From Micromonospora echinaurantiaca (lineage in GTDB: Bacteria; Actinomycetota; Actinomycetes; Mycobacteriales; Micromonosporaceae): a stretch of DNA of 64,000 bases. Below the pieces are notes generated by a model that saw only the letters and a list, made by a program, of their open reading frames with translations, searched no databases and had not been told where the DNA came from. Both the position numbers and the translations under genes were made by a program. The stretch spans positions 6,005,001-6,069,000 of the forward strand of contig NZ_LT607750.1 of assembly GCF_900090235.1 (NCBI RefSeq). Direction: 5' to 3'. Below are positions 1 through 64,000 of this stretch, in pieces; the stretch's first letter is position 1; the number at the start of each line of letters is the position of its first letter.

Positions 1-324
1 GCGCGTGGCCGGGTCAACCCGGCCGGCTGGCCGGCCCCGCTGCGCAACCTGCTGGTGTACGCGCCGCTGGCGCTGCTGGTGCCGGTGATCCAGGTGGTGG
101 TCTACCTGGCGACCGGGCCCGGGGCGGCGAGCGTCGCGGCACTGATCTGCGGGCTGCCGATGCCGGCGGTGGCGTTCGCGGCCGGGTGGATCGGCACCGG
201 ACGGCTCTTCCCGGCCCGGCCGGGCCGGCGGGCGGACCGGACGACGCGGCTCGGCGCGCTGGTCTGCCTGGTCCCGGCGGTGCTGGTCACCGCCGGGCTG
301 CTGCTCGCGCTCCTCGCCGGCTGA
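1..324 (+). CDS. C-terminal part of an integral membrane protein (5' end outside window)
   Basis: The reading frame is open from base 1 and ends at TGA 322-324, giving 107 visible residues; the true start lies upstream of the window. The residues form about three hydrophobic segments (around LLVYAPLALLVPVIQVVVYL, AALICGLPMPAVAFAAGWI and LVCLVPAVLVTAGLLLALL) separated by an Arg-rich loop, so this is a polytopic membrane protein. It converges on folE. I do not recognise a family and assign no function. Confidence is in the coding call only. Confidence 0.7.
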   Translation, partial: ARGRVNPAGWPAPLRNLLVYAPLALLVPVIQVVVYLATGPGAASVAALICGLPMPAVAFAAGWIGTGRLFPARPGRRADRTTRLGALVCLVPAVLVTAGLLLALLAG

Positions 325-382
325 ACCGGCCCGGGCCGCCGAGCCGGCTGAACCGCGGCCGGGCCGCCGAGCCGGCTGGCGG
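316..382. repeat. Short tandem duplication across the stop codon of the first gene
   Basis: Two near-identical 27-28 bp units (316-342 and 343-370), each starting GCCGGCTGAACCG and ending GGGCCGCCGA, are followed by a partial third unit from 371. The first unit contains the TGA stop of the membrane protein, so the duplication repeats the end of the gene into the intergenic region. Confidence 0.7.
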
Positions 383-473
383 CCCGATCGTCGACCGGCG
401 GCCACGACGTCACCGGAGAGCACTCGGCCGGCCGCCCGCGGGACGCTGGGTCGGCCGGCCGGGTCGGCTCGGG

Positions 474-1037
474 TCAGCGGGGGATGATCAGGGCCATCGC
501 CTCGGCGCGGGACTTCGCGTCGTTCTGCAGGGTGCCGCGCACCGCCGAGGTGATGGTCTGAGCGCCGGACTTCTGGATTCCGCGCATCGCCATGCACATG
601 TGCTCGCACTCGAGCACCACCACCACGCCGCGCGGCTCCAGCTTGCTCATCAGCAGGTCGGCGATCTGCGAGGTGAGGCGCTCCTGCACCTGGGGCCGGC
701 GGGCGAAGACCTCGACCAGCCGGGCCAGCTTGGACAGGCCGGTGATCCGGCCGTCCGGCCCGGGGATGTAGCCGATGTGTGCGCTGCCCCGGAACGGCAG
801 CAGGTGGTGCTCGCAGAGGCTCATCACGTCGATGTCCCGGACCAGCACCAGCTCCTCGTGGTTGGCCTCGAAGGTGGTGCTGAGCACCTGGGCCGGGTCG
901 ACCCGGAGGCCGGCGAAGAGTTCCGCGTACGCGCGGGCGACCCGGGACGGGGTCTGCTGGAGGCCGTCCCGGTCCGGGTCCTCCCCGACCGCGATCAGGA
1001 TTTCCCGGACGGCCTTCTCGATCCGGCCGAGGTCCAT
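474..1037 (-). CDS. folE: GTP cyclohydrolase I (FolE)
   Basis: Converts GTP to 7,8-dihydroneopterin triphosphate, the first step of tetrahydrofolate synthesis in the cytoplasm. The 187-residue product has the family core. Zinc ligands are visible as Cys75 and His78 (CEHH) and Cys148 (ECEHMC), and the conserved stretches HIGYIPG and [21 protein letters not shown] are present. The gene lies downstream of ftsH on the same strand, as in other actinobacteria. The ATG at 1037 has GAGG six bases upstream. However, the same frame stays open with strong GC3 bias for about 45 codons further upstream, to the ftsH stop codon, without any ATG, GTG or TTG. The protein may therefore start earlier at a CTG near 1178. 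Confidence 0.95.
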
Positions 1038-1174
1038 GGTGTCCTCGACCGGCCGGCCGGTGAGCTTGCCGCTGATCAGCCGGGCGGCGACGTAGTCGAG
1101 GGCGTCGTCGCCGTCGGGCTCGGTCGCGGACGCGGCCAGCCCCCGGTCGTGGGGGCTGGCCGCCGGGTCGGTGC

Positions 1175-3187
1175 TCAGTGCGTACCGTCCGAGTTGTTCG
1201 AGGTGCCGCCGACCGTCGCCTCGGCACCGTCGGCCTGGGCCTGCACCTTGAGCGCCTCCTTCTCCGCCGGGGTGAGCACCGGCGGCTCGGTGGAGGGCTG
1301 GCGCTTGCCGAAGCCGTTGTACGGCGCCATCGGCGGCCGCTTGGCCACCCGCGCGCAGATCCGGGCCATGTCGGCGGTGGAGAGGGTCTCCTTCTCCATC
1401 AGCTCCAGGACGATGTTGTCCAGCACGTCCCGGTACTCGACCAGGATCTCCCAGGCCTCGTCGTGGGCCAGTTCGATCAGCGCCCGCATCTCGGCGTCGA
1501 TCTCGGCGGCGACGGCGTCGGAGTAGTCCCGCTCGTGGCCCATGTTGCGGCCGAGGAACGGCTCGTCGCCGCTGGTGCCGTACTTGATCGCACCGAGCTT
1601 GGAGCTCATGCCGTACTGCGTGATCATCGCGCGGGCCAGCTGGGTGGCCTTCTCGATGTCGTTGCCGGCGCCGGTGGTCGGCTCGTGGAAGACCAGCTCC
1701 TCGGCGGCCCGGCCGCCGAGCGCGTAGGCCAGCGTGTCGACCATCTCCGCGCGGGTCTGGGTGTACTTGTCCTCGGTGGGCAGCACCAGGGTGTGGCCCA
1801 ACGAGCGCCCGCGGGACAGGATCGTCACCTTGTGCACCGGCGCGGCGTGCGGCAGCGCCCAGGCGACCAGCGCGTGCCCACCCTCGTGGTACGCGGTGAT
1901 CTTCTTCTCCTGGTCGCTCATCACCCGGGTCCGCCGCTGCGGACCGGCAATCACCCGGTCGATCGACTCCTCCAGGGAGTCGTTGGTGATCGCCCGCTGG
2001 TCCTTGCGGGCGGTGAGCAGCGCGGCCTCGTTGATCACGTTGGCCAGGTCGGCGCCGCTGAAGCCCGGGGTCCGCCGCGCCACCGAGTCGAGGTCGACGT
2101 CAGGGGTGAACGGCTTGCCCTTGGCGTGCACCCGCAGGATCGCCTTGCGGCCCTCCATGTCGGGGGCGTCCACCGGGATCTGCCGGTCGAACCGGCCCGG
2201 GCGCAGCAGCGCCGGGTCGAGGATGTCCGGCCGGTTGGTGGCGGCGATCAGGATGACCCCGCCCTTGGTGTCGAAGCCGTCCATCTCGACGAGCAGCTGG
2301 TTGAGGGTCTGCTCGCGCTCGTCGTGGCCGCCGCCCATGCCGGCGCCGCGGTGCCGGCCGACGGCGTCGATCTCGTCGACGAAGACGATCGCCGGGGCGT
2401 TCGCCTTGGCCTGCTCGAAGAGGTCGCGGACCCGGCTGGCGCCGACACCGACGAACATCTCCACGAAGTCGGAACCGGAGATCGAGTAGAACGGCACCCC
2501 GGCCTCGCCGGCGACCGCGCGGGCCAGCAGCGTCTTACCGGTACCGGGCGGGCCGAAGAGCAGCACGCCCTTCGGGATCTTGGCGCCCAGCGCCTGGTAC
2601 TTGGCCGGGTTCTGCAGGAAGTCCTTGATCTCGTGCAGTTCCTCCACGGCCTCCTCGGCGCCGGCCACGTCCGCGAACGTGGTCTTCGGCGTGTCCTTGG
2701 TGATCATCTTGGCCTTGGACTTGCCGAAGTTGAGCACCCGGGAGCCGCCGCCCTGCATCTGCGACATGAAGAAGAGCAGCAGGAGCACGAGCAGCGCGAT
2801 GGGCAGGAGGTTGACCAGCAGGCTGACCCAGATGCTGTCCGACGAGACCTTGGTGTCGGCCGGGCCGGTGATCCGGTTGTTCGCCTTGGCGTCCAGGACG
2901 TCGTTCCAGACCTGGTTGCCGACCTCGTACGGGAACTGGGCCTCGATCCGGTCGGTGGTGGTGTCGCCGAACTTGGCCTTCTCGGCCAGTTCGAGCTGGA
3001 GCGTCTGCTCCTTGTCCTGGAAGACCGCCTTGTTGATCTTGGCGGTGTGGAGCTGGTCGAGCGCCACCGACGTGTCCACCCGGTGGTAACTGGGACCAGC
3101 CGTGAAGAGTTGGCTGAGCACAACGGCGCCGAGGATGACCAGGATGATCCAGACCACCGGTCGGCGGAAGAAACGCGTACGTTCCAT
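1175..3187 (-). CDS. ftsH: ATP-dependent zinc metalloprotease FtsH
   Basis: Membrane-bound AAA+ protease that degrades misfolded and regulatory membrane or cytosolic proteins. The product is 670 residues from ATG 3187. It has two N-terminal membrane segments (about 12-29 and 118-141) flanking an extracytoplasmic domain, Walker A GPPGTGKT at 212-219, Walker B ending VFVDEID near 268-274, the SRH region ending RPGRFDR, and the zinc site HEGGH at 434-438 with Asp510 as likely third ligand. Length is normal for the family. A longer open frame extends upstream to 3550, but it is Arg/Pro-rich and lacks family similarity, so the start just before the first membrane segment (MERTRFF) was chosen. It lies between hpt and folE in the conserved order. 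Confidence 0.96.
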
Positions 3188-3617
3188 GCTGTCGTCGAGC
3201 GCCGAGACGCCCGCATCCTCCTGATCGACGTCCTGACCGTCTGAATGGTGTCGCCGCCGGGGGCGGCGCCGGGCCGCCGTGCGGGCCGGCCGCGACCCCG
3301 AGGCGCTAATCTGCCGCGCCGCGGTCATTCGACGGTACACCGTGCGCGCGAGAAGTGAGCTTGCGAGCCCCGCAGTCGCGCCCCATCGAGATCGACGAAG
3401 CACCCCGCGGCCGGGCCCGCCAGCCCGTGTCCCACACCCAGCGGAGCCCGGGCGATGGCCGGCGTGGCGAGGAGTCCGACCCGGGCCACCCGATCGCCCG
3501 GTCACGCGGTCGAGGGGCCGGGAGCGGAGCTGCCTCCGCGCCACCGGCATCCACGGTAGTCGGATCGGCTGGGAGTCCGCTGAACGTCCGCTCGACGCGC
3601 GCCGATACGAGCCGCGC
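3188..3617. other. Gene-free interval between hpt and ftsH
   Basis: About 430 bases upstream of ftsH with no convincing gene on either strand. It contains a small GC-rich hairpin at 3252-3268 (7-bp stem, GGG loop) and a degenerate plus-strand copy of the VSARSE-type repeat at 3342-3380. Arg/Pro-rich open frames here look like GC-bias artefacts. A promoter for ftsH is expected in this interval, but no confident -35/-10 pair was seen. Confidence 0.6.
3342..3380 (+). repeat. Degenerate VSARSE-type intercistronic repeat copy
   Basis: This 39-bp stretch matches the mini-ORF repeat at 22487-22530 (minus strand) with two substitutions and a 5-base deletion, sharing AGTGAGC and then TTGCGAGCCCCGCAGTCGCG. 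It lies on the strand opposite to hpt and ftsH and is not at a stop-start overlap, so it looks like a decayed or differently placed copy. Confidence 0.7.
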
Positions 3618-4193
3618 TCAGGAGCGGGCGTAGACCTCCGGCTTGAGCACGCCGACGTAGGGCAGCTCGCGGTAGCGCTCGGCGAAGTCGAGCCCGTAGC
3701 CGACGACGAACTCGGTCGGGATGTCGAAGCCGACGTACTTCACCGGGACCGGCACCTTGACCGCGTCCGGCTTACGGAACAGCGCCACCACCTCGACGCT
3801 CGCCGCCGAGCGCGACTCCAGGTAGCGCAGCAGCCAGGAGAGGGTCAGCCCGGAGTCGACGATGTCCTCGACCACGACCACGTGCCGGCCGGCGATGTCC
3901 CGGTCCAGGTCCTTGAGGATGCGGACCACCCCGGAGGAGGTGGTGCCCTGGCCGTACGAGGAGATGGCCATGAAGTCCAGTTCGGCGGGGGGCCCCTGTC
4001 GGCCCAGCGCCCGGGCGAAGTCGGCCATGAACATGACCGCGCCCTTGAGCACGCAGACGAGCAGGAGTCCGTCCTCGACGTGGGCGTAGTCCGCCGAAAC
4101 CTGCTTGGCCAGTTCCGCGGTCTTCTCGCGGATCTGCGCCTCGGAGATGATCACGTGGTCGATGTCGGCGTCGTACCAGGAGCCGTCAGCCAT
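3618..4193 (-). CDS. hpt: Hypoxanthine phosphoribosyltransferase
   Basis: Purine salvage enzyme that uses PRPP to convert hypoxanthine and guanine to IMP and GMP. The 191-residue product contains the PRPP-binding motif [13 protein letters not shown], the flexible-loop region SSYGQGT and the purine-pocket region [18 protein letters not shown]. The start ATG 4193 is preceded by AGGGG. An in-frame extension upstream to 4292 lacks homology and was rejected. The AT-richer patch at about 4264-4290 lies upstream on the minus strand and may hold its promoter. In many actinobacteria hpt directly follows tilS; here a small membrane-protein gene, a regulator and ggt separate them. Confidence 0.95.
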
Positions 4194-4293
4194 GACCCCT
4201 AGCCTGCCGTACGCCGGACGGCCCCCGTCGGCGGGGCCGCCCCTTTTGGCGCGGTCCCGCCCAGGATTTTTACCGCAAAGTTGACCAATCACC

Positions 4294-4431
4294 TCAGCAG
4301 GTACCCGACCGCCACCGGCGACCGTTGTCGGTGGGCTTCCAGTCGGCCGAGTCCCGGCTGTCGGCGGTCAGGCCGGCCGCCGAGGCGGCGGCGAGGAGGA
4401 CGAGGAAGAGCAGGAAGAACAGGAACTCCAT
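4294..4431 (-). CDS. Small single-pass membrane protein (45 aa)
   Basis: A 45-residue product starting MEFLFFLLFLVLLAAASAAG, one clear membrane helix from residue 2 to about 20, followed by a short polar tail with TADSRDSADWKPT. Codon third positions are G/C-rich, and the helix-plus-short-Asp/Arg-tail layout resembles small actinobacterial membrane proteins. The ribosome-binding site is weak. It lies upstream of hpt on the same strand and diverges from the GlxA-type regulator. Function is unknown. The alternative is a chance frame, but the sharp hydrophobic/polar division argues for a real gene. Confidence 0.6.
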   Translation of the reverse strand: MEFLFFLLFLVLLAAASAAGLTADSRDSADWKPTDNGRRWRSGTC

Positions 4432-4581
4432 GGCGGCGCTCGCTTTCGCAGGTTTGCTGTCGGTTTCGCCGCCGGTGCGCACCGGACTGCACCTAGTCTC
4501 CGCCGGTCCGTCCGGGTCAGACAGTGGCAGGAATGCCACACAGGCTCGATTTCCTGCCACCCCCGGGGTTACCCTCGTCAC

Positions 4582-5544
4582 ATGCTGCGTACGGTCGCCG
4601 TCCTCGCCCTCGACGGGGTCGCCGCGTTCGAGCTGGGCGTCCTGGCCGAGGTCTTCGGCACCGACCGCACGGCCGACGGCTTCCCCGGTTACCGCTTCCA
4701 GGTGTGCAGCCCGGACGGCGCGGCGGTCTCCACCGCCTCCGGCTTCCAGCTGGTACCGCACGCCGGCCTGGGCCCGGTCGACGAGGCCGACCTGGTCGCC
4801 GTGCCCGCCCACCGGCACGGCACGAACGCGCCGCCGGCGGTGCTCGACGCGCTGTGCCGGGCCGCCGACCGGGGCACCTACCTGCTCAGCGTCTGCTCGG
4901 GAGCGTTCCTGCTCGGCGAGGCCGGCCTGCTCGACGGCCGCGACTGCACCACCCACTGGAAGTACGTCGACGAGCTGCAACGCCGCCACCCCACCGCCCG
5001 GGTGCAGTGCAACTCGCTCTACGTCCAGGACGGCCGGCTGCTCACCAGCGCCGGCACCGCGGCCGGCATCGACGCCTGCCTGCACCTGGTACGCCAGGAG
5101 CACGGCTCGGCCACGGCCACCCGGCTGGCCCGCCGGATGGTCGTCCCGCCGCACCGCGACGGCGGGCAGTCACAGTACGTCGAGGCGCCGATCCCCAAGG
5201 CGCCCGAGGCGCCCACCCTGGAACCGGTGCTGGAGTGGCTGATGGGGCACCTGGACCGGCCGGTGACGGTCGACGAGATCGCCGCCCGCGCCGGCATGGC
5301 CCCGCGTACCTTCGCCCGCCGGTTCCGCGCCGAGACCGGCACCACCCCGCACGACTGGCTGACCAACCAGCGGGTGCTGCTGGCCCGGCGGCTGCTGGAG
5401 GAGACCCGGCTGAGCGTGGAGGACGTCGCCGACCGGTCCGGGTTCGGTGACGCCGCCGCGCTGCGGCACCACTTCGCCCGCCGGGTCGGCGCCACCCCGC
5501 ACAGCTACCGCACCACCTTCCGCGACCGCGCCCACGCCAGCTGA
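4582..5544 (+). CDS. GlxA-type transcriptional regulator (DJ-1/PfpI domain plus AraC HTH)
   Basis: A 320-residue regulator with an N-terminal class-I glutamine-amidotransferase-like (DJ-1/PfpI) domain (about 1-180) and a C-terminal AraC-type double helix-turn-helix (about 215-315). The first domain has the nucleophile-elbow-like LLSVCSGAFLLGEAG and the DCTTHWKY stretch typical of this family. The second has AGMAPRTFARRFRAETGTTPHDWL and the closing SGFGDAAALRHHFARRVGATPHSYR. Members usually control amine or amino-acid catabolism genes; the effector cannot be read from sequence. It converges on ggt with a 10-bp gap and sits between genes that are adjacent in many relatives, suggesting insertion. 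Confidence 0.9.
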   Translation: MLRTVAVLALDGVAAFELGVLAEVFGTDRTADGFPGYRFQVCSPDGAAVSTASGFQLVPHAGLGPVDEADLVAVPAHRHGTNAPPAVLDALCRAADRGTYLLSVCSGAFLLGEAGLLDGRDCTTHWKYVDELQRRHPTARVQCNSLYVQDGRLLTSAGTAAGIDACLHLVRQEHGSATATRLARRMVVPPHRDGGQSQYVEAPIPKAPEAPTLEPVLEWLMGHLDRPVTVDEIAARAGMAPRTFARRFRAETGTTPHDWLTNQRVLLARRLLEETRLSVEDVADRSGFGDAAALRHHFARRVGATPHSYRTTFRDRAHAS

Positions 5545-5554
5545 ACCACCAGGG

Positions 5555-7198
5555 TCAGAAGCCGCCCATCCCCCCGTCGACCCGGGACTCCGACCCGGCC
5601 ACGTAGCCGCCGTCGGCCGTCCGCCAGATCGCCTGCCCGTACCCGAAGACGGCCGGCTCCGCCGCGACGGTGACCTCGTGGCCGCGGGCCCGCAGCTCGT
5701 CCACCGCCGCCCGCCCCTCCGCCGTGCCGACCAGCTCCGGCTCGACCAGCAGCGACCGGCCGGCGTGCCAGTACCAGCGCGGCGCGTCCAGCGCCGCCTG
5801 CGGGTCGAGCCCGCCGTCGAGGGTGGCCGAGACGAGCTGGACGTGCCCCTGCGGCTGCATGTGCCCGCCCATCACGCCGAACGGCCCGACCGGCTCGCCC
5901 TCCCTGGTCAGGAAGCCGGGAATGATGGTGTGGTACGGCCGTCTGCCCGGCCCCACCACGTTCGGGTGCGCCGGGTCGAGGCGGAAGCCGAGGCCCCGGT
6001 TCTGCAGCGCGAAGCCGTGCCCGGGCAGCACCACGTGCGAACCGAACGCCAGGTAGGTCGACTGGATGAGGCTGACCATCATGCCGCCGGCGTCAGCCGT
6101 GCAGAGGTAGACGGTGCCGCCGCGCTCCGGGTCGCCGGCCACCGGCTCGCCGGCGCGATCGGTGATCAACGCCCGGCGGGCGGCGAGGTAGCCGGGCGAG
6201 AGCAGCGCCGCGGTGGGTACCGGCACCAGGTCCGGATCGGCGACGTGCGCGTGCGCGTCGGCGAAGCCGAGCTTGACCGCCTCGATCTGCCGGTGCAGGC
6301 GGTCCGCCAGCGGGACGTCGGCCAGCTCCAGCCCGTCCAGCACACCGAGCGCGACCAGCGCGGCCAGGCCCTGCCCGTTCGGCGGCAGCTCCCACACCTG
6401 CTGGCCCCGGTAGCGCACCGGCACCGGATCCACCCAGCTGGAGGTGTGCCCGGCCAGGTCGTCGCCGGTGAGCAGCCCGCCGGTCCGGGCGGCGTGCCGG
6501 GCCAGCGCCTCGGCCGTCGCACCGCGGTAGAAGTCCTCGGACCCGGTCTCGGCGATCCGACGCAGGGTGCGGGCGGCGTCCGGGTTGCGCCACCGCTCCC
6601 CCGGCCGCGGCGCCCGGCCGCCGGGCGCGAACACCCGGTCGAACTCGGCGTACTCGGGTCCGGACAGCTCGGCGTGCGCGGCCACCCCGCGCGCCCAGGC
6701 CGCGGCCACCCCGGTGGAGACCGGATGGCCGTGCTCGGCGTACCCCACGGCGTCGGTGAAGAGGTCGGCGAAGGGCAGCCGGCCGAACCGGTCGTGCAGG
6801 TCCCGCCAGCCGGCCGGTGCGCCGGGGACGGTCACCGGCAGCCAGCCCCGCGCCGGCAGCGCCGGCCCGGCCGACTGGGCGCCGCCGAGCGCGGCCACCG
6901 GAGCCGCGCCCCGGCCGCCGGTCGCGGCGCGCACCGCCGCCAGGGTCAGCGCCGCGGGCGACCGGCCGGAGGCGTTCAGCCCGTGCAACCGCTCACCGTC
7001 CCAGACCAGGGCGAACAGGTCACCGCCGATGTCGTTGGACGGGGGCTGCACCACGGTCAGGGTGATCGCGGTGGCCAGCGCCGCGTCGACCGCGTTGCCG
7101 CCGCGCCGCAGCACGGCCAGGCCGGCCGCCGCGGCCAGGGGGTGGCTCGTCGCCACCGCGCCGTGCGGGGCGTGGAGCGGCTGTCGGGGGTACGCCAT
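5555..7198 (-). CDS. ggt: Gamma-glutamyltransferase / gamma-glutamyl hydrolase family protein
   Basis: Ntn-hydrolase of the gamma-glutamyltranspeptidase family, which cleaves or transfers gamma-glutamyl groups. The 547-residue precursor should self-cleave before the catalytic Thr of the GGTVYLC motif, at about residue 362, giving large and small subunits. Family stretches LRRGGNAVDAALA, NDIGGDLFALVW, LPPNGQG and FGVMGGHMQPQGH are present. No signal peptide is visible (it begins MAYPRQPLHA), which suggests a cytosolic enzyme, unlike secreted GGTs. It lies between hpt and tilS on the same strand. The substrate is uncertain. Confidence 0.92.
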   Translation of the reverse strand: MAYPRQPLHAPHGAVATSHPLAAAAGLAVLRRGGNAVDAALATAITLTVVQPPSNDIGGDLFALVWDGERLHGLNASGRSPAALTLAAVRAATGGRGAAPVAALGGAQSAGPALPARGWLPVTVPGAPAGWRDLHDRFGRLPFADLFTDAVGYAEHGHPVSTGVAAAWARGVAAHAELSGPEYAEFDRVFAPGGRAPRPGERWRNPDAARTLRRIAETGSEDFYRGATAEALARHAARTGGLLTGDDLAGHTSSWVDPVPVRYRGQQVWELPPNGQGLAALVALGVLDGLELADVPLADRLHRQIEAVKLGFADAHAHVADPDLVPVPTAALLSPGYLAARRALITDRAGEPVAGDPERGGTVYLCTADAGGMMVSLIQSTYLAFGSHVVLPGHGFALQNRGLGFRLDPAHPNVVGPGRRPYHTIIPGFLTREGEPVGPFGVMGGHMQPQGHVQLVSATLDGGLDPQAALDAPRWYWHAGRSLLVEPELVGTAEGRAAVDELRARGHEVTVAAEPAVFGYGQAIWRTADGGYVAGSESRVDGGMGGF

Positions 7199-7344
7199 GC
7201 GCCATGTCTACCGCCTTCCGGCGGCGGCCGCGGCCCCCGGTGGTCGCCGATCCGGCGGCACCCGCGGCCCCTGCCCGCCCACCGGCCCGACGGCGTTCTC
7301 CCGGTTACGGTCAGCGGCCCGGCGCGACCGCCGTCCCTCGGCGC

Positions 7345-8358
7345 TCACCGGCCCGGCGGCGCACCGGCCCCGGCAGCGCCGACGCGGGTCAGCCGGCCGT
7401 CGCGGCGGATCACCCGCAGGCCGCCGGGCAGGTGCGCGGCGCCCTGCCCGCGCCAGCCGGTGACCAGCGTGTCCAGGGCGGTCACGTGCCGGTGCGACAG
7501 CGCGGCCGGCGGGGCGCCCAGCTCACGGGCCCAGGCGTGCAGCACCCGACCGCGCACCGCGGGGGCCAGGTCGGCGAGCGCCGCGACCGACAGCCCGCCG
7601 GCGGGGTGACGGACCCCGGCGAGCGCGGTCGCGGCCAGGTCGTCCAGCGCGGCGTTGTCCGCCGCCACCAGCCGGGCGGTCCGGGCCAGGTTCTCCAGCA
7701 CCCCCGGCCCGAGCGCCCGCACCAGCGCCGGCAGCACGTCGGCGCGGACCCGGGCGCGGGCGTACGAGGGGTCGGCGTTGTGCGGGTCCTCCCACGGGGT
7801 CAGCCCGAGCACCGCGCACGCCTTGCGGGTCTGCTCCCGGCTCACCTCCAGCAGCGGGCGCAGCAGCGGCACCCCGGCCAGGTCCCGTCGGGCCGGCATC
7901 CCGGCCAGCCCGCGCGGGCCGGCGCCCCGGGCCAGCGCGAGCAGCACCGTCTCGGCCTGGTCGTCCCGGGTGTGCCCGGTCAGCACCGCCGCCGCCCGGT
8001 GCCGCCCGGCCACCTCGGCCAGCGCCTGGTAGCGAGCCTCCCGGGCGGCCGCCTCCGGCCCGCCGGGGCGGCCGGCCACCTCGACCCGGACCGCCTCCAC
8101 CGGGACGAACCCGGCGGCACCCGCCCAGGTCGCCACCGCCGCGGCCCGCTCCGCGGAGCCGGCCTGCAGGCCATGGTCGACGGTCACCAGGCCGGCCGAC
8201 CGGCCCAGCCGGGGTGCCACGAAGACGGTGGCCGCAGCCAGCGCGAGCGAGTCCGCGCCGCCGGAACACGCGACCAACACCGGCCCGGGTGGCAGGTCGG
8301 CCAGCGCGCGACGTACCGCGACCCGGATCGCGGCGACCGGCGGGGCGAGCGCGGCCAC
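7345..8358 (-). CDS. tilS: tRNA(Ile)-lysidine synthase TilS
   Basis: Attaches lysine to C34 of the tRNA-Ile CAU anticodon so that it reads AUA and accepts isoleucine. The 337-residue product has the N-type ATP-pyrophosphatase P-loop SGGADS near residue 35, VDHGLQAGS, LTGHTRDDQAETVLL, and the GLAGMPARRDLAGVPLLRPLL stretch typical of TilS. Length suits the shorter actinobacterial form. It lies 10 bp downstream of the metalloprotease-like gene on the same strand, in the conserved dacB-hydrolase-tilS-hpt order. Confidence 0.94.
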   Translation of the reverse strand: MAALAPPVAAIRVAVRRALADLPPGPVLVACSGGADSLALAAATVFVAPRLGRSAGLVTVDHGLQAGSAERAAAVATWAGAAGFVPVEAVRVEVAGRPGGPEAAAREARYQALAEVAGRHRAAAVLTGHTRDDQAETVLLALARGAGPRGLAGMPARRDLAGVPLLRPLLEVSREQTRKACAVLGLTPWEDPHNADPSYARARVRADVLPALVRALGPGVLENLARTARLVAADNAALDDLAATALAGVRHPAGGLSVAALADLAPAVRGRVLHAWARELGAPPAALSHRHVTALDTLVTGWRGQGAAHLPGGLRVIRRDGRLTRVGAAGAGAPPGR

Positions 8359-8368
8359 GGGTCGACGG

Positions 8369-9439
8369 TCAGCCGACGACCGGCACCGGGCCCACCGGCC
8401 CGTGCACCCGCGCCACCCAGGCGTCCGGGTCGCCGAGCTCCTCCAGCCGGGGCAGGGTGAGCGGCGAGTCGAAGACCTTGTTGAAGCCGGCCATCCCGAC
8501 CCGCTCCACCACGCCGTGCACGAACTTGCGGCCCTCGGCGTACTGGCGCATCTTGACGTCGACGCCGAGCAGCCGGCGGATCGCCTTCTCCAGCGGGTTG
8601 CCCGACTCGCGGCGCCGGTTGAACGCCGCCCGGATCCGCTCGACGCTCGGGATCACCTGCGGGCCGACCCCGTCCATCACGAACTCGGCGTGCCCCTCGA
8701 GCAGGGTCATCAGCGCGGTGAGCCGGTCCAGCACGGCCCGCTGGGCCGGCGTCTGGACGAGGTCCAGCACGCTGGTGCGGCTCTCCGGGTCGCGGACCGC
8801 CTCGGAGAGCGTGGCCACGCCCCGGCGCAGCCGCTCCAGCAGGTGCTCGCCGCCACCGGCCGAGGCGTCGACGAACGCCTGCACCTCGCCCAGGAAGTAC
8901 GCGCGCATCCAGGGCACGGCGGTGAACTGGGTGCGGTGGGTCACCTCGTGCAGGCACACCCAGAGCCGGAAGTCGCGCGGGTCGGCGCCGAGCTTGCGCT
9001 CCACCTCGACGATGTTCGGCGCGACCAGCAGCAGCTGGCCCGGGTCGGCGGAGAAGACCTCGTACTGGCCGAGCACCCGGCCGGAGAGGTACGCCAGCAC
9101 GGTGCCGGCCTGCACGCCGGTCAGCCGGGAGCCGATCGCCTCGGTCAGCGGGCCGGGCTGCTTGTCGCCGGAGAGCCGGCTGACCAGGGGGCTGACCACC
9201 TCGCGCAGCCCGGCGATGTTGGTCGCCGCCCAGTCCCGCCGGTCGACCACCCGCACCGGCGGGTGGGACACCTGTGGGCGCAGGCCGGTGTAGTCGGCGA
9301 CGTGCCCGGCCGCCTCCTCGGTCAGCCGCCGCAGGTCGGCGACCACGTCGGTGGCCTCCGTGTACGACACCCGGGGGCCCGACTTGCCCAGTGCCCCCGC
9401 GGTCGCGGCGGCCAGATCCCAGTCCACGAACTGCGCCAT
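8369..9439 (-). CDS. Zinc-dependent metalloprotease-like protein (DUF2342 / COG5282 family)
   Basis: A 356-residue protein from ATG 9439 (MAQFVDWDLA). It carries the zinc-binding motif HEVTH in CLHEVTHRTQF and a second conserved region LLEGHAEFVMDGVG, as in the putative hydrolase family found next to tilS and dacB in most actinobacteria (Rv3626c-like). Frame length, neighbour order and the preceding 5' context support this start; the upstream extension to 9607 is Arg-rich and not conserved in type. The physiological substrate is unknown; the protease label rests on the zinc motif only. Confidence 0.88.
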   Translation of the reverse strand: MAQFVDWDLAAATAGALGKSGPRVSYTEATDVVADLRRLTEEAAGHVADYTGLRPQVSHPPVRVVDRRDWAATNIAGLREVVSPLVSRLSGDKQPGPLTEAIGSRLTGVQAGTVLAYLSGRVLGQYEVFSADPGQLLLVAPNIVEVERKLGADPRDFRLWVCLHEVTHRTQFTAVPWMRAYFLGEVQAFVDASAGGGEHLLERLRRGVATLSEAVRDPESRTSVLDLVQTPAQRAVLDRLTALMTLLEGHAEFVMDGVGPQVIPSVERIRAAFNRRRESGNPLEKAIRRLLGVDVKMRQYAEGRKFVHGVVERVGMAGFNKVFDSPLTLPRLEELGDPDAWVARVHGPVGPVPVVG

Positions 9440-9528
9440 GCACCCACCGTACCCGCGCCGGAACACCCCGGCCCGGGCTCGCGCCGGCGATCGACGCCGG
9501 TCGCCGCCGGCCGAGGGCCGCCCCGCGG

Positions 9529-9562
9529 CGCCCAGCAGGGGGCGGTGCCGCCCTGCTGGGCG
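9529..9562 (-). terminator. Stem-loop downstream of dacB
   Basis: A perfect 12-bp stem (CGCCCAGCAGGG, 9529-9540, with CCCTGCTGGGCG, 9551-9562) about 70 bases past the dacB stop codon. There is no U-tract, as is common in high-GC actinobacteria. It could instead act as an RNA-stability element between dacB and the metalloprotease-like gene. Confidence 0.5.
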
Positions 9563-9632
9563 GCGCGGTGCCCGGCCGCCGGTGTCGGCGCCGGTCTGCC
9601 GCGCCATTGCGGACCGGCCCGGCCGGCGGGGC

Positions 9633-11498
9633 TCAGCGGCAGCCGCAGCCGGCGAGCGTGGCGCCGATCCGGTCCAGCGCCACCCGGGCGGCCGCCATCC
9701 CGTCCGGCGGCACCGCGTCGGTGAGCACGGCGAAGGTGAGCAGCCGCCCGTCGGCGATGGTGACCAGCCCGGCGATCGCGTGCACCTTGGTCAGCGTGCC
9801 GGTCTTGGCCCGGACCACGCCCGCGCCGGACCGGGTGCCGTCCGCCGCGTAGCGCTCGCCCAGCGTGCCGGACCAGCCGGCGACCGGCAGGCCGCCGAAG
9901 ACCGCCGCCAGCTCGGGACGGCTGCCGTTGCCGGCGAGCGTGATCAGGTCGGTGAGCAGCGAGGGGCTGATCCGGTTGGTACGGGACAACCCGCTGCCGT
10001 CGGCGAGGGAGAGCTCGTCGGCGGGCAGGCCCAGCTCGCCCGCCACCGCGTCCATCGCGGCGGCGGCGCCGGTGAACGAGGCGGGCTGGTTTCGGGCCAG
10101 CGCGACCTGGCGGGCCAGCGCCTCGGCGACGATGTTGTCGCTGTCGCTGATCATGATGTCGACCAGCCGGACCATCGGCAGCGACTCCACCTTGCCCAAC
10201 TCGCTGCCGGGGGCGCCGGCGGTGGCGTCGGCGCCGGCGGCCGGTGCCCTGCCGCGGCTGACCGCGTCGGCGGGCACGCCGAGCAGCCGGGCGAACGCGC
10301 GGCCGGCGACCAGGTCGGGCTGGGACACCCGCTCGGCGCCGTGGTCGCCGGCGTCGTGGTCCCGCTTGGCCTGCGGCACGTCCTTGCGCGCGCCGTCGGT
10401 CATCAGCGCGGTGATCGCGCCGCCGTAGCCGCCGGTGGGGATGTCGTCGTCCCAGCCGGGCTCGTGGACCGGGCCGGAGTAGAGCGAGGAGTCGACGGTG
10501 ACCTTGGTCGGCGCGGTGCCGCCGAGCGCCGCCTTCACCTGGGCGGCCAGGTCGTCCAGCCGGGCCGCACCCGGGTAGAAGCCCTTCTTGTCCACCGCCA
10601 GGGTGGGGTCGCCGCCGCCGACGATCACCACCTCGCCCGGGCTGGCGCCGGCCACCGCCCGGGTCGGGATGCGGTGGCCGGGACCGCGCGCGGCGAGCAC
10701 GGTCACCGCGGTCACCAGCTTGGTCACCGAGGCGGGCACGGTGCCGTCGTCCTCGTGGGCGCCGAAGAGCGGCTGGCCGGTGGCCACGTCGGCCACCGAG
10801 ACGTTGACCCGGTCACCGAGCGCGGCGGCGCCGACCAGCGGATCGAGCGCGGCGGAGACCCCTTCCTGGGTGGGCAGCGGGGCGTTGGCGTCCGCCCCGG
10901 CCAGCACCGGCACCGGCGGTGGGTCGGCCGGCTGGGCGCTCGCCGGACCGCCGGCCTGGTCGTCGCCGAGCCACTGCGCCACCGGGCCGGGACGGACCAC
11001 CACCACCCCGGCGGCCAGCGCGAGCAGCAGCACCGCGGCGAGCACGAACGGCAGCAGCCGCCGGCGTCGGGCCGGCGCGGGGGGTACGGCGGCGGCCGGC
11101 GCCGCGCCGGCGGGCGGCGGCGACACGGGCACGGAGGCGGCGGCCGGCAGCCCGCTCGCCGGGCCGAAGAGGTCAGGGTGCGACGGCACGCTCGCCGAGC
11201 CGGCGTGCGGCGGCGGCGCGCTGGCCGTACCGAAGGCGCCGGCGTTCAGCGGGCGGCCGGCGGGCGGACCGGAAGCGCCCGGGTACGGGGGAACGGGCGC
11301 GGAGCCGGCGGACGGCCCGCCGGCGTCGGGACGCCACGGCGGGGGCCGCTCGGCGCGGTACCCGGCGGGGTCGGCGGGTGGCTGCTGAGGGTGGGCGTCG
11401 GGCACCCGGAAGCGGCCGGTGGCGGGGCCGGAAGCAGATCCGCCCGTACCACGTCCAGCACCTGACTCCGGGCGGTAGTGTGAATCTTCCCTCCCCAC
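9633..11498 (-). CDS. dacB: D-alanyl-D-alanine carboxypeptidase/endopeptidase (PBP4-type, peptidase S13)
   Basis: Trims peptidoglycan stem peptides outside the membrane. The 621-residue product has a long Pro/Ala-rich cytoplasmic N-terminus (about 1-165), one membrane segment ([21 protein letters not shown]), then the S13 domain. Active-site motifs are SVTK (Ser nucleophile and Lys, in [10 protein letters not shown]), the SDSDN triad motif and KTGT. The GTG start at 11498 follows a strong GGAGGA ribosome-binding site. It diverges from ppa across about 150 bp, as in the Rv3627c-Rv3628 arrangement. The disordered N-terminus is longer than in enteric DacB. Confidence 0.93.
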
Positions 11499-11650
11499 GA
11501 CCCCCTCCTCCCCCCACGAAATTCGGTCTGGGTGACACTACTTCGGTCCGAACACTATGCGGTGGCCGGACCGGTGGGCGGGCATTCACCCGCACCGGTC
11601 GGCGCCGGTGGTTTCCGTTAGCCAGCGTGGGCAAACGAGGGAGCGTGCAG

Positions 11651-12157
11651 ATGGATTTCGACGTGACGGTTGAGATCCCGAAGGGTCACCGCAACAAGTA
11701 CGAGGTCGACCACGCGACCGGCCGGATCCGGCTGGACCGCACCCTCTTCACGTCCACCCAGTACCCGGCGGACTACGGCTTCATCGAGGGCACCCTCGGC
11801 GAGGACGGCGACCCGCTGGACGCGCTGGTGCTGGTCCCCGAGCCGACCTTCCCGGGCTGCCTGATCCGCTGCCGCACGATCGGCATGTTCCGGATGACGG
11901 ACGAGAAGGGCGGCGACGACAAGGTCCTCTGCGTCCCCTACGAGGACCCGCGCCAGGAGCACCTGCGCGACATCCACCACCTCGGCGAGTTCGACCGGCT
12001 GGAGATCCAGCACTTCTTCGAGGTGTACAAGGACCTCGAACCGGGCAAGTCGGTCGAAGGCGCCACCTGGGTCGGGCGGACCGAGGCCGAGGCCGAGATC
12101 CGGGCGTCGTACCAGCGCGCCAAGGAGGCCGCGGAGCGCGGCGAAGCCGGGCACTGA
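11651..12157 (+). CDS. ppa: Inorganic pyrophosphatase
   Basis: Hydrolyses pyrophosphate to phosphate in the cytoplasm, pulling biosynthetic reactions forward. The 168-residue product is the normal length for family I PPases and contains the signature around [10 protein letters not shown], with [17 protein letters not shown] upstream, and the lysine-rich N-terminal [13 protein letters not shown]. The start ATG 11651 follows GAGGGAG. Divergent from dacB and convergent with eccD. It marks one end of the conserved folE-to-ppa block. Confidence 0.97.
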
Positions 12158-12191
12158 CCCACCACGACGTCGTACCGGGCCCGGGAGCCGC

Positions 12192-13595
12192 TCAGCCGAG
12201 CAGCCCCCGGGCCCGTTCGTACAGGTCGAGCACCGCGCAGGCGACCGGCACCACGGAGACCACCAGCGCGGTGTCGGTCAGGTCGGCGAGCCGGCCGAGG
12301 TACGGCGAGACCGGCCGGCGGGCGTACGTGCTGCCCGCCGCCACGGCGAGCAGGGCCAGGGCCAGACCACCGGCGACCAGCACCAGCCGGCCCGCCGGAG
12401 CGGACCGCGCGGCGAGCACGGCGCCCAGCACGGCGTACCCGGCGAGGCCGGCGACCACCGTCGGCACCCGGTGCCGCAGCGCCACGAAGAGCCGGGAGCG
12501 CAGCAGCAGCACCGCACCGGCGACCGCCACCAGCACCCGACCGGCGGTCCCGCCGGCCACCCCGAGCACCAGCGCGGCGGCCGCCGCCAGCACCGCGTGC
12601 CCGAGCAGCATGCCGGTCAGCATCTCCTCGGTGCGGGCCACCGCCGCGTAGACCCGGCCCCGGTCGGGCAGGTCCCGGGCCCGGTCGGCGTCATCACCGG
12701 GCGCGGCGGTGGGCAGGGTGATCGGCGGCAGCGGCACCTTGCCCAGCCGGATGGCCAGCAGCGGCACCGCCCCGACGGCGAAGACCAGGACGCAGAGCAG
12801 CACGGCAGCCGTGCCGGCCGGGTCGAGCGGCAGCCCGCCGAGCGCGGCCAGCGCCCCGCCCACCCCCACCACGGCGCCGGCCACGAAGACCCGCAGCCGG
12901 GTGGCGATGCCGACCAGCCCGAGCACCGACCCCAGCAGCAGCGCCACCGAGCCGGCCAGCAGTTCCGGCGCGCCCAGCCAGCGGACCGGAGCGAGCGGAC
13001 CGACCGGGTCGTCGGAGCTGACCGCCAGGGCGCCGGCCGCCGCCGCGTACGGCAGCGCGTAGCCGCCCAGGGTGGCGCCGACCGGGCCGTCCCCGTGCGC
13101 CCGGGACGCCACGGTGCCGGCCAGGGTGAGCAGCAGCGCCACCACGGCCGCCGCGGGCCAGCCGGCCCCGCCCGCCGGGCCACCGGCGAGCACGGCGAGC
13201 AGCCCCACCGCCAGCGGCACCGCCGCCCCGGCCAGCACGGCGGCCCGGGTGGCGCCGGGCGACCAGGCGCCGCCCCGCCGCCGGGCGCCGTCCGCGATCG
13301 CCTCCACGACGTCGTCGTACTCCAGCTCGGGCCACTCGGCCCGGGCCGGCACCAGGTGCAGCACCTCGCCGTCCCGGACGCCCTGCGGCAGCAGCGCCTG
13401 CGCGGTCGTCAGCACCGCCCCGTCGGTACGCCGCAGCACCCAGCCGCCGTGCCGTTCACCGTTGTCGGCCAGCCCCTCGCCGGCGTGCCGCAGCACCTCC
13501 GGCAGCAGCTCGGCCAGGGGAACCTGCTCGGGCAGCGCGACGTCCACCCGCCGCTGCGGGGCGCTGATGGTGACCCGGGCGAGCCCGATCGTCAT
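12192..13595 (-). CDS. eccD: Type VII secretion integral membrane protein EccD
   Basis: Channel-forming membrane subunit of a type VII (ESX) secretion system. The 467-residue product has an N-terminal ubiquitin-like (YukD-type) domain of about 100 residues starting MTIGLARVTIS, then about eleven hydrophobic segments to the C-terminus, the EccD layout. The start ATG 13595 has GGAG seven bases upstream. It diverges from eccC across 100 bp, so the two may share a bidirectional promoter region. Its 3' end is 34 bp from ppa. Confidence 0.9.
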   Translation of the reverse strand: MTIGLARVTISAPQRRVDVALPEQVPLAELLPEVLRHAGEGLADNGERHGGWVLRRTDGAVLTTAQALLPQGVRDGEVLHLVPARAEWPELEYDDVVEAIADGARRRGGAWSPGATRAAVLAGAAVPLAVGLLAVLAGGPAGGAGWPAAAVVALLLTLAGTVASRAHGDGPVGATLGGYALPYAAAAGALAVSSDDPVGPLAPVRWLGAPELLAGSVALLLGSVLGLVGIATRLRVFVAGAVVGVGGALAALGGLPLDPAGTAAVLLCVLVFAVGAVPLLAIRLGKVPLPPITLPTAAPGDDADRARDLPDRGRVYAAVARTEEMLTGMLLGHAVLAAAAALVLGVAGGTAGRVLVAVAGAVLLLRSRLFVALRHRVPTVVAGLAGYAVLGAVLAARSAPAGRLVLVAGGLALALLAVAAGSTYARRPVSPYLGRLADLTDTALVVSVVPVACAVLDLYERARGLLG

Positions 13596-13696
13596 CGACT
13601 GATCTCCATATCGGGCGAGGTTGGTGGCTGCGCGGACGACAGGACTTTACCTACCATGAGCCAGGCTCGGGTCACCGTGCGCAGTCAGGAGGTCGG

Positions 13697-16600
13697 GTGT
13701 CCACTGTCGTCATCAAGCGGCCACCCCGCCGTCCGGCGCCGGAGATCCCGGTCGGCGAGCTGCCGGTGGAGGCGCCGCCGGAGATCCCCCCGGTCGCCGG
13801 CGGGCGCTGGCAGCAGCTGCTGATGGTGCTGCCGATGCTCGGCGGCACGGTGGCCATGGCGATGATGTTCGGCCGCGGCGGCGGGGCCTACTCGTACGTG
13901 GTGGGCGGCATGTTCGGCCTCTCCTCGCTGGCCATGCTGGTGACCTCCTGGGGCAGCGCCGCCGGCACCCCGAAGAAGTCGGAGATGATGGCCGCCCGCC
14001 GGGAGTACCTGCGGCACCTCACCGCGCTGCGGCGCCGGGTCCGGCAGACCGCCGGCCAGCAGCGCGCCGGGCTCTACTACCGGCACCCGGACCCGGGCCG
14101 GCTCTGGTCGACGGTGGAGAGCCACCGGGTCTGGGAACGCCGTCCCGCCGACCCGGACTTCGCGGTGGTCCGGGTCGCGGTCGGGCCGCAGACCCTGGCC
14201 ACCCCGCTGGTGCCGCCGGTCACCCGGCCGCTGGAGGAGCTGGAGCCGATGACCGCGGGCGCGCTGCGGCGCTTCCTGGACGCGTACTCGGTGGTGCCCG
14301 ACCTGCCGGTGGCGCTGTCGCTGCGCAGCTTCGCCCGGGTGTACGTCAAGGCCACCCCGGCCACCGACGGCCGGGCGCTGGCCCGCGCGATGCTCACCCA
14401 GCTGGCCGTCTTCCACGCCCCCGACGAGCTGCTCGTCGCGGTCTGCGCCGGGCCGGAACGGCGAGCCGCCTGGGAGTGGGTCAAGTGGCTGCCGCACACC
14501 CACCATCCCGCCCGCACCGACGCACTCGGCCCGGTGCGGCTGGTCACCAGCGCCGCCGCCGAGCTGGAACGGCTGCTCGACGACGTGCTGGCCAGCCGGT
14601 CCCGGTTCAGCCCGGCCGGGCCGGCCACCGACGGGCCGCACGTGGTGGTGGTGCTCGACGGGGGCGACCTCACCGGAGCCACCGAGCTGACCGGCGACGG
14701 CGGCATCGACGCGGTGACCGTCATCGACCTGGACACCGCGCCGCCCCGCCTGCTGGACCGGTTCGCGCTGCTGCTCGAACTACGCGACGGCCGGCTGCAC
14801 TCGCACTCGGCGGACGGCCACGTCGAGGTGGGCACCGCCGACCGGTTGGCGCCGGCCGACGCCGAGGCGGTCGCCCGCCGGCTGGCGCCGCTGCGGCTGG
14901 CCGGCGCCCCGCGTGGCGGCCCGGACGCCCCGCCCGGCGCCGAGCCCGGGCTGCCCGAACTGCTCGGGCTCGGCGACCCGGAGAGCTTCACCGCCGAGCA
15001 GGGCTGGGCGCCCCGCTCGGCGCGCGAGCGGCTGCGGGTGCCGATCGGGGTGGGCACCGACGGCGGCGCGATCGAACTCGACCTCAAGGAGTCCGCCCAG
15101 GACGGGATGGGCCCGCACGGCCTGCTGATCGGGGCCACCGGCTCCGGCAAGTCCGAACTGCTGCGCACCCTGGTGCTCGGGCTGGCCGCCACGCACAGCT
15201 CGGAGCAGCTCAACTTCGTCCTGGTCGACTTCAAGGGCGGGGCGACCTTCGCCTCGTTCGACCGGCTGCCGCACACCGCCGCGGTGATCACCAACCTGGC
15301 CGACGCGCTGCCGCTGGTCGACCGGATGGTCGACGCGATCAACGGCGAGCTGGTCCGCCGCCAGGAGCTGCTCCGCCGGGCCGGCAACTTCGCCAGCCTG
15401 CGCGACTACGAGCGGGCGCGGGCCGCCGGCACCCCGCTCGCCCCGCTGCCCTCGCTGCTGCTGATCTGCGACGAGTTCTCCGAGCTGCTCTCGGCCAAGC
15501 CCGACTTCATCGACCTGTTCGTGCAGATCGGCCGGCTGGGCCGGTCGCTCGGCGTACACCTGCTGCTGGCGAGCCAGCGGTTGGAGGAGGGGCGACTACG
15601 CGGACTCGACACACATTTGTCGTACCGGATCGGGCTGCGGACCTTCTCCGCGCTGGAATCCCGGACGGTGCTCGGGGTGCCGGACGCGCACGAGCTGCCC
15701 CGCTCGCCCGGTCACGGCTACCTGCGCTTCGGCACCGAACCGCTGGTCCGGTTCAAGGCCGCGTACGTCTCCGGGGCGGTGCGCAGAGCCGTCGCCGCCG
15801 GCGCGGGCGGCTCCGGCACCCCCCGCCTGCTGGCGTTCTCCACCCACTACCTGCCGGCCCCCGAGCCGCCCCGGCCGGCGGCCCCGCCGCAGGTCGAGCA
15901 GGACGGCACGGGGAGCCTGCTCGACCTGCTGGTCGGCCGGTTGGCCGGGCAGGGCCCACCGGCGCACCAGGTCTGGCACCCGCCGCTGGGCCGCCCGCCG
16001 GCGCTGGACGAGCTGCTCGGCCCGGCCGGCGTCGACCCGGCGCGCGGGCTCACCGTCGGCAACCCGGAGCTGCACGGAGCGCTCCAGGTGCCGGTCGCCG
16101 TGGTGGACAAGCCGTTCGAGCAGCGGCGCGACCTGCTCTGGCTGGCGCTGGACGGGGCCGCCGGGCACGTGGCGGTGGTCGGTGCGCCGCAGAGCGGCAA
16201 GTCGACCGCGCTGCGCGCGCTGATCTGCGCGCTGGCGCTCACCCACACCCCGGCCGAGGTGCAGGTCTACGGCCTCGACTTCGGCGGCGGCGGGCTGGGC
16301 ACGCTCCGCGACCTGCCGCACGTCGGCGGCGTCGCCGGGCGCGCCGACCCGACGGCCGTCCGGCGTACGGTCGGCGAGATCGCCACCCTGCTGGTGGAGC
16401 GGGAACGCCGCTTCGCGGAGCTGGGTGTGGACTCGATGGCCGCCTGGCGGCAGCGCCGGGCCGCGGCGGCCGGCACCGGCCAGCCGACCGGCGACCCGTT
16501 CGGTGACGTCTTCCTGGTGGTCGACGGCTGGGCCACCCTGCGCGGCGAGTACGACGACCTGGAGCCGCTGATCACCGACCTGGCCACCCGCGGGCTGTCG

Positions 16601-17635
16601 TACGGGGTGCACGTGGTGGCGACCGCGCTGCGCTGGCTGGACTTCCGGCCGGCGATCCGGGACCTCTTCGGTTCCCGGCTGGAGTTGCGCCTCGGCGATC
16701 CGGCCGACTCGCTGGTGGCCCGCCGGGCCGCGGCGAACGTGCCAGAGCAGAGCGCCGGCCGGGGCGTCACCGCGGAGAGCCTGCACTTCCTCACCGCACT
16801 GCCGCAGCTCACCGCCGGTACGGACACCGCCGACCTGGTCAAGCGGGCGGCCGCCGGCTGGCCCGGGCCGGCCGCACCCCCGGTGCGGCTGCTCCCGCCG
16901 GTGCTCCCGTACGCCGAGCTGGACCTGGCGGCGACGACCGGGCTGCGCTTCCCGGTCGGGGTGGCCGAGGCGGACCTGCGCCCGGTGGTGCTGGACTTCG
17001 CCACCGAGCCGCACTTCGTGGTCTTCGGCGACGCCGAGTGCGGCAAGTCGTCGTTCCTGCGCGCGCTGGCCACCTCGATCGTCACCCGGTTCACCCCGGA
17101 GCAGGCCCGGGTGATCCTGGTCGACTACCGGCGCAGCCTGCTCGGCGCGATCGAGACGCCGCACCTGATCGGCTACGGCACCGCCGCCGCGCACACCGCC
17201 GACCTGGTCGAGTCGGCCGCCGGCTACCTGCAGGCCCGGCTCCCCGGTCCGGAGATCACCCCGGCCCAGTTGCGGGAGCGGTCGTGGTGGTCCGGTCCGG
17301 AGCTGTTCGTGCTGGTGGACGACTACGACCTGGTGGCCAGCGGGCCGGCCAACCCGCTGCGGGCGCTGGAGGAGCACCTGCCGCACGCCCGGGACGTCGG
17401 GCTGCACCTGGTGCTCGCCCGCCGCTGCGGCGGCGCCGGCCGGGCGCAGTACGAGCCGATCGCGCAGCGGTTGCGGGAACTCTCCACCGCCGGGCTGGTG
17501 ATGGCCGGCAGCCCGGAGGAGGGTGCGCTGGTCGGTTCGGTCCGACCCGGGCCGTTGCCACCCGGGCGCGGCCGGCTGGTGACCCGACGTGAGGGCGTAC
17601 GCCTGGTGCAGCTGGCCCACCTGCCGCCGCCGTGA
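13697..17635 (+). CDS. eccC: Type VII secretion ATPase EccC (three FtsK/SpoIIIE-type domains in one chain)
   Basis: Motor and substrate-recognition subunit of the ESX system. The 1312-residue protein fuses the EccCa and EccCb parts. It has two membrane segments near residues 35-80, then three P-loop domains with Walker A at 479-486 (GATGSGKS), 829-836 (GAPQSGKS) and 1111-1118 (GDAECGKS). Walker B of domain 1 is intact (LLLICDEF). In domains 2 and 3 the acidic pair is altered (FLVVDGW, FVLVDDY), in line with the known view that domain 1 hydrolyses ATP while the later ones mainly bind substrate and nucleotide. The GTG start at 13697 has a full AGGAGGT site five bases upstream. Confidence 0.95.
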   Translation: MSTVVIKRPPRRPAPEIPVGELPVEAPPEIPPVAGGRWQQLLMVLPMLGGTVAMAMMFGRGGGAYSYVVGGMFGLSSLAMLVTSWGSAAGTPKKSEMMAARREYLRHLTALRRRVRQTAGQQRAGLYYRHPDPGRLWSTVESHRVWERRPADPDFAVVRVAVGPQTLATPLVPPVTRPLEELEPMTAGALRRFLDAYSVVPDLPVALSLRSFARVYVKATPATDGRALARAMLTQLAVFHAPDELLVAVCAGPERRAAWEWVKWLPHTHHPARTDALGPVRLVTSAAAELERLLDDVLASRSRFSPAGPATDGPHVVVVLDGGDLTGATELTGDGGIDAVTVIDLDTAPPRLLDRFALLLELRDGRLHSHSADGHVEVGTADRLAPADAEAVARRLAPLRLAGAPRGGPDAPPGAEPGLPELLGLGDPESFTAEQGWAPRSARERLRVPIGVGTDGGAIELDLKESAQDGMGPHGLLIGATGSGKSELLRTLVLGLAATHSSEQLNFVLVDFKGGATFASFDRLPHTAAVITNLADALPLVDRMVDAINGELVRRQELLRRAGNFASLRDYERARAAGTPLAPLPSLLLICDEFSELLSAKPDFIDLFVQIGRLGRSLGVHLLLASQRLEEGRLRGLDTHLSYRIGLRTFSALESRTVLGVPDAHELPRSPGHGYLRFGTEPLVRFKAAYVSGAVRRAVAAGAGGSGTPRLLAFSTHYLPAPEPPRPAAPPQVEQDGTGSLLDLLVGRLAGQGPPAHQVWHPPLGRPPALDELLGPAGVDPARGLTVGNPELHGALQVPVAVVDKPFEQRRDLLWLALDGAAGHVAVVGAPQSGKSTALRALICALALTHTPAEVQVYGLDFGGGGLGTLRDLPHVGGVAGRADPTAVRRTVGEIATLLVERERRFAELGVDSMAAWRQRRAAAAGTGQPTGDPFGDVFLVVDGWATLRGEYDDLEPLITDLATRGLSYGVHVVATALRWLDFRPAIRDLFGSRLELRLGDPADSLVARRAAANVPEQSAGRGVTAESLHFLTALPQLTAGTDTADLVKRAAAGWPGPAAPPVRLLPPVLPYAELDLAATTGLRFPVGVAEADLRPVVLDFATEPHFVVFGDAECGKSSFLRALATSIVTRFTPEQARVILVDYRRSLLGAIETPHLIGYGTAAAHTADLVESAAGYLQARLPGPEITPAQLRERSWWSGPELFVLVDDYDLVASGPANPLRALEEHLPHARDVGLHLVLARRCGGAGRAQYEPIAQRLRELSTAGLVMAGSPEEGALVGSVRPGPLPPGRGRLVTRREGVRLVQLAHLPPP

Positions 17636-17721
17636 CAGGTGTTGACGGATGGCTCCGGAAGAGGGGGTGGAACCGGTAATCTCCGATCGTCGTCTGTCCG
17701 AACCGAGGAACGGCTGAGAAT

Positions 17722-19053
17722 GTGACCAGGGTGCGGCAGAGCTGTCCGCCGACGGCGCGACGGGTCGCCGGTCGGGCGCTGCTCGCTGTGGCGGCGGTGG
17801 CCGTGCCGCTCGCCGGCCCGGTGCCGCCCGCCGACGCCGCGGCCGCCCGGCCGGTCGCGCTCGCCTCGGCGGCGTTCCCCCTGGCCGCGCCGGTTTCGGA
17901 CAGCCAGACCCGCCCCGACCAGGTGCGCGACGAGCAGTGGCAGCTCGACGAGTTGGGGGCGAAGACCGCCTGGCGCAGCTCGACCGGGCGCGGGGTGGTC
18001 GTCGCGGTCATCGACTCCGGTGTGGACGCCAGCCACCCCGACCTGGCCGGCCAGGTGCTGCCCGGCTACGACCTGGTCGCCCCGCTCGGCGGCGACCCGG
18101 ATCCGGTCGGCCACGGCACCACGGTGGCCGGGCTGATCGCCGGGCGCAACGACGACAACCGGGGCGTGGTCGGCCTCGCCCCGGACGCCAAGATCCTTCC
18201 GGTCCGGGTGCTGGACGACGAGAACCGCTACGACGACGCGCTGATCGTCGCCAAGGGCGTGCGCTGGGCCGTCGACAACGGCGCCCGCGTCATCAACCTG
18301 TCGCTCGGCGGCAGCGGCGACAGCCCGGCCCTGGCCGCGGCGCTCGACTACGCCTTCGCCCGGGACGTGGTGGTGGTCGCCTGCACCGGCAACCTGGCCA
18401 CCTCCACCAACTCGAAGGTCTGGTACCCGGCCCGCGAGCCGGGCGTGATCGCGGTGTCCGGGCTGGAGAAGGACAGCGAGAACCTCTGGTCCGGCGCGAT
18501 CACCGGGCGCGCCACCGTACTCACCGCCCCGGCCACCGGGTTGGTGGGCGCCCGCCCCGGCGACGGGTACTGGCGGGTGCAGGGCACCAGCTTCGCCGCG
18601 CCCCTGGTGGCCGCCACCGCCGCGCTGGTCCGGGCCCGCTACCCGGAGATGTCCGCCGGCGACGTGGTCAACCGGCTGCTGTCCACCGCCCGCGACATCG
18701 GCCCCACCGGCCGGGACGACCGTTTCGGGTACGGCCTGGTCGACCCGGTCGCCGCGCTGGACGCCGAGGTGAGCCCGGTGGGCCGCAACCCGCTGGACGA
18801 CCAGACCTCGCCCGGCGTGGTCGGGTTCGGCCCGGCACCCGGTTCGGCGGAGGCCGAGGCGGCCGGCGCCGGCGCGGACCCGCTCGGCGGCTTGACCGCA
18901 CCGCGCCAGCAGAGCCAGTGGACGGCGCGGCCCGCCGGCTCCGAGCACGACTCCACCCCCGAGCGGCTCTGGACCGGCGCCGTGCTCTTCGTCGCCCTGC
19001 TCACCGGCGCGGCGCTGATGGTGCGCCGGTTCCGGCGGTGGGGCAGCCGCTGA
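17722..19053 (+). CDS. mycP: Type VII secretion-associated serine protease, mycosin (MycP)
   Basis: Membrane-anchored subtilisin-family (S8) protease needed for ESX complex function. The 443-residue precursor has a signal peptide (cleavage near PPADAAAA), catalytic Asp98 (VIDSG), His131 (GHGT) and Ser290 (GTSFAAP), the oxyanion Asn224, and a C-terminal membrane segment followed by a short basic tail (VRRFRRWGSR), the standard mycosin layout. It follows eccC by 86 bp on the same strand. The GTG start at 17722 has GAGGA rather far upstream, so the precise start is less certain. Confidence 0.94.
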   Translation: MTRVRQSCPPTARRVAGRALLAVAAVAVPLAGPVPPADAAAARPVALASAAFPLAAPVSDSQTRPDQVRDEQWQLDELGAKTAWRSSTGRGVVVAVIDSGVDASHPDLAGQVLPGYDLVAPLGGDPDPVGHGTTVAGLIAGRNDDNRGVVGLAPDAKILPVRVLDDENRYDDALIVAKGVRWAVDNGARVINLSLGGSGDSPALAAALDYAFARDVVVVACTGNLATSTNSKVWYPAREPGVIAVSGLEKDSENLWSGAITGRATVLTAPATGLVGARPGDGYWRVQGTSFAAPLVAATAALVRARYPEMSAGDVVNRLLSTARDIGPTGRDDRFGYGLVDPVAALDAEVSPVGRNPLDDQTSPGVVGFGPAPGSAEAEAAGAGADPLGGLTAPRQQSQWTARPAGSEHDSTPERLWTGAVLFVALLTGAALMVRRFRRWGSR

Positions 19054-19128
19054 CCCACCCCGCTCCGGCCGCACCCGGTTCGCGAACGGAACGCCTGAGC
19101 CCGCCCCGGGCTGGGTAGAACGGATGCC

Positions 19129-19872
19129 ATGACCTCACCCGGCCAGCGCACCCTCCCGACGCCGACGCGGCCGTCGTGGCGGCACCGCCGGCTGCACCCG
19201 GACGACTCGCGCGGCCTCCGGCTGACCCTCGCCGTCGCCGCGGCGTTCCTGGTGCTGGTGCCGTTCGCCCTGCTCGCGCTCCTGGTGCTGGCCGGCTGGC
19301 CGCCGCTACGCGAGGTGGACACCACGGTGGCCGGCGCGCTGCACGGCTTCGCCGTCGATCATCCGGCCTGGGTCCGCCTGATGAGCCTGTGGACCGATGT
19401 GTTCGCGCCGATGCCGCTGCGGGTCGGCGCGCTGGTGCTGGTGATCTGGCTGGTCCGGCGCGGCGCCCGGCAACTCGCGGTCTGGGTGGCCGTCACCATG
19501 CTGGTGGGCGGGCTGCTCGGCCCGCTGCTCAAGCTGCTCTTCGGGCGGGACCGGCCGGACCTGCCCGAGCCGGTGGCGCAGGCCGCCGGGCTCGCCTTCC
19601 CGTCCGGTCACGCGCTGAACGCCGCGCTGGCCGCCGGGATCCTGCTGGTGGTCTTCCTGCCGTACGCGCGGGAGCGGTCCGGCCGGTGGGCGGTGTGGTT
19701 GGCCGCCGTGCTGCTGGCCGGGGTGACCGGGTTCAGCCGGGTGGCGCTCGGCGTGCACTGGACCAGCGACGTGCTGGCCGGCTGGGTGCTCGGCACCGCC
19801 GTGGTCGCCGCGACGTCCGCCGCCTTCACCGTCTGGCACCACCAGACCCCACCCGCCGCGCCACACCCCTGA
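19129..19872 (+). CDS. PAP2-family membrane phosphatase
   Basis: A 247-residue polytopic membrane protein with the three phosphatidate-phosphatase motifs in order: KLLFGRDRP, PSGH, and SRVALGVHWTSD. These bind phosphate and provide the catalytic His pair facing the extracytoplasmic side. About six membrane segments are visible. Likely substrates are undecaprenyl pyrophosphate or phosphatidic acid; the sequence does not decide. It converges on marP with a 6-bp gap and follows mycP by 75 bp, so it could be co-transcribed with the secretion locus. Confidence 0.9.
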   Translation: MTSPGQRTLPTPTRPSWRHRRLHPDDSRGLRLTLAVAAAFLVLVPFALLALLVLAGWPPLREVDTTVAGALHGFAVDHPAWVRLMSLWTDVFAPMPLRVGALVLVIWLVRRGARQLAVWVAVTMLVGGLLGPLLKLLFGRDRPDLPEPVAQAAGLAFPSGHALNAALAAGILLVVFLPYARERSGRWAVWLAAVLLAGVTGFSRVALGVHWTSDVLAGWVLGTAVVAATSAAFTVWHHQTPPAAPHP

Positions 19873-19878
19873 GCCGGC

Positions 19879-21057
19879 TCAGGTGCACTTGCCGGTGGCC
19901 ACCCCCCGGGTACGCTCCGCGCCGGCCAGCGCCACCGGGCGGGCCTCGGCGGCGGTCACCGCGAAGCCGGTGTTCGGGTCGTCGGCGGCCGCCGCGAAGA
20001 TCACTCCGAGCACCAGCCCGTTGGCGGAGACCAGCGGCCCGCCCGAGTTGCCGCTGCGGACCAGCGCCCGGATGGTGTAGATCTCCCGGGTCACGTCGCC
20101 GGAGGAGTAGATGTCCGGCCCGGTGATCCGGTCGACGTCGCGTACCCGGGCCGACTGGGCGTTGTACGGCCCGTCGAGCGGGAAGCCGAGCACGATGGCG
20201 TCCGCGCCGCTGCCCGCGTTGCCGGCGGCGAACCGCATCGACGGGCCGGGCAGCTCCGGCACGTAGAGCACGGCCAGGTCCCGGTCCGGGTCGTAGACGA
20301 CCACCTCACCGTCGTACCGGTCGCCGTTCAGCTCCACCGTCACCGAGCGGGTGCCCGCCACCACGTGCGCGTTGGTCATCACCCGGTCGTCGGCGTAGAC
20401 GAACCCGGAGCCCTCGATCCGGCGCGAGCAGCTCGGCGCGGAGCCGAGCACCTTGACCACCGAGCGCTGGCCGTTGACCACCACCTGGGAGCCGGCGAGC
20501 GCCGGATCGGGCGGCGAGACCTGCCGGGCCTGGGTACGCCCCAGCCCCTCGAAGACGTCCGGGAAGCCGTTGGTGTCCACCGTGTCGCGCAGCGCGGTGG
20601 AGAACTGCTGCGCCCGGTCCGGCAGCACCCGGTCGACCACGGTGAGCAGCGCGCTGTTCTTCACCGACGCGGCCAGCCAGGGCAGCGAGGACGACCCGAG
20701 CGGCACCGCGACCAGCCACGCGACCAGCAGCACCGCGAAGATCGAGACGAACGCGCCGCCGATGTCGTCGACCTGCTTGCCCACGTCGCTGGTGATCGTC
20801 TTGCGCAGGTGGGAGCCGAGCCAGCCGGCGAGCGCCTGACCGATGACGGCCAGCCCGAAGACCGCCACCAGGGCGATCAGCACCCGGGTGCCGCTGTCCA
20901 CGAACTGCTCGGCCAGCAGCGGCCCGATCTGGAGGCCGACCAGGGCGCCCAGGAAGAAGCCGGAGAACGACAGCAGGCCGATGACGAACCCCTGGCGGTA
21001 TCCGCTGATCGCGAACACGAGCATGAGCAGCAGCAGTACGAGATCCACGGCGGACAC
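19879..21057 (-). CDS. marP: MarP-type periplasmic serine protease with CvpA-like membrane domain
   Basis: Membrane serine protease linked in M. tuberculosis (Rv3671c) to acid and oxidative-stress survival. The 392-residue product has four N-terminal membrane segments (CvpA-like, about 1-125), then a trypsin-fold domain with catalytic His231 (TNAHVVAG), Asp260 (DPDRDLAVL) and Ser338 (GNSGGPL). Cys210 and Cys390 match the disulfide pair known to stabilise MarP. Start is GTG 21057. It heads the minus-strand end of the marP-nudL-tlpA-nth group, conserved in order and orientation. Confidence 0.93.
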   Translation of the reverse strand: MSAVDLVLLLLMLVFAISGYRQGFVIGLLSFSGFFLGALVGLQIGPLLAEQFVDSGTRVLIALVAVFGLAVIGQALAGWLGSHLRKTITSDVGKQVDDIGGAFVSIFAVLLVAWLVAVPLGSSSLPWLAASVKNSALLTVVDRVLPDRAQQFSTALRDTVDTNGFPDVFEGLGRTQARQVSPPDPALAGSQVVVNGQRSVVKVLGSAPSCSRRIEGSGFVYADDRVMTNAHVVAGTRSVTVELNGDRYDGEVVVYDPDRDLAVLYVPELPGPSMRFAAGNAGSGADAIVLGFPLDGPYNAQSARVRDVDRITGPDIYSSGDVTREIYTIRALVRSGNSGGPLVSANGLVLGVIFAAAADDPNTGFAVTAAEARPVALAGAERTRGVATGKCT

Positions 21058-21120
21058 GGGTCAAGCGTACGGGCAGAGCGCTCACGGGATGACCTTCGCT
21101 TGCGGAAGGTGACCGCCGGG

Positions 21121-21813
21121 TCAGCGCACGGCGCTCTCGTCCACCTCGTCGGTACCGGCCGAGGGCGCCGGGGTGGCAGCGGTCGGCGGCAGGTCGACCA
21201 CCCTGCCGCGCGGCCACGGTCGCGTCCAGCCGCCCATCGTCAGCAGGGCGTCCAGCACCCCGGCGGTGAAGCCCCAGACCAGCATGCCGCGGGCGGAGAA
21301 CGCCGGCCCGATCCAACCGCTCGGGTGCCGCACCCGCATCCGGTTCTCCGGGTCGACCAGCTCGGCGACCGGCAGCCGGGCCACGTGCGCCACCTCGGCC
21401 GGTTCCCGGGGATGCACCGGGTGCGGCGCGTGCCACCAGCCGAGCACCGGGGTCACCACGAAATCGCTGACCGGGATCCAGAGCCGGGGCAGCTCGGCCA
21501 GCACGGTGACGCTGGCCGGGTCGAGGCCGACCTCCTCGTTCGCCTCGCGCAGCGCGGTGGCCGCGGCGTCGGCGTCGTCCGGATCGGCCGCGCCGCCCGG
21601 GAAGGCCGGCTGCCCGGCGTGATTGCGCAGGGTGGCGGCCCGCTGCAGGATCAGCACGTCCGGGCCGGCGCCGGGCTCCTCGCCGAGCAGCACCAGCACC
21701 GCGCTCTCCCGGCCACCGTGGCTCGGGGTGGCCAGCCGGGTGAAGTCCTCGGTACGGGCGGTGCCGAGCCGGTGCAGCAGCGGCTCGATCCAGGCCGGTG
21801 GCTGTCGGGTCAC
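21121..21813 (-). CDS. NUDIX hydrolase, CoA pyrophosphatase type (NudL-like)
   Basis: Probably cleaves coenzyme A or its derivatives to phosphopantetheine and 3',5'-ADP. The 230-residue product has the UPF0035 signature LRNHAGQPAFPGG followed by the Nudix box ending REANEEVGL; the first Glu of the box is replaced by Asp (GGAADPDD). It begins with GTG overlapping the stop of the TlpA-like gene by four bases (GTGA), so the two are translationally coupled. It corresponds to Rv3672c in the conserved block. A Pro/Ala-rich C-terminal tail is species-specific. Confidence 0.9.
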   Translation of the reverse strand: MTRQPPAWIEPLLHRLGTARTEDFTRLATPSHGGRESAVLVLLGEEPGAGPDVLILQRAATLRNHAGQPAFPGGAADPDDADAAATALREANEEVGLDPASVTVLAELPRLWIPVSDFVVTPVLGWWHAPHPVHPREPAEVAHVARLPVAELVDPENRMRVRHPSGWIGPAFSARGMLVWGFTAGVLDALLTMGGWTRPWPRGRVVDLPPTAATPAPSAGTDEVDESAVR

Positions 21814-22430
21814 GCGGGCACCGCCAGGCCCAGGTGCTGCCCGACCAGCGCGGCGAGGCGGGCGTCGTCCAGCGCGCCGGACGCGTCCACGTGCCGCACC
21901 CGGCCCTGCCCGTCGACGAAGAGGGTGAGCGGGATGGCGTTGCGGCCGAGCGCCCGTTGCAGCGCCTCACCCTGGTCGACCAGGACGGGGAAGCGTACGC
22001 CGAAGTCCTCGCCGATGGACTGCGCGCCGGCGCGGCTGTCGCGGCTGTTGACCCCGAGCACCCGGAGCTGGCCGTCGGCCCGCTCGCTGAGCCGCTGGAA
22101 CGCGGGCAGCTCGGTGCGGCAGGGCGCGCACCAGGAGGCCCAGACGTTGACCACGGCCGGACCGCGGACGTCCCGGAGGGCGACCGGCGCACCGCCGGTG
22201 AAGCAGTTCAAGGTCAGCTCGGGCAGCGGGTCGCCTCCACCGGCCGGCGACGCGGTCGGCGCGCCGGTGGCGCCCGGGCCGGTGGTCAGCTCGGCGCAGT
22301 CCTGGAACGGCGACGGCCGGCTGGCGGCCGCCCCCTGCCGGGTCGGCGCCTCCTCCTGCCCGGTGGTGCCGGTGCAGCCCGCGACCGCCAGCAGCAGCGG
22401 GACGAGCAGGGCAGCGGACCGCCGCTTCAT
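21810..22430 (-). CDS. TlpA/ResA-like thioredoxin-fold lipoprotein
   Basis: Extracytoplasmic thiol-disulfide protein. The 206-residue precursor has a lipoprotein signal peptide with lipobox ending VAGC at residue 19, then a thioredoxin fold with the active site WCAPC (in VWASWCAPCRTELPAF) and the cis-Pro region NAIPLTLFVD. It corresponds to Rv3673c. Upstream, its ATG overlaps the stop of a VSARSE mini-ORF by ATGA; downstream it overlaps the NUDIX gene by GTGA. It may act in cytochrome maturation or general disulfide reduction. Confidence 0.9.
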   Translation of the reverse strand: MKRRSAALLVPLLLAVAGCTGTTGQEEAPTRQGAAASRPSPFQDCAELTTGPGATGAPTASPAGGGDPLPELTLNCFTGGAPVALRDVRGPAVVNVWASWCAPCRTELPAFQRLSERADGQLRVLGVNSRDSRAGAQSIGEDFGVRFPVLVDQGEALQRALGRNAIPLTLFVDGQGRVRHVDASGALDDARLAALVGQHLGLAVPA

Positions 22431-22471
22431 CGGCGCACCGCTCGCAGGACGGGCTCACTCCTCGCGCTCAC
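22427..22471 (-). repeat. VSARSE mini-ORF repeat, copy 2 (14 codons)
   Basis: A 45-nt minus-strand frame beginning GTG AGC GCG AGG AGT GAG (VSARSE) and ending CGA TGA. Its GTG overlaps the stop of mini-ORF copy 1 (GTGA). Its TGA overlaps the ATG of the TlpA-like lipoprotein gene (ATGA). The first 18 bases are identical to copy 1. It is probably a repeat element preserving translational coupling rather than a conventional gene. Confidence 0.75.
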
Positions 22472-22530
22472 GGTGCCACCTCGGTTCGCGACTGCGGGGC
22501 TCGCAAACCCGGCTCACTCCTCGCGCTCAC
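22468..22530 (-). repeat. VSARSE mini-ORF repeat, copy 1 (20 codons)
   Basis: A 63-nt minus-strand frame starting VSARSEPG and ending EVAP. Its GTG is formed on the nth stop codon (ccGTGAgc) and its own stop forms the GTG of copy 2 (ccGTGAgc). A 26-bp direct repeat at 22452-22477 and 22511-22536 underlies the two starts. Shares a 3' half with the decayed copy at 3342-3380. Confidence 0.75.
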
Positions 22531-23315
22531 GGTGCCTCCGCGACGACGGCCTGCGCCGGCACCAGCTCCGGGTCGACCCCGGCGGCCGCCGCGAGGTCGC
22601 GTGCCCGAGGGCCCTTGAGCAGCTTGGCGGCGGCGGCCGGCTCGGTCGGGCCGGTGCCGTAGGAGGGGCAGAGCTTGGCCAGGGTGCAGGCGCCGCAGGC
22701 CGGCTTGCGGGCGTGGCACACCCGTCGGCCGTGGAAGATCACCCGGTGCGAGAACATCGTCCAGTCGCGCCGCTCGATGAGCGCCCCGATGGCGTGTTCC
22801 ACCTTGACCGGGTCGGTCTCGCCGGTCAGCCGCCAGCGCCCGACCAGCCGGTGGAAGTGCGTGTCGACGGTGATGCCGGGCACGTCGAAGGCATTGCCGA
22901 GGATGACGTTGGCGGTCTTGCGGCCGATCCCGGGCAGCGTCACCAGGTCGACCAGCTTGCCGGGGACCCGGCCGCCGTAGCGCTCGACCAGCGCCTGGCC
23001 AAGCTTGATCAACGAGTCGGTCTTGTTCCGGTAGAAGCCGGTGGGGCGGATCAGCTCCTCCAGCTCGGCCCGCTGGGCACCGGCGTAGTCGGCGGCGGTC
23101 GGGTAGCGGGCGAAGAGCTTCGGGGTGACCTCGTTGACCTTCTTGTCGGTGCACTGGGCGGAGAGGATCGTCGCCACGGCCAGCTCCAGCGGGTTGGAGT
23201 GGTCGAGCTCACAGTGCGCGTCGGGGTGGGTCTCGGTCAGCACCCGGCCGATCTTCCGGGCGCGACGTTTGCGGCCGAGATCGGTCTCGGTGGCACCGGG
23301 AATGCTGGTGGTCAC
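22527..23315 (-). CDS. nth: Endonuclease III (DNA glycosylase/AP lyase)
   Basis: Removes oxidised pyrimidines and cuts abasic sites in base-excision repair. The 262-residue product (GTG 23315) has the helix-hairpin-helix [13 protein letters not shown] with catalytic Lys133, catalytic Asp151 (VDTHFHR), and the 4Fe-4S cluster Cys200, Cys207, Cys210, Cys216 in the C-x6-C-x2-C-x5-C pattern. It corresponds to Rv3674c. The start is uncertain: the frame is open to 23360, but [10 protein letters not shown] fits the usual short basic leader. Its stop codon overlaps a VSARSE mini-ORF, which links it to the TlpA-like gene. Confidence 0.95.
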
Positions 23316-23376
23316 GCCGGCCAGCCTACGTCGCCGGTCCGACGAACCGCCGGGCCCCACGCGTCGGGCCGGCGGG

Positions 23377-24534
23377 TCAGCCCTGCGCCGGCGGGCTGAT
23401 CCGGCCGGAGTCGTCGAACCGGGCGCCGGTCTTCGGGAAGTCGCTGCGGGTCAGCTGCCGCACCAGGCCGAGGCCCCGGTCGTCGCGGTCCATGGTCGGC
23501 TTGCCGGCGGAGTTCATGTACGTCGAGACGAACGAGCCGCCGGCCCAGCTGCCGTCCGGCTTTAGCGACACCTTGAGCACCCCGCCCCAGCCCAGCCGGC
23601 CGGCGTTGCTCAGCGAGTTGCCGCCACCGGCGAAGTTGCCGAGGCTGTACGCGATCAGCCGGCCCTTGTAGAACTCCATGCCGCGCAGCACGTGCGGGCC
23701 GTGCCCGACGATCAGGTCGGCGCCCGCGTCGATCATCGCCTTGGAGAACTTGACCGGATCGCCCCGGTTCTCGCCGAGGAACATCTCGGTGCCGGGCCGC
23801 ACCCGGGTCTTGTCCGACCCCTCGCCGCCCATGTGCACCTGCACCACCACCAGGTCGGCCATCCCGGCCGCCTTGGTGATCACCTGCTTCGCCTCGGCGA
23901 TGTCGACCAGGCTGTTGGACCAGACGTACGACGAGAAGCCGGCGACGGCGACCTTGACCCCCGCCACCTCGACCACGGTGATCTGGTCGGGCGCCCCGGT
24001 GTGCGCGAGATCGTATTTCTCCAGCGCCTTCTGGGTGTTCGCGTAGCCCTTCGGGCCGTAGTCGTAGCCGTGGTTGTTGGCCTGGTTGAGCAGGTCGAAG
24101 CCGGCGTCGCGCAGGTGTGCGGCGTACTCCGGCGGGGCTCGGAACTGGAAGCAGCGGGTGGAGTTCGCGCCACACTTGCCGGTGCCGGTGTCGACGGTGA
24201 GCGGCTCCTCCAGGTTGCCCATCACCAGGTCGGCCTCGAGCGCCTTCTCGACCGAGTCGAAGAAGCCCTTGCCGCCGTTGGCGGGCAGCCGGTTCGGCGC
24301 GTTGCCCATGATGATGTCGCCGGTGGCGGAGAGCGAGATGGACTTCTCGGCCGGCGTCGCGGAGGCCGAACCGACCGGGGCGCCGGTGCCGCCACCGCCC
24401 GCGCCGGGCTGCCAGACCGGACCGCCGGCCGACCCGCCGCCGCAGCCGGCCGCGAGCAGCACGACGAGCAGCACGACGAGCGCCAGCGCCGGGCGGCGGC
24501 GCGGACGGGGGGCGGTGGGGGCAGCAGCGTACAT
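23377..24534 (-). CDS. CapA-family lipoprotein (metallophosphatase-like fold)
   Basis: A 385-residue secreted lipoprotein (lipobox LLAAGC near residue 31) with the CapA/PgsA domain: GDIIMGN near the start of the domain, [21 protein letters not shown] and [26 protein letters not shown]. In poly-gamma-glutamate producers CapA takes part in polymer synthesis or export; no capB or capC is present here, so that role should not be assumed. It lies in the same orientation as nth and cbiZ and is not part of the mycobacterial version of this block. Confidence 0.88.
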
Positions 24535-24590
24535 CGCCCGCGACCCTACCGGGCGGCAAACGGACCGACGAGAGCCGATCGGCCAGGAAT

Positions 24591-25253
24591 TCAGCCCGCC
24601 AGCCGGTCCGACCAGGGGACCACCGTGCCGGCCCCGCCGGCCAGCACGGCGGCGTGCACGGCCCGGGCCAGCGGGGCGCCCCAGACCGAGCGGGGGCCGC
24701 CGTACTCGGCGATCGGGCCGTCGGCCGGGCAGAGCACGGTGACCGCGTCGGTCGGGGTGCCGGTGCCCGGCATCCCCAGCTCGCCGATCGCCTGCGCCTT
24801 CGCCTCGGTGGCCGTGGCCACCGCGTTGACCAGCGCGGCGTCACCGAGCCGCGCCGGCACGTACAGGACGATGTTGACCGTGCCGACCCGCTGCCCGGGC
24901 GCCGCCGGCGCGGGCGCGGCGGCCCAGACCGGGGTGCCGAGCCCGACCGTCGCCCAGGCCCGCACGCCGGTGTCGGTCCGGGCCACCACCTCCGCCACGT
25001 CGACGCCGGTCAGCAGGCCCACCCCCGGCCCGTCCAGGCCGAGCTGGTCGGCCAGGCCGGCCAGGTGGTCGGCGGGGTCGTCCCGGTCGTACGACATCGG
25101 CACGGTCGCGTTGACCACCCACCGCCGCTCCCCGATGCCGCCGCCGAGCGGCGCGGAGCTGACCGCGCGCAGCGGGCGGTCGGCTCGCCAGACCAGCAGC
25201 GGCACGTCCCGCACGCCCTCGGAACGGGTGGTCAGCAGGGGGTCACTCAGCAC
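24591..25253 (-). CDS. cbiZ: Adenosylcobinamide amidohydrolase family protein (CbiZ-like)
   Basis: A 220-residue protein matching the CbiZ family, which removes the aminopropanol arm from adenosylcobinamide so that cobyric acid can be re-used for B12 synthesis. Visible family stretches are [60 protein letters not shown] and [13 protein letters not shown]. Start is GTG 25253. No other cobalamin genes are nearby. It diverges from crp. Confidence 0.82.
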
Positions 25254-25471
25254 GCCGTGACCCTACGACCCCGGACGCGGGCGACCGGCCGGGGTCCGGA
25301 AATCGCGTGATCTTACTGGTCGCACGGGTCGGGTGGGTAACGCCTGGGGATCAAGATTCCAGGGGTGCACCTCTGATTCCCGCGCTGTTGTGCCTAGACT
25401 TGGCGGCGCGCGAGGGATCAGCGGACGGCGGACCCGGCCGAGCAGACGGCACGCGCAACCGGAGGTGCGCG

Positions 25472-26149
25472 ATGGACGAGGTACTGGCCCGCAGCGGGAT
25501 CTTCCAGGGGGTCGACCCGGAGGCTGCCGAGGCGCTCGCCAAGGAGATGGAGACGATCGAGGTCCGCAAGGGCGAGATCGTCTTCAACGAGGGCGAGCCC
25601 GGCGACAGTCTCTACATCCTGCTGTCTGGCAAGATCAAGGTTGGCCGCCGGGCAGCGGACGGTCGGCAGAACCTGATCGCGGTGATGGGCCCGTCGGACA
25701 TGGTCGGCGAGCTGTCGCTTTTCGACCCGGGTCCGCGTACGGCGACCGCCACCGCGGTGACCGACACCCGGCTGGTGCGGCTGCGCAAGCAGGCGCTGCG
25801 GCCGTGGCTGAACAACCGGCCCGAGATCGCCGAGCAGCTGCTCCGCGTGCTGGCCCGCCGGCTCCGCCGGACCAACGACTCGTTGGCCGACCTGATCTTC
25901 ACCGATGTGCCCGGCCGGGTGGCGAAGAACCTGCTCCAGATGGCCGGCCGGTTCGGCACCCGCGACGGCGGCGTGCTGCGGGTGACCCACGACCTCACCC
26001 AGGAGGAGATCGCCCAGCTGGTCGGCGCCTCCCGGGAGACGGTGAACAAGGCGCTGGCCGACTTCGCCTCGCGCGGCTGGCTGCGGCTGGACGGCAAGAG
26101 CATCATCATCCTCGACCCGGAGCGCCTGGCCCGCCGCGCCCGCGTCTGA
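25472..26149 (+). CDS. crp: Crp/Fnr-family transcription regulator (cAMP receptor protein)
   Basis: Global regulator with an N-terminal cyclic-nucleotide-binding domain and a C-terminal winged helix. The 225-residue product has the phosphate-binding cassette region [20 protein letters not shown] and the [25 protein letters not shown]. It resembles M. tuberculosis Rv3676 in length and motifs, and stands at the same place relative to nth. The start ATG 25472 follows GGAGGTG; an upstream in-frame extension to 25307 has no family match. A class III cyclase is encoded at 42.2-45.8 kb, so a cAMP link within the window is possible. Confidence 0.95.
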
Positions 26150-26286
26150 CCCCGACCGGGGCCCGTCCCCGGCCGCCGTGGCATGCCCGGCCCGGACCGC
26201 GTCGTCGGTCCGGGCCGGTTCGGCTTCCCGTCTGCCCGGCGCAGAATTCCTGGACCTGGCGGCGCCGGTCCCCGCAGGCTGGACCG

Positions 26287-27030
26287 ATGCTGAACCGCGT
26301 CGCCGTACTCTCCGACATCCACGGGGCGTTGCCCGCGCTGGAGGCCGTGCTGGCCGAGCCGGACGTCGCCGCCGCCGACCTGATCGTGCTCACCGGTGAC
26401 ATCGCCGCCGGCCCGCAGCCGGTCGAGGTGCTCGACCTGCTCGCCGGGCTGGGCGACCGGGTCTGCTGGGTACGCGGCAACGCCGACCGGGAACTGGTCG
26501 AGGCACGCGCCGGCCGGAAGTCCCCGATCGAGGTGTCGAACTGGGCCGCCGAGCAACTCCGGGACGACCAGTCGGCCCGGCTGGCCGCACTGCCGCTGAC
26601 GGTGACCCTGGAGGTGGCCGGCTTCGGGCCGGTGCTCTTCTGCCACGCCACGCCCCGGGACGACGAGGAGGTCGTGCTGGTCGACACCCGGATGACGCGC
26701 TGGGCGGAGGTGTTCGCCGGCGTACCGGCCGAGGTGCGCACGGTGGTCTGCGGGCACACCCACATGCCGTTCACCCGGCTGGTCGACCGACGTCTGGTGG
26801 TCAACGCGGGCAGCATCGGCATGCCGTACGGCGGCCCGGGGGCGGACTGGGCGCTGCTCGGGCCCGGCGTGCAGCTACGCCGGACCTACTTCGACGTGGA
26901 CGCCGCCTGCGCCCGGGTGGCCGCCGAGTCGACCTTCCCGGACGCCGCCGAGTGGGCCGACGAGTACCTGCGCTCCCGGCACAGCGACGCGGACGCGCTG
27001 GCAGTCTTCGCCCCGCGCGACGGCCGCTGA
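26287..27030 (+). CDS. Metallophosphoesterase family protein
   Basis: A 247-residue calcineurin-like phosphoesterase with the full set of metal-binding motifs: SDIHG (residues 9-13), TGDIAAGP, RGNAD, CHATPRDD and CGHTHMPF with NAGSIGMP after it. This layout matches YfcE/YmdB-like phosphodiesterases and diadenosine-tetraphosphatase-like enzymes. Start ATG 26287. It begins the accessory stretch after crp. The substrate cannot be decided from sequence. Confidence 0.9.
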   Translation: MLNRVAVLSDIHGALPALEAVLAEPDVAAADLIVLTGDIAAGPQPVEVLDLLAGLGDRVCWVRGNADRELVEARAGRKSPIEVSNWAAEQLRDDQSARLAALPLTVTLEVAGFGPVLFCHATPRDDEEVVLVDTRMTRWAEVFAGVPAEVRTVVCGHTHMPFTRLVDRRLVVNAGSIGMPYGGPGADWALLGPGVQLRRTYFDVDAACARVAAESTFPDAAEWADEYLRSRHSDADALAVFAPRDGR

Positions 27031-27137
27031 CCCCGACAAGGCCGGGTTCCGGCCCGGCACCAACCAGCGGCTGCACGCTCCGGGCGCGGCGAGAACCTGG
27101 CGCCCGCCCGGCTCACCACCTGCGTCGTGGGGCCGCT

Positions 27138-27315
27138 GTGGAGCTGAGTCGTCTGCGACATCACCCGGGCCGTCCGGCGCTCGCCGGCTGGCGTGCTGAC
27201 CGCCGCCGCCCGCCTGGGCCGGCGGGCGTGGGCCGACGGGCGTGGGCCGGCGGGCGTGGGGCCGACGGGCGTGGGGCCGACGGTGGAGGTGAATCGTTTG
27301 TGACATCAGCTCCAC
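27138..27315 (+). repeat. Two 26-bp imperfect direct repeats, the second in an inverted repeat
   Basis: The motif GTGGAGSTGARTCGTYTGYG, followed by ACATCA, occurs at 27138-27163 and 27283-27308 with four differences. The second copy runs into TCAGCTCCAC (27306-27315), which pairs with its own first ten bases (27283-27292) with one mismatch. Confidence 0.65.
27217..27285 (+). repeat. Tandem 14-15 bp minisatellite
   Basis: Nearly five consecutive copies of GGCCGRCGGGCGTG (three of 14 bp, one of 15 bp, one partial) between 27217 and 27285. It lies in the gap between the metallophosphoesterase gene and tetR. No coding role is evident. Confidence 0.75.
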
Positions 27316-27493
27316 AGCGTCCGCGCCAGCCTGCCCGCCCACCGCGCGCCGACACCTGACGGCGGCCGACCACCCGCGGCCACCGGCATCCGCCGACCGT
27401 CATCGCCCGCTCACCGGCCGCCATCGACGTCCGATGGCCAGCCTGCGCCGGGACCGAGCGCCAAGCGGCGGCCCGACCGGCCCCGCAAGAAAA

Positions 27494-27507
27494 AGTCAGG
27501 CTTGACT
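27494..27507. promoter_or_regulatory. Inverted repeat 30 bp upstream of tetR, possible operator
   Basis: AGTCA (27494-27498) and TGACT (27503-27507) form a perfect 5-bp dyad with spacer GGCT in a locally AT-richer patch. The TTGACT at 27502-27507 could also serve as a -35 element. Position just before a TetR gene suggests autoregulation, which is inference. Confidence 0.45.
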
Positions 27508-27536
27508 GTTTGTTTCGGGGGCGGCACGCTGTCCCC

Positions 27537-28148
27537 GTGCCCGCCGCATCGATCCGCGTCCCTCAACAGGAACGCAGCCGCGCCACCCGCGCCCGGCTGC
27601 TGGAGGCGACCGTCGAGTGCCTGGTCGAGCACGGCTGGGCCGGCACCACCACGACGCTGGTCGCGGCCCGGGCCGGCGTTTCCCGGGGCGCCCAGCTGCA
27701 CCACTACCCCACCAAGGCGGCCCTGGTCATCGCGGCCGTCGACCACCTCGCCGAGCGCCGGGCGGCCGAGCTGCGCACCGAGGCGGAGGCACTGCCCGCC
27801 GGTCCGCAGCGGCTCGACCGGGTGATCGACCTGCTCGGTGCCGCCTTCACCGGGCCGCTCTTCGTCGCCGCCCTGGAACTCTGGGTCGCCGCCCGCACCG
27901 ACCGCGAACTCCGCGAGGCCCTGGTGCCGCTGGAGGCCCGGGTCGGCCGGGAGATGCACCGGCTCACCGTCGCCCTGCTCGACGTCGACGAACGGCGCCC
28001 GGGCGTACGCGAGGCCGTCCAGGCCACCCTCGATCTGCTCCGCGGCCTCGGGGTGGCCAACCTGCTCAACGACGACTCGACCCGCCGCACCGCCCTGCTC
28101 GCCACCTGGAAGCGCCAGCTCGCCACCCTGCTCACGCCCACGCCCTGA
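27537..28148 (+). CDS. TetR-family transcriptional repressor
   Basis: A 203-residue regulator (GTG 27537) with an N-terminal TetR HTH (ERSRATRARLLEATVECL, then VAARAGVSRGAQLHHYPTKAALV) and an all-helical ligand-binding domain of typical length. It stands first in a co-oriented operon for acyl-CoA metabolism and probably represses it, with an acyl-CoA as plausible inducer by analogy with similar regulators. The dyad at 27494-27507 is a candidate operator. Downstream spacing to the next gene is 15 bp. Confidence 0.9.
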   Translation: MPAASIRVPQQERSRATRARLLEATVECLVEHGWAGTTTTLVAARAGVSRGAQLHHYPTKAALVIAAVDHLAERRAAELRTEAEALPAGPQRLDRVIDLLGAAFTGPLFVAALELWVAARTDRELREALVPLEARVGREMHRLTVALLDVDERRPGVREAVQATLDLLRGLGVANLLNDDSTRRTALLATWKRQLATLLTPTP

Positions 28149-28163
28149 CCGACCGGAGGCACC

Positions 28164-28985
28164 ATGGTCGACCTCGCAGACCTGCTCGCGGATCTGGCCA
28201 CCGAGTCCGAGCAGCTGGATGCCCTGGTGAGTGCCCTGGCACCGGCCGACTGGGCCCGACCGACCCCGGCGCCGGGCTGGACGGTCGGGCACCAGATCGC
28301 CCACCTCGCCTGGACCGACCACGTCGCGCTGCTCGCCGCCACCGACACCGCCGCCTTCTTCGCCTCGGTCACCACCGCCCCCGATCCGGCCCGGTTGGTC
28401 GACGACGGCGCCGAGGAGTTCCTCGCCCCGCCGGCCGAGCTGCTGGCCCGCTGGCGCGCCGGCCGTACGGCGCTCGCCGAAGCCCTGGCCGCCGCGCCGC
28501 CCGGCGAGAAGCTGCCCTGGTACGGCACCCGGATGTCGCCCGCCTCGATGGCCACCGCCCGGATCATGGAGACCTGGGCGCACGGCGAGGACGTGGCCGA
28601 CGCGCTCGGCGTCACCCGCCCGGCCAGCGCCCGGCTCCGGCACGTGGCGTATCTCGGGTTCCGTACCCTCGGGCACAGCTTCGCCGCCCACGGCCGGCCG
28701 GTGCCGACGGTGCCGGTACGGATCGAGCTGGCCGCGCCCGACGGGACGACCTGGAGCTTCGGCCCGACCGACGCCGCCGACCGGGTCACCGGACCGGCGC
28801 TGGACTTCTGCCTGCTGGTCACCCAGCGCCGGCACCGCGCCGACCTGACCCTGACGGCCACCGGCCCGGTCGCCGACGAGTGGCTCGACGTGGCCCAGGC
28901 GTTCGCCGGCCCACCGGGCGCCGGCCGCCCACCCGCCGACAGCCCGACCCCGGACACCACCGTGGATAGCGGAGTGCCGGCATGA
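28164..28985 (+). CDS. TIGR03084-family DinB-like / maleylpyruvate-isomerase-N-type protein
   Basis: A 273-residue protein with an N-terminal DinB-like helical domain, typical of mycothiol-dependent isomerase relatives. The start PTPAPGWTVGHQIAHLAWTD and MATARIMETWAHGEDVADALG supply the His residues for metal binding. In actinobacteria this family (TIGR03084) is often encoded next to acyl-CoA carboxylase and AtuA-like genes, as here. The enzymatic activity is unproven. Start ATG 28164 follows GGAGG. Its TGA (28983-28985) overlaps the ATG of an MSERSE mini-ORF repeat. Confidence 0.8.
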   Translation: MVDLADLLADLATESEQLDALVSALAPADWARPTPAPGWTVGHQIAHLAWTDHVALLAATDTAAFFASVTTAPDPARLVDDGAEEFLAPPAELLARWRAGRTALAEALAAAPPGEKLPWYGTRMSPASMATARIMETWAHGEDVADALGVTRPASARLRHVAYLGFRTLGHSFAAHGRPVPTVPVRIELAAPDGTTWSFGPTDAADRVTGPALDFCLLVTQRRHRADLTLTATGPVADEWLDVAQAFAGPPGAGRPPADSPTPDTTVDSGVPA

Positions 28986-29065
28986 GCGAGCGAAGCGAGC
29001 GAATCATCGGGCTCAGGGCGATGGTGCCTCATGACGGCACGGAGCGAAGCGGAGTGCCGGCATGA
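28982..29065 (+). repeat. MSERSE mini-ORF repeat, copy A (27 codons)
   Basis: An 84-nt frame starting MSERSERIIGL and ending RSGVPA. Its ATG overlaps the preceding stop (gcATGAgc) and its TGA overlaps the ATG of the AtuA gene (gcATGAgc), so the net insertion length is 80 bp. The 20 bases AGCGGAGTGCCGGCATGAGC occur at both ends (28968-28987 and 29048-29067). Deleting one repeat length restores a direct ATGA overlap between the flanking genes. A close copy in the same frame and of the same length lies at 47223-47306. Confidence 0.85.
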
Positions 29066-30768
29066 GCAGGGTGCTGCGGGTGGGCAACGCCTCCGGCTTC
29101 TACGGCGACCGGTTCAGCGCCTGGCGGGAGATGCTCGACGGGGGCGACCTGGACGTGCTGACCGGCGACTACCTGGCCGAGCTGACCATGCTGATCCTCG
29201 GCCGGGACCGGCTCCGCGACCCGGCCCTCGGCTACGCGAAGACCTTCCTCCGCCAACTGGAGGGCTGCCTCGGCACCGCGCTGGACCGGGGCGTACGGAT
29301 CGTGACCAACGCCGGTGGGCTGAACCCGGCCGGGCTGGCCGCCGCGATCGGCGCGCTCGCCGAGCGGCTCGGCCTGCCGGTCCGGGTCGGCTACGTCGAG
29401 GGCGACGCGCTGGACCGCCCGGACGCGCTCACCGCGAACGCCTACCTCGGCGCGTTCGGCATCGCCGCCTGCCTGGACGGCGGCGCGGACGTGGTGGTCA
29501 CCGGCCGGGTCACCGACGCGTCCCTGGTGGTGGGGCCGGCGATCGCCCGGTTCGGCTGGGGTCGCGACGACCTCGACGCGCTGGCCGGAGCGACGGTCGC
29601 CGGCCACCTGGTGGAGTGCGGCGCCCAGGTGACCGGCGGCAACTTCAGCTTCTTCACCGAACTGCCCGACGGCGGCCACCGCCCCGGCTTCCCGATCGCC
29701 GAGCTGCACCCGGACGGTTCCTGCGTGCTCACCAAGCACCCGGGCACCGGCGGGGCGGTCACCGTGGAGACGGTCACCGCGCAGCTGCTCTACGAGGTGG
29801 GCGGGCCGGCGTACCTGGGGCCGGACGTGGTGACCCGGCTGGACACGGTCACCCTGCACGCCGACGGCCCGGACCGGGTCCGGGTCAGCGGGGTGCGCGG
29901 CACACCGCCGCCGGACACCCTCAAGGTCGGCGTCAACAACCTCGGCGGCTTCCGCAACTCGATGACGTTCGTACTGTGCGGGCTGGACATCCCGGCGAAG
30001 GCGGCCCTGGTGCGCGGCCAACTGGAGGAGGCGGTCGGCAAGGAGGGGCTGGAGTTCACGCTGGCCCGCACCGACCACCCGGACGCCGCCGACACCGAGG
30101 CGGCGAGCGCGCTGCTGCACGTACACCTGCGCGACGGCGACAAGGCGCGGGCCGGGCGGGCGTTCTCGGCGGCCGCGGTGGAGCTGGCGCTGGCCTCCTA
30201 CCCGGGCTGCACGCTCACCACGCTGCCCGGCGACGCCACGCCGTACGGGGTGTTCACCGCCGACACGGTGCCGCAGGACGCGGTGGCGCACGTCGCGGTG
30301 CTCCCGTCCGGCGAGCGGGTGCCGATCCCGCCGCCGACCCGGACCGACCCGCCGGCACCGGAGCCCGCGCCGGCCGACCCGCCGCCGGTCGCCGCCGGCG
30401 GGCCCACCCGGCGTGGCCCGCTCGGCGAGCTGGTCGGCGCGCGCTCCGGCGACAAGGGCGGCGACGCCAACCTCGGCGTCTGGGCCCGCACCGACCGGGC
30501 GTACGACTGGCTGCGCGGCTGGCTCACCGTCGAGCGGCTCGCCGAGCTGCTGCCGGAGACCGCGACGCTGGCCGTCGAGCGGTACGAGCTGCCGAACCTG
30601 CGCGCGGTGAACTTCGTGATCCGCGGGCTGCTCGGCCAGGGGGTGGCCGCGTCCACCCGGTTCGACCCGCAGGCCAAGGCGCTCGGCGAGCTGCTCCGGT
30701 CCCGGCTCGTCGACCTGCCCGCCGACCTCCCGGCCGGACCGGCCACCACCACCGGGGAGGGCTCGTGA
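29062..30768 (+). CDS. AtuA-family protein (DUF1446; acyclic terpene utilisation)
   Basis: A 568-residue protein of the AtuA/DUF1446 family. Family stretches include RVGNASGFYGDRFSA near the N-terminus, LTGDYLAELTMLIL, IVTNAGGLNPAGLA, GGADVVVTGRVTDASLVVGP and SGDKGGDANLGVWAR in the C-terminal half. AtuA was named from the Pseudomonas citronellol/geraniol pathway; its reaction is not established. In actinobacteria this family recurs with an acyl-CoA carboxylase pair, as here. The start overlaps the mini-ORF stop and its own stop overlaps the next start (GTGA). Confidence 0.88.
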   Translation: MSRVLRVGNASGFYGDRFSAWREMLDGGDLDVLTGDYLAELTMLILGRDRLRDPALGYAKTFLRQLEGCLGTALDRGVRIVTNAGGLNPAGLAAAIGALAERLGLPVRVGYVEGDALDRPDALTANAYLGAFGIAACLDGGADVVVTGRVTDASLVVGPAIARFGWGRDDLDALAGATVAGHLVECGAQVTGGNFSFFTELPDGGHRPGFPIAELHPDGSCVLTKHPGTGGAVTVETVTAQLLYEVGGPAYLGPDVVTRLDTVTLHADGPDRVRVSGVRGTPPPDTLKVGVNNLGGFRNSMTFVLCGLDIPAKAALVRGQLEEAVGKEGLEFTLARTDHPDAADTEAASALLHVHLRDGDKARAGRAFSAAAVELALASYPGCTLTTLPGDATPYGVFTADTVPQDAVAHVAVLPSGERVPIPPPTRTDPPAPEPAPADPPPVAAGGPTRRGPLGELVGARSGDKGGDANLGVWARTDRAYDWLRGWLTVERLAELLPETATLAVERYELPNLRAVNFVIRGLLGQGVAASTRFDPQAKALGELLRSRLVDLPADLPAGPATTTGEGS

Positions 30769-31900
30769 CCATCGTCGACACTCCGGAACGGCGGCAGCTG
30801 CGCGAGCTGACCCGGTCGTTCGTCACCCGCGAGGTGCTGCCGCACCTGGCCGACTGGGAGCGGGCCGGCGAGGTGCCCCGCTCGCTGCACGAGACCGCCG
30901 CGAAGATCGGCCTGCTCGGCATCGGCTTCCCCGAGTCGGTCGGCGGCAGCGGCGGCAACCTGCTCGACTCGATCATCGTGACCGAGGAGATCATCCGCTC
31001 CGGCGGCTCGTCCGGGCTGATCGCGGCCCTGTTCACGCACGGCATCGCGCTGCCGCACATGGTCGCCACCGGCAACCCGGACCTGATCGACCGGTACGTC
31101 CGCCCGACCCTGGCCGGCACGATGATCGGCGCGCTGGCGATCACCGAGCCGGACGGCGGGTCGGACGTCGCCTCGATCCGCACCCACGCCCGCCGGGACG
31201 GCGACCACTACGTGCTGAACGGCTCGAAGACCTACATCACCAGCGGGGTGCGGGCCGACTTCGTGACCATGGCCGTCTGCACCCTGCCGCCGGGGACCGG
31301 CGCGCTCACCCTGCTGGTGGTCGACAAGGACAGCCCCGGCTTCGCCGTCGGCCGGCGGCTGGAGAAGCTCGGCTGGCACTGCTCGGACACCGCCGAGCTG
31401 TCCCTGGTGGACGTGCGGGTGCCGGTGGCGAACCGGGTCGGCGAGGAGAACACCGCCTTCCTGGCGATCATGCAGCACTTCGCCGCCGAGCGGCTCTCGC
31501 TGGCCACCCAGGCGTACGCCATCGCGCAGCGCTGCGTCGAGCTGACCATCCGCTGGTGCCGGGACCGGTCCACGTTCGGCCGTCCGCTGGCCAGCCGGCA
31601 GCTGATCCGGCACCGGCTGGCCGAGATGCACACCCGCGCCGAGGCGGCCCGGGCGTACGTGCACGAGGTCGCCGCCCGGGTCGCGGCCGGCGAGCCGGTG
31701 GTGACCGAGGTGGCGATGGCCAAGAACGTCGCGGTGGCCGCCTGCGACCACGTGGTCGACCAGGCGCTGCAACTGCACGGCGGCTACGGCTACCTGCGCG
31801 ACGCCGAGGTGGAGCGGCACTACCGGGACGCCCGGATCCTCGGGATCGGCGGCGGCACCACCGAGATCATGAACGAGATCATCGCGAAGGGGATGGGGCT

Positions 31901-31904
<4 letters not shown>
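30765..31904 (+). CDS. Acyl-CoA dehydrogenase
   Basis: A 379-residue FAD enzyme that introduces a trans-2 double bond into an acyl-CoA. The first signature AITEPDGGSD and the second QLHGGYGYLRDAEVERHYRDAR are intact, and GGGTTEIMNE supplies the likely catalytic Glu. GTG 30765 overlaps the AtuA stop (GTGA) after GGGGAGGG. In the atu/liu context it could act on citronellyl-, isovaleryl- or a similar branched acyl-CoA, but the specificity is not visible. It overlaps the carboxylase beta gene by four bases. Confidence 0.93.
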
Positions 31905-33502
<1,598 letters not shown>

Positions 33503-33512
33503 GGGGTAGGTC

Positions 33513-35525
33513 ATGATCAACAGCCTGCTGGTCGCCAACCGGGGTGAGATCGCCCGCCGGATCTTCGCCACCTGCCGCACGCTCGGGATCACCACCATCG
33601 CGGTGCACTCCGACGCCGACGCCGACGCGCCCTTCGTCGCCGAGGCCGACCTGGCCGTACGCCTGCCCGGGAACACGCCGGCCGAGACGTACCTGCGGAT
33701 CGACCTCATCCTCGACGCGGCCCGCCGGGCCGGCGCGGACGCCGTCCACCCCGGTTACGGCTTCCTGGCCGAGAACGCCGAGTTCGCGACGGCGGTCACC
33801 GACGCCGGGCTGACCTGGGTCGGGCCGCCGGCCAAGGCGATCGCCGCGATGGGCGACAAGATGGCGGCGAAGGCGCTGCTCGCCGAGGCCGGCGTGCCGA
33901 TGCTCCCCACCTGGACCGACGCCGACCAGGTCACGGGCTTCCCGGTGCTGGTGAAGGCATCCGCCGGGGGCGGCGGGCGCGGCATGCGGGTGGTCCGCGA
34001 CGCCGAGGGGCTCGCCGAGGCGGTCGCCGGTGCGCGCCGCGAGGCGGCCTCGGCCTTCGGCGACGGCACGGTCTTCATCGAGCGGTACGTCGAGCGCGGC
34101 CGGCACGTCGAGGTGCAGATCTTCGGCGACACCCACGGGACGGTGGTCGCCCTCGGTGTCCGCGAGTGCTCGATCCAGCGCCGGCACCAGAAGATCGTCG
34201 AGGAGGCGCCGGGTGTCCTCCCCGACGAGGTGCGGCAACGGCTGCACGAGGCGGCGGTGGCCGCCGGACGGACGGTCGACTACGTCGGGGCCGGGACGGT
34301 CGAGTTCCTGCTCGCCCCGGACGGCGACATCCACTTCCTGGAGATGAACACCCGCCTCCAGGTCGAGCACCCGGTCACCGAGCTGACCACCGGGCTGGAC
34401 CTGGTCCGGCTGCAACTGCTCGTCGCCGAGGGCGAGCCGCTGCCGGTGGCGGCGACTCCGCCGGCCGTGGGCCACGCGATCGAGGTACGCCTCTGCGCGG
34501 AGGACCCGGCCCAGGGGTACCGGCCGGCGACCGGCTCCCTGCACCGGTTCGCCCTGCCCGGCGTGGCCGTCGAGTTCGGGCCGCTGGCCGGGCCGGGCCT
34601 GCGGCTGGACTCCGGCGTGGTCGACGGCTCGGTGGTGGGCGTCCACTACGACTCGATGCTCGCGAAGGTGATCGCCTGGGCGCCCACCCGCGCCGAGGCG
34701 GCCCGTGCGCTGGCCGGCGCGCTGGCCCGGGGCGAGCTGCACGGCGTGGCCACCAACCGGGATCTGCTGGTCCGGATCCTGCGCAGCCCGGAGTTCGCCG
34801 CCGTCGACATCGACACCGGCTTCCTGGACCGGCATCCCGAGGTGTTCGCCCCGCTGCTGCCCGCCGACCAGGTCCCGCTGGCCGCGCTGGCGGCGGCCCT
34901 CGCCGGGGCCGCCGAACGCCGCGCCGCCGCGCCGGTGCTCGCCGGGCTCCCCTCCGGGTGGCGCAACGTCCCGGCCTTCCCGCAGGTCGTTTGCTACGCC
35001 CTGGGAGACGACGAGATCGAGGTGCGCTACCGCTTCGACCGCGTCGGCGCGCTGGTTGAGTGGTCGGTGGCGGCGGGGACGACGGGCGGCGAACCGGGCG
35101 ACGACGCCGTCGAACGGCCGGCCGTGACGCTGGTCGAGGCCACGCCCGAGCGGGTGGTCCTCGACGTGGCCGGGGTGGGGCGGGCGTACCGCGTACGCCG
35201 GGTGGGGTCGGAGGTCTTCGTGGACGGCCCGGACGGGGCGGCGAGCCTGACCGAGCTGCCCCGCTTCCCCCTGCCCACCGCGGAGCTGGCCGCCGGCTCG
35301 CTGCTCGCGCCGCTGCCCGGCACGGTGACCCGCGTGCACGTCGAGGTCGGCCGGCGGGTCGCCGCCGGCGACCTGCTGCTCACCCTGGAAGCGATGAAGC
35401 TCGAACACCCCGTGCTCGCCCCGACCGACGGCGTGGTGGCCGAACTGCCGGTGCCCGCCGGCGGCCAGGTCGACACCGGTGCCGTGCTGGCCGTGGTCGA
35501 CCCCGATCTGGAGGCCCCGCGATGA
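33513..35525 (+). CDS. Acyl-CoA carboxylase alpha subunit (biotin carboxylase plus biotin carrier)
   Basis: A 670-residue fusion. The biotin carboxylase domain (about 1-450) has LLVANRGEIARRIF, the glycine-rich ATP loop KASAGGGGRGMR, RECSIQRRHQKIVEEAP and FLEMNTRLQVEHPVTE. The C-terminal biotinyl domain has EAMKLEH with the biotinyl Lys; the residue after Lys is Leu, where Met is more common. The start is ATG 33513 with AGGGG-like upstream sequence. Together with the beta subunit it should carboxylate a branched unsaturated acyl-CoA such as methylcrotonyl- or geranyl-CoA; the choice is inference. Confidence 0.94.
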   Translation: MINSLLVANRGEIARRIFATCRTLGITTIAVHSDADADAPFVAEADLAVRLPGNTPAETYLRIDLILDAARRAGADAVHPGYGFLAENAEFATAVTDAGLTWVGPPAKAIAAMGDKMAAKALLAEAGVPMLPTWTDADQVTGFPVLVKASAGGGGRGMRVVRDAEGLAEAVAGARREAASAFGDGTVFIERYVERGRHVEVQIFGDTHGTVVALGVRECSIQRRHQKIVEEAPGVLPDEVRQRLHEAAVAAGRTVDYVGAGTVEFLLAPDGDIHFLEMNTRLQVEHPVTELTTGLDLVRLQLLVAEGEPLPVAATPPAVGHAIEVRLCAEDPAQGYRPATGSLHRFALPGVAVEFGPLAGPGLRLDSGVVDGSVVGVHYDSMLAKVIAWAPTRAEAARALAGALARGELHGVATNRDLLVRILRSPEFAAVDIDTGFLDRHPEVFAPLLPADQVPLAALAAALAGAAERRAAAPVLAGLPSGWRNVPAFPQVVCYALGDDEIEVRYRFDRVGALVEWSVAAGTTGGEPGDDAVERPAVTLVEATPERVVLDVAGVGRAYRVRRVGSEVFVDGPDGAASLTELPRFPLPTAELAAGSLLAPLPGTVTRVHVEVGRRVAAGDLLLTLEAMKLEHPVLAPTDGVVAELPVPAGGQVDTGAVLAVVDPDLEAPR

Positions 35526-36685
35526 ACTTCGACCTCACCCCCGAGCAGGAACAGTTGCGCGACGCCGTCCGGGCGCTCGGCCGCAGGTACGGTCACTCCT
35601 ATTTCGTAGCGAAAGCGAAATCGGGGGAACACACCACCGAGCTGTGGCACGAGGCCGGCCGGCTCGGCTACCTCGGCGTCAACATCCCCACCGAGTACGG
35701 CGGTGGCGGTGGCGGCATCACCGAACTGGCCCTGGTCTGCGAGGAACTGGCCGCCGCCGGCTGCCCGCTGCTGCTGCTGGTGGTCTCCCCCGCCATCGCG
35801 GCCACCGTGATCAGCCGGCACGGCACCGAGGAGCAGCGCAAGCGGTTCCTGCCCGGGCTCGCCGACGGCTCGCAGAAGATCGTCTTCGCGATCACCGAAC
35901 CGGAGGCCGGCTCGAACTTCCACCGGCTCGGCACGGTGGCCCGGCGCGACGGCGACGACTGGCTGCTCTCCGGCCGCAAGTGCTACATCTCCGGGGTCGA
36001 CGAGGCCGGGCACGTGCTGGTCGTCGCCCGCACCGAGGACGCGGCGAGCGGGAAGCTCAAGCCGGCGCTGTTCGTCGTGCCGACCGACGCGCCTGGGCTG
36101 ACCTGGTCCAAGCTGGACATGGAGATCCTCTCCCCGGAGAACCAGTTCCTGCTCTACCTGGACGACGTGCGGGTGCCCGCCGACGCGCTGGTCGGCCAGT
36201 CGCTCGACGCCGGCCTGCCGGCGCTCTTCTCCGGGCTCAACCCGGAGCGGATCACGGTCGCCGCGATGGGCGCCGGCACCGGCCGGTACGCCATCGAGCG
36301 GGCGTCGGAGTACACCGCCAGCCGCAAGGTGTGGGGCGGCCGGAGCATCGGCTCGCACCAGGGGGTGTCGCACCCACTGGCGCACGCGGCGGTGCAGGTG
36401 GAACTGGCCCGGCTGATGATCTACAAGGCGGCCAGCCTGTACGACGCCGGGCGCGACCTGGAGGCCGGGGTGGCCGGCAACATGGCCAAGTACGCCACCG
36501 GCGAGGCCGCCGCGCTGGCCGTGGACACCGCCGTCCAGGTGCTCGGCGGCGCCGGCATGACCACCGAGTACGGCGTGGCCACTTTGCTCGGCGCGGTCCG
36601 GGCCGGCCGGATCGCCCCGGTCAGCCGGGAGATGATCCTCAACTTCGTCGCCCAGCACGTCCTCGGCCAGGACAAGTCCTACTGA
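35522..36685 (+). CDS. Acyl-CoA dehydrogenase (second copy)
   Basis: A 387-residue acyl-CoA dehydrogenase distinct from the one at 30765. The first signature reads FAITEPEAGSN (Asn where Asp is usual), and the second VQVLGGAGMTTEYGVATLLGAVRAGRI. The closing stretch VSREMILNFVAQHVLGQDKSY carries the likely catalytic Glu. ATG 35522 overlaps the alpha-subunit stop (ATGA). It ends the operon; no enoyl-CoA hydratase or lyase follows. Confidence 0.92.
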   Translation: MNFDLTPEQEQLRDAVRALGRRYGHSYFVAKAKSGEHTTELWHEAGRLGYLGVNIPTEYGGGGGGITELALVCEELAAAGCPLLLLVVSPAIAATVISRHGTEEQRKRFLPGLADGSQKIVFAITEPEAGSNFHRLGTVARRDGDDWLLSGRKCYISGVDEAGHVLVVARTEDAASGKLKPALFVVPTDAPGLTWSKLDMEILSPENQFLLYLDDVRVPADALVGQSLDAGLPALFSGLNPERITVAAMGAGTGRYAIERASEYTASRKVWGGRSIGSHQGVSHPLAHAAVQVELARLMIYKAASLYDAGRDLEAGVAGNMAKYATGEAAALAVDTAVQVLGGAGMTTEYGVATLLGAVRAGRIAPVSREMILNFVAQHVLGQDKSY

Positions 36686-36733
36686 GCGGTCGGCTGGGAA
36701 CCGGCGAAGGGACGCCGGCGCTCAGCCGCGGGT

Positions 36734-37855
36734 TCAGCGGCAGGCGGCGTCGATCCGGTGCACCGGACGGACCCGCCGGCCCAGCCCCTCCAGTAGCGAG
36801 TCCTCCACGTGGAAGTCGTGGATCCGCAGCCGGTGCCGGGGCAGTTCCTCCTCGGTCGGGCAGAGCACCTGCGCGCGTACCTGGCCGACCGGCACGTACC
36901 GGACGCCGCCCTGCTCCTGGAGGATCACCATGTTCACGTCGTCGGTGGTCACCACGTGCCCGCGGACGTCCTCGGTGGCGCCGGACCCGCTGCCGACGGT
37001 GGTCACGGTGAGCGGGAGCACCGGCGTGCTGATCACCGGCAGCGCCGCCCACACCAGCATGGCCAGTACCGCGGCCTGGGTGACCGAGGCGAGCGGCCGG
37101 ATCACCGCCCCGGGCAGCGGCCCCGCGATGCCGAGCGCCAGCAGCGGCGGTACGACCAGCAGCAGCACCGGCAGCGGTTCGCCCTGCCCCCACGCGTCCC
37201 GCAGGGTCGGCAGCAGCAGCCAGAGGTAGCCGCCGAGCAGGGCCGCGATGATCAGCACGCGGGGGATGGGCCGCTCGTGCAGCCGCTCGGGGGTGAACTG
37301 GAAGGCGGCGGCCGCCGCCGGCACCAGCAGCGGCAGGTAGAGCAGCGGCCAGGTGACCAGGGCGAGCAGGAAGCTCGCCGCGACGAACCAGGCCGGGGTG
37401 ATCTCCGCCCAGCGGGCGAAGAGCGGGCGGCGCCGGCCTCCTGGTGGCAGCCGGTCCACGCTGGCGCCCAGCACGGCGCCGAGGGCGAAGACGGCGACCA
37501 GGGCGGTGGAGAGCAGCCGGGCCGCGGTGGTGAGGAACCCGGCCAGCAGGTTGACCGGTCCCACGTTCGCCACCAGCAGCAGGGTGGTCTGCAACTCGCC
37601 GCCGGCCTCCACCCCGAGCCGGAGCACGGAGAAGACCGCCGGCACGCCGACCACGGCGGTCCAGAACGACTGGCTGGCCCGGGCCCGCCGCTCCGCCTGG
37701 TCGAGCCCGGCCGGGTCGAGCCGGACCGGTTCCTTGGCGGGCTGCCCGGGCGGCGCCCCTTCCGGCGGCGCGTCCGGTGGCGTGGGATCCCGGGGCACAG
37801 GGACCGGACCGCCGGCGTCCGGGCCGCCGGTGGCGGTGGCCGGCGCCGCGCTCAT
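36734..37855 (-). CDS. Polytopic membrane protein, partner of the binding lipoprotein
   Basis: A 373-residue protein (ATG 37855) with a Pro-rich cytoplasmic N-terminus, about seven membrane segments (for example TAVVGVPAVFSVLRLGV, LLVANVGPVNLLAGFLTTAARLLSTALVAVFALGAVLG, VLIIAALLGGYLWLLLP) and a soluble C-terminal domain. The last has short beta-like stretches and two Cys (QVLCPTEEELP and the terminal DAACR). Its ATG overlaps the stop of the glutamate-binding-type gene (ATGA), so the two are coupled. It does not look like an ABC permease. Function unknown. Confidence 0.82.
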   Translation of the reverse strand: MSAAPATATGGPDAGGPVPVPRDPTPPDAPPEGAPPGQPAKEPVRLDPAGLDQAERRARASQSFWTAVVGVPAVFSVLRLGVEAGGELQTTLLLVANVGPVNLLAGFLTTAARLLSTALVAVFALGAVLGASVDRLPPGGRRRPLFARWAEITPAWFVAASFLLALVTWPLLYLPLLVPAAAAAFQFTPERLHERPIPRVLIIAALLGGYLWLLLPTLRDAWGQGEPLPVLLLVVPPLLALGIAGPLPGAVIRPLASVTQAAVLAMLVWAALPVISTPVLPLTVTTVGSGSGATEDVRGHVVTTDDVNMVILQEQGGVRYVPVGQVRAQVLCPTEEELPRHRLRIHDFHVEDSLLEGLGRRVRPVHRIDAACR

Positions 37856-38793
37856 CGCCGTGGCGCCTTGTCGTCGAAGTCGACCAGCTTCGGCACGTCG
37901 AGCGGCTGCGGTTGCCGCTTCTCCGTCCGCAGCCACGGGCCCAGCGTCCGGTTGTACGCGGTCAGCCACGGGCTGGTCTGCCCGTCCCGGCCCTGCTGAT
38001 AGCTCTTCTGCAGGAAGAACGCGACCAGGTCGCGCAGCGCGGGGTCGCCGATCGGCACGCCGACGCCGAGCAGTTCGCTGGTGCCGAAGGGCATGTCGAC
38101 GATCTCGAACTCGGTGGGGTAGGTGGCCAGGAAGCCGGCGAGAATGGCCTCGTCGGAGCTGACCGCGTCGTACCGGCCGGCCCGGATGCCCGCGACGCAA
38201 TCGCCCACGTCCTTCACCACCAGCGCCTTGACCTGGTGTTTCTCCAGTTCGGCCTCCGTGGTGGAGCCGCCGCTGGTACAGATCTTGTGCTTCGGGTCGC
38301 GGAGGTCCTCGATGGTGCGGATGCGGTCCTTCAGCCGGGTCGGGACCATCACCTCCTGGGTGGTGACAAAGTACGGCCCGGCGAAGCTGACCAGCTTCTT
38401 GCGCTCCTCGGTGATGGAGAAGCTGGAGACCACCAGGTCGACCACACCACCCTGCAGGGCCGGGATGCGGTCCTCGGTGGAGACGGAGACGAACTCCACC
38501 CGTTGGTCGCCCTCGTAACCGAGCGAGGCGGCGATGTAGCGGGCGATCTCGGCGTCGAAGCCGGTATGCACGCCGTTGCGCAACTCGCCCATCAGCGGCT
38601 CGTTGGTGGCCACCCCGATCCGCACCGTGGGCTGGCCCCAGATGTGCGTCTCGCGCAGCTTCTCCTGCACCGACGGCAGGTCCGGCTCCTGCCGGCTGTC
38701 GCAACCGGCCGCCGCCGCCAGGGTCAGGGTCAGCGCCACGGCCAGCGTGGTGGCGATCGAGCGCACCCGGGAGCCGGTGGAGTATGCGTTCAT
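37852..38793 (-). CDS. Extracellular solute-binding lipoprotein, family 3 (glutamate/amino-acid type)
   Basis: A 313-residue precursor with a signal peptide and lipobox AAAGC near residue 27, then the family-3 fold: VRIGVATNEPLMGELRNGVHTGFDAEIARYIAASLGY, DRIPALQGGVVDLVVSSFSITEERKKLVSFAGPYF, and CTSGGSTTE. Ligand is probably an acidic or polar amino acid by family. ATG 38793 has GAGG six bases upstream. No ABC permease or ATPase is adjacent, and the coupled downstream gene encodes an unrelated membrane protein. This suggests a sensor-like rather than uptake role, which is inference. Confidence 0.9.
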   Translation of the reverse strand: MNAYSTGSRVRSIATTLAVALTLTLAAAAGCDSRQEPDLPSVQEKLRETHIWGQPTVRIGVATNEPLMGELRNGVHTGFDAEIARYIAASLGYEGDQRVEFVSVSTEDRIPALQGGVVDLVVSSFSITEERKKLVSFAGPYFVTTQEVMVPTRLKDRIRTIEDLRDPKHKICTSGGSTTEAELEKHQVKALVVKDVGDCVAGIRAGRYDAVSSDEAILAGFLATYPTEFEIVDMPFGTSELLGVGVPIGDPALRDLVAFFLQKSYQQGRDGQTSPWLTAYNRTLGPWLRTEKRQPQPLDVPKLVDFDDKAPRR

Positions 38794-39180
38794 CGGAACC
38801 TCGCTGCGGAGCGGAGCGGGCGGGACACCGAGGGTAGCGGCAGCCGTCCACATCTGACGGACGACACCCGGGGTGGGCCGGGGTACGGCGAGCGCCCGAT
38901 CGCCCGCCGCACCCCGGGTCTCTCAGCGGACGGTGAGCGTGCCGACCGCCGGCAGCGATGCGCCCACCGGCGGGGTTCGTCGTGGCATGTGGACGCCTCC
39001 CGGTGGACGACGGGACGGGTCGAAGAGAGCCCAACCCCCCGTCACTCTAGAGACGTCGGGCTATGAGTGCGTACCACGAAACGGCAACGAAGCCGACTTT
39101 CATCGAAGCCGGTGTAACGGTTTCGCCGCGATCGGCGCTGTCGTCGCCCGCCCTTAGGGCCGGTAACCAGCCGCGGCCGG
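38794..39180. other. Intergenic interval with one small candidate ORF
   Basis: About 390 bases between the binding lipoprotein and the small Ser/Ala-rich lipoprotein. The only candidate gene is the 21-codon frame at 38923-38988. No strong terminator or repeat was seen. The stretch 39045-39110 is less GC-rich and may hold a minus-strand promoter. Confidence 0.5.
38923..38988 (-). CDS. Candidate 21-residue small protein or leader peptide
   Basis: Starts MPRRTPPVGASL and ends GTLTVR. Its ATG at 38988 has a full GGAGG seven bases upstream, stronger than most in this window, and the minus-strand sequence further upstream is relatively AT-rich. It precedes the solute-binding lipoprotein by about 130 bp in the same orientation, so it could be a leader peptide. 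No known motif was found. It could be a chance frame, given its length. Confidence 0.4.
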   Translation of the reverse strand: MPRRTPPVGASLPAVGTLTVR

Positions 39181-39645
39181 TCAGTCGACCTCGGCGAACC
39201 AGGCCGGCACCGGCCCGGATGGTGATGCGCCCAACGGATAGTCCGGGACGTACGAATCGACCACCCGCCAACCACCGGCGTCGTCGTCGAGCAGCAGGAA
39301 GGCGTCGATCTCGCTGAACGGCGCCCCGATGCCGTACACCTCGCCACCGTCCACGGTGGCCTTCGGCAGCGCGCAGACGCCGCGCGCACCGGGCTCGACG
39401 ACGGCGCAGCGACCGACGTACCTGACGTCCGGGCCGTACCGCTCGGCGACGAACCTGGCGATGGCCTGGTCGATGCTGAGCGATGCCGCGCTCGGCGGCG
39501 CGGCGCTCGACGGCGTGCCGGTGGCCGGCGCACTGGCGGCCGAAGGCGTCACCGCCGGCGTCGACCCGTCGCCGCAGGCGGCCAGCAGGCCCACCACCAG
39601 CGGTACCACGACGATCCGACCGAGGCGGGTCACAGCGCTCCCCAT
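39181..39645 (-). CDS. Small secreted lipoprotein, unknown function
   Basis: A 154-residue precursor (ATG 39645). It has a signal peptide and lipobox LLAAC at about residue 21, then a Ser/Ala/Thr/Pro-rich linker (about 22-55) and a compact domain with RFVAERYGPDVRYVGRCAVVEPG, then a C-terminal WRVVDSYVPDYP stretch. Two Cys in the folded part (VGRCAVV and GVCALPK) may form a disulfide. The layout suggests an extracellular protein with a flexible tether. No family recognised. Confidence 0.8.
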   Translation of the reverse strand: MGSAVTRLGRIVVVPLVVGLLAACGDGSTPAVTPSAASAPATGTPSSAAPPSAASLSIDQAIARFVAERYGPDVRYVGRCAVVEPGARGVCALPKATVDGGEVYGIGAPFSEIDAFLLLDDDAGGWRVVDSYVPDYPLGASPSGPVPAWFAEVD

Positions 39646-39742
39646 GATCGACGGAAGAGTTCTCAATGGATGGTAGACGCCCTCACCCCCGCCACCCGGC
39701 GGCAGTGGTTGACAGGGGGCCCGGCGGAGACATGCTGGACGG

Positions 39743-40072
39743 ATGAGGTTGCCAGGTCCGGACGCGCGGACGGTGGCGGCGGTCGCCGCGATGGTCGCCG
39801 TCGCGTTGCTGGTGACGCTGGTCCTCTGGCGCCGGCAGGATCTCGTCGGGGTGGTGCTGGCGCTGCTCTGCGTCCTCTCCGCCACCGTCGCGGGGGTGTC
39901 GGTGGCGGCCGTACGGCAGCGCGACGACCCCGAGCCCGACGCCGCCACGACGGCTGGGCAGCCAGTGGACGGGCTGTCCGGCATCGACGCGGACACCCTG
40001 GAGACGCTGGACAACCTGGACGCGGTGCGGGCGATGCGGGAGCGGCACCGGGGCCGGTTCAGCGACCGGTGA
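39743..40072 (+). CDS. Small membrane protein with two hydrophobic segments
   Basis: A 109-residue product with two adjacent membrane segments (TVAAVAAMVAVALLVTLVLW and GVVLALLCVLSATVAGVSVAAV) and an acidic cytoplasmic-type tail (DGLSGIDADTLETLDNLDAVRAMRER). The codon pattern is GC3-rich. Its last 14 bases overlap the 3' end of the protein-kinase gene on the other strand. Function unknown. The start ATG 39743 has only a weak ribosome-binding site. Confidence 0.7.
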   Translation: MRLPGPDARTVAAVAAMVAVALLVTLVLWRRQDLVGVVLALLCVLSATVAGVSVAAVRQRDDPEPDAATTAGQPVDGLSGIDADTLETLDNLDAVRAMRERHRGRFSDR

Positions 40073-41573
40073 GGGTGGGCGCGGCGAGCGCGTCCAGTCC
40101 CCGCCCGGCCAGGCAGCGGTAGGTGCGGTCGGCACCGGCCCCGGCCGGCGGCAGCACCTCCAGGTTCCACCCCGCCGGCTGGGCGATCCCGCTGGTCAGC
40201 CGGAAGGTGGTCTCGTTGCACACCCGGCGGACCGCCGGGTCCCCGCTGATCTCGGCGTACCCGGCGCCGATCAGGGTGGCCGGCAGGTCGCCCTCGGCGT
40301 AGCTCTCCCAGGTGTGCTGGCCGTCGCAGGGCACCCGGTCGGCCGCGGCGCGCCGGCCGCGTACCTGCACCGGGCCGAAGCACTCCAGCTCGGCACCGCA
40401 GCGCGCGCCGTCGGGCAGTTCGGCCGCGCCGTCCGCGCAGCCGGGCAGCGCGGCGGGGGTGGCCGCCGCCGTCCCCACCGTCGGGGACGGGATCGGTGCG
40501 GGTGCGCCGCCGGCGACCCACGCCCCGGCGGTGGCCGAGCCGGCCAGGGCGAGCACCCCGGCGCCGCCGAGGAACCAGCGTCGCCGCCAGCGACGGCCGG
40601 TGGTGGGGACGGTCGGGTGGGCGTCGTCCACCGGTCCGCGGGGAGCGGGCCGACTGGACCGGCCGGCCGGGTACGGGCCGGTCGGGGCGGGACCGCCGGC
40701 GAGCGGGACGCTGGTGGCGGACGCGCCGCCGGTCGGGGTGCCGGTGGACTCCAGCGGCAGGCCGGCGAGCAGGCCGCGCAGTTCGGCGGCGGAGGGCCGG
40801 TCGGCCGGGTCGTTGGCCATCCCGGCGCGGAGCACGTCGACCATCGCCTCGGGCACCCCCGGCAGGCCGGGGATCGGCTGGTGGAACATCTCCAGCACGG
40901 TGACCAGGCTGGGGTTCCGCTCGGACTGCCAGCGGGGCGGCCGGCCGTGCATCACCGCGTAGAGGGTGGCGCAGAGGGCGTAGACGTCGACCGCCGGTGA
41001 CGGCGGGCTGTGGTTGAACATCTCCGGTGGCGCGTACGCCGGGGTGAGCACCTCCAGCGCCACCGACGCGTCCCGCATCTCGCCGAGCACGGCCAGCCCG
41101 AAGTCGGCCAGCACCGCCGAGTTGAAGTGCGAGTAGAGAATGTTCGCCGGCTTCACGTCGCGGTGCAGCACACCGGCCGCGTGCGAGTGGGCGATCGCGT
41201 CGGCGATCTTGACCCCGAGGTCGCGGGCCTCCACCGGGCCCAGCGGCGAGGTCCGCATCCGTTCGGCGTACGACCCGTCGCAGAGCTCCATGATCAGGTA
41301 AGGGTGCTGGTCGACGGTGACCCCGACGTCGAAGAGGTCGACCACGTGCGGGTGCGACGACATCCGGCCGGCGGCCCGCGCCTCGCGCAGGAACCGCGCC
41401 TGGTCCCGCTCGCTGTCCAGCGTCCGGTTCTCCACCTTGACCGCCACCTCGCGGCCGACCGAGATCTGGGTGGCCCGGTAGACGGTCGCGTACCCGCCCC
41501 TGGCAAATACCCGTAAATCAGTCAGACCGGGCACGAGGGGCGTCGGTAGGGCGCCGGGCGGGGTGTCGGTCAC
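40059..41573 (-). CDS. Transmembrane serine/threonine protein kinase
   Basis: A 504-residue Hanks-type kinase (PknB-like class). The kinase domain (about 14-270) has ARGGYATV, catalytic Lys46 (VAVK), HRDVKPAN with Asp139, DFG at 157-159 and the APPEM activation-segment end. A Ser/Pro/Gly-rich linker leads to one membrane segment (FLGGAGVLALAGSATAGAWVAG). The extracellular domain of about 130 residues has six Cys and a CDGQHTWESYA stretch resembling septum-formation domains, in place of PASTA repeats. It ends within the convergent small membrane-protein gene. Confidence 0.92.
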   Translation of the reverse strand: MTDTPPGALPTPLVPGLTDLRVFARGGYATVYRATQISVGREVAVKVENRTLDSERDQARFLREARAAGRMSSHPHVVDLFDVGVTVDQHPYLIMELCDGSYAERMRTSPLGPVEARDLGVKIADAIAHSHAAGVLHRDVKPANILYSHFNSAVLADFGLAVLGEMRDASVALEVLTPAYAPPEMFNHSPPSPAVDVYALCATLYAVMHGRPPRWQSERNPSLVTVLEMFHQPIPGLPGVPEAMVDVLRAGMANDPADRPSAAELRGLLAGLPLESTGTPTGGASATSVPLAGGPAPTGPYPAGRSSRPAPRGPVDDAHPTVPTTGRRWRRRWFLGGAGVLALAGSATAGAWVAGGAPAPIPSPTVGTAAATPAALPGCADGAAELPDGARCGAELECFGPVQVRGRRAAADRVPCDGQHTWESYAEGDLPATLIGAGYAEISGDPAVRRVCNETTFRLTSGIAQPAGWNLEVLPPAGAGADRTYRCLAGRGLDALAAPTLTGR

Positions 41574-41603
41574 GGCTCGAAAATACCCAACCGGGCGGGG
41601 CGC

Positions 41604-42062
41604 TCAGTGCACCGCGTCCGTGGCCGGCGCGGCCTCGGCGGGCACGGACGGCTCGGCGGCGCCCGACCGGCGAGCGTCCCACCAGAGCCCGACGGCCGTC
41701 GCCACCGCTCCCGCGCCCTCCCAGGCGGCCACCCCGAAGAACCGCCCCGGGGCGATGTCGGCCAGCACGGCGATGCTGAAGACGGTGAAGGTGACCAGCC
41801 GGAAGAACACCGTGAACCGGTAGAACGCGCGCCACTCGGTGGCGGTGGCGAGCAGGTAGTAGACCCCCATGTTGAACGAGGCCATCGACGAGGCCATCAG
41901 GAACGTGCCGGTGTGGTCGCCGGCCGCCCGCTGCGCCGGCACCTCGAAGCCGAGCATCCGCAGCAGCGCCTCCGGCCAGAGCAACCCGACCGCGCCCATG
42001 AGCAGCGCCAACGCGCCGAACACCGCGATCGTCCAGCCGGCGCCCGAACGCGGCAGCCTCAT
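41604..42062 (-). CDS. DUF4383-like small integral membrane protein
   Basis: A 152-residue protein with four predicted membrane segments (WTIAVFGALALLMGAVGLLWP; FLMASSMASFNMGVYYLLATA; FYRFTVFFRLVTFTVFSIAVLADI; FFGVAAWEGAGAVATAVGLWW) and an Ala/Glu-rich C-terminus. The pattern fits the DUF4383-type family common in actinobacteria, but this assignment is tentative. ATG 42062 has a strong GGGGAGGG six bases upstream. An extension to 42164 was rejected for lack of a comparable site. Function unknown. Confidence 0.82.
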   Translation of the reverse strand: MRLPRSGAGWTIAVFGALALLMGAVGLLWPEALLRMLGFEVPAQRAAGDHTGTFLMASSMASFNMGVYYLLATATEWRAFYRFTVFFRLVTFTVFSIAVLADIAPGRFFGVAAWEGAGAVATAVGLWWDARRSGAAEPSVPAEAAPATDAVH

Positions 42063-42221
42063 GACGGCCCTCCCCAAGCCAGGTACGCCGCCACTGTGGA
42101 CGCCGCATCGACCTGACAGGTTATGCGGCCGGTTCCCCCGGGCACATCGGCGGAACCGCCACAATCCCCCATCCCACCGGGCCGCCTTCGGAGCGTGTCG
42201 ATCCCGCCGCGCAGCGCGGCG

Positions 42222-45200
42222 TCAGCCGGTGCCGAGGCGGGCGAGGAGCGCGTCGGCGGCGGCCCGCTCGCTGCGCTGCTCCGTGGCGTACGCCAGCCGC
42301 ACCGCCTCCTCGGCGCAGGCCAGCGCCTCCGCCGGCCGGCCGCAGGCGGCCAGCGCCTCGGCCAGCACGCTCGCCGCGACCACCTGGCTGCGCACGTCCT
42401 CCGCCGGGGCGGCGACCGCCCGCCGCGCCCAGTCCAGCGCCTGTTCCCGCTGCCCGTGGGCGAGCAGCGCGGAGGCGTACCGGGCCATCGTCTGGCGGCG
42501 CGAGAAGAGCAGCGACGGGCTGTTCGCCGCGGCGGTGGCGACCGGGGCGAGCAGCCCGACAGCGGTGGCCGGATCGCCAGCCGCCAGCCGGGCCATGGCC
42601 AGCAGCACCCGCGGGCCCACCTGCGCGGGCGCCTGCGGGTTGTGCGGCTCGACGGCGGTCAGCACCGCCCGGGCGTCCCGCTCGGCGGCGGCCCCGTCGC
42701 CCAGGTCGAGCGCCACGAACCCGCGCAGCGTGCCGGCCATTCCGGTGAGCAGCGGGTGCGACGTCCGGTGGGCGTACGACAGCGCGTCGGTGAACAGGTC
42801 GGCGGCGTGCTCCGGCTCGCCCAGCCCCCGGGCCACCACACCCCGGACAACCAGCGCGAACCCGCGTCCCCAGTCGTCGGAGGCGGCGGCGAAGTCCCGG
42901 TACGCCCGGCGTGCCTCCCGGTCCGCGTCGGCCAGCTCGCCGAGTTCCGCGGTGGCGAACGCCTCGACCGCACGGAGGGTGCCGACCGCCCACGCCTCGC
43001 CGACCCGCTCGCCGAAGGGCAGGAAGACCCGCGCCAACCGGTCCGCCTCGCGGAGCCGGCCGGCGAGCAGCCGCGCGAACGCGGTGGTGCCGCGCAGCCA
43101 GGCCCGCCCGTACGGGTCCTTCAACTCGGCGAAGAGCCGGGCGGCCCGGCCGAGCACCGCGTCCGCGCCGGCGAAGTCACCCCGAGTGGTGGTCACCCAG
43201 GCCAGGTTCTGCAACGACCAGGCCTGCCCCCGGCGGTCCCCCACCGCCCGGCTGACCTGGTACGAGGCGGCGAGCCGGCTGCTCGCCTGGCCCAGCCGCC
43301 CGGCGATGAAGTCGGCCATCCCCAGCCGGCGCATCGCCGACGCGCGCAACGCGGGCAGGTCGGCGGCGGTGGCCACCTGCAACGCCTCGTGCCAGCAGGC
43401 TGCCGCCCGCGCCTGGTCGCCCATGGTCTGGTGCGCCTGACCGGCGAGCAGCAGCGCGCTGGCCCGGACGCCCGCCTCGTCACCGGCGTTCGCGGCGATC
43501 TTCTCGGCGTAGGCGAGCGCGTCGGCGGGCCGGCCGACCTGGAGCAGCGCCCGGGCGTGCACCACCCGATCGGCCGCCGGCACGCCGTCGCGGCCGAGTT
43601 CGGCGGCGCGGTCGGCGTACTCCACGGCCATCGCCGGCTCGCCGACGTGCAGGGACCGGCGGGCGGACCGGCCGAGCGCGGCGACGCCGAGCGGCACCAC
43701 CGTCCGGGCCGGCGCGTCCGGTCGCAGCCCGACGGCGTCGGCCAGCACGGCGGCCCGCTCCACGTGTTCGGCCACGAAGTCGTCGCGGGCCGACTCGGTG
43801 AACCCGCCCGGCGGCGTCGCCCCGTCGGCCGGTGGACGGCTGGCCCAGCGGGCCAGCGCGGCGTGCCGCTCGGCCAGCTCGGCCTTGCTCACCCCGGCGT
43901 ACGCGGCCTCCCGCATCAGTGGGGTGGCGAAGGCGTATCCGGTGCGGGTGCGGTGCAGCATCCGCCGTTGCAGCAGCTCCTCGACGGCCCGCTCCAGCTC
44001 GACCGCGGCCACCGCCGCCGGCCGGCCGGCCAGCCCGGCGCGCTGTTCGCGCAGCGCCTCCAGCGCGCCCTCCGGCACGGTGTCGCCGACCACCGCGGCG
44101 TCCCGCAGCACCGAACGCGCCTCGGCCGGCAGCGCGTCGATCCGGGCGGCCAGCACGGCGGCCAGGTCGCGGGAGAGCAACCGGCTGCCCAGCGAGCCGG
44201 GCACCAGCCGCCAGCGCCCCGGGTTCGGCGCGCTCCGGTCGGCCATCGCGGTCAGCGCCCCGCGCTCCATCAGCAGGGTGACCAGTTCGGCCAGGTAGAA
44301 CGGGTTGCCCTGAGCGGTGGCGAGCAGCCGGTCGGCGTCCGCCTGGGGCAGCTTGCCGCCGCTTAGGTAGCTGGTGAGCAGCCGGGCCGCGTCGGCGCCG
44401 CGCAACGGCGGCAGCACGTGCACCTCGGCGTCTGCCACCCGGGTCAGCGCGCCCGCCGTCCGCACCAGCTCCGGCCGGCCCAGCAGCAGCACCAGCACCG
44501 GCCCGGTGAGCCGGGACAGGGTCACCCCGAGGGACCGGATGGTCTCGGCGGTGGCGTCGTGCAGGTCGTCCACGACGATCACCAGCGGCGCCTCCTGGGC
44601 CAGCGCGCTGAGCAGGTCGGCGACCGCGTTCGGCACCGCGTCCGCGTCGGCGGTCGGCTGGGTGGCGCCCCACTCGCCCTGGTCGGTCGGCCCGCCGGCG
44701 GGCAGTTCGGCGTACCCGAGCAGGGCCAGCAACTGGTCGCTGGCGATCGGCACCGGTTCGCCGGAGCGGCCGAGCCGCTGCCCGAGCCGGCGCAGCCGCT
44801 CCTCCACCGCCGGCCGGGTGACCGCGGTGGCGGCGTCGCCGGGCAGGCCGACGGCGGCCCGGACCAGGTCGGCCAGCGGGGCGAGCCGGCGCCGCTCACC
44901 GAACGCGGCACAGCGCACCGAGAGCACCCGGGCGCCGGTGTGCGCGGCGTACCGACCGGCGCCCACGTCGTAGCCCGCCGCGAGGCGTTCCACCTCGGCG
45001 GCGAACCGGGACTTGCCGATCCCCGCCTCGGCGGTCATCAGCAGCACCCGGGGCTCGCTCCGGTCGATCACCTCGGCGAGCCGGCCGGCGACCCGGCCGA
45101 TCTCGGTCTCCCGGCCCACGAACGGCGCCTCGTCGCCGAGGCCGGACCGGGTGCCCGGGGCGTCCAGGAGACCGAGCAGCTCGTACGCCTCGACCGGCTC

Positions 45201-45809
45201 CCGCTTGCCCTTGAGCCGCAGCGGCCGCAGCGCCCGCCAGGAGGCGACGTGCCGGGTGGCGGCGGAGGTGCGCGCCCCGGCGTAGATCGCGCCCACGGCG
45301 GCGGCGTCGGCGAGCCGGGCGGCGGTGTTCACGGTGTCGCCGATGACCGTGTACTCGATCGCGGCCTGGATCCCGGCGATCACGTCGCCGGTGTTGAGGC
45401 CGACCCGCAGGCCGAGCGGGGCGCCGCCGCCGCGCTCGTCGTCCAGCACCCGGCGGACCGCGCGTTGCATGGACAGCGCGGCGCGGACCGCCCGCTCGGC
45501 GTCGTCCTCGTGCGCCACCGGCGCGCCGAAGACCGCCATGATGCCGTCGCCGGTCAGCTTGTCGACGTGCCCGCCGAAGGTCTTCACCGCGCCGGCCAGC
45601 GCGGCCAGCACCCGGTCGGTGACCGCGCCGACCCGCTCCGGGTCGAGGTCCTCCGACCAGGAGGTGAAGTCGGACAGGTCACCGAAGAGCACGGTGACCA
45701 CCCGGCGCTCGGCCGCCGGCAGCGTCGCGGCGGCCGGCAGGGCCGCCCCGCAGTTGTGGCAGAACCGCGCGCCGGGTACGGCGACGGTTCCGCACACCGG
45801 GCAGGTCAC
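42222..45809 (-). CDS. Zinc-ribbon / class III adenylate cyclase / AAA / TPR multidomain protein
   Basis: A 1195-residue signalling protein. Order: zinc ribbon (Cys3, Cys6, Cys17, Cys20); class III cyclase domain (about 35-200); AAA/STAND ATPase with Walker A AEAGIGKS at 260-267; and a long helical repeat region of TPR type to the C-terminus. Cyclase residues look complete: metal Asp44 and Asp88, adenine-selecting Lys84 and Asp158, and transition-state Asn161 and Arg165. It probably makes cAMP under control of the ATPase/TPR part. GTG 45809 overlaps the MBL gene stop (GTGA). No HTH is visible, so it is not a LuxR-type regulator. Confidence 0.92.
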   Translation of the reverse strand: MTCPVCGTVAVPGARFCHNCGAALPAAATLPAAERRVVTVLFGDLSDFTSWSEDLDPERVGAVTDRVLAALAGAVKTFGGHVDKLTGDGIMAVFGAPVAHEDDAERAVRAALSMQRAVRRVLDDERGGGAPLGLRVGLNTGDVIAGIQAAIEYTVIGDTVNTAARLADAAAVGAIYAGARTSAATRHVASWRALRPLRLKGKREPVEAYELLGLLDAPGTRSGLGDEAPFVGRETEIGRVAGRLAEVIDRSEPRVLLMTAEAGIGKSRFAAEVERLAAGYDVGAGRYAAHTGARVLSVRCAAFGERRRLAPLADLVRAAVGLPGDAATAVTRPAVEERLRRLGQRLGRSGEPVPIASDQLLALLGYAELPAGGPTDQGEWGATQPTADADAVPNAVADLLSALAQEAPLVIVVDDLHDATAETIRSLGVTLSRLTGPVLVLLLGRPELVRTAGALTRVADAEVHVLPPLRGADAARLLTSYLSGGKLPQADADRLLATAQGNPFYLAELVTLLMERGALTAMADRSAPNPGRWRLVPGSLGSRLLSRDLAAVLAARIDALPAEARSVLRDAAVVGDTVPEGALEALREQRAGLAGRPAAVAAVELERAVEELLQRRMLHRTRTGYAFATPLMREAAYAGVSKAELAERHAALARWASRPPADGATPPGGFTESARDDFVAEHVERAAVLADAVGLRPDAPARTVVPLGVAALGRSARRSLHVGEPAMAVEYADRAAELGRDGVPAADRVVHARALLQVGRPADALAYAEKIAANAGDEAGVRASALLLAGQAHQTMGDQARAAACWHEALQVATAADLPALRASAMRRLGMADFIAGRLGQASSRLAASYQVSRAVGDRRGQAWSLQNLAWVTTTRGDFAGADAVLGRAARLFAELKDPYGRAWLRGTTAFARLLAGRLREADRLARVFLPFGERVGEAWAVGTLRAVEAFATAELGELADADREARRAYRDFAAASDDWGRGFALVVRGVVARGLGEPEHAADLFTDALSYAHRTSHPLLTGMAGTLRGFVALDLGDGAAAERDARAVLTAVEPHNPQAPAQVGPRVLLAMARLAAGDPATAVGLLAPVATAAANSPSLLFSRRQTMARYASALLAHGQREQALDWARRAVAAPAEDVRSQVVAASVLAEALAACGRPAEALACAEEAVRLAYATEQRSERAAADALLARLGTG

Positions 45810-46642
45810 GCTTGCTCCAACCCGCTCACCCCGGGGTCGGATTCCCCGGTGTCGACCCCGAGGTGTTCCAGCTGGGCCCGGACCGACCACTCGGCGGCCC
45901 ACCACAGCGACCGGTCCACGTCCGCGTAGACCACGGCGACCACCTCGGCCGGGGTGCGGGCGCCCGCGTCGACCGCGGCCCGGACCTGGTCGAGCCGGGC
46001 GCGGCGGTGCGCGAGGTAGAACTCCGCGGCGGCGCCGCAGTCGGCCAGCGCCGGGCCGTGCCCGGGCAGCGCCGGGATCCCCCGGTACGTGCTGAGCAGC
46101 TCCAGGCTGGTCAGGTAGTCCCCGAGGTGCCCGTCCGGGTGGGCCACCACGGTGGTGCCCCGGCCCAGGATGGTGTCGCCGGTGAGGACCACCCGCTCGT
46201 CGGCGTGCTCGGCCAGGAAGCAGACCGAGTCGCCGGTGTGCCCGGGGGTGGGCAGCAGCTGGAGGTCCAGGCCGGCGCCGTCGATGCGGTCGCCCGGCCC
46301 GGCCAGCGGCGGCCCGTCGAGGGTGTGCGCCGGGTCGGCGGCCCGGACCGGCACCCCGCCGAGCAGCTCGGCCAGCCGGCGGGCGCCGTCGGTGTGGTCG
46401 CCGTGCCCGTGCGTGATCAGCACGAACGCGACCGGGCCGTGCGCCGCGATCCGGGACAGGTGCTCCTCGTCGGCCGGGCCGGGGTCGACCACCACCGCGC
46501 GCTCCGCGCCCGGCGCCCGCAACAGCCAGGTGTTGGTGCCGTCGAGCGTCATCGGCCCCGGGTTCGGGGCGCGCAGCAGCGTCACCCAGTCCGGCAGCTC
46601 GTCCGCGAGGGCGGCCGCCGGCGCCGTGAAGTGCCCGGTCAT
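45806..46642 (-). CDS. MBL-fold metallo-hydrolase (LACTB2-like)
   Basis: A 278-residue metallo-beta-lactamase-fold protein with THGHGDHTDGA, the HTGDS and TGDTILGRGTTVV stretches, and LPGHGP, which give a two-metal site. It matches the Rv3677c position of the conserved block, next to RidA. Relatives include RNA-processing or hydrolytic enzymes (LACTB2-type); the substrate is not known. It is coupled by GTGA to the large cyclase downstream, a pairing not present in the mycobacterial block. Confidence 0.9.
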   Translation of the reverse strand: MTGHFTAPAAALADELPDWVTLLRAPNPGPMTLDGTNTWLLRAPGAERAVVVDPGPADEEHLSRIAAHGPVAFVLITHGHGDHTDGARRLAELLGGVPVRAADPAHTLDGPPLAGPGDRIDGAGLDLQLLPTPGHTGDSVCFLAEHADERVVLTGDTILGRGTTVVAHPDGHLGDYLTSLELLSTYRGIPALPGHGPALADCGAAAEFYLAHRRARLDQVRAAVDAGARTPAEVVAVVYADVDRSLWWAAEWSVRAQLEHLGVDTGESDPGVSGLEQA

Positions 46643-46670
46643 GGCTGCGATCGTACGGCCCCGGCCGCAA

Positions 46671-46755
46671 CTCCCCGCGATCTTGCGCGATCGGCCCGGG
46701 ATACCTGCCGCTTCACGGCTTTTGCCCTGGCCGGGCGGCGCAGGATCGCGGGGAG
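46671..46755. repeat. 85-bp hairpin element with 18-bp terminal arms
   Basis: CTCCCCGCGATCTTGCGC (46671-46688) and its near-perfect inverse (46738-46755, one mismatch) flank a 49-bp loop between ridA and the MBL gene. The shape resembles small non-autonomous repeat elements often seen in Micromonosporaceae intergenic DNA. It might also attenuate transcription from ridA into the MBL gene. Confidence 0.7.
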
Positions 46756-46764
46756 CGTGGCGGG

Positions 46765-47226
46765 TCAGGCGACCTCGACGATGACCTCGACCTCGACCGG
46801 GGCGTCGAGCGGCAGCTCGGCGACGCCGACCGCGCTGCGGGCGTGCCGGCCGGCCTCGCCGAAGACCGCGCCGAACAGGTCGGAGGCGCCGTTGATGACG
46901 CCCGGCTGACCGGTGAACCCGGGGGCGGAGGCGACGAAGCCGGTGAGCTTCACGATCTTGACGACGTTCTCCAGGCCGACCAGCGAGTCGATCGCGGCCA
47001 GCGCGTTCAGCGCGCAGCGCTGGGCCAGATCCTTGGCCTGGTCGGCGGAGACCCCGGCGCCGACCTTGCCGGTCGCCAGCAGCTTCCCCTCGGCCATCGG
47101 CAACTGGCCGGAGACGTACACGTGCTGCCCGGACTGCACGGCCGGCACGTAGCTGGCCACCGGCGGTACCACCTCGGGCAGCGTCAGCCCGAGCTCGGCG
47201 AGCTTCGCGTGCGGACCGTTGCTCAT
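46765..47226 (-). CDS. RidA-family protein (enamine/imine deaminase)
   Basis: A 153-residue member of the YjgF/YER057c/UK114 family, which hydrolyses reactive enamines from PLP enzymes. Visible family stretches are VYVSGQLPMAEGKL, NALAAIDSLVGLENVVKIVKLTGFVAS, and the closing GRHARSAVGVAELPLDAPVEVEVIVEV, including the substrate-carboxylate Arg. It corresponds to Rv3678c. Its ATG is formed by the end of MSERSE repeat copy B (ATGA). Confidence 0.92.
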   Translation of the reverse strand: MSNGPHAKLAELGLTLPEVVPPVASYVPAVQSGQHVYVSGQLPMAEGKLLATGKVGAGVSADQAKDLAQRCALNALAAIDSLVGLENVVKIVKLTGFVASAPGFTGQPGVINGASDLFGAVFGEAGRHARSAVGVAELPLDAPVEVEVIVEVA

Positions 47227-47306
47227 GCCGCCACTCCGCTTCGCTGCGTAGCGGCCTGAGGCACCAGCGCGCTGAGCCCGATGATTCGCTCGCTCCGCTC
47301 GCTCAT
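47223..47306 (-). repeat. MSERSE mini-ORF repeat, copy B (27 codons)
   Basis: An 84-nt frame starting MSERSERIIGL and ending RSGVAA, matching copy A at 28982-29065 in length, frame and most bases. Its ATG (47306) overlaps the DUF4177 stop, and its TGA (47223-47225) overlaps the ridA ATG (47226). The flanking genes are in an ancestral block and would otherwise be joined directly, which shows the copy was inserted at the junction. Confidence 0.85.
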
Positions 47307-47458
47307 GCCTTGGGCCGCTTCAGGTAGGCGACCAGCTGGTCCGGGTTCGGGCCGGGGATCACGGCGACGAGTTCCCACCCGTCCTCGCCCCAGTTGTCGA
47401 GGATCTGCTTGGTCGCGTGGACCAGCAGCGGGACCGTGGCGTATTCCCACTTCTGCAT
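47303..47458 (-). CDS. DUF4177-family small protein
   Basis: A 51-residue protein (ATG 47458) reading MQKWEYATVPLL, then DNWGEDGWELVAVIPGP, the typical DUF4177 pattern. Its position upstream of ridA matches Rv3678A. Upstream in-frame codons to 47566 look like non-coding. Function unknown. Its stop codon overlaps MSERSE repeat copy B. Confidence 0.88.
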   Translation of the reverse strand: MQKWEYATVPLLVHATKQILDNWGEDGWELVAVIPGPNPDQLVAYLKRPKA

Positions 47459-47502
47459 CGGTGGAGGGCTCCCTCGGTGGCAATGACACTTCGAGGGACA
47501 GC

Positions 47503-47982
47503 CTACGGTCCGGCGGCCGGCCGGGGCGCGGGACGCTGCTCCGGCGCGCTCGGCAGTTCGCCGCACGGGCCGCTGTGCTCGTACCGCTGGGGGCAGCGGG
47601 TGCGGTCCGGCAGCAGCAGGTCACAGAAGACCCGGTGCCGGTTGTTCTGGTCGTCGGCGGTGGAGACGGTGGTCTCGCCGGCGTCGAGTTCGGTGAGGAA
47701 GCCGAGCGAGGTGGCGACCGTGCCGGCCAGGGCGGTCGCGGCGGCCAGGTCGGCGACCCGGATCGGCAGGTGGATGACGTAGCCGGGCTCCTCGTCGTCC
47801 CGGGTCCGCTCGGCCGGCCGGGCCAGCGTCCGCACCACCTCGACGGGCTCGACGATCCGCCGGTACGACCGCTCGTTGATCGGCAGGCCCGCGGCGACCC
47901 CCTCGCCCTCGCCGGCCGAACCGGGACCGGACAGGCGCCCCGTCGGGAACTGGGCTCGGGGGTTGTTGTCCGCGTCGCGCAT
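47503..47982 (-). CDS. Conserved hypothetical protein (159 aa)
   Basis: A 159-residue soluble protein with a low-complexity N-terminus and a compact middle region (GYVIHLPIRVADLAAATALAGTVATSLGF, VSTADDQNNRHRVFCDLLLPDRTRCPQRYEHSGPC). Three Cys (FCDLL, RCPQR, GPCGE) and His residues could form a metal site, but this is inference. It precedes the DUF4177 gene by about 45 bp on the same strand. I recognise no named family. Confidence 0.7.
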   Translation of the reverse strand: MRDADNNPRAQFPTGRLSGPGSAGEGEGVAAGLPINERSYRRIVEPVEVVRTLARPAERTRDDEEPGYVIHLPIRVADLAAATALAGTVATSLGFLTELDAGETTVSTADDQNNRHRVFCDLLLPDRTRCPQRYEHSGPCGELPSAPEQRPAPRPAAGP

Positions 47983-48293
47983 CGCTGCCTCCGGGCGTCG
48001 TACCTGGTCACGTCATCGCCATCCGGTCCTGGGCCCGACGCCCGGCCCGGTCCCCCCGCGCAGCTCAGAACGTAGGTCGCTGGCCCGAGTCCCGTAAACA
48101 GGACGCGCACGGCAGGTGACCGAAAGTCACATATGCGACACAGTGTCCGGTCCGGCATCGACCGAGCCGCCCCTCCCCCACGATCCCGCGCCGACCGCTA
48201 CCCTTCCGGTCGGACGGGCGCGCAAAGCTCGCCCGCCCACTCGAAACGCTCGTCGCCGCCGGTGGTGACGACGTCGCACCCCCGGGGGAAGAG

Positions 48294-48905
48294 ATGACCC
48301 AGCCACCCAGCGGCGAGCCGGTCGGCCAGCCCGAGGCGCCGAGCCCGGCCGTTCCGGCCGCCCAAGCCGGCGCCCCCACCGCGGACCCGACGAACCCCGT
48401 GCCGGCGGGTTACCCGCCGTACCAGGGCCCGGCGGCCCCGTACCAGGGCCCGGCGGCCCCGAAGAAGAAGCGCGGCCTGCTGATCGCCGCGATCGCCCTC
48501 GCCGTGGTGCTGGTGCTCTGTGTCGGCGGCGGCGTGGCGGCGTTCTTCACCCTGCGCAACGCGGAGACGGGCACCGGCGCCAAGGAGCCCGTGGTCGCGG
48601 TCGACGAGTTCCTCACCGCCGTCTACAAGGACCGGGACGCGACCAGGGCGGCGAGCCTGGTCTGCTCGGCGGCCCGGGACGACGACCGGATCGCCGCCAA
48701 GGTGGCCGAGGTGGAGAAGTACGTCGGCGCCCACCAGAACCCGCGGTTCCGCTGGACCAAGCCGAAGGTCGACAACCAGACCGGCGACCGGGCCACGGTC
48801 AGCACCAAGGTGACCATGACGACGGCCGACGAGAAGGTCGCCGACCAGGAACTGCGCTTCACGGTGGTGCAGAAGACCGGTTGGTGGGTCTGCGAGGTCG
48901 CCTGA
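48294..48905 (+). CDS. Single-pass membrane protein with extracellular domain of unknown function
   Basis: A 203-residue protein with a Pro/Ala-rich cytoplasmic N-terminus, then KKKRGLLIAAIALAVVLVLCVGGG as a basic-flanked membrane segment, then an extracellular domain (EPVVAVDEFLTAVYKDRDATRAASLVCSAARDD, ending VVQKTGWWVCEVA) with two Cys that could pair. The shape resembles DUF4878/lumazine-binding-like extracellular domains in actinobacteria. The start ATG 48294 follows GGGGGAA. It is upstream of the two ArsA-type genes. Confidence 0.8.
   Translation: MTQPPSGEPVGQPEAPSPAVPAAQAGAPTADPTNPVPAGYPPYQGPAAPYQGPAAPKKKRGLLIAAIALAVVLVLCVGGGVAAFFTLRNAETGTGAKEPVVAVDEFLTAVYKDRDATRAASLVCSAARDDDRIAAKVAEVEKYVGAHQNPRFRWTKPKVDNQTGDRATVSTKVTMTTADEKVADQELRFTVVQKTGWWVCEVA
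48420..48461 (+). repeat. Perfect 21-bp tandem repeat inside a gene
   Basis: Two identical consecutive 21-bp units (48420-48440 and 48441-48461) encode YQGPAAP twice in the cytoplasmic Pro-rich tail of the membrane protein. Confidence 0.9.
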
Positions 48906-48931
48906 GCGCCGTCGCTGGATAGGCTCGACGG

Positions 48932-49906
48932 GTGCGAGCAGCTGAGCGACCGGCCGACCCGGCCGAGGGATGGCCGGGCCGCCTCCACGTGGTGACCGGC
49001 AAGGGCGGCACCGGCAAGACCAGCGTGGCGGCGGCGCTCGCCCTCGGGCTGGCCGCCGGCGGCCGGCGCACCCTGCTGGTCGAGGTCGAGGGGCGGCAGG
49101 GCATCGCCCAGCTCTTCGACACCGAGCCGCTGCCGTACGAGGAGCGGCACCTCGCCGACGCGCCGGGCGGCGGTGAGGTGCGGGCCCTGGCGGTGGACGC
49201 CGAGGAGGCGCTGCTCGAGTACCTGGACATGTTCTACAAGCTCGGCGCGGCCGGCCGGGCGCTGCGCAAGTTCGGCGCCATCGACTTCGCCACCACGATC
49301 GCCCCCGGCCTGCGCGACGTGCTGCTCACCGGCAAGGTGAAGGAGGCGACCACGCGCACCGCCGGGCAGCGACGGGTCTACGACGCGGTGGTGCTCGACG
49401 CCCCGCCGACCGGCCGGATCGGCCGGTTCCTCAACGTCACCGCCGAAACCGCCCGGCTGGCCAAGGTCGGCCCGATCAAGACACAGAGCGAGGGAGTCTC
49501 CGCGCTGCTGCGCTCGCCGATCACCGCGGTGCACGTGGTCACCCTGCTCGAGGAGATGCCGGTCCAGGAGACCGTCGACGCGATCGCCGAGCTGACCTCG
49601 TTCGGTTTCCCGGTGGGCCGGGTGATCGTCAACGCGGCCCGGCCCCCGCTGCCGGCCGGTCGGGTGGTGACCCCGGCCGAGCTGCGCCGGGGGCTGGTCG
49701 CCGCCGGGCTGCCCGCCGACCGGGACACCGTGGCCGGGCTGCACGCCGAGGCCCGCGACCAGACCGTCCGCCGCGAGCTGGAGGATTCGCTCCGGGCCGA
49801 CCTGGTGGAGCTGGGTCTGCCGCTGACCGAGCTGCCGCTGCTGCCCGAGGGCGTGGACCGGGCCGGGCTGGACCGGCTCGCCGAGGCGCTCGTCCGGGCG
49901 GATTGA
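48932..49906 (+). CDS. ArsA/GET3-type ATPase, first of a pair
   Basis: A 324-residue P-loop ATPase with the deviant Walker A GKGGTGKT at residues 23-30, the switch region VVLDAPPTGRIGRFLNV, and a C-terminal helical part. It corresponds to Rv3679, which forms a heterodimer with Rv3680. No arsenite-binding Cys triad or TA-protein groove is obvious, so arsenic transport should not be assumed. In mycobacteria the pair protects against lipid-envelope stress. GTG 48932 is the start; the next gene follows after 57 bp. Confidence 0.9.
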   Translation: MRAAERPADPAEGWPGRLHVVTGKGGTGKTSVAAALALGLAAGGRRTLLVEVEGRQGIAQLFDTEPLPYEERHLADAPGGGEVRALAVDAEEALLEYLDMFYKLGAAGRALRKFGAIDFATTIAPGLRDVLLTGKVKEATTRTAGQRRVYDAVVLDAPPTGRIGRFLNVTAETARLAKVGPIKTQSEGVSALLRSPITAVHVVTLLEEMPVQETVDAIAELTSFGFPVGRVIVNAARPPLPAGRVVTPAELRRGLVAAGLPADRDTVAGLHAEARDQTVRRELEDSLRADLVELGLPLTELPLLPEGVDRAGLDRLAEALVRAD

Positions 49907-49963
49907 CTCACACCTGACGTCGGCACCGGCGCGTGGACCCAGCCGGCCCGATACGCTCGATTG

Positions 49964-51112
49964 GTGCCTTCCGAAGACGCGGCGCCGCAGCTGGACGTCG
50001 ACCAGATCCTCGCCGATCCCGGCGTACGCATCGTGGTCTGCTGCGGGGCGGGCGGGGTGGGCAAGACCACCACCGCCGCGGCGCTCGCGCTCCGGGCCGC
50101 CGAGCAGCACGGCCGGCGTACGGTGGTGCTCACCATCGACCCGGCCCGCCGGCTGGCCCAGTCGCTCGGGCTCACCGAGCTGGACAACACCCCGCGTCAG
50201 GTCAAGGGGATCGACGTCGAGTCCAGCGGCGGCGAGCTGCACGCCATGATGCTCGACATGAAGCGCACCTTCGACGACGTGGTGCTCCAGCACACCGATC
50301 GGGCGAAGGCGGCGGAGATCTTCGCCAACCCCTTCTACCAGGCGATGAGCTCGACCTTCGCCGGTACGCAGGAGTACATGGCGATGGAGAAGCTCGGCCA
50401 GCTGCACGCCCGGGGCGAGTGGGACCTGATCGTGGTCGACACCCCGCCGTCCCGGTCGGCGCTGGACTTCCTCGACGCACCGGCGCGGCTGTCCCGGTTC
50501 CTCGACGGCCGGATGCTGCGACTGCTGCTGGCCCCGGCGCGCAGCGGCGGGCGGAGCATGTTCAGCCTGGTCACCGCGTCCTTCGGGATGTTCTCCAAGG
50601 TCGTGCAGAAGGTGCTCGGCGCGCAGCTGCTCACCGACCTCTCCGGCTTCGTCGCCGCGCTCGACTCGATGTTCGGCGGGTTCCGGCAGCGCGCCGAGCA
50701 GACGTACCGCATCCTGCAGGCGCGGGAGACGGCGTTCCTGCTGGTCGCGGCGCCCGAGCCGGACGCGGTCCGGGAGGCCGCCTACTTCGCCGGCCGGCTG
50801 CGGGCGGAGCGGATGCCGCTGGCCGGCCTGGTGCTCAACCGGGTGCACCGGCCGGCGGTGCCCGACCTCGACGCGGCGGAGAGCCTGGCCGCCGCCGAGC
50901 GGCTGGCCGACCTCGGTGGGCACGAGGCCACCGAGGACGTGCTGCGGGCGCACGCCGCGCTGGTCCAGCAGGCGCGCCGGGAGCAGCGGGTCGCCGAGCG
51001 CTTCACCGCGGAGTTCCCGGCGGTGCCGGCGGTGTCGGTGACGGCGCAGCCCGCCGACGTGCACGACGTCGACGGGCTGCGGACGATCGGCGCGGCGATC
51101 AGCCGGACCTGA
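49964..51112 (+). CDS. ArsA/GET3-type ATPase, second of a pair
   Basis: A 382-residue partner (GTG 49964; TTG at 49961 is the alternative) corresponding to Rv3680. Walker A reads GAGGVGKT (28-35), lacking the signature Lys of deviant P-loops. The switch region is LIVVDTPPSRSALDFLDAP, and a Met/Phe-rich region (GMFSKVVQKVLGAQLL, FGGFRQRAEQTY) is present. Adjacent position and coordinated spacing support a heterodimer with the upstream protein. It converges on the WhiB gene. Confidence 0.9.
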   Translation: MPSEDAAPQLDVDQILADPGVRIVVCCGAGGVGKTTTAAALALRAAEQHGRRTVVLTIDPARRLAQSLGLTELDNTPRQVKGIDVESSGGELHAMMLDMKRTFDDVVLQHTDRAKAAEIFANPFYQAMSSTFAGTQEYMAMEKLGQLHARGEWDLIVVDTPPSRSALDFLDAPARLSRFLDGRMLRLLLAPARSGGRSMFSLVTASFGMFSKVVQKVLGAQLLTDLSGFVAALDSMFGGFRQRAEQTYRILQARETAFLLVAAPEPDAVREAAYFAGRLRAERMPLAGLVLNRVHRPAVPDLDAAESLAAAERLADLGGHEATEDVLRAHAALVQQARREQRVAERFTAEFPAVPAVSVTAQPADVHDVDGLRTIGAAISRT

Positions 51113-51152
51113 GGCCGTGGCGGCCGGCGGGGCCGGAGCCGGGGCCGCCGGT

Positions 51153-51185
51153 CGGGCCCGGACCGTTCGCGGTCGGCCGGGCCCG
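51153..51185. terminator. Bidirectional hairpin between the ArsA pair and whiB
   Basis: CGGGCCCGGACCG (51153-51165), TTCG loop, and CGGTC plus CGGGCCCG (51170-51185) form a long GC stem with one three-base bulge. It lies between convergent genes, so it could serve both. Confidence 0.55.
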
Positions 51186-51196
51186 GAGCGCGGCGG

Positions 51197-51517
51197 TCAG
51201 CCGGCGGCGGTGACCAGGATCTTGTCCTTGCCGGCCTTGTCCTTGCCGTTCTTCTTCATCGCGGCCTCGAACATCTTGCGCCAGCTCGTCACCTGCGGGT
51301 GACGGCGCAGCAGCGCGCGGCGTTCGCGTTCGGTCATGCCACCCCACACACCGAACTCGATCCGGTTGTCCAGCGCGTCGGCCAGGCACTCGTACCGAAC
51401 TGGGCAGCTCCGGCAGATCCGCTTGGCCACGTTCTGTTCGGCGCCCTGTACGAACAACGCGTCCGGGTCCCCGTTCTGACATGCCGCCAGCGACGGCCAG
51501 TCAGTGATCATGCCCAT
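51197..51517 (-). CDS. WhiB-family iron-sulfur regulator (WhiB4/WblA type)
   Basis: A 106-residue redox-responsive regulator with the 4Fe-4S ligands Cys13, Cys35, Cys38 and Cys44 (C-x21-C-x2-C-x5-C), then the GVWGG turn (about 58) and a basic C-terminal helix (TERERRALLRRHP). The residues ADALDNRIEFGVWGGMTERERRALLRR and the TDWPSLAAC start fit WblA of Streptomyces and WhiB4 of mycobacteria. The neighbours (ArsA pair and PonA2-type PBP) are those of whiB4. The start ATG 51517 is preferred over ATG 51511 because the family begins with MGW/MGM-TDW. Confidence 0.93.
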   Translation of the reverse strand: MGMITDWPSLAACQNGDPDALFVQGAEQNVAKRICRSCPVRYECLADALDNRIEFGVWGGMTERERRALLRRHPQVTSWRKMFEAAMKKNGKDKAGKDKILVTAAG

Positions 51518-51920
51518 GTGTACACGTCCCCCCTTGCAGTACCTACCGACGTCGTGCGGACCAGCCGGCAATTCCCCCCGGTCGACCGGGCCTGCCTTCC
51601 CCAAGGCGGCACGGACGACATGTGGCGCTGTCGCCGCCCCCATCATGCTCTGTAGTCACCCGATTACGCAACGTTGTCGGCTAAATCCATCATTCCGGAC
51701 ACTCCCGGCTTCCCGGGCTCTCGACCGCCGCTTACCCCTCCCCAGTACGTGAAAACGCTGCGGCCGTCCCCCGAACGGAGGAGACTCGGCGCCGGGTTCA
51801 CGCAACCACGCACCAGGGGTCGTGCGTTTAGCACAACGAGGTCGGCGCGCGCAGGAAATGGGGAAAGAACGCCCCAGCGCCCCTCGTTACCTGTTCGCGT
51901 ACCCTGTCGAGGTGACCTGG
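51518..51920. other. Regulatory interval between whiB and the PBP gene
   Basis: About 400 bases separating divergent whiB and PBP genes, expected to hold both promoters. It is less GC-rich than average at 51655-51740. No credible gene is present; open frames on both strands are GC artefacts. I could not assign promoter hexamers with confidence. Confidence 0.5.
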
Positions 51921-54350
51921 ATGCGGAAACGTGACCACAATGTGCTGACCAACGCCGCATCGCTGCTGATCTGCGGCCTGTTGGCCGGCGTGGTCGTCGC
52001 GGCGGCGGCCTTCCCCGCGGTGGCGATGTCCGGGCTGGCCGCCAAGGCCGGCGCCGAGACGTTCGGCGCGCTGCCCAAGGAGCTGACGGTGGCCCGCGCG
52101 CCGCAGATCAGCTACCTGTACGCGGCCGACGGCAAGACGCAGCTGGCGACCATGTACGACGAGAACCGGCGCGACGTGAAGCTCGCCGACATCTCGCCGG
52201 TGATGCAGAAGGCCATCATCGCGGCCGAGGACCACGACTTCTACAAGCACAACGGTGTGGACCTCAACGGCGTGGCCCGCGCGTTCGTCAACAACCAGAG
52301 CGCCGGCGCCGACCGGCAGGGCGCCTCCACGCTGACGATGCAGTACGTCCGGCTGGCCATCGCGTACTCGGCCACCCACCCGGCCGACGTGGTCGCCGCG
52401 ACCGAGGACACCAGCGCCCGCAAGCTGCGCGAGATGCGCTACGCACTCCAGATCGACAAGGAGCTCTCCAAGGACGAGATCCTGGAGCGCTACCTGAACA
52501 TCGCCGCGTTCGGCAACGGCGCGTACGGCGTCTACGCCGCCAGCCAGGTCTACTTCGGCAAGGCGCCCAAGAACCTGAAGATCGAGGAAGCGGCGATGCT
52601 GGCCGGCCTGGTGAAGGCGCCCAGCTCGTTCGACCCGACCACCAAGAGCGGCTACCCGCTCGCCGTCGACCGGCGCAACTACGTCATCGAGAACATGTTC
52701 GAGATCGGCGCGATCACCCGCCAGGAGGCGGACGCCGCCAAGGCGACCAAGCTGGTGGTCAAGGACAAGCGCACCCCGAACGGCTGCGTCGACACCGCGG
52801 AGAAGGGCTGGGGCTTCTTCTGCGACTACCTCTACCGCTGGTGGATGGGGCAGGAGACGTTCGGCTCGACCTCGTACGACCGGGAGCGGCGGCTCAAGAG
52901 CGGCGGCTACCACATCGTCACCACGCTCGACCCGGACGCGCAGCGCGCGGCCGACAAGGCGGTCCGCAGGGCCAAGAAGGAGACCGCCAAGGAAGCCGCC
53001 ATGGTCGCGGTGGTCGAGCCGGGCACGGGCAGGGTCCGGGCGCTGGCGGTGAACCGGAACTTCAAGCTGGACGACCCGAAGAACCCGGCCAACAAGCCGC
53101 ACAGCGACCCGAAGCAGCGCAAGAAGGGCAAGCGGGGCAACTACCCGAACACGGTCAACCCGCTGCTGACCGGCGGTGACGGCATCACCGGGTACCAGGG
53201 AGGCTCGACCTTCAAGATCTTCACCATCGTCGCGGCGCTGGAGAAGGGCATCCCGCTCAGCTACACCATCAACGCACCGCAGACGTTCCGGTCCGAGTAC
53301 ATCGTCGAGCGGAACAGCCCGGCCGCCTGCCCCGGCACCAACCTGTACTGCCCGCAGAACTCGGGCAAGAAGGCCGGCGGCGTGCAGACCATGTGGAGCG
53401 CGTTCAGCGCCTCGATCAACACCTACTTCGTGCCGCTGCAGCAGCAGGTCGGCGCGGAGAACGTGGTCGACGTGGCCAAGCGGCTCGGCATCCAGTTCCG
53501 GGCCAGCAACGACGCCCGCTTCGCCAGCAACAAGGACTACGCGCACGACTGGGGCGCGTTCACCCTGGGCGTCTCGCAGACCACTCCGCTGGAGTTGGCC
53601 AACGCGTACGCCACCCTGGCTGCGGACGGCAAGTACTGCGAGCCGATCCCGGTGCAGGAGATCCGGGACCCGGAGGGCAAGAAGCTGGACATCGCCAACC
53701 CGCGCTGCGAGAAGCGGATCAGCACCGACGTGGCCCGGGCCGCGGTGGACGCCGCCCGCTGCCCGGTTGGTGACAGCCCGGCCAACGGCAGTTGCGGCGG
53801 CAGCCGGACGGCGGCCAACGTCCGCGGCATCGTCAAGGCGCCGGTGGCCGGCAAGTCCGGCACCACCGACTCGGAGAAGAGCGCCGCGCTGGTCGCGATG
53901 ACCAAGCAGTACGCGGTGGCCGGCATCATGGCCGATCCGGACTGGCCGCAGACCAACGTCAAGATGGGGCACAACGTGCCCAACGGCATCAACCCGCCGG
54001 TCTACGAGACGCTCCGGGACGCGATGAAGGGCAAGCCCCGGATCGACTTCGAGCCGCCCGGCAAGAAGATCTCCGAGGGTGACCAGCGTTCGATCCCGAA
54101 CGTCAAGTGCCAGCCGGTCGAGACGGCGAAGAACCGGATCGAGGGAGCCGGCTTCGACGCGGTCGTCTCCGACGTCAAGGTGCCCTCCAGCTGCCCGCCG
54201 GGCACCGCCGCCGGCACCAGCCCGGACGGCCGGACCATCAAGGGTGGCGTGGTGACCATCCAGATCAGCAGCGGCGGCGGCGCCAAGCCGGGCACCCCCG
54301 GTGGCCAGCCGACCAACCCCGGCCGACCACCGGGCCGCCCCCGAGGCTGA
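51921..54350 (+). CDS. Bifunctional penicillin-binding protein (PonA2-type, with PASTA domain)
   Basis: An 809-residue class A PBP making and crosslinking peptidoglycan. It has a membrane segment (LLICGLLAGVVVAAAAFPAVA), a transglycosylase domain with catalytic Glu103 (AAEDHDFYKHNGVD), and a transpeptidase domain with Ser429 (STFK), SIN at 498-500 and KSGT at 645-648. A PASTA domain follows (about 714-775), then a Gly/Pro-rich tail. ATG 51921 follows GAGGTGA; upstream in-frame GTG and ATG codons are possible but less supported. It matches Rv3682 by position. Confidence 0.95.
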   Translation: MRKRDHNVLTNAASLLICGLLAGVVVAAAAFPAVAMSGLAAKAGAETFGALPKELTVARAPQISYLYAADGKTQLATMYDENRRDVKLADISPVMQKAIIAAEDHDFYKHNGVDLNGVARAFVNNQSAGADRQGASTLTMQYVRLAIAYSATHPADVVAATEDTSARKLREMRYALQIDKELSKDEILERYLNIAAFGNGAYGVYAASQVYFGKAPKNLKIEEAAMLAGLVKAPSSFDPTTKSGYPLAVDRRNYVIENMFEIGAITRQEADAAKATKLVVKDKRTPNGCVDTAEKGWGFFCDYLYRWWMGQETFGSTSYDRERRLKSGGYHIVTTLDPDAQRAADKAVRRAKKETAKEAAMVAVVEPGTGRVRALAVNRNFKLDDPKNPANKPHSDPKQRKKGKRGNYPNTVNPLLTGGDGITGYQGGSTFKIFTIVAALEKGIPLSYTINAPQTFRSEYIVERNSPAACPGTNLYCPQNSGKKAGGVQTMWSAFSASINTYFVPLQQQVGAENVVDVAKRLGIQFRASNDARFASNKDYAHDWGAFTLGVSQTTPLELANAYATLAADGKYCEPIPVQEIRDPEGKKLDIANPRCEKRISTDVARAAVDAARCPVGDSPANGSCGGSRTAANVRGIVKAPVAGKSGTTDSEKSAALVAMTKQYAVAGIMADPDWPQTNVKMGHNVPNGINPPVYETLRDAMKGKPRIDFEPPGKKISEGDQRSIPNVKCQPVETAKNRIEGAGFDAVVSDVKVPSSCPPGTAAGTSPDGRTIKGGVVTIQISSGGGAKPGTPGGQPTNPGRPPGRPRG

Positions 54351-54368
54351 CGTCGCAGGACACGACGA

Positions 54369-54400
54369 CGGGCGGGCACCCCACGCGGGGTGCCCGCCCG
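54369..54400. terminator. Bidirectional rho-independent terminator
   Basis: Perfect 14-bp stem (54369-54382 with 54387-54400), four-base loop ACGC, followed by TTT on the plus strand. It lies between the PBP gene and convergent yqeY. Confidence 0.8.
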
Positions 54401-54430
54401 TTTCGCGTACGCCGGCCGGAGCCGGCGGGG

Positions 54431-54886
54431 TCAGAGGCCGAGCTGCCGGCGTACCTCGGCGGCCACCCGGCCCCCCTCGGCCCGGCCGGCCACCGCGCCC
54501 TGGGCCGCCTTCATGGCCGGGCCCATCTGCGCCTTGCCGGTGAACCCGCCCGCGGCGAGCGCCCCCGCGACCAGCTCGGCCAGCTCGGAGTCGGAGAGCT
54601 GCTTCGGCAGGTAGCGCTCCAGCACCTCGCCCTCGGCGGTCTCCTTCGCGGCCTGGTCGGTGCGGCCCGCGTCGGCGAAGGCGGTCGCGGCCTCGCGCCG
54701 CTTCTTCGCCTCCTTGGTCAGCACCGCCAGCACCTCGTCGTCGGTGAGGTCCCGCTTGGCCTTGCCGGCGACCTCGGCGGTGCCGACGGCCGCCAGGGCC
54801 ATCCGCAGCGTGGAGGTGGTCAGCTCGTCGCGCGCCTTGAGAGCGGCGCGCATGTCGGCGGTGAGGCGGTCCTTCAGCGTGCTCAT
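54431..54886 (-). CDS. GatB/YqeY-domain protein
   Basis: A 151-residue YqeY-type protein: MSTLKDRLTADMRAALKARDELTTSTLRMALAAV at the N-terminus, EVLERYLPKQLSDSELAELV in the middle, then the short C-terminal domain (GPAMKAAQGAVAGRAEGGRVAAEVRRQL). The domain also occurs at the end of GatB, where it binds tRNA, so an aminoacyl-tRNA-related role is likely but unproven. It is convergent with the PBP gene and divergent from the metallophosphoesterase gene. Confidence 0.92.
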   Translation of the reverse strand: MSTLKDRLTADMRAALKARDELTTSTLRMALAAVGTAEVAGKAKRDLTDDEVLAVLTKEAKKRREAATAFADAGRTDQAAKETAEGEVLERYLPKQLSDSELAELVAGALAAGGFTGKAQMGPAMKAAQGAVAGRAEGGRVAAEVRRQLGL

Positions 54887-54911
54887 GGACGGTCAAACTA
54901 CCCTGAACGCC

Positions 54912-55805
54912 ATGCGAAAGCGCACACTATTCCGGCTCGCGGCCGGAACCGCCGCGGTGGGCGCGGCCACCCTGGCCTACGCGTCGCTCGTCGAGCGCAA
55001 CATGTTCACCCTGCGGCGGTACGACGTGCCGGTGCTGCCGGCCGACGCCGAGCCGCTGCGCGTGCTGCACCTGTCGGATCTGCACATGACGCCCGACCAG
55101 GCGCGCAAGCAGCGCTGGGTGGCCTCGCTCGCCGCCCTCGACCCCGACCTGGTCGTGGTGACCGGGGACAACATGGCGCACCCGGATGCCGTGCCGGGGG
55201 TGCTGCGGGCGCTCCAACCGCTGCTCGACTACCCGGGCGCCTTCGTCTTCGGCTCCAACGACTACACCGGCCCGGTCTGGAAGAACCCGTTCACCTACTT
55301 CCTGCCGGACCGCGAGTACACCGAGGGCGTCGAGCTGCCGCACGAGGAGCTGCGCGAGGTGCTCGCCGGCGCCGGCTGGGTGGACCTGAACAACGCCCGT
55401 ACCACGATCAAGGCCGGTGGCCGGGTGGTCGAGCTGGCCGGCGTCGACGATCCGCACATCGAGCGGGACGACTACTCCGCGGTGGCCGGGCCGGTCTCCC
55501 CCTCGGCCGACCTGTCGATCGCGCTCAGCCACTCCCCCGAGCCGCGGGTGCTCGACCAGATGGCCGCCGACGGCTTCGGGCTGCTGCTCGCCGGGCACAC
55601 CCACGGCGGCCAGGTCTGCGTGCCGGGCTTCGGCGCCCTGGTGACCAACTGCGGTCTGCCCCGGTCGATGGCCCGGGGGCTGCACCGGTGGCCCGACTCG
55701 GACTCCTGGCTGCACGTCTCCGCCGGCCTCGGTACGCACCCCACCGCACCGGTCCGGTTCGCCTGCCCGCCCGAGGCCAGCGTCCTCACCCTCATCCCCC
55801 GCTGA
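54912..55805 (+). CDS. Membrane-anchored metallophosphoesterase (YkuE/YaeI-like)
   Basis: A 297-residue protein with an N-terminal membrane segment ([19 protein letters not shown]) and a calcineurin-like phosphoesterase domain: [33 protein letters not shown] and AGHTHGGQV provide the two-metal site. It corresponds to Rv3683 next to ponA2 and may act at the envelope; substrate unknown. ATG 54912. Confidence 0.9.
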
Positions 55806-55920
55806 CCGCCCCGCCCGGTCCGACGGCCTGCCCGCACCGGCGACCCCCGGCCCGCCTCAGGCAGGCCGCCCGGTGCGGGCGGCGGCCGGCGGCCGGCGCG
55901 AGCGGCCCAAGATCCGCGCA

Positions 55921-55979
55921 ACATCCGGGAAGTAGTGGTGTCCACGGCCTGGTGAGGCCACTACATCCGGGAAGTTGTG
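55921..55979 (+). repeat. Short direct repeat pair around a 6-bp dyad
   Basis: ACATCCGGGAAGTAGTG (55921-55937) recurs at 55963-55979 with one change. TAGTGG (55933-55938) and CCACTA (55958-55963) between them form a dyad, so the whole forms a small repeat-hairpin element upstream of tRNA-Pro. Confidence 0.6.
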
Positions 55980-56071
55980 CGGAACTGCGCCGTTCCGCGG
56001 GCGGTCGGGCGGCGGTGGGGGTACCGAGTTTGACCGTCGAAGCGGGTGGGCTACTATTTGTCGGCACGCCT

Positions 56072-56148
<77 letters not shown>

Positions 56149-56162
56149 GAGGTAAACGCAGG

Positions 56163-56190
56163 TCAAGGCCCCTCCGCAGAGGGGCCTTGA
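56163..56190 (+). terminator. Terminator of tRNA-Pro
   Basis: Perfect 11-bp stem TCAAGGCCCCT / AGGGGCCTTGA (56163-56173 with 56180-56190), six-base loop, followed by TTCGTTT. Located 15 bases after the encoded CCA. Confidence 0.75.
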
Positions 56191-56316
56191 TTCGTTTCCG
56201 GCAATCACGGCTCAGCTTGCGGCAGGAGTGCGTGCCCGGTGGCCTCGGTGCTCTTGGTGGGGTACGTGGCCGGCCGCCCGTGGAAGCAGAGGCCGACGTC
56301 GCTATAGGTTCTCTTG

Positions 56317-57090
56317 GTGGCGATTCCCTCAGTGTTGCAGGAGTCATTGCACGATCCGGTGTTCTGGGCGCGGTATACCTTCGCCCACGAGGAGGGACCC
56401 GGGGCGGATCGGCTTGGTGACCTCGAAGACCTACTGAACAACGACGATGACGACGATGACGATGACGCGGATGAGGATTCCGCCGACTCGTCGCTCGACG
56501 TGGCCTTCGAGGTCGGCGATGGCCACGAGGTCGTACTGAGCATCGACGCCTCGACCGACTCCTACAGCCTGGGTATCACCACCCCCGACCTGGCAGAGCC
56601 GGCCGAGCTCGGATGGGACGACCTCGCACACTGGCACCCGCACGCGTTGCGCTGGGCCGAACTCGACCTGATCTGCCGGGCGATCGCCGCGCGGAATCCG
56701 CGGCTGCAGCACCCCGGGGCTCCATTGGCCCTGCTGTGCCGATTCGCCGCCGTCTTCGACGATGACGACGTGGACCGGGCCGTCGCCGCCGTCGACGAGG
56801 CATACGCCGCGTTACGCCCGCCGCACTGGAAGGGCTACTGGCCGTGCGGCGCCGACTGGCTCGAACGCGCCGACTTCCGTGGTGAGAAGGTCACCTGGCA
56901 GCGCGACGAGGCCGGCAACCTCTGGGCCCATCAGGACGACGCCGACCGCGACGACGAACCCTTCTACAGCACCCGGCTAGGGCCGGACACCGGCGACGGC
57001 TTCCCACACGTCCCGCTCCGGGCCGTGCTGAACGCCGCCACGGCGACGGTGGGCGACCCGCCGGAGTCGGCCGGCCGCCAAGCGGGATAG
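56317..57090 (+). CDS. Hypothetical acidic protein with Asp tract, next to tRNA-Pro
   Basis: A 257-residue protein (GTG 56317; TTG 56314 is the alternative). It begins [22 protein letters not shown], then has an Asp tract ([14 protein letters not shown], about residues 41-54) encoded by GACGATGAC-type repeats, then a mixed alpha/beta region ([24 protein letters not shown]). The rest holds [31 protein letters not shown] and aromatic C-terminal blocks ([27 protein letters not shown]). The general look is like actinobacterial immunity-type or hypothetical proteins, but I recognise no family. The codon pattern is less GC-extreme than neighbours at the Asp tract. Confidence 0.65.
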
Positions 57091-57194
57091 GCAGCGAGGA
57101 GACATCGGGACCACCAGCAGCGGCCGGCAGGAGACGACACGAGGCGGCAGATAAGGCCCTGCTTCGCAGCGCAAGGTGGCATCGGACGACACCC

Positions 57195-57521
57195 ATGTCC
57201 CGCGAGCCTGTCGGCCGGGCTTCGCGACCGCTTCACCGGGCCGGTGCCCGGGTCATCGTCGACGACGTCTTCCTCGGCGGGGCGGCATCCCAGCAGCGGT
57301 GGCAGCAGGCCCTTGCCGGGCTGGACGTGCTGTGGGTCGGCGTCCGGTGCCAGAGCTCGGTCGCCGCAGGTCGCGAGATTACCCGGGGCGACCGGGTGCC
57401 GGGGATGGCCGCGTTGCAGGCAGCGGCGGTGCACCACGACGTCACCTACGACATCGAGGTGGACACCACGCACACCGAGTCCCTGGTGTGCGCGCGCACC
57501 ATCGCCGCTCACATCAGCTGA
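57195..57521 (+). pseudogene. N-terminally truncated chloramphenicol-phosphotransferase-like remnant
   Basis: A 108-residue frame from ATG 57195 resembles the C-terminal half of chloramphenicol 3'-O-phosphotransferase-like (CPT) kinases: [62 protein letters not shown]. The N-terminal P-loop needed for ATP binding is missing, and no upstream frame supplies it. It is probably a decayed gene. Resistance should not be inferred. Confidence 0.65.
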
Positions 57522-57575
57522 CCGAGGCCGGCTGCCAGCGCCGACGCCGTCGAGCCGGTCCAGACGTGGTCGCTC

Positions 57576-57830
57576 CTACTTCGTACGCTCGGGGTGTATG
57601 TCGCCCGGGTGGACGGGACGGCCAGGGACGCTGATGCACAACTGTCCCGGTTCCGCCGCGCACACCGGGCAGGGGCGGTATGACTCGACCGGCCCGGGGT
57701 CGAGGCCCCTCGCCAGGGCCGCCCGAACGATGTCGTCGGCCGCGTGGTGCAGCTCGGTGTCCCGATGTCTGACGGCCGCCTGGTGGATTCGCTGGAGTGC
57801 GCTGCGTGCCAGCTCCCCTGGATCAGTCAC
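57576..57830 (-). CDS. Small Cys/His-rich protein, putative zinc-binding
   Basis: An 84-residue product if it starts at GTG 57830 (VTDPGELARSALQRIHQAAV); ATG 57908 would give 110 residues. The C-terminal part CPVCAAEPGQLCISVPGRPVHPGDIHPERT gives a C-x2-C-x8-C-x7-H pattern resembling small zinc-binding domains often found in actinomycete accessory regions. Role unknown. Nearby genes suggest an accessory or mobile origin. Confidence 0.6.
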   Translation of the reverse strand: MTDPGELARSALQRIHQAAVRHRDTELHHAADDIVRAALARGLDPGPVESYRPCPVCAAEPGQLCISVPGRPVHPGDIHPERTK

Positions 57831-57954
57831 CCGACCGACCTTCCCGCTGCGCTCGCCGTCACACGCACCCGGCACAGCGACCGGATGAGGGCGGTTTCCC
57901 CCGGGCACAGCGGCCGCCCAGGGTCAAACCGGTCACGGCAGCGGTCCCGGCGGG

Positions 57955-58881
57955 TCACCCGGTGGTGGTGCCCAGGCGGTCCCGGATCAGCGCGATCACC
58001 GTGTCGGCGGTCCGGTCGAGGTAGCTGCGGCCGTCGGGCAGCCGGGCCTCCGGGCTGATGTAGCTACGGGGACCGACGTGGGTGGCCGGATCGAGCCGGT
58101 GCACCGTGATCTTCCCTGCGCGCTCGGCCCGGTTCCACCCGCTCCAGCGGAACAACCGCCACCGCTGCGGGAAGATCCGGGCGCCGACCCGCTCGATCCG
58201 GTCGCCGGCGCTGGTGAGCTGGCAGAGCCCCTGGGCGTGGTCGATGTCGTTGGCGCCGTTGTGGAACCCGCCGAGAGTGATCAGCCAGAGCGGGCAGCGC
58301 AGCTGGGACCAGAGTTCGTTCACCGCGCCGGTGGCGACCTGGGCGCCACCGCTGTAACAGAGCAGCACCACGGGGACGTCGCTGTCCGGCCGGTAACCGG
58401 CGAGCCGGAGCTGGGTGGCGATCTGTGCACCGACGGCGCGGTTGTACAGGGGACGGTACCGGCGGTCGGCGGCGACGAAGATCTGCACCACGTTGTGCAG
58501 GAACAGCACCAGCCCGATGTGGCGGCGCAGCCAGACCCACACCGGCCGGTTGGCGAGCGGGTTGGCCAGCGGAGAGTAGGGCTGCACCTGGCCCAGCACC
58601 CGGAGCTCGGGTGCTCCCGCGATCAGGGACTTCACCAGCCGGCCGCCGTCCCGGGTGTCGTGGAAGCGGCGTTTCCCGATGCCGTCCAGATAGACCAGGT
58701 AGGCGTCCGGCGGGCGGTCCGGGTCCGCGCCCCGGGCGTACGGCATGCCCGCGGGGAGCGCGGTGGTGGGAGTCCGCCAGCCCGCGGCGTAGGCCAGCAC
58801 CTCGTAGCGGGCGAGCAGCGCTTCGGCGATCAGGACCGGCCCGATCCCGGCGAGCAGCAGCAGGAGCGCGAACTCGATCAT
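57955..58881 (-). CDS. Membrane-anchored alpha/beta-hydrolase-like protein
   Basis: A 308-residue protein beginning with a membrane segment (MIEFALLLLLAGIGPVLIAEALLA). A soluble domain has strands YLVYLDGIGKRRF and VPVVLLCYSGGAQVATG, the latter a nucleophile-elbow-like CYSGG (Cys where Gly is usual before the Ser). A second hydrophobic stretch (WLRRHIGLVLFLHNVVQIFVAA) lies in the middle, and CPLWLITLGGFHNGANDIDH lies near the end. It could be a lipase/esterase-type enzyme; the unusual elbow makes this tentative. ATG 58881 overlaps the preceding gene's stop (ATGA). It ends the glycosyltransferase operon. Confidence 0.75.
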   Translation of the reverse strand: MIEFALLLLLAGIGPVLIAEALLARYEVLAYAAGWRTPTTALPAGMPYARGADPDRPPDAYLVYLDGIGKRRFHDTRDGGRLVKSLIAGAPELRVLGQVQPYSPLANPLANRPVWVWLRRHIGLVLFLHNVVQIFVAADRRYRPLYNRAVGAQIATQLRLAGYRPDSDVPVVLLCYSGGAQVATGAVNELWSQLRCPLWLITLGGFHNGANDIDHAQGLCQLTSAGDRIERVGARIFPQRWRLFRWSGWNRAERAGKITVHRLDPATHVGPRSYISPEARLPDGRSYLDRTADTVIALIRDRLGTTTG

Positions 58882-59369
58882 GTGACCGGCTCCGGCGCTC
58901 TTCTGGTGTTGAGCCGCACGACCAGGCGGCGGACGCCCTCGACGGCGACACCGAGCCCGACCCCCGCGACGGCGACGCAGCCGGCGGCGTCCCACCAACC
59001 GACCCCCGCCGTCGCGGCGAGCGCGGTGGCGAGGCCGGCCCCCACTCCGGCCATGAGCAGCAGGTGCAGCAGCGGCCCGAGCAGCGGGAACGCGAGGACG
59101 GCGGCGAGCAGCAGCGGGGCGGCCAGGCCCGGCGTCCAGACCAGCGCGGCCTCCTCGGAGGGGGCGGTGGTCAGCACCAGCTCGGCGAGGGTCCACGCGG
59201 ACAGCGGCCAGAGCGCGAACACGGCGCCGTCGACGATGGCGCCGGCCAGCATCAACCCGACCACCCTCCTACGGGACGCGCCGGACAGGCGTGCCACCAC
59301 GGGCAGGAGCCGCCCGGCGGCCTCGGACAGCCCGGCGAGCAGCAGCAGGACGGCGACGACGGCAGGCAT
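58878..59369 (-). CDS. Four-helix membrane protein in the glycosyltransferase operon
   Basis: A 163-residue polytopic membrane protein with about four segments (VVAVLLLLAGLSEAAGRLLPVV; VVGLMLAGAIVDGAVFALWP; LLLAAVLAFPLLGPLLHLLLMAGVGAGLATALAATA; WWDAAGCVAVAGVGLGVAV). It starts 3 bp after the glycosyltransferase stop and overlaps the hydrolase start. No family recognised. Its place suggests a transport or anchoring role for a glycosylated lipid-like product, which is inference. Confidence 0.75.
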   Translation of the reverse strand: MPAVVAVLLLLAGLSEAAGRLLPVVARLSGASRRRVVGLMLAGAIVDGAVFALWPLSAWTLAELVLTTAPSEEAALVWTPGLAAPLLLAAVLAFPLLGPLLHLLLMAGVGAGLATALAATAGVGWWDAAGCVAVAGVGLGVAVEGVRRLVVRLNTRRAPEPVT

Positions 59370-59372
59370 TCG

Positions 59373-60584
59373 TCAGTCCTGTGCCGGCTGATCGACAACG
59401 ACCTGCCCGGCCCGCTGCGCGTAGCGCTCCAGTTCGTCGGCGGCGCGCGAATAGCCGCCGGCCGCGCGCTGGGCGGCCCGCAGGGTATCCGCGGCGGCCC
59501 GGAACCGGGGCTCGTCGAGCAGCCGCTGGGCGAGCGCGCGGACGACCTCCGCGTCGATCTCCTCGGTGCGGACCGAGAGGCCGGCGTCGAGTTCGACGAT
59601 GCGGGTAGCCACCAACGACTGGTCGGCACCCTGGGGGACCACCAGCATCGGTACGCCGGCGTACAAAGCTTCGTTGACGCTGTTCACCCCGCCGTGGGTG
59701 AGGAACAGCGCCGCGCGGGCCAGCACCTCCGGCTGCGGCACGGAGCGGTGGGCGAGCACGTTGGCCGGCAGCGTACCGAGCGCGTCCGGGTCGGTCTGCC
59801 CGGTGGAGATGACCACGGTGCCACCCAGCGGGGCGAGCGCGGTGGCGAGGTTGCGCAGCAACTGCGGGTCGGCCTTGAACACCGTGCCCAGCGAGGCGTA
59901 CAGCACCGGGTCACGGAGCCGGTCGAGCGGGAACGACGAGTCGACCGGGCGGGAGCCGACGCTCGGCCCGACGAACCGGTAGGACTGGTCGAAGCTGTCA
60001 GCCCCGGGGTGGAACGCCCGCGAGGTGTAGACCAGGTTCAGCGGCTGACGGATGTTCGCCAGGTCGACCAGGGGCAGCGCACCCGTGTCGTAGCGGCGGC
60101 GCAGCTCCCAACGCGACCTCAGGTAGCCCCCGGCGGGGCGGGGTCGGGCCGCCGCCGCGGCGAGCAGCTCCCAGGAGGCACGGGTGGGGCTGGGCACCTG
60201 CCGGTTGAACGCGAAGGTGGTGAACGACGACGCCGCCGGCACGTCGAGTTCCCGCGCGGCCACCGGCCCCCATGGGCAGAGGGAGTCGTGCACGATCAGG
60301 TCGGGCCGGGCGCCGCGCAGATCGGCGAGGACGGCGGGCAGCACGCGTACGGCGGTGCGCGCGAGCTGCTCCATCACCGTGACCGGCGTCGGCGGGCCGG
60401 AGAGCGGTACGTCGTCCCCGGAGTAGCTGAGCACCCGCGCGCCCGTGGCGGCGATCTGCTCGGCATAGCCGGGCGGCGCGTGGTAGGTGACGGAGTGACC
60501 ACGACTGACCAGCTCGGCCACGACCGGCAACGTCGGGTTGACGTGCCCGTGCATGGCGATGTTGAGGAATGCGATGGTGCTCAT
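59373..60584 (-). CDS. MGT-family (GT1) glycosyltransferase
   Basis: A 403-residue GT-B glycosyltransferase of the macrolide/UGT type: MSTIAFLNIAMHGHVNPTLPVVAELVSRGHSVTY at the N-terminus with the catalytic-type His, DLIVHDSLCPWG, LYASLGTVF, and the C-terminal nucleotide-sugar site HGGVNSVNEALYAGVPMLVVPQGADQSLVATR. It transfers a sugar from a nucleotide donor to a small molecule or lipid; members include macrolide-inactivating and natural-product enzymes. The acceptor is unknown. It is first in a three-gene operon with a membrane protein and a hydrolase. Confidence 0.93.
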   Translation of the reverse strand: MSTIAFLNIAMHGHVNPTLPVVAELVSRGHSVTYHAPPGYAEQIAATGARVLSYSGDDVPLSGPPTPVTVMEQLARTAVRVLPAVLADLRGARPDLIVHDSLCPWGPVAARELDVPAASSFTTFAFNRQVPSPTRASWELLAAAAARPRPAGGYLRSRWELRRRYDTGALPLVDLANIRQPLNLVYTSRAFHPGADSFDQSYRFVGPSVGSRPVDSSFPLDRLRDPVLYASLGTVFKADPQLLRNLATALAPLGGTVVISTGQTDPDALGTLPANVLAHRSVPQPEVLARAALFLTHGGVNSVNEALYAGVPMLVVPQGADQSLVATRIVELDAGLSVRTEEIDAEVVRALAQRLLDEPRFRAAADTLRAAQRAAGGYSRAADELERYAQRAGQVVVDQPAQD

Positions 60585-60633
60585 CGGCCGACCCCGGACA
60601 GCCGTGGAGTCAGTGCCCGGCAAGATGTAACGA

Positions 60634-60831
60634 TCACGATCCGCCCTTCTCGGTGACAGCGTAGACGCTGCCGGAGACCGGCACGTCGTGGACCAGGTAC
60701 TCGCCTCCTGTTTCGCGAGCCGGTGCGAGCGGCCTGGGGTAGCCGCCGCCGTCGGGGGCGGCGATCGGCTCACTGTCGCCGCGGTGCCCACCGACCGTTG
60801 ATGGGTGGAGCGCCTCGGTCATCCGGCTCAT
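60634..60831 (-). CDS. Candidate 65-residue protein upstream of the glycosyltransferase
   Basis: A frame reading MSRMTEALHPST, then RETGGEYLVHDVPVSGSVYAVTEKGGS. Codon third positions are strongly G/C. It lies 49 bp upstream of the glycosyltransferase on the same strand and diverges from the secreted protein. The ribosome-binding site is weak, and a second ATG (60822) would shorten it by three residues. No family recognised. It may be a small conserved protein of the operon or a chance frame. Confidence 0.4.
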   Translation of the reverse strand: MSRMTEALHPSTVGGHRGDSEPIAAPDGGGYPRPLAPARETGGEYLVHDVPVSGSVYAVTEKGGS

Positions 60832-60865
60832 TGCCGCGCTCGCATCGATCTCCTATGGTCATCGC

Positions 60866-60883
60866 GCCGGGCGATCGCCCGGC
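60866..60883. promoter_or_regulatory. Perfect 18-bp palindrome 33 bp upstream of the secreted protein start
   Basis: GCCGGGCGATCGCCCGGC reads the same on both strands. Its place between divergent genes and close to the GTG at 60916 makes it a candidate regulator-binding site or a 5'-UTR hairpin. Confidence 0.5.
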
Positions 60884-60915
60884 ATCCCGCGCCATCGACC
60901 TTCCATGGGGGAACC

Positions 60916-63390
60916 GTGCGCACCCTACGTGGCGCCCTGGTCGGCGCCATCGCAGTCCTACTGACATCCACCACAGTGGCCGCCCCGGCACGGGCCGAGG
61001 CAGCCGATCCACCCGCCGCCCCGCACACCGCCTTCACCATGCACTTCGACGGCTGGGGCTACATCGACGGCAACTTCTCCTACGAGGCCTCCCGCAACAC
61101 GCTGGAGATCTACCAGCAGAACGCGAACGGCTACGCACTCGTGATGCGCGGCTTCGACGGCGACCACTGGCACGACCTGAACGTCACCCCGCCGGTGGGC
61201 ACCCGGTTCACCGCGGGGCAGTCCTACGAGACCAGGACCAACTTCAGCCCGCAGGAGTCGATCACCACGCTCAACGTCTCGGGTGACGGGCAGGGCTGCA
61301 GCAGCGGCGCGACCGGCACGCTGGACGTCGCCGAGGCCGAGTACGACGACGAGACGGGCAAGTTCACCGCCTTCGCTGCCAGCTTCTCGATCCCCTGTGG
61401 CGGCACCGACACGGCCAAGGGCGAGATCCGCTTCCAGTCGAGCATCGGGTACAAGGCCACCGACAGCTGGGAGTACCGGCTGCAGATGGGGCGGCAGCCG
61501 GCCGGCGCCGCCGGCACTCCGCAGGACGTCACCGTCGAGGTGAACGGGACGGAGCCGACCACGTTCGGCGCGGCCTCGCTCTCCGGGGCGAACCCGGCCG
61601 CGTTCGAGATCTCGGCGAACACCTGCTCCGGCCAGACCCTCTCGTACGGCCAGACCTGCAAGCTGACCGTCACCCCGAGGGCGTCGGCGATCGGTGAGCA
61701 GACCGCGGTGCTGACCCTGGTCGAGAACTCGGTCGCCGGCAAGGTGGCCCGGCTGCTGTCCCTGGAGGGCTTCGACGCCCGGGGCGCCATCGCCTCGCCG
61801 TCGTACTTCGACTTCGGCTACGTCGCGGCGTACGAGACCTCGGCGCCGAAGACGGTGACCCTCACCGGGGCGGGCGACGTGCCGATCACCTTCGGCACGG
61901 CGTCGATCGTCGGCGCGAACGCGGCCTACTTCAAGATCACCAACGACGCCTGCTCCGGCCGGACCCTGGCCAAGGGGCAGACCTGCGCGATCACCGCCGT
62001 CGCCCGGCCCACCGAGAACACCCAGGGTGGGGCGGTCGTCTCGCTGCCGGACGACAGCTTCGCCGGCTCGACGCAGATCTCGCTGGGCGTCAACGGGTAC
62101 AAGTCCGACAAGGGCACCTACTCCACGATGTCGCCGTACCGGATCCTGGACACCCGCTCCGGCAAGGGCGCGCCGAAGGCGATGGTCGGCTCGGGGAAGG
62201 TGGTGTCGCTCCAGGTCACCGGGGCCGGTGGCGTGCCCACCGACGCCTCGACCGTGGTGCTCAACGTGACCGTCACCGGGCCCACCGGCAGCGGCTTCGT
62301 CACGGTGTACCCGTCGGACGTGGCACGCCCGAACGCCTCGTCGCTGAACTACGTCAAGGGCTGGACCGGAGCCAACTCGGTCACCGTCAAGGTCGGCGCG
62401 AACGGCAAGGTGAACCTCTACAACGCCGGCGCTTCGACGCACCTCGTCGCCGACGTGTTCGGTTACTACTCCAAGGGCCACGAGTGCTGCTCTGGCTACG
62501 ACGGCGGGCAGTACCACGCGCTCGCCAAGCCGATCCGGCTCACCGACACGCGGACCTGGGGCTCCCGCCTTCCGGCCGACCACTACCTCAACTCGGCCGC
62601 GAACTGGAACAGCACCATCAACCCGCGGGTCCGCGCGTTCGCGGTCAACATCACCGCCACCTCGCCGACCGGTTCCGGCTTCCTGACCGCCTGGAGCGGA
62701 TACGCGTACGGGCTGCCGAGCACGTCGACGTTGAACTACGTGAAGGGCGCCACGGTGCCGAACTTCGCGGTGGTGCCGACGACACCCTGTGACGACTGCG
62801 GCAGCGCCACCGGCCTGCCGTCGATCGGGGTGTACACCAGCACCAGCACGCACGTCATCGTGGACCTCGTCGGGTTCTACGACGACGGGACGCTCCCCAA
62901 CGGGCTGCGCTTCTCGCCCGCCGTACCGACCCGGATCGCGGACACCCGCGCCGGGCAGGGCTGGCCGGCGCGGCTCGGGCCGGGGCAGACGGCGACGATC
63001 GCCGCGCCGTCCCCGGTGACGGACGCCGACACGCGGGCGCTGGCGACGAACGTGACCGCCGTCAAGCCGACCCAGACCACCTTCCTGACGGTCTGGCCGG
63101 CGGGCATCGACGGCATCGGCCGGCCGAGCACCTCCAACCTGAACCCGACCGCCGGGTCGGTCGTGCCGAACGCGGTGCAGACCATGGTCGGGCCGGATCG
63201 CAGATTCAACGTCTACAACGCCAGCGGCTACTGCGACGTGGTGGTGGACGTGGTCGGCACCTTCTACCGGTACCCGCCGTCGGCGCCAGCCGACTGGGAG
63301 GCCGGTGCGCGGGCGCGGGGCGCCGCCCCGGCGGATCCCTCAGCGGTGACCCCGACGGCGCCGGCGCCGCAGCGGGCCAAGCAACTGTGA
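60916..63390 (+). CDS. Large secreted modular protein (ASH-type and DTR beta modules)
   Basis: An 824-residue precursor with a signal peptide (ending around APARAEA). After an N-terminal domain (HTAFTMHFDGWGYIDGNF) come two choice-of-anchor/ASH-type beta-sandwich units (FGAASLSGANPAAFEIS..CSGQTLSYGQTCKL and FGTASIVGANAAYFKIT..CSGRTLAKGQTC), each with a Cys pair. Three repeats of about 120-150 residues follow, each opening with RILDTR, RLTDTR or RIADTR and ending in YNAG/YNAS and VVDVVG-type strands, then a short Pro/Ala tail. It is likely an exported cell-surface protein with repeat modules. GTG 60916 follows GGGGGAA. Function unknown. Confidence 0.85.
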   Translation: MRTLRGALVGAIAVLLTSTTVAAPARAEAADPPAAPHTAFTMHFDGWGYIDGNFSYEASRNTLEIYQQNANGYALVMRGFDGDHWHDLNVTPPVGTRFTAGQSYETRTNFSPQESITTLNVSGDGQGCSSGATGTLDVAEAEYDDETGKFTAFAASFSIPCGGTDTAKGEIRFQSSIGYKATDSWEYRLQMGRQPAGAAGTPQDVTVEVNGTEPTTFGAASLSGANPAAFEISANTCSGQTLSYGQTCKLTVTPRASAIGEQTAVLTLVENSVAGKVARLLSLEGFDARGAIASPSYFDFGYVAAYETSAPKTVTLTGAGDVPITFGTASIVGANAAYFKITNDACSGRTLAKGQTCAITAVARPTENTQGGAVVSLPDDSFAGSTQISLGVNGYKSDKGTYSTMSPYRILDTRSGKGAPKAMVGSGKVVSLQVTGAGGVPTDASTVVLNVTVTGPTGSGFVTVYPSDVARPNASSLNYVKGWTGANSVTVKVGANGKVNLYNAGASTHLVADVFGYYSKGHECCSGYDGGQYHALAKPIRLTDTRTWGSRLPADHYLNSAANWNSTINPRVRAFAVNITATSPTGSGFLTAWSGYAYGLPSTSTLNYVKGATVPNFAVVPTTPCDDCGSATGLPSIGVYTSTSTHVIVDLVGFYDDGTLPNGLRFSPAVPTRIADTRAGQGWPARLGPGQTATIAAPSPVTDADTRALATNVTAVKPTQTTFLTVWPAGIDGIGRPSTSNLNPTAGSVVPNAVQTMVGPDRRFNVYNASGYCDVVVDVVGTFYRYPPSAPADWEAGARARGAAPADPSAVTPTAPAPQRAKQL

Positions 63391-63448
63391 CCGGGTGAGA
63401 CCCGGGGACCGCGCGCCGCCACGACGGGCGGTCCCCGGCACCGAACGG

Positions 63449-63482
63449 CGGAGGGGCACATCCGATCGGATGTGCCCCTCCG
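63449..63482. terminator. 34-bp perfect palindrome, likely terminator
   Basis: CGGAGGGGCACATCCGA (63449-63465) is followed directly by its inverse (63466-63482). It lies 59 bp after the secreted protein stop. A second hairpin with 10-bp arms (63402-63411, 63430-63439) lies between, so termination here may be strong. Confidence 0.65.
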
Positions 63483-63639
63483 GTGTTTCCGGGTCGGCTA
63501 CCGCGCCCACACCCGGACGGCTCGGGACGCGCCGGCGATGAAAGTGGCCCCGACGAATGCCGATGGACGAATGGTCGATGTGGCCCGCCCGAACCGACCG
63601 CGACCCGCGCCGGTGGCGGGGCAGCGGGCCGGACGGGGG

Positions 63640-64000
63640 ATGCCTATGCTCTGCGGCGTGTCCGCCCCGAGGATCGTCACCGCGTTCGGCCTGCCGAGGC
63701 TGAGCGTCACCAGCCACCACCCCGACCTACGACCGCTGCGCCGGGCGGCCGTGCGCCGGGACTGGCCCGCCGTGGTCGACTTCTTCGCCGGGCTGCCCGC
63801 CGAGCACGACCCCTCGTTCGCCGCCGAGGTGGTGGCGAACGTCGATGGCAGCGAGACGTTCCTCGAACCGGCAGTGCACGGCCCGCTGGCGCCGGAGCTG
63901 GCCGGGACGCTGCTCGGCGCCCGCTGGGTCAAAATGGGCTGGGCGGCGCGCGGTGCCCGCGCCGCGAAGTACACGAAGCCCGAGCAGTTCGAGCGGTTCC
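63640..64000 (+). CDS. Hypothetical protein, 5' part (continues past window)
   Basis: Open frame to the window end, 120 visible residues from ATG 63640 (MPMLCGVSAP), preceded by GGGGG. GTG 63658 is an alternative start. It reads LRRAAVRRDWPAVVDFFAGLPAEHDPSFAAEVVANVDGSETFLEP, then KMGWAARGARAAKYTKPEQF, a helical TPR-like or alpha-solenoid pattern. No family is assigned from the visible part. Confidence 0.7.
   Translation, partial: MPMLCGVSAPRIVTAFGLPRLSVTSHHPDLRPLRRAAVRRDWPAVVDFFAGLPAEHDPSFAAEVVANVDGSETFLEPAVHGPLAPELAGTLLGARWVKMGWAARGARAAKYTKPEQFERF

Follow-up and report, generated by a model that had tools for sequence, protein, structure and literature searches.

The question raised by this locus is what kind of sequence lies between two genes of Micromonospora echinaurantiaca, the first with a mycothiol maleylpyruvate isomerase N-terminal domain and the second with an AtuA domain, which are joined by a mini-ORF that overlaps the stop codon of one and the start codon of the other. 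The preliminary description had proposed an element that inserts at translationally coupled junctions and preserves their coupling. We analysed the window, meaning the whole stretch of 64,000 nt (6005001-6069000 of the single 7.2-Mb contig that was searched as the genome), and the features concerned are these:

28164..28985, + strand: upstream gene of 273 aa with an MDMPI_N domain; the first ATG of unit A overlaps its stop TGA (28983-28985)
28968..28981, + strand: probable remnant of a partial unit's right end, which supplies the SGVPA C-terminal codons of the upstream gene today; identical to 29048-29061
28982..29065, + strand: repeat unit A, a mini-ORF of 27 aa in the type I frame, with ATGA at both ends
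29029..29033, + strand: TCATG, predicted by folding to pair with CATGA at 29061-29065 (start codon; start-codon pairing 0.99)
29035..29040, + strand: 5' arm of the inner stem, CGGCAC
29051..29054, + strand: GGAG, a 4-mer resembling a ribosome-binding site, brought by unit A and putatively functional
29054..29059, + strand: 3' arm of the inner stem, GTGCCG
29062..29065, + strand: terminal ATGA, in which the mini-ORF stops and the AtuA gene starts
29062..30768, + strand: downstream gene, AtuA family, 568 aa
46765..47226, - strand: gene downstream of unit B, Ribonuc_L-PSP / YjgF-like domain
47223..47306, - strand: repeat unit B, 84 nt long and bounded by ATGA on either side

The 84-nt frame (ATG at 28982, in-frame TGA at 29063-29065), its ATGA overlaps at both ends and the duplication of a 20-bp end are all present as first described, with AGCGGAGTGCCGGCATGAGC at 28968-28987 and again, 80 bp further on, at 29048-29067. 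The upstream copy of this end is probably left over from a partial unit, since the upstream protein finishes in ...SGVPA like the mini-peptide and the end is absent from the congener junctions read. Therefore, the excision of 80 bp on paper, with which the preliminary description had argued, does restore a stop-start overlap but does not recreate the junction of the relatives. With up to three mismatches allowed, the first 29 nt of unit A matched twice in the window and not once in 100 shuffles. At unit B, the 87-aa ORF that ends on its first ATGA (47303-47566) failed the coding test. A scan of 28500-29500 against Rfam returned a single match, to CRISPR-DR23 (E 0.9, below the gathering score), which lies outside unit A at 29080-29115.

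A dispersed repeat at start codons

At E <= 10 the 84-nt query matched the genome 69 times, and 60 of these matches reach E <= 1e-7, so the recurrence of unit A is not due to chance. Thirty-three stretches around the matches were taken, and the matches were then refined with a profile. The unit proved to be the dispersed repeat that the preliminary description had suspected, with relatives in other Micromonosporaceae and at least 40 arrays in this genome, each holding 1 to 9 full units with a period of 80; the figure is a lower bound, since 40 of 62 first-look candidates were scored. The host genes at the 40 arrays are unrelated to one another. Among 48 aligned units of this genome, type I frames start MSERSERI, type II frames (MSERQRAN) have gained a base near position 12 and lost one near position 28, and type III units are 75 nt long; between its two indels, type II reads nearly the same DNA as type I in another frame. 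All but one of the 48 keep an intact frame from ATGA to ATGA, the exception being an 85-nt unit whose frame continues into the next unit.

Several arrays are of note in themselves. L045 (5651792-5652538) holds nine full, near-identical units and a partial right end, and is likely a variable-number locus. Partial right ends precede the first full unit in 5 of the 40 arrays, namely at 28968-28981 of the window and in L043, L045, L047 and L062; L047 also holds a 27-nt mini-unit (MSERGVPA), an internal deletion that keeps the frame. A scan of the genome for right ends placed 54 of 59 sites inside the listed arrays. Those outside (566033, 3853382, 4590907, 4860811 and 5999465) may be solo ends or further copies.

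Placement was assessed with coding-type frames, recognised from frame length and from the G+C of each codon position. In 28 of 40 arrays such a frame ends on the first TGA and another begins on the last start codon, compared to 7 of the 570 [AG]TGA sites in the window (Fisher p 2e-32); the L065 array was shortened in this two-sided test and used at full length in the walk described below. Ten of the remaining arrays passed downstream only, one upstream only and one on neither side, so that 12 of 40 fail at least one test, 11 of these upstream. By the same rule the window contains 52 coding-type ORFs of at least 80 codons, and a stop-start overlap is found at roughly 7 of these 52 genes vs. 28 of the 38 arrays at coding starts, a rough comparison in that start codons were not called. 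A walk through xTGA overlaps from the first ATGA reached a coding-type gene in all 40 arrays, although in L039 and L042 it crossed a further frame of 57 or 30 nt on the way. The gene start reads [AG]TGAG[CT] in 37 of the 40. Elsewhere in the genus and family 54 loci were taken, of which 53 could be parsed, and all 53 have intact frames ending on ATGAG, with units of 84 nt at 52 loci and 81 nt at one; these loci are the best model matches and hence biased to intact units, and L130 and the side cluster of L110 were not parsed.

The proposal of an element at coupled stop-start junctions thus holds for the majority of arrays and for every chain, but must be widened for the 12 that fail a test: the placement rule common to all, as read from the arrays, is the start codon, most often where it overlaps the stop of the previous gene. 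Random placement and broken reading frames, which would have spoken against the proposal, were looked for and not found.

Empty and filled junctions, and spread among actinomycetes

The AtuA gene was found in all 24 sampled congeners, 22 of which have the same upstream gene, and by eye unit A is absent from the 130 nt before AtuA in all 24. One congener (G019) carries a different 60-nt insert at this place, starting ATGAGCGAACG and in frame with AtuA.

The gatC-gatA junction was compared in the 90 of 151 congeners whose gatA is most similar, and could be parsed in 88 (L223 and L259 were not parsed). The preliminary description had pointed to close strains with the same junction lacking the unit, and such alleles are abundant: 58 junctions are empty and 30 are filled. 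The inserts measure 80 bp in 21 cases, 160 bp in two, 240 bp in one, and 53, 65, 71, 89, 98 and 131 bp once each, corresponding to mini-frames of 57 to 135 nt and to one, two or three copies of the unit; all 30 lengths (53-240 bp) are 2 mod 3, and the stop-start chain is kept in all 30. Two congeners with almost identical gatA genes, one filled (L252) and one empty (L270), differ by a clean 80 bp. Type I and type II frames occur at this one junction in different species. The gatA start reads [AG]TGAG[CT] in 26 of 30 filled and 27 of 58 empty junctions, relatedness not being removed from this comparison. Three divergent inserts, of 80, 131 and 98 bp (L193, L212 and L213), start with GTGA before a gatA that begins ATGACC, and may form a subfamily of their own or one in decay.

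In a tree built from 450 gatA bases, at least 16 changes between filled and empty are needed, of which 4 are forced by well-supported branches; the tree is poorly resolved, with 7 of 85 inner branches well supported. These states would fit either gain or precise loss, and at each site we presume gain. Whole-operon recombination might instead have spread the two states, with units multiplying through tandem duplication and loss and never inserting. The tandem near-identical units, nine full ones in L045, would fit such a history, and ATGAGCGA, common to both ends of the unit, would allow precise loss. However, it would have to account for a single genome in which one unit stands at some 40 junctions whose genes are unrelated, and for frames I and II at one junction in different species, and we consider it very unlikely.

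Beyond the genome, a model of the unit (R1) matched 150 of the 151 genomes of the genus, the present one included (E 0.01), and 100 of 150 sampled genomes of the family, in 30 of 44 genera and with the present genome and 15 congeners included (E 0.001). Across the phylum, 29 of 296 genomes were matched at E 0.01; apart from the present genome and one congener, genus g61 supplies the convincing cases, in two genomes (G534 and G350). The others have 1-4 matches per genome at E 1e-4 to 1e-2, of which few loci were inspected, and are not counted as members. These model scans scored at most 30 or 15 candidates per genome. G534, which belongs to another family of the same order, has units of 84 nt with a period of 80. 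A second model (R2), built from such g61 units together with ones from Nocardia and Kribbella, matched 15 of 198 genomes of genus g8 (E 0.001), which we take to be Mycobacterium from the appearance of its genes (an MmpS/MmpL-like junction). Of 19 listed g8 matches 10 were read: four are complete 69-nt frames (L394, L395, L409 and L403), three are 34-nt left-end matches outside any mini-ORF chain, and the rest are partial or doubtful, some of the partial ones likewise lying outside a chain; such placements speak against a strict start-codon rule. The three left-end matches (L396, L397 and L412) are the same and apparently mark one intergenic site in three genomes.

Named genomes were scanned for the left end followed 45-60 bases on by ATGAG, with no requirement for a length divisible by three; at least 120 stretches were obtained and 80 loci read. 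These come from nine genera that we assign to the Micromonosporaceae, from at least 11 other named genera (Nocardia, Streptomyces, Kitasatospora, Microbispora, Nonomuraea, Planotetraspora, Actinoallomurus, Nocardioides, Aeromicrobium, Kribbella and Actinopolymorpha) and from one MAG; the family membership of the named genera, Streptomycetaceae among the families, is our assumption. Four Streptomyces loci (L317, L327, L337 and L342) have similar flanks, with ATCGGAAGGC before and GC[AG]GCAAC after, and are apparently one junction in four species. Searches of plasmid and phage collections by blastn with an 86-nt unit gave no match at E 0.01, and carriage on plasmids or phages was rejected on these grounds.

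An open frame and a predicted hairpin over the start codon

The mini-ORF appears to be maintained as a frame rather than as a protein, since 150 of 151 distinct Micromonosporaceae units are open (93 of type I and 26 of type II), the synonymous excess is small, and 79 of the 82 spans at the 80 named-genome loci are 0 mod 3 (72-84 nt). Of the three other spans, that of L286 lies at a contig edge, and the remaining two belong to L290 and L307. For type I the excess is 1.13, compared to 0.79 and 0.75 when the two other frames are read; type II has 0.90, compared to 0.82 and 0.84. Purifying selection on the peptide was disfavoured in view of these two ratios and the two peptide frames. From the aligned units, what is kept is an uninterrupted stop-to-start frame and not the protein, and compensated frameshifts alter the peptide as the frame stays open. 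A selected small protein (MSERSER...) spread by gene duplication would likewise leave nearly all units open, and might produce the slight type I excess. It would not explain why type II units give a different peptide from nearly the same DNA, why mini-frames of such different lengths occupy one junction, or why units of other lineages have only their ends in common with those of the Micromonosporaceae. We therefore regard this reading, already disfavoured by the ratios, as highly improbable.

The right end of the unit can form a stem. In the 48 units of this genome RNAalifold recovered it with almost no covariation energy (-0.04 kcal/mol). When 105 distinct right ends are compared, pairing holds in 86% of the cells of the five inner pairs and 59 cells have changed on both sides, compared to shuffle means of 72% and 18 and shuffle maxima of 75% and 28; slid alignments are at most 55% paired. 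The number of pair types, 15, is not above the shuffle maximum of 16. With its compensatory changes the stem is covarying, as far as aligned right ends can tell. G.U-type pairs outnumber A.C-type pairs by 30 to 9, which favours the mRNA strand as the one that folds. At the named loci the 40 nt before the ATGA fold modestly better than shuffled sequences (mean z -0.67, 60 of 82 below 0).

Folding predictions place the new start codon inside the hairpin. In the fold of 29020-29075 an outer helix, TCATG/CATGA, covers the AtuA start (z -2.36). Predicted start-codon pairing averages 0.76 in 39 arrays of this genome vs. 0.43 in shuffles, 0.83 in the 30 filled vs. 0.19 in the 58 empty gatA junctions, and 0.73 vs. 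0.38 in shuffles at 48 loci outside the Micromonosporaceae. The Streptomycetaceae have a weak mean of 0.40 (n=9) and Actinoallomurus, at 0.09 (n=2), lacks such pairing, so that it is not general to all relatives. Nor is a buried start peculiar to the unit, since 5 of 22 congeners reach at least 0.9 at an AtuA start that lacks it; the mean of the 22 is 0.38, compared to 0.99 here. A 4-mer resembling a Shine-Dalgarno sequence stands before the terminal start of 149 of the 150 units and at 73 of the 82 named loci, and 24 of the 40 arrays have one before their first start; random 11-mers of the window have one in 10% of cases.

Two readings assign the hairpin another role. It might act in DNA as an end for single-strand transposition, in which the guide CTCAT pairs with the target ATGAG and a Y1/HUH enzyme places the unit; burial of the start codon would then be a by-product made tolerable by the mini-ORF. 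At the ends of IS200/IS605 and REP elements, an internal guide beside a hairpin pairs with the target. The layout of guide, hairpin, linker and ATGAG agrees with this, as does the prevalence of [AG]TGAG[CT] in the arrays and, relatedness included, at filled gatA junctions. However, the single Y1 transposase gene of the genome has no unit in its 3.4-kb locus, where the best unit-model score was E 4.9, no hairpin or guide is equally conserved at the left end (by eye, TCAT follows ATGA after 18 nt in part of the units), and the excess of G.U-type over A.C-type pairs is the better fit to RNA. We hold this possibility tentatively, as a rather unlikely one. Alternatively, the mini-ORF and its alternative stems could be an attenuator, or a spacer bearing a promoter, kept for operon regulation. 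Two mutually exclusive stems, 1-2 (88% paired) and 2-3 (93% paired), are indeed possible, and promoter activity has been reported for the MIRU spacer of senX3-regX3 in mycobacteria (PMC4213456). Yet stem 1-2 has 18 compensations vs. 60 in stem 2-3, for which it was rejected as the conserved stem, the peptide is without constraint, the host genes of the 40 arrays are unrelated, and presence and absence alternate frequently at gatC-gatA. Regulation of this kind appears unlikely.

Proposed coupled translation and the likeness to MIRUs

We favour, at a probability of about 75%, a MIRU-like mobile repeat of actinomycetes that inserts at start codons and leaves the next gene dependent on coupled translation. 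The sequences themselves establish the repeat, its placement rule, empty and filled alleles, a frame kept without its peptide and a covarying stem; translation of the mini-ORF, re-initiation, and the dependence of the gene on both are what we infer from them. The insertion target would be a start codon [AG]TGA, mostly [AG]TGAG[CT] and mostly overlapping the stop of the previous gene. Insertion would lengthen the junction by 80 bp, or by some other 2 mod 3 length, and the old start codon would then open the mini-ORF. The right end of the unit would bring a new ribosome-binding site and a new gene start, so the host protein need not change. In the mRNA this right end would fold, with the internal TCATG pairing with CATGA and the ribosome-binding site inside the hairpin. 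Because both the site and the start would be enclosed by the hairpin, the gene would be reached mainly by ribosomes that have translated the mini-ORF, which would melt the hairpin, stop on the TGA and re-initiate on the overlapping ATG. The kept frame, the unkept peptide, the compensated indels and the covarying stem could thus all follow from one requirement, the passage of ribosomes through the mini-ORF.

Loci of MIRUs serve to type tuberculosis isolates, and to our knowledge how MIRUs move and affect their operons is unsettled. The preliminary description knew of no published account of such an element, which does not hold for the kind: MIRUs are described as apparently mobile mycobacterial repeats that insert at start codons and contain an ORF coupled at -4 nt (PMC12548453, a 2025 review citing Supply 1997). 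In the parts of the published descriptions consulted, MIRUs resemble the present units: the repeats are short, occur both scattered and in tandem, and lie at start codons where neighbouring genes run in one direction, with an internal ORF coupled at -4 nt. The senX3-regX3 units, of 77 and 53 bp (PMC2453075 and PMC4213456), follow the 2 mod 3 rule of the present inserts. In both, strains or species differ in copy number (1-9 units per array here), and both are apparently mobile, empty and filled sites being seen here at gatC-gatA (58 and 30 of 88). The present repeat differs in its period of 80 and its MSERSER/SGVPA-type sequence, in its occurrence in nine Micromonosporaceae and at least 11 other named genera, and in the covarying start-codon hairpin, which those parts of the MIRU literature do not describe. 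We suggest that it works like a MIRU, the likeness being one of architecture drawn from published descriptions; a search with MIRU primers matched none of 396 genomes. No published description of the repeat family itself was found among open papers searched by titles and abstract openings, a weak indication that none exists. The hairpin over the start codon, the compensated frameshifts and the spread beyond the Micromonosporaceae are additions to what had been noted before.

Other known systems share single properties with the repeat. REP/BIME elements with their RAYTs are likewise small dispersed repeats with a hairpin and possibly with guide-target pairing; however, the present units are open, translated-type frames joined to genes at start codons and do not lie outside frames. 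A RAYT partner was rejected, none being seen beside the sole Y1 gene. MITEs are also short and dispersed, encode no transposase and leave empty and filled sites, but the right-end scan of this genome identified neither terminal inverted repeats nor a parent element. Termination-reinitiation coupling at ATGA overlaps has the same stop-start overlap and a structure at the second start that ribosomes open; there it is a feature of a single operon, whereas here the device is a portable repeat. A more far-reaching and speculative proposal, which we think improbable as a whole, is an actinomycete-wide superfamily of mobile start-codon locks with MIRUs as one branch, in which the CTCAT/ATGAG pairing would, in single-stranded DNA, find the target, often a start codon, and in mRNA bury that start; the mini-ORF would be the key by which ribosomes open it again, and the gene would survive the insertion but be obligately coupled.

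Our results indicate that the MIRU architecture occurs in many actinomycetes other than mycobacteria, with presence and absence at one junction across one genus. The predicted, covarying hairpin offers a concrete mechanism of translation that is open to test. Finally, gene starts beside MSERSER- or SGVPA-like sequences may be misannotated.
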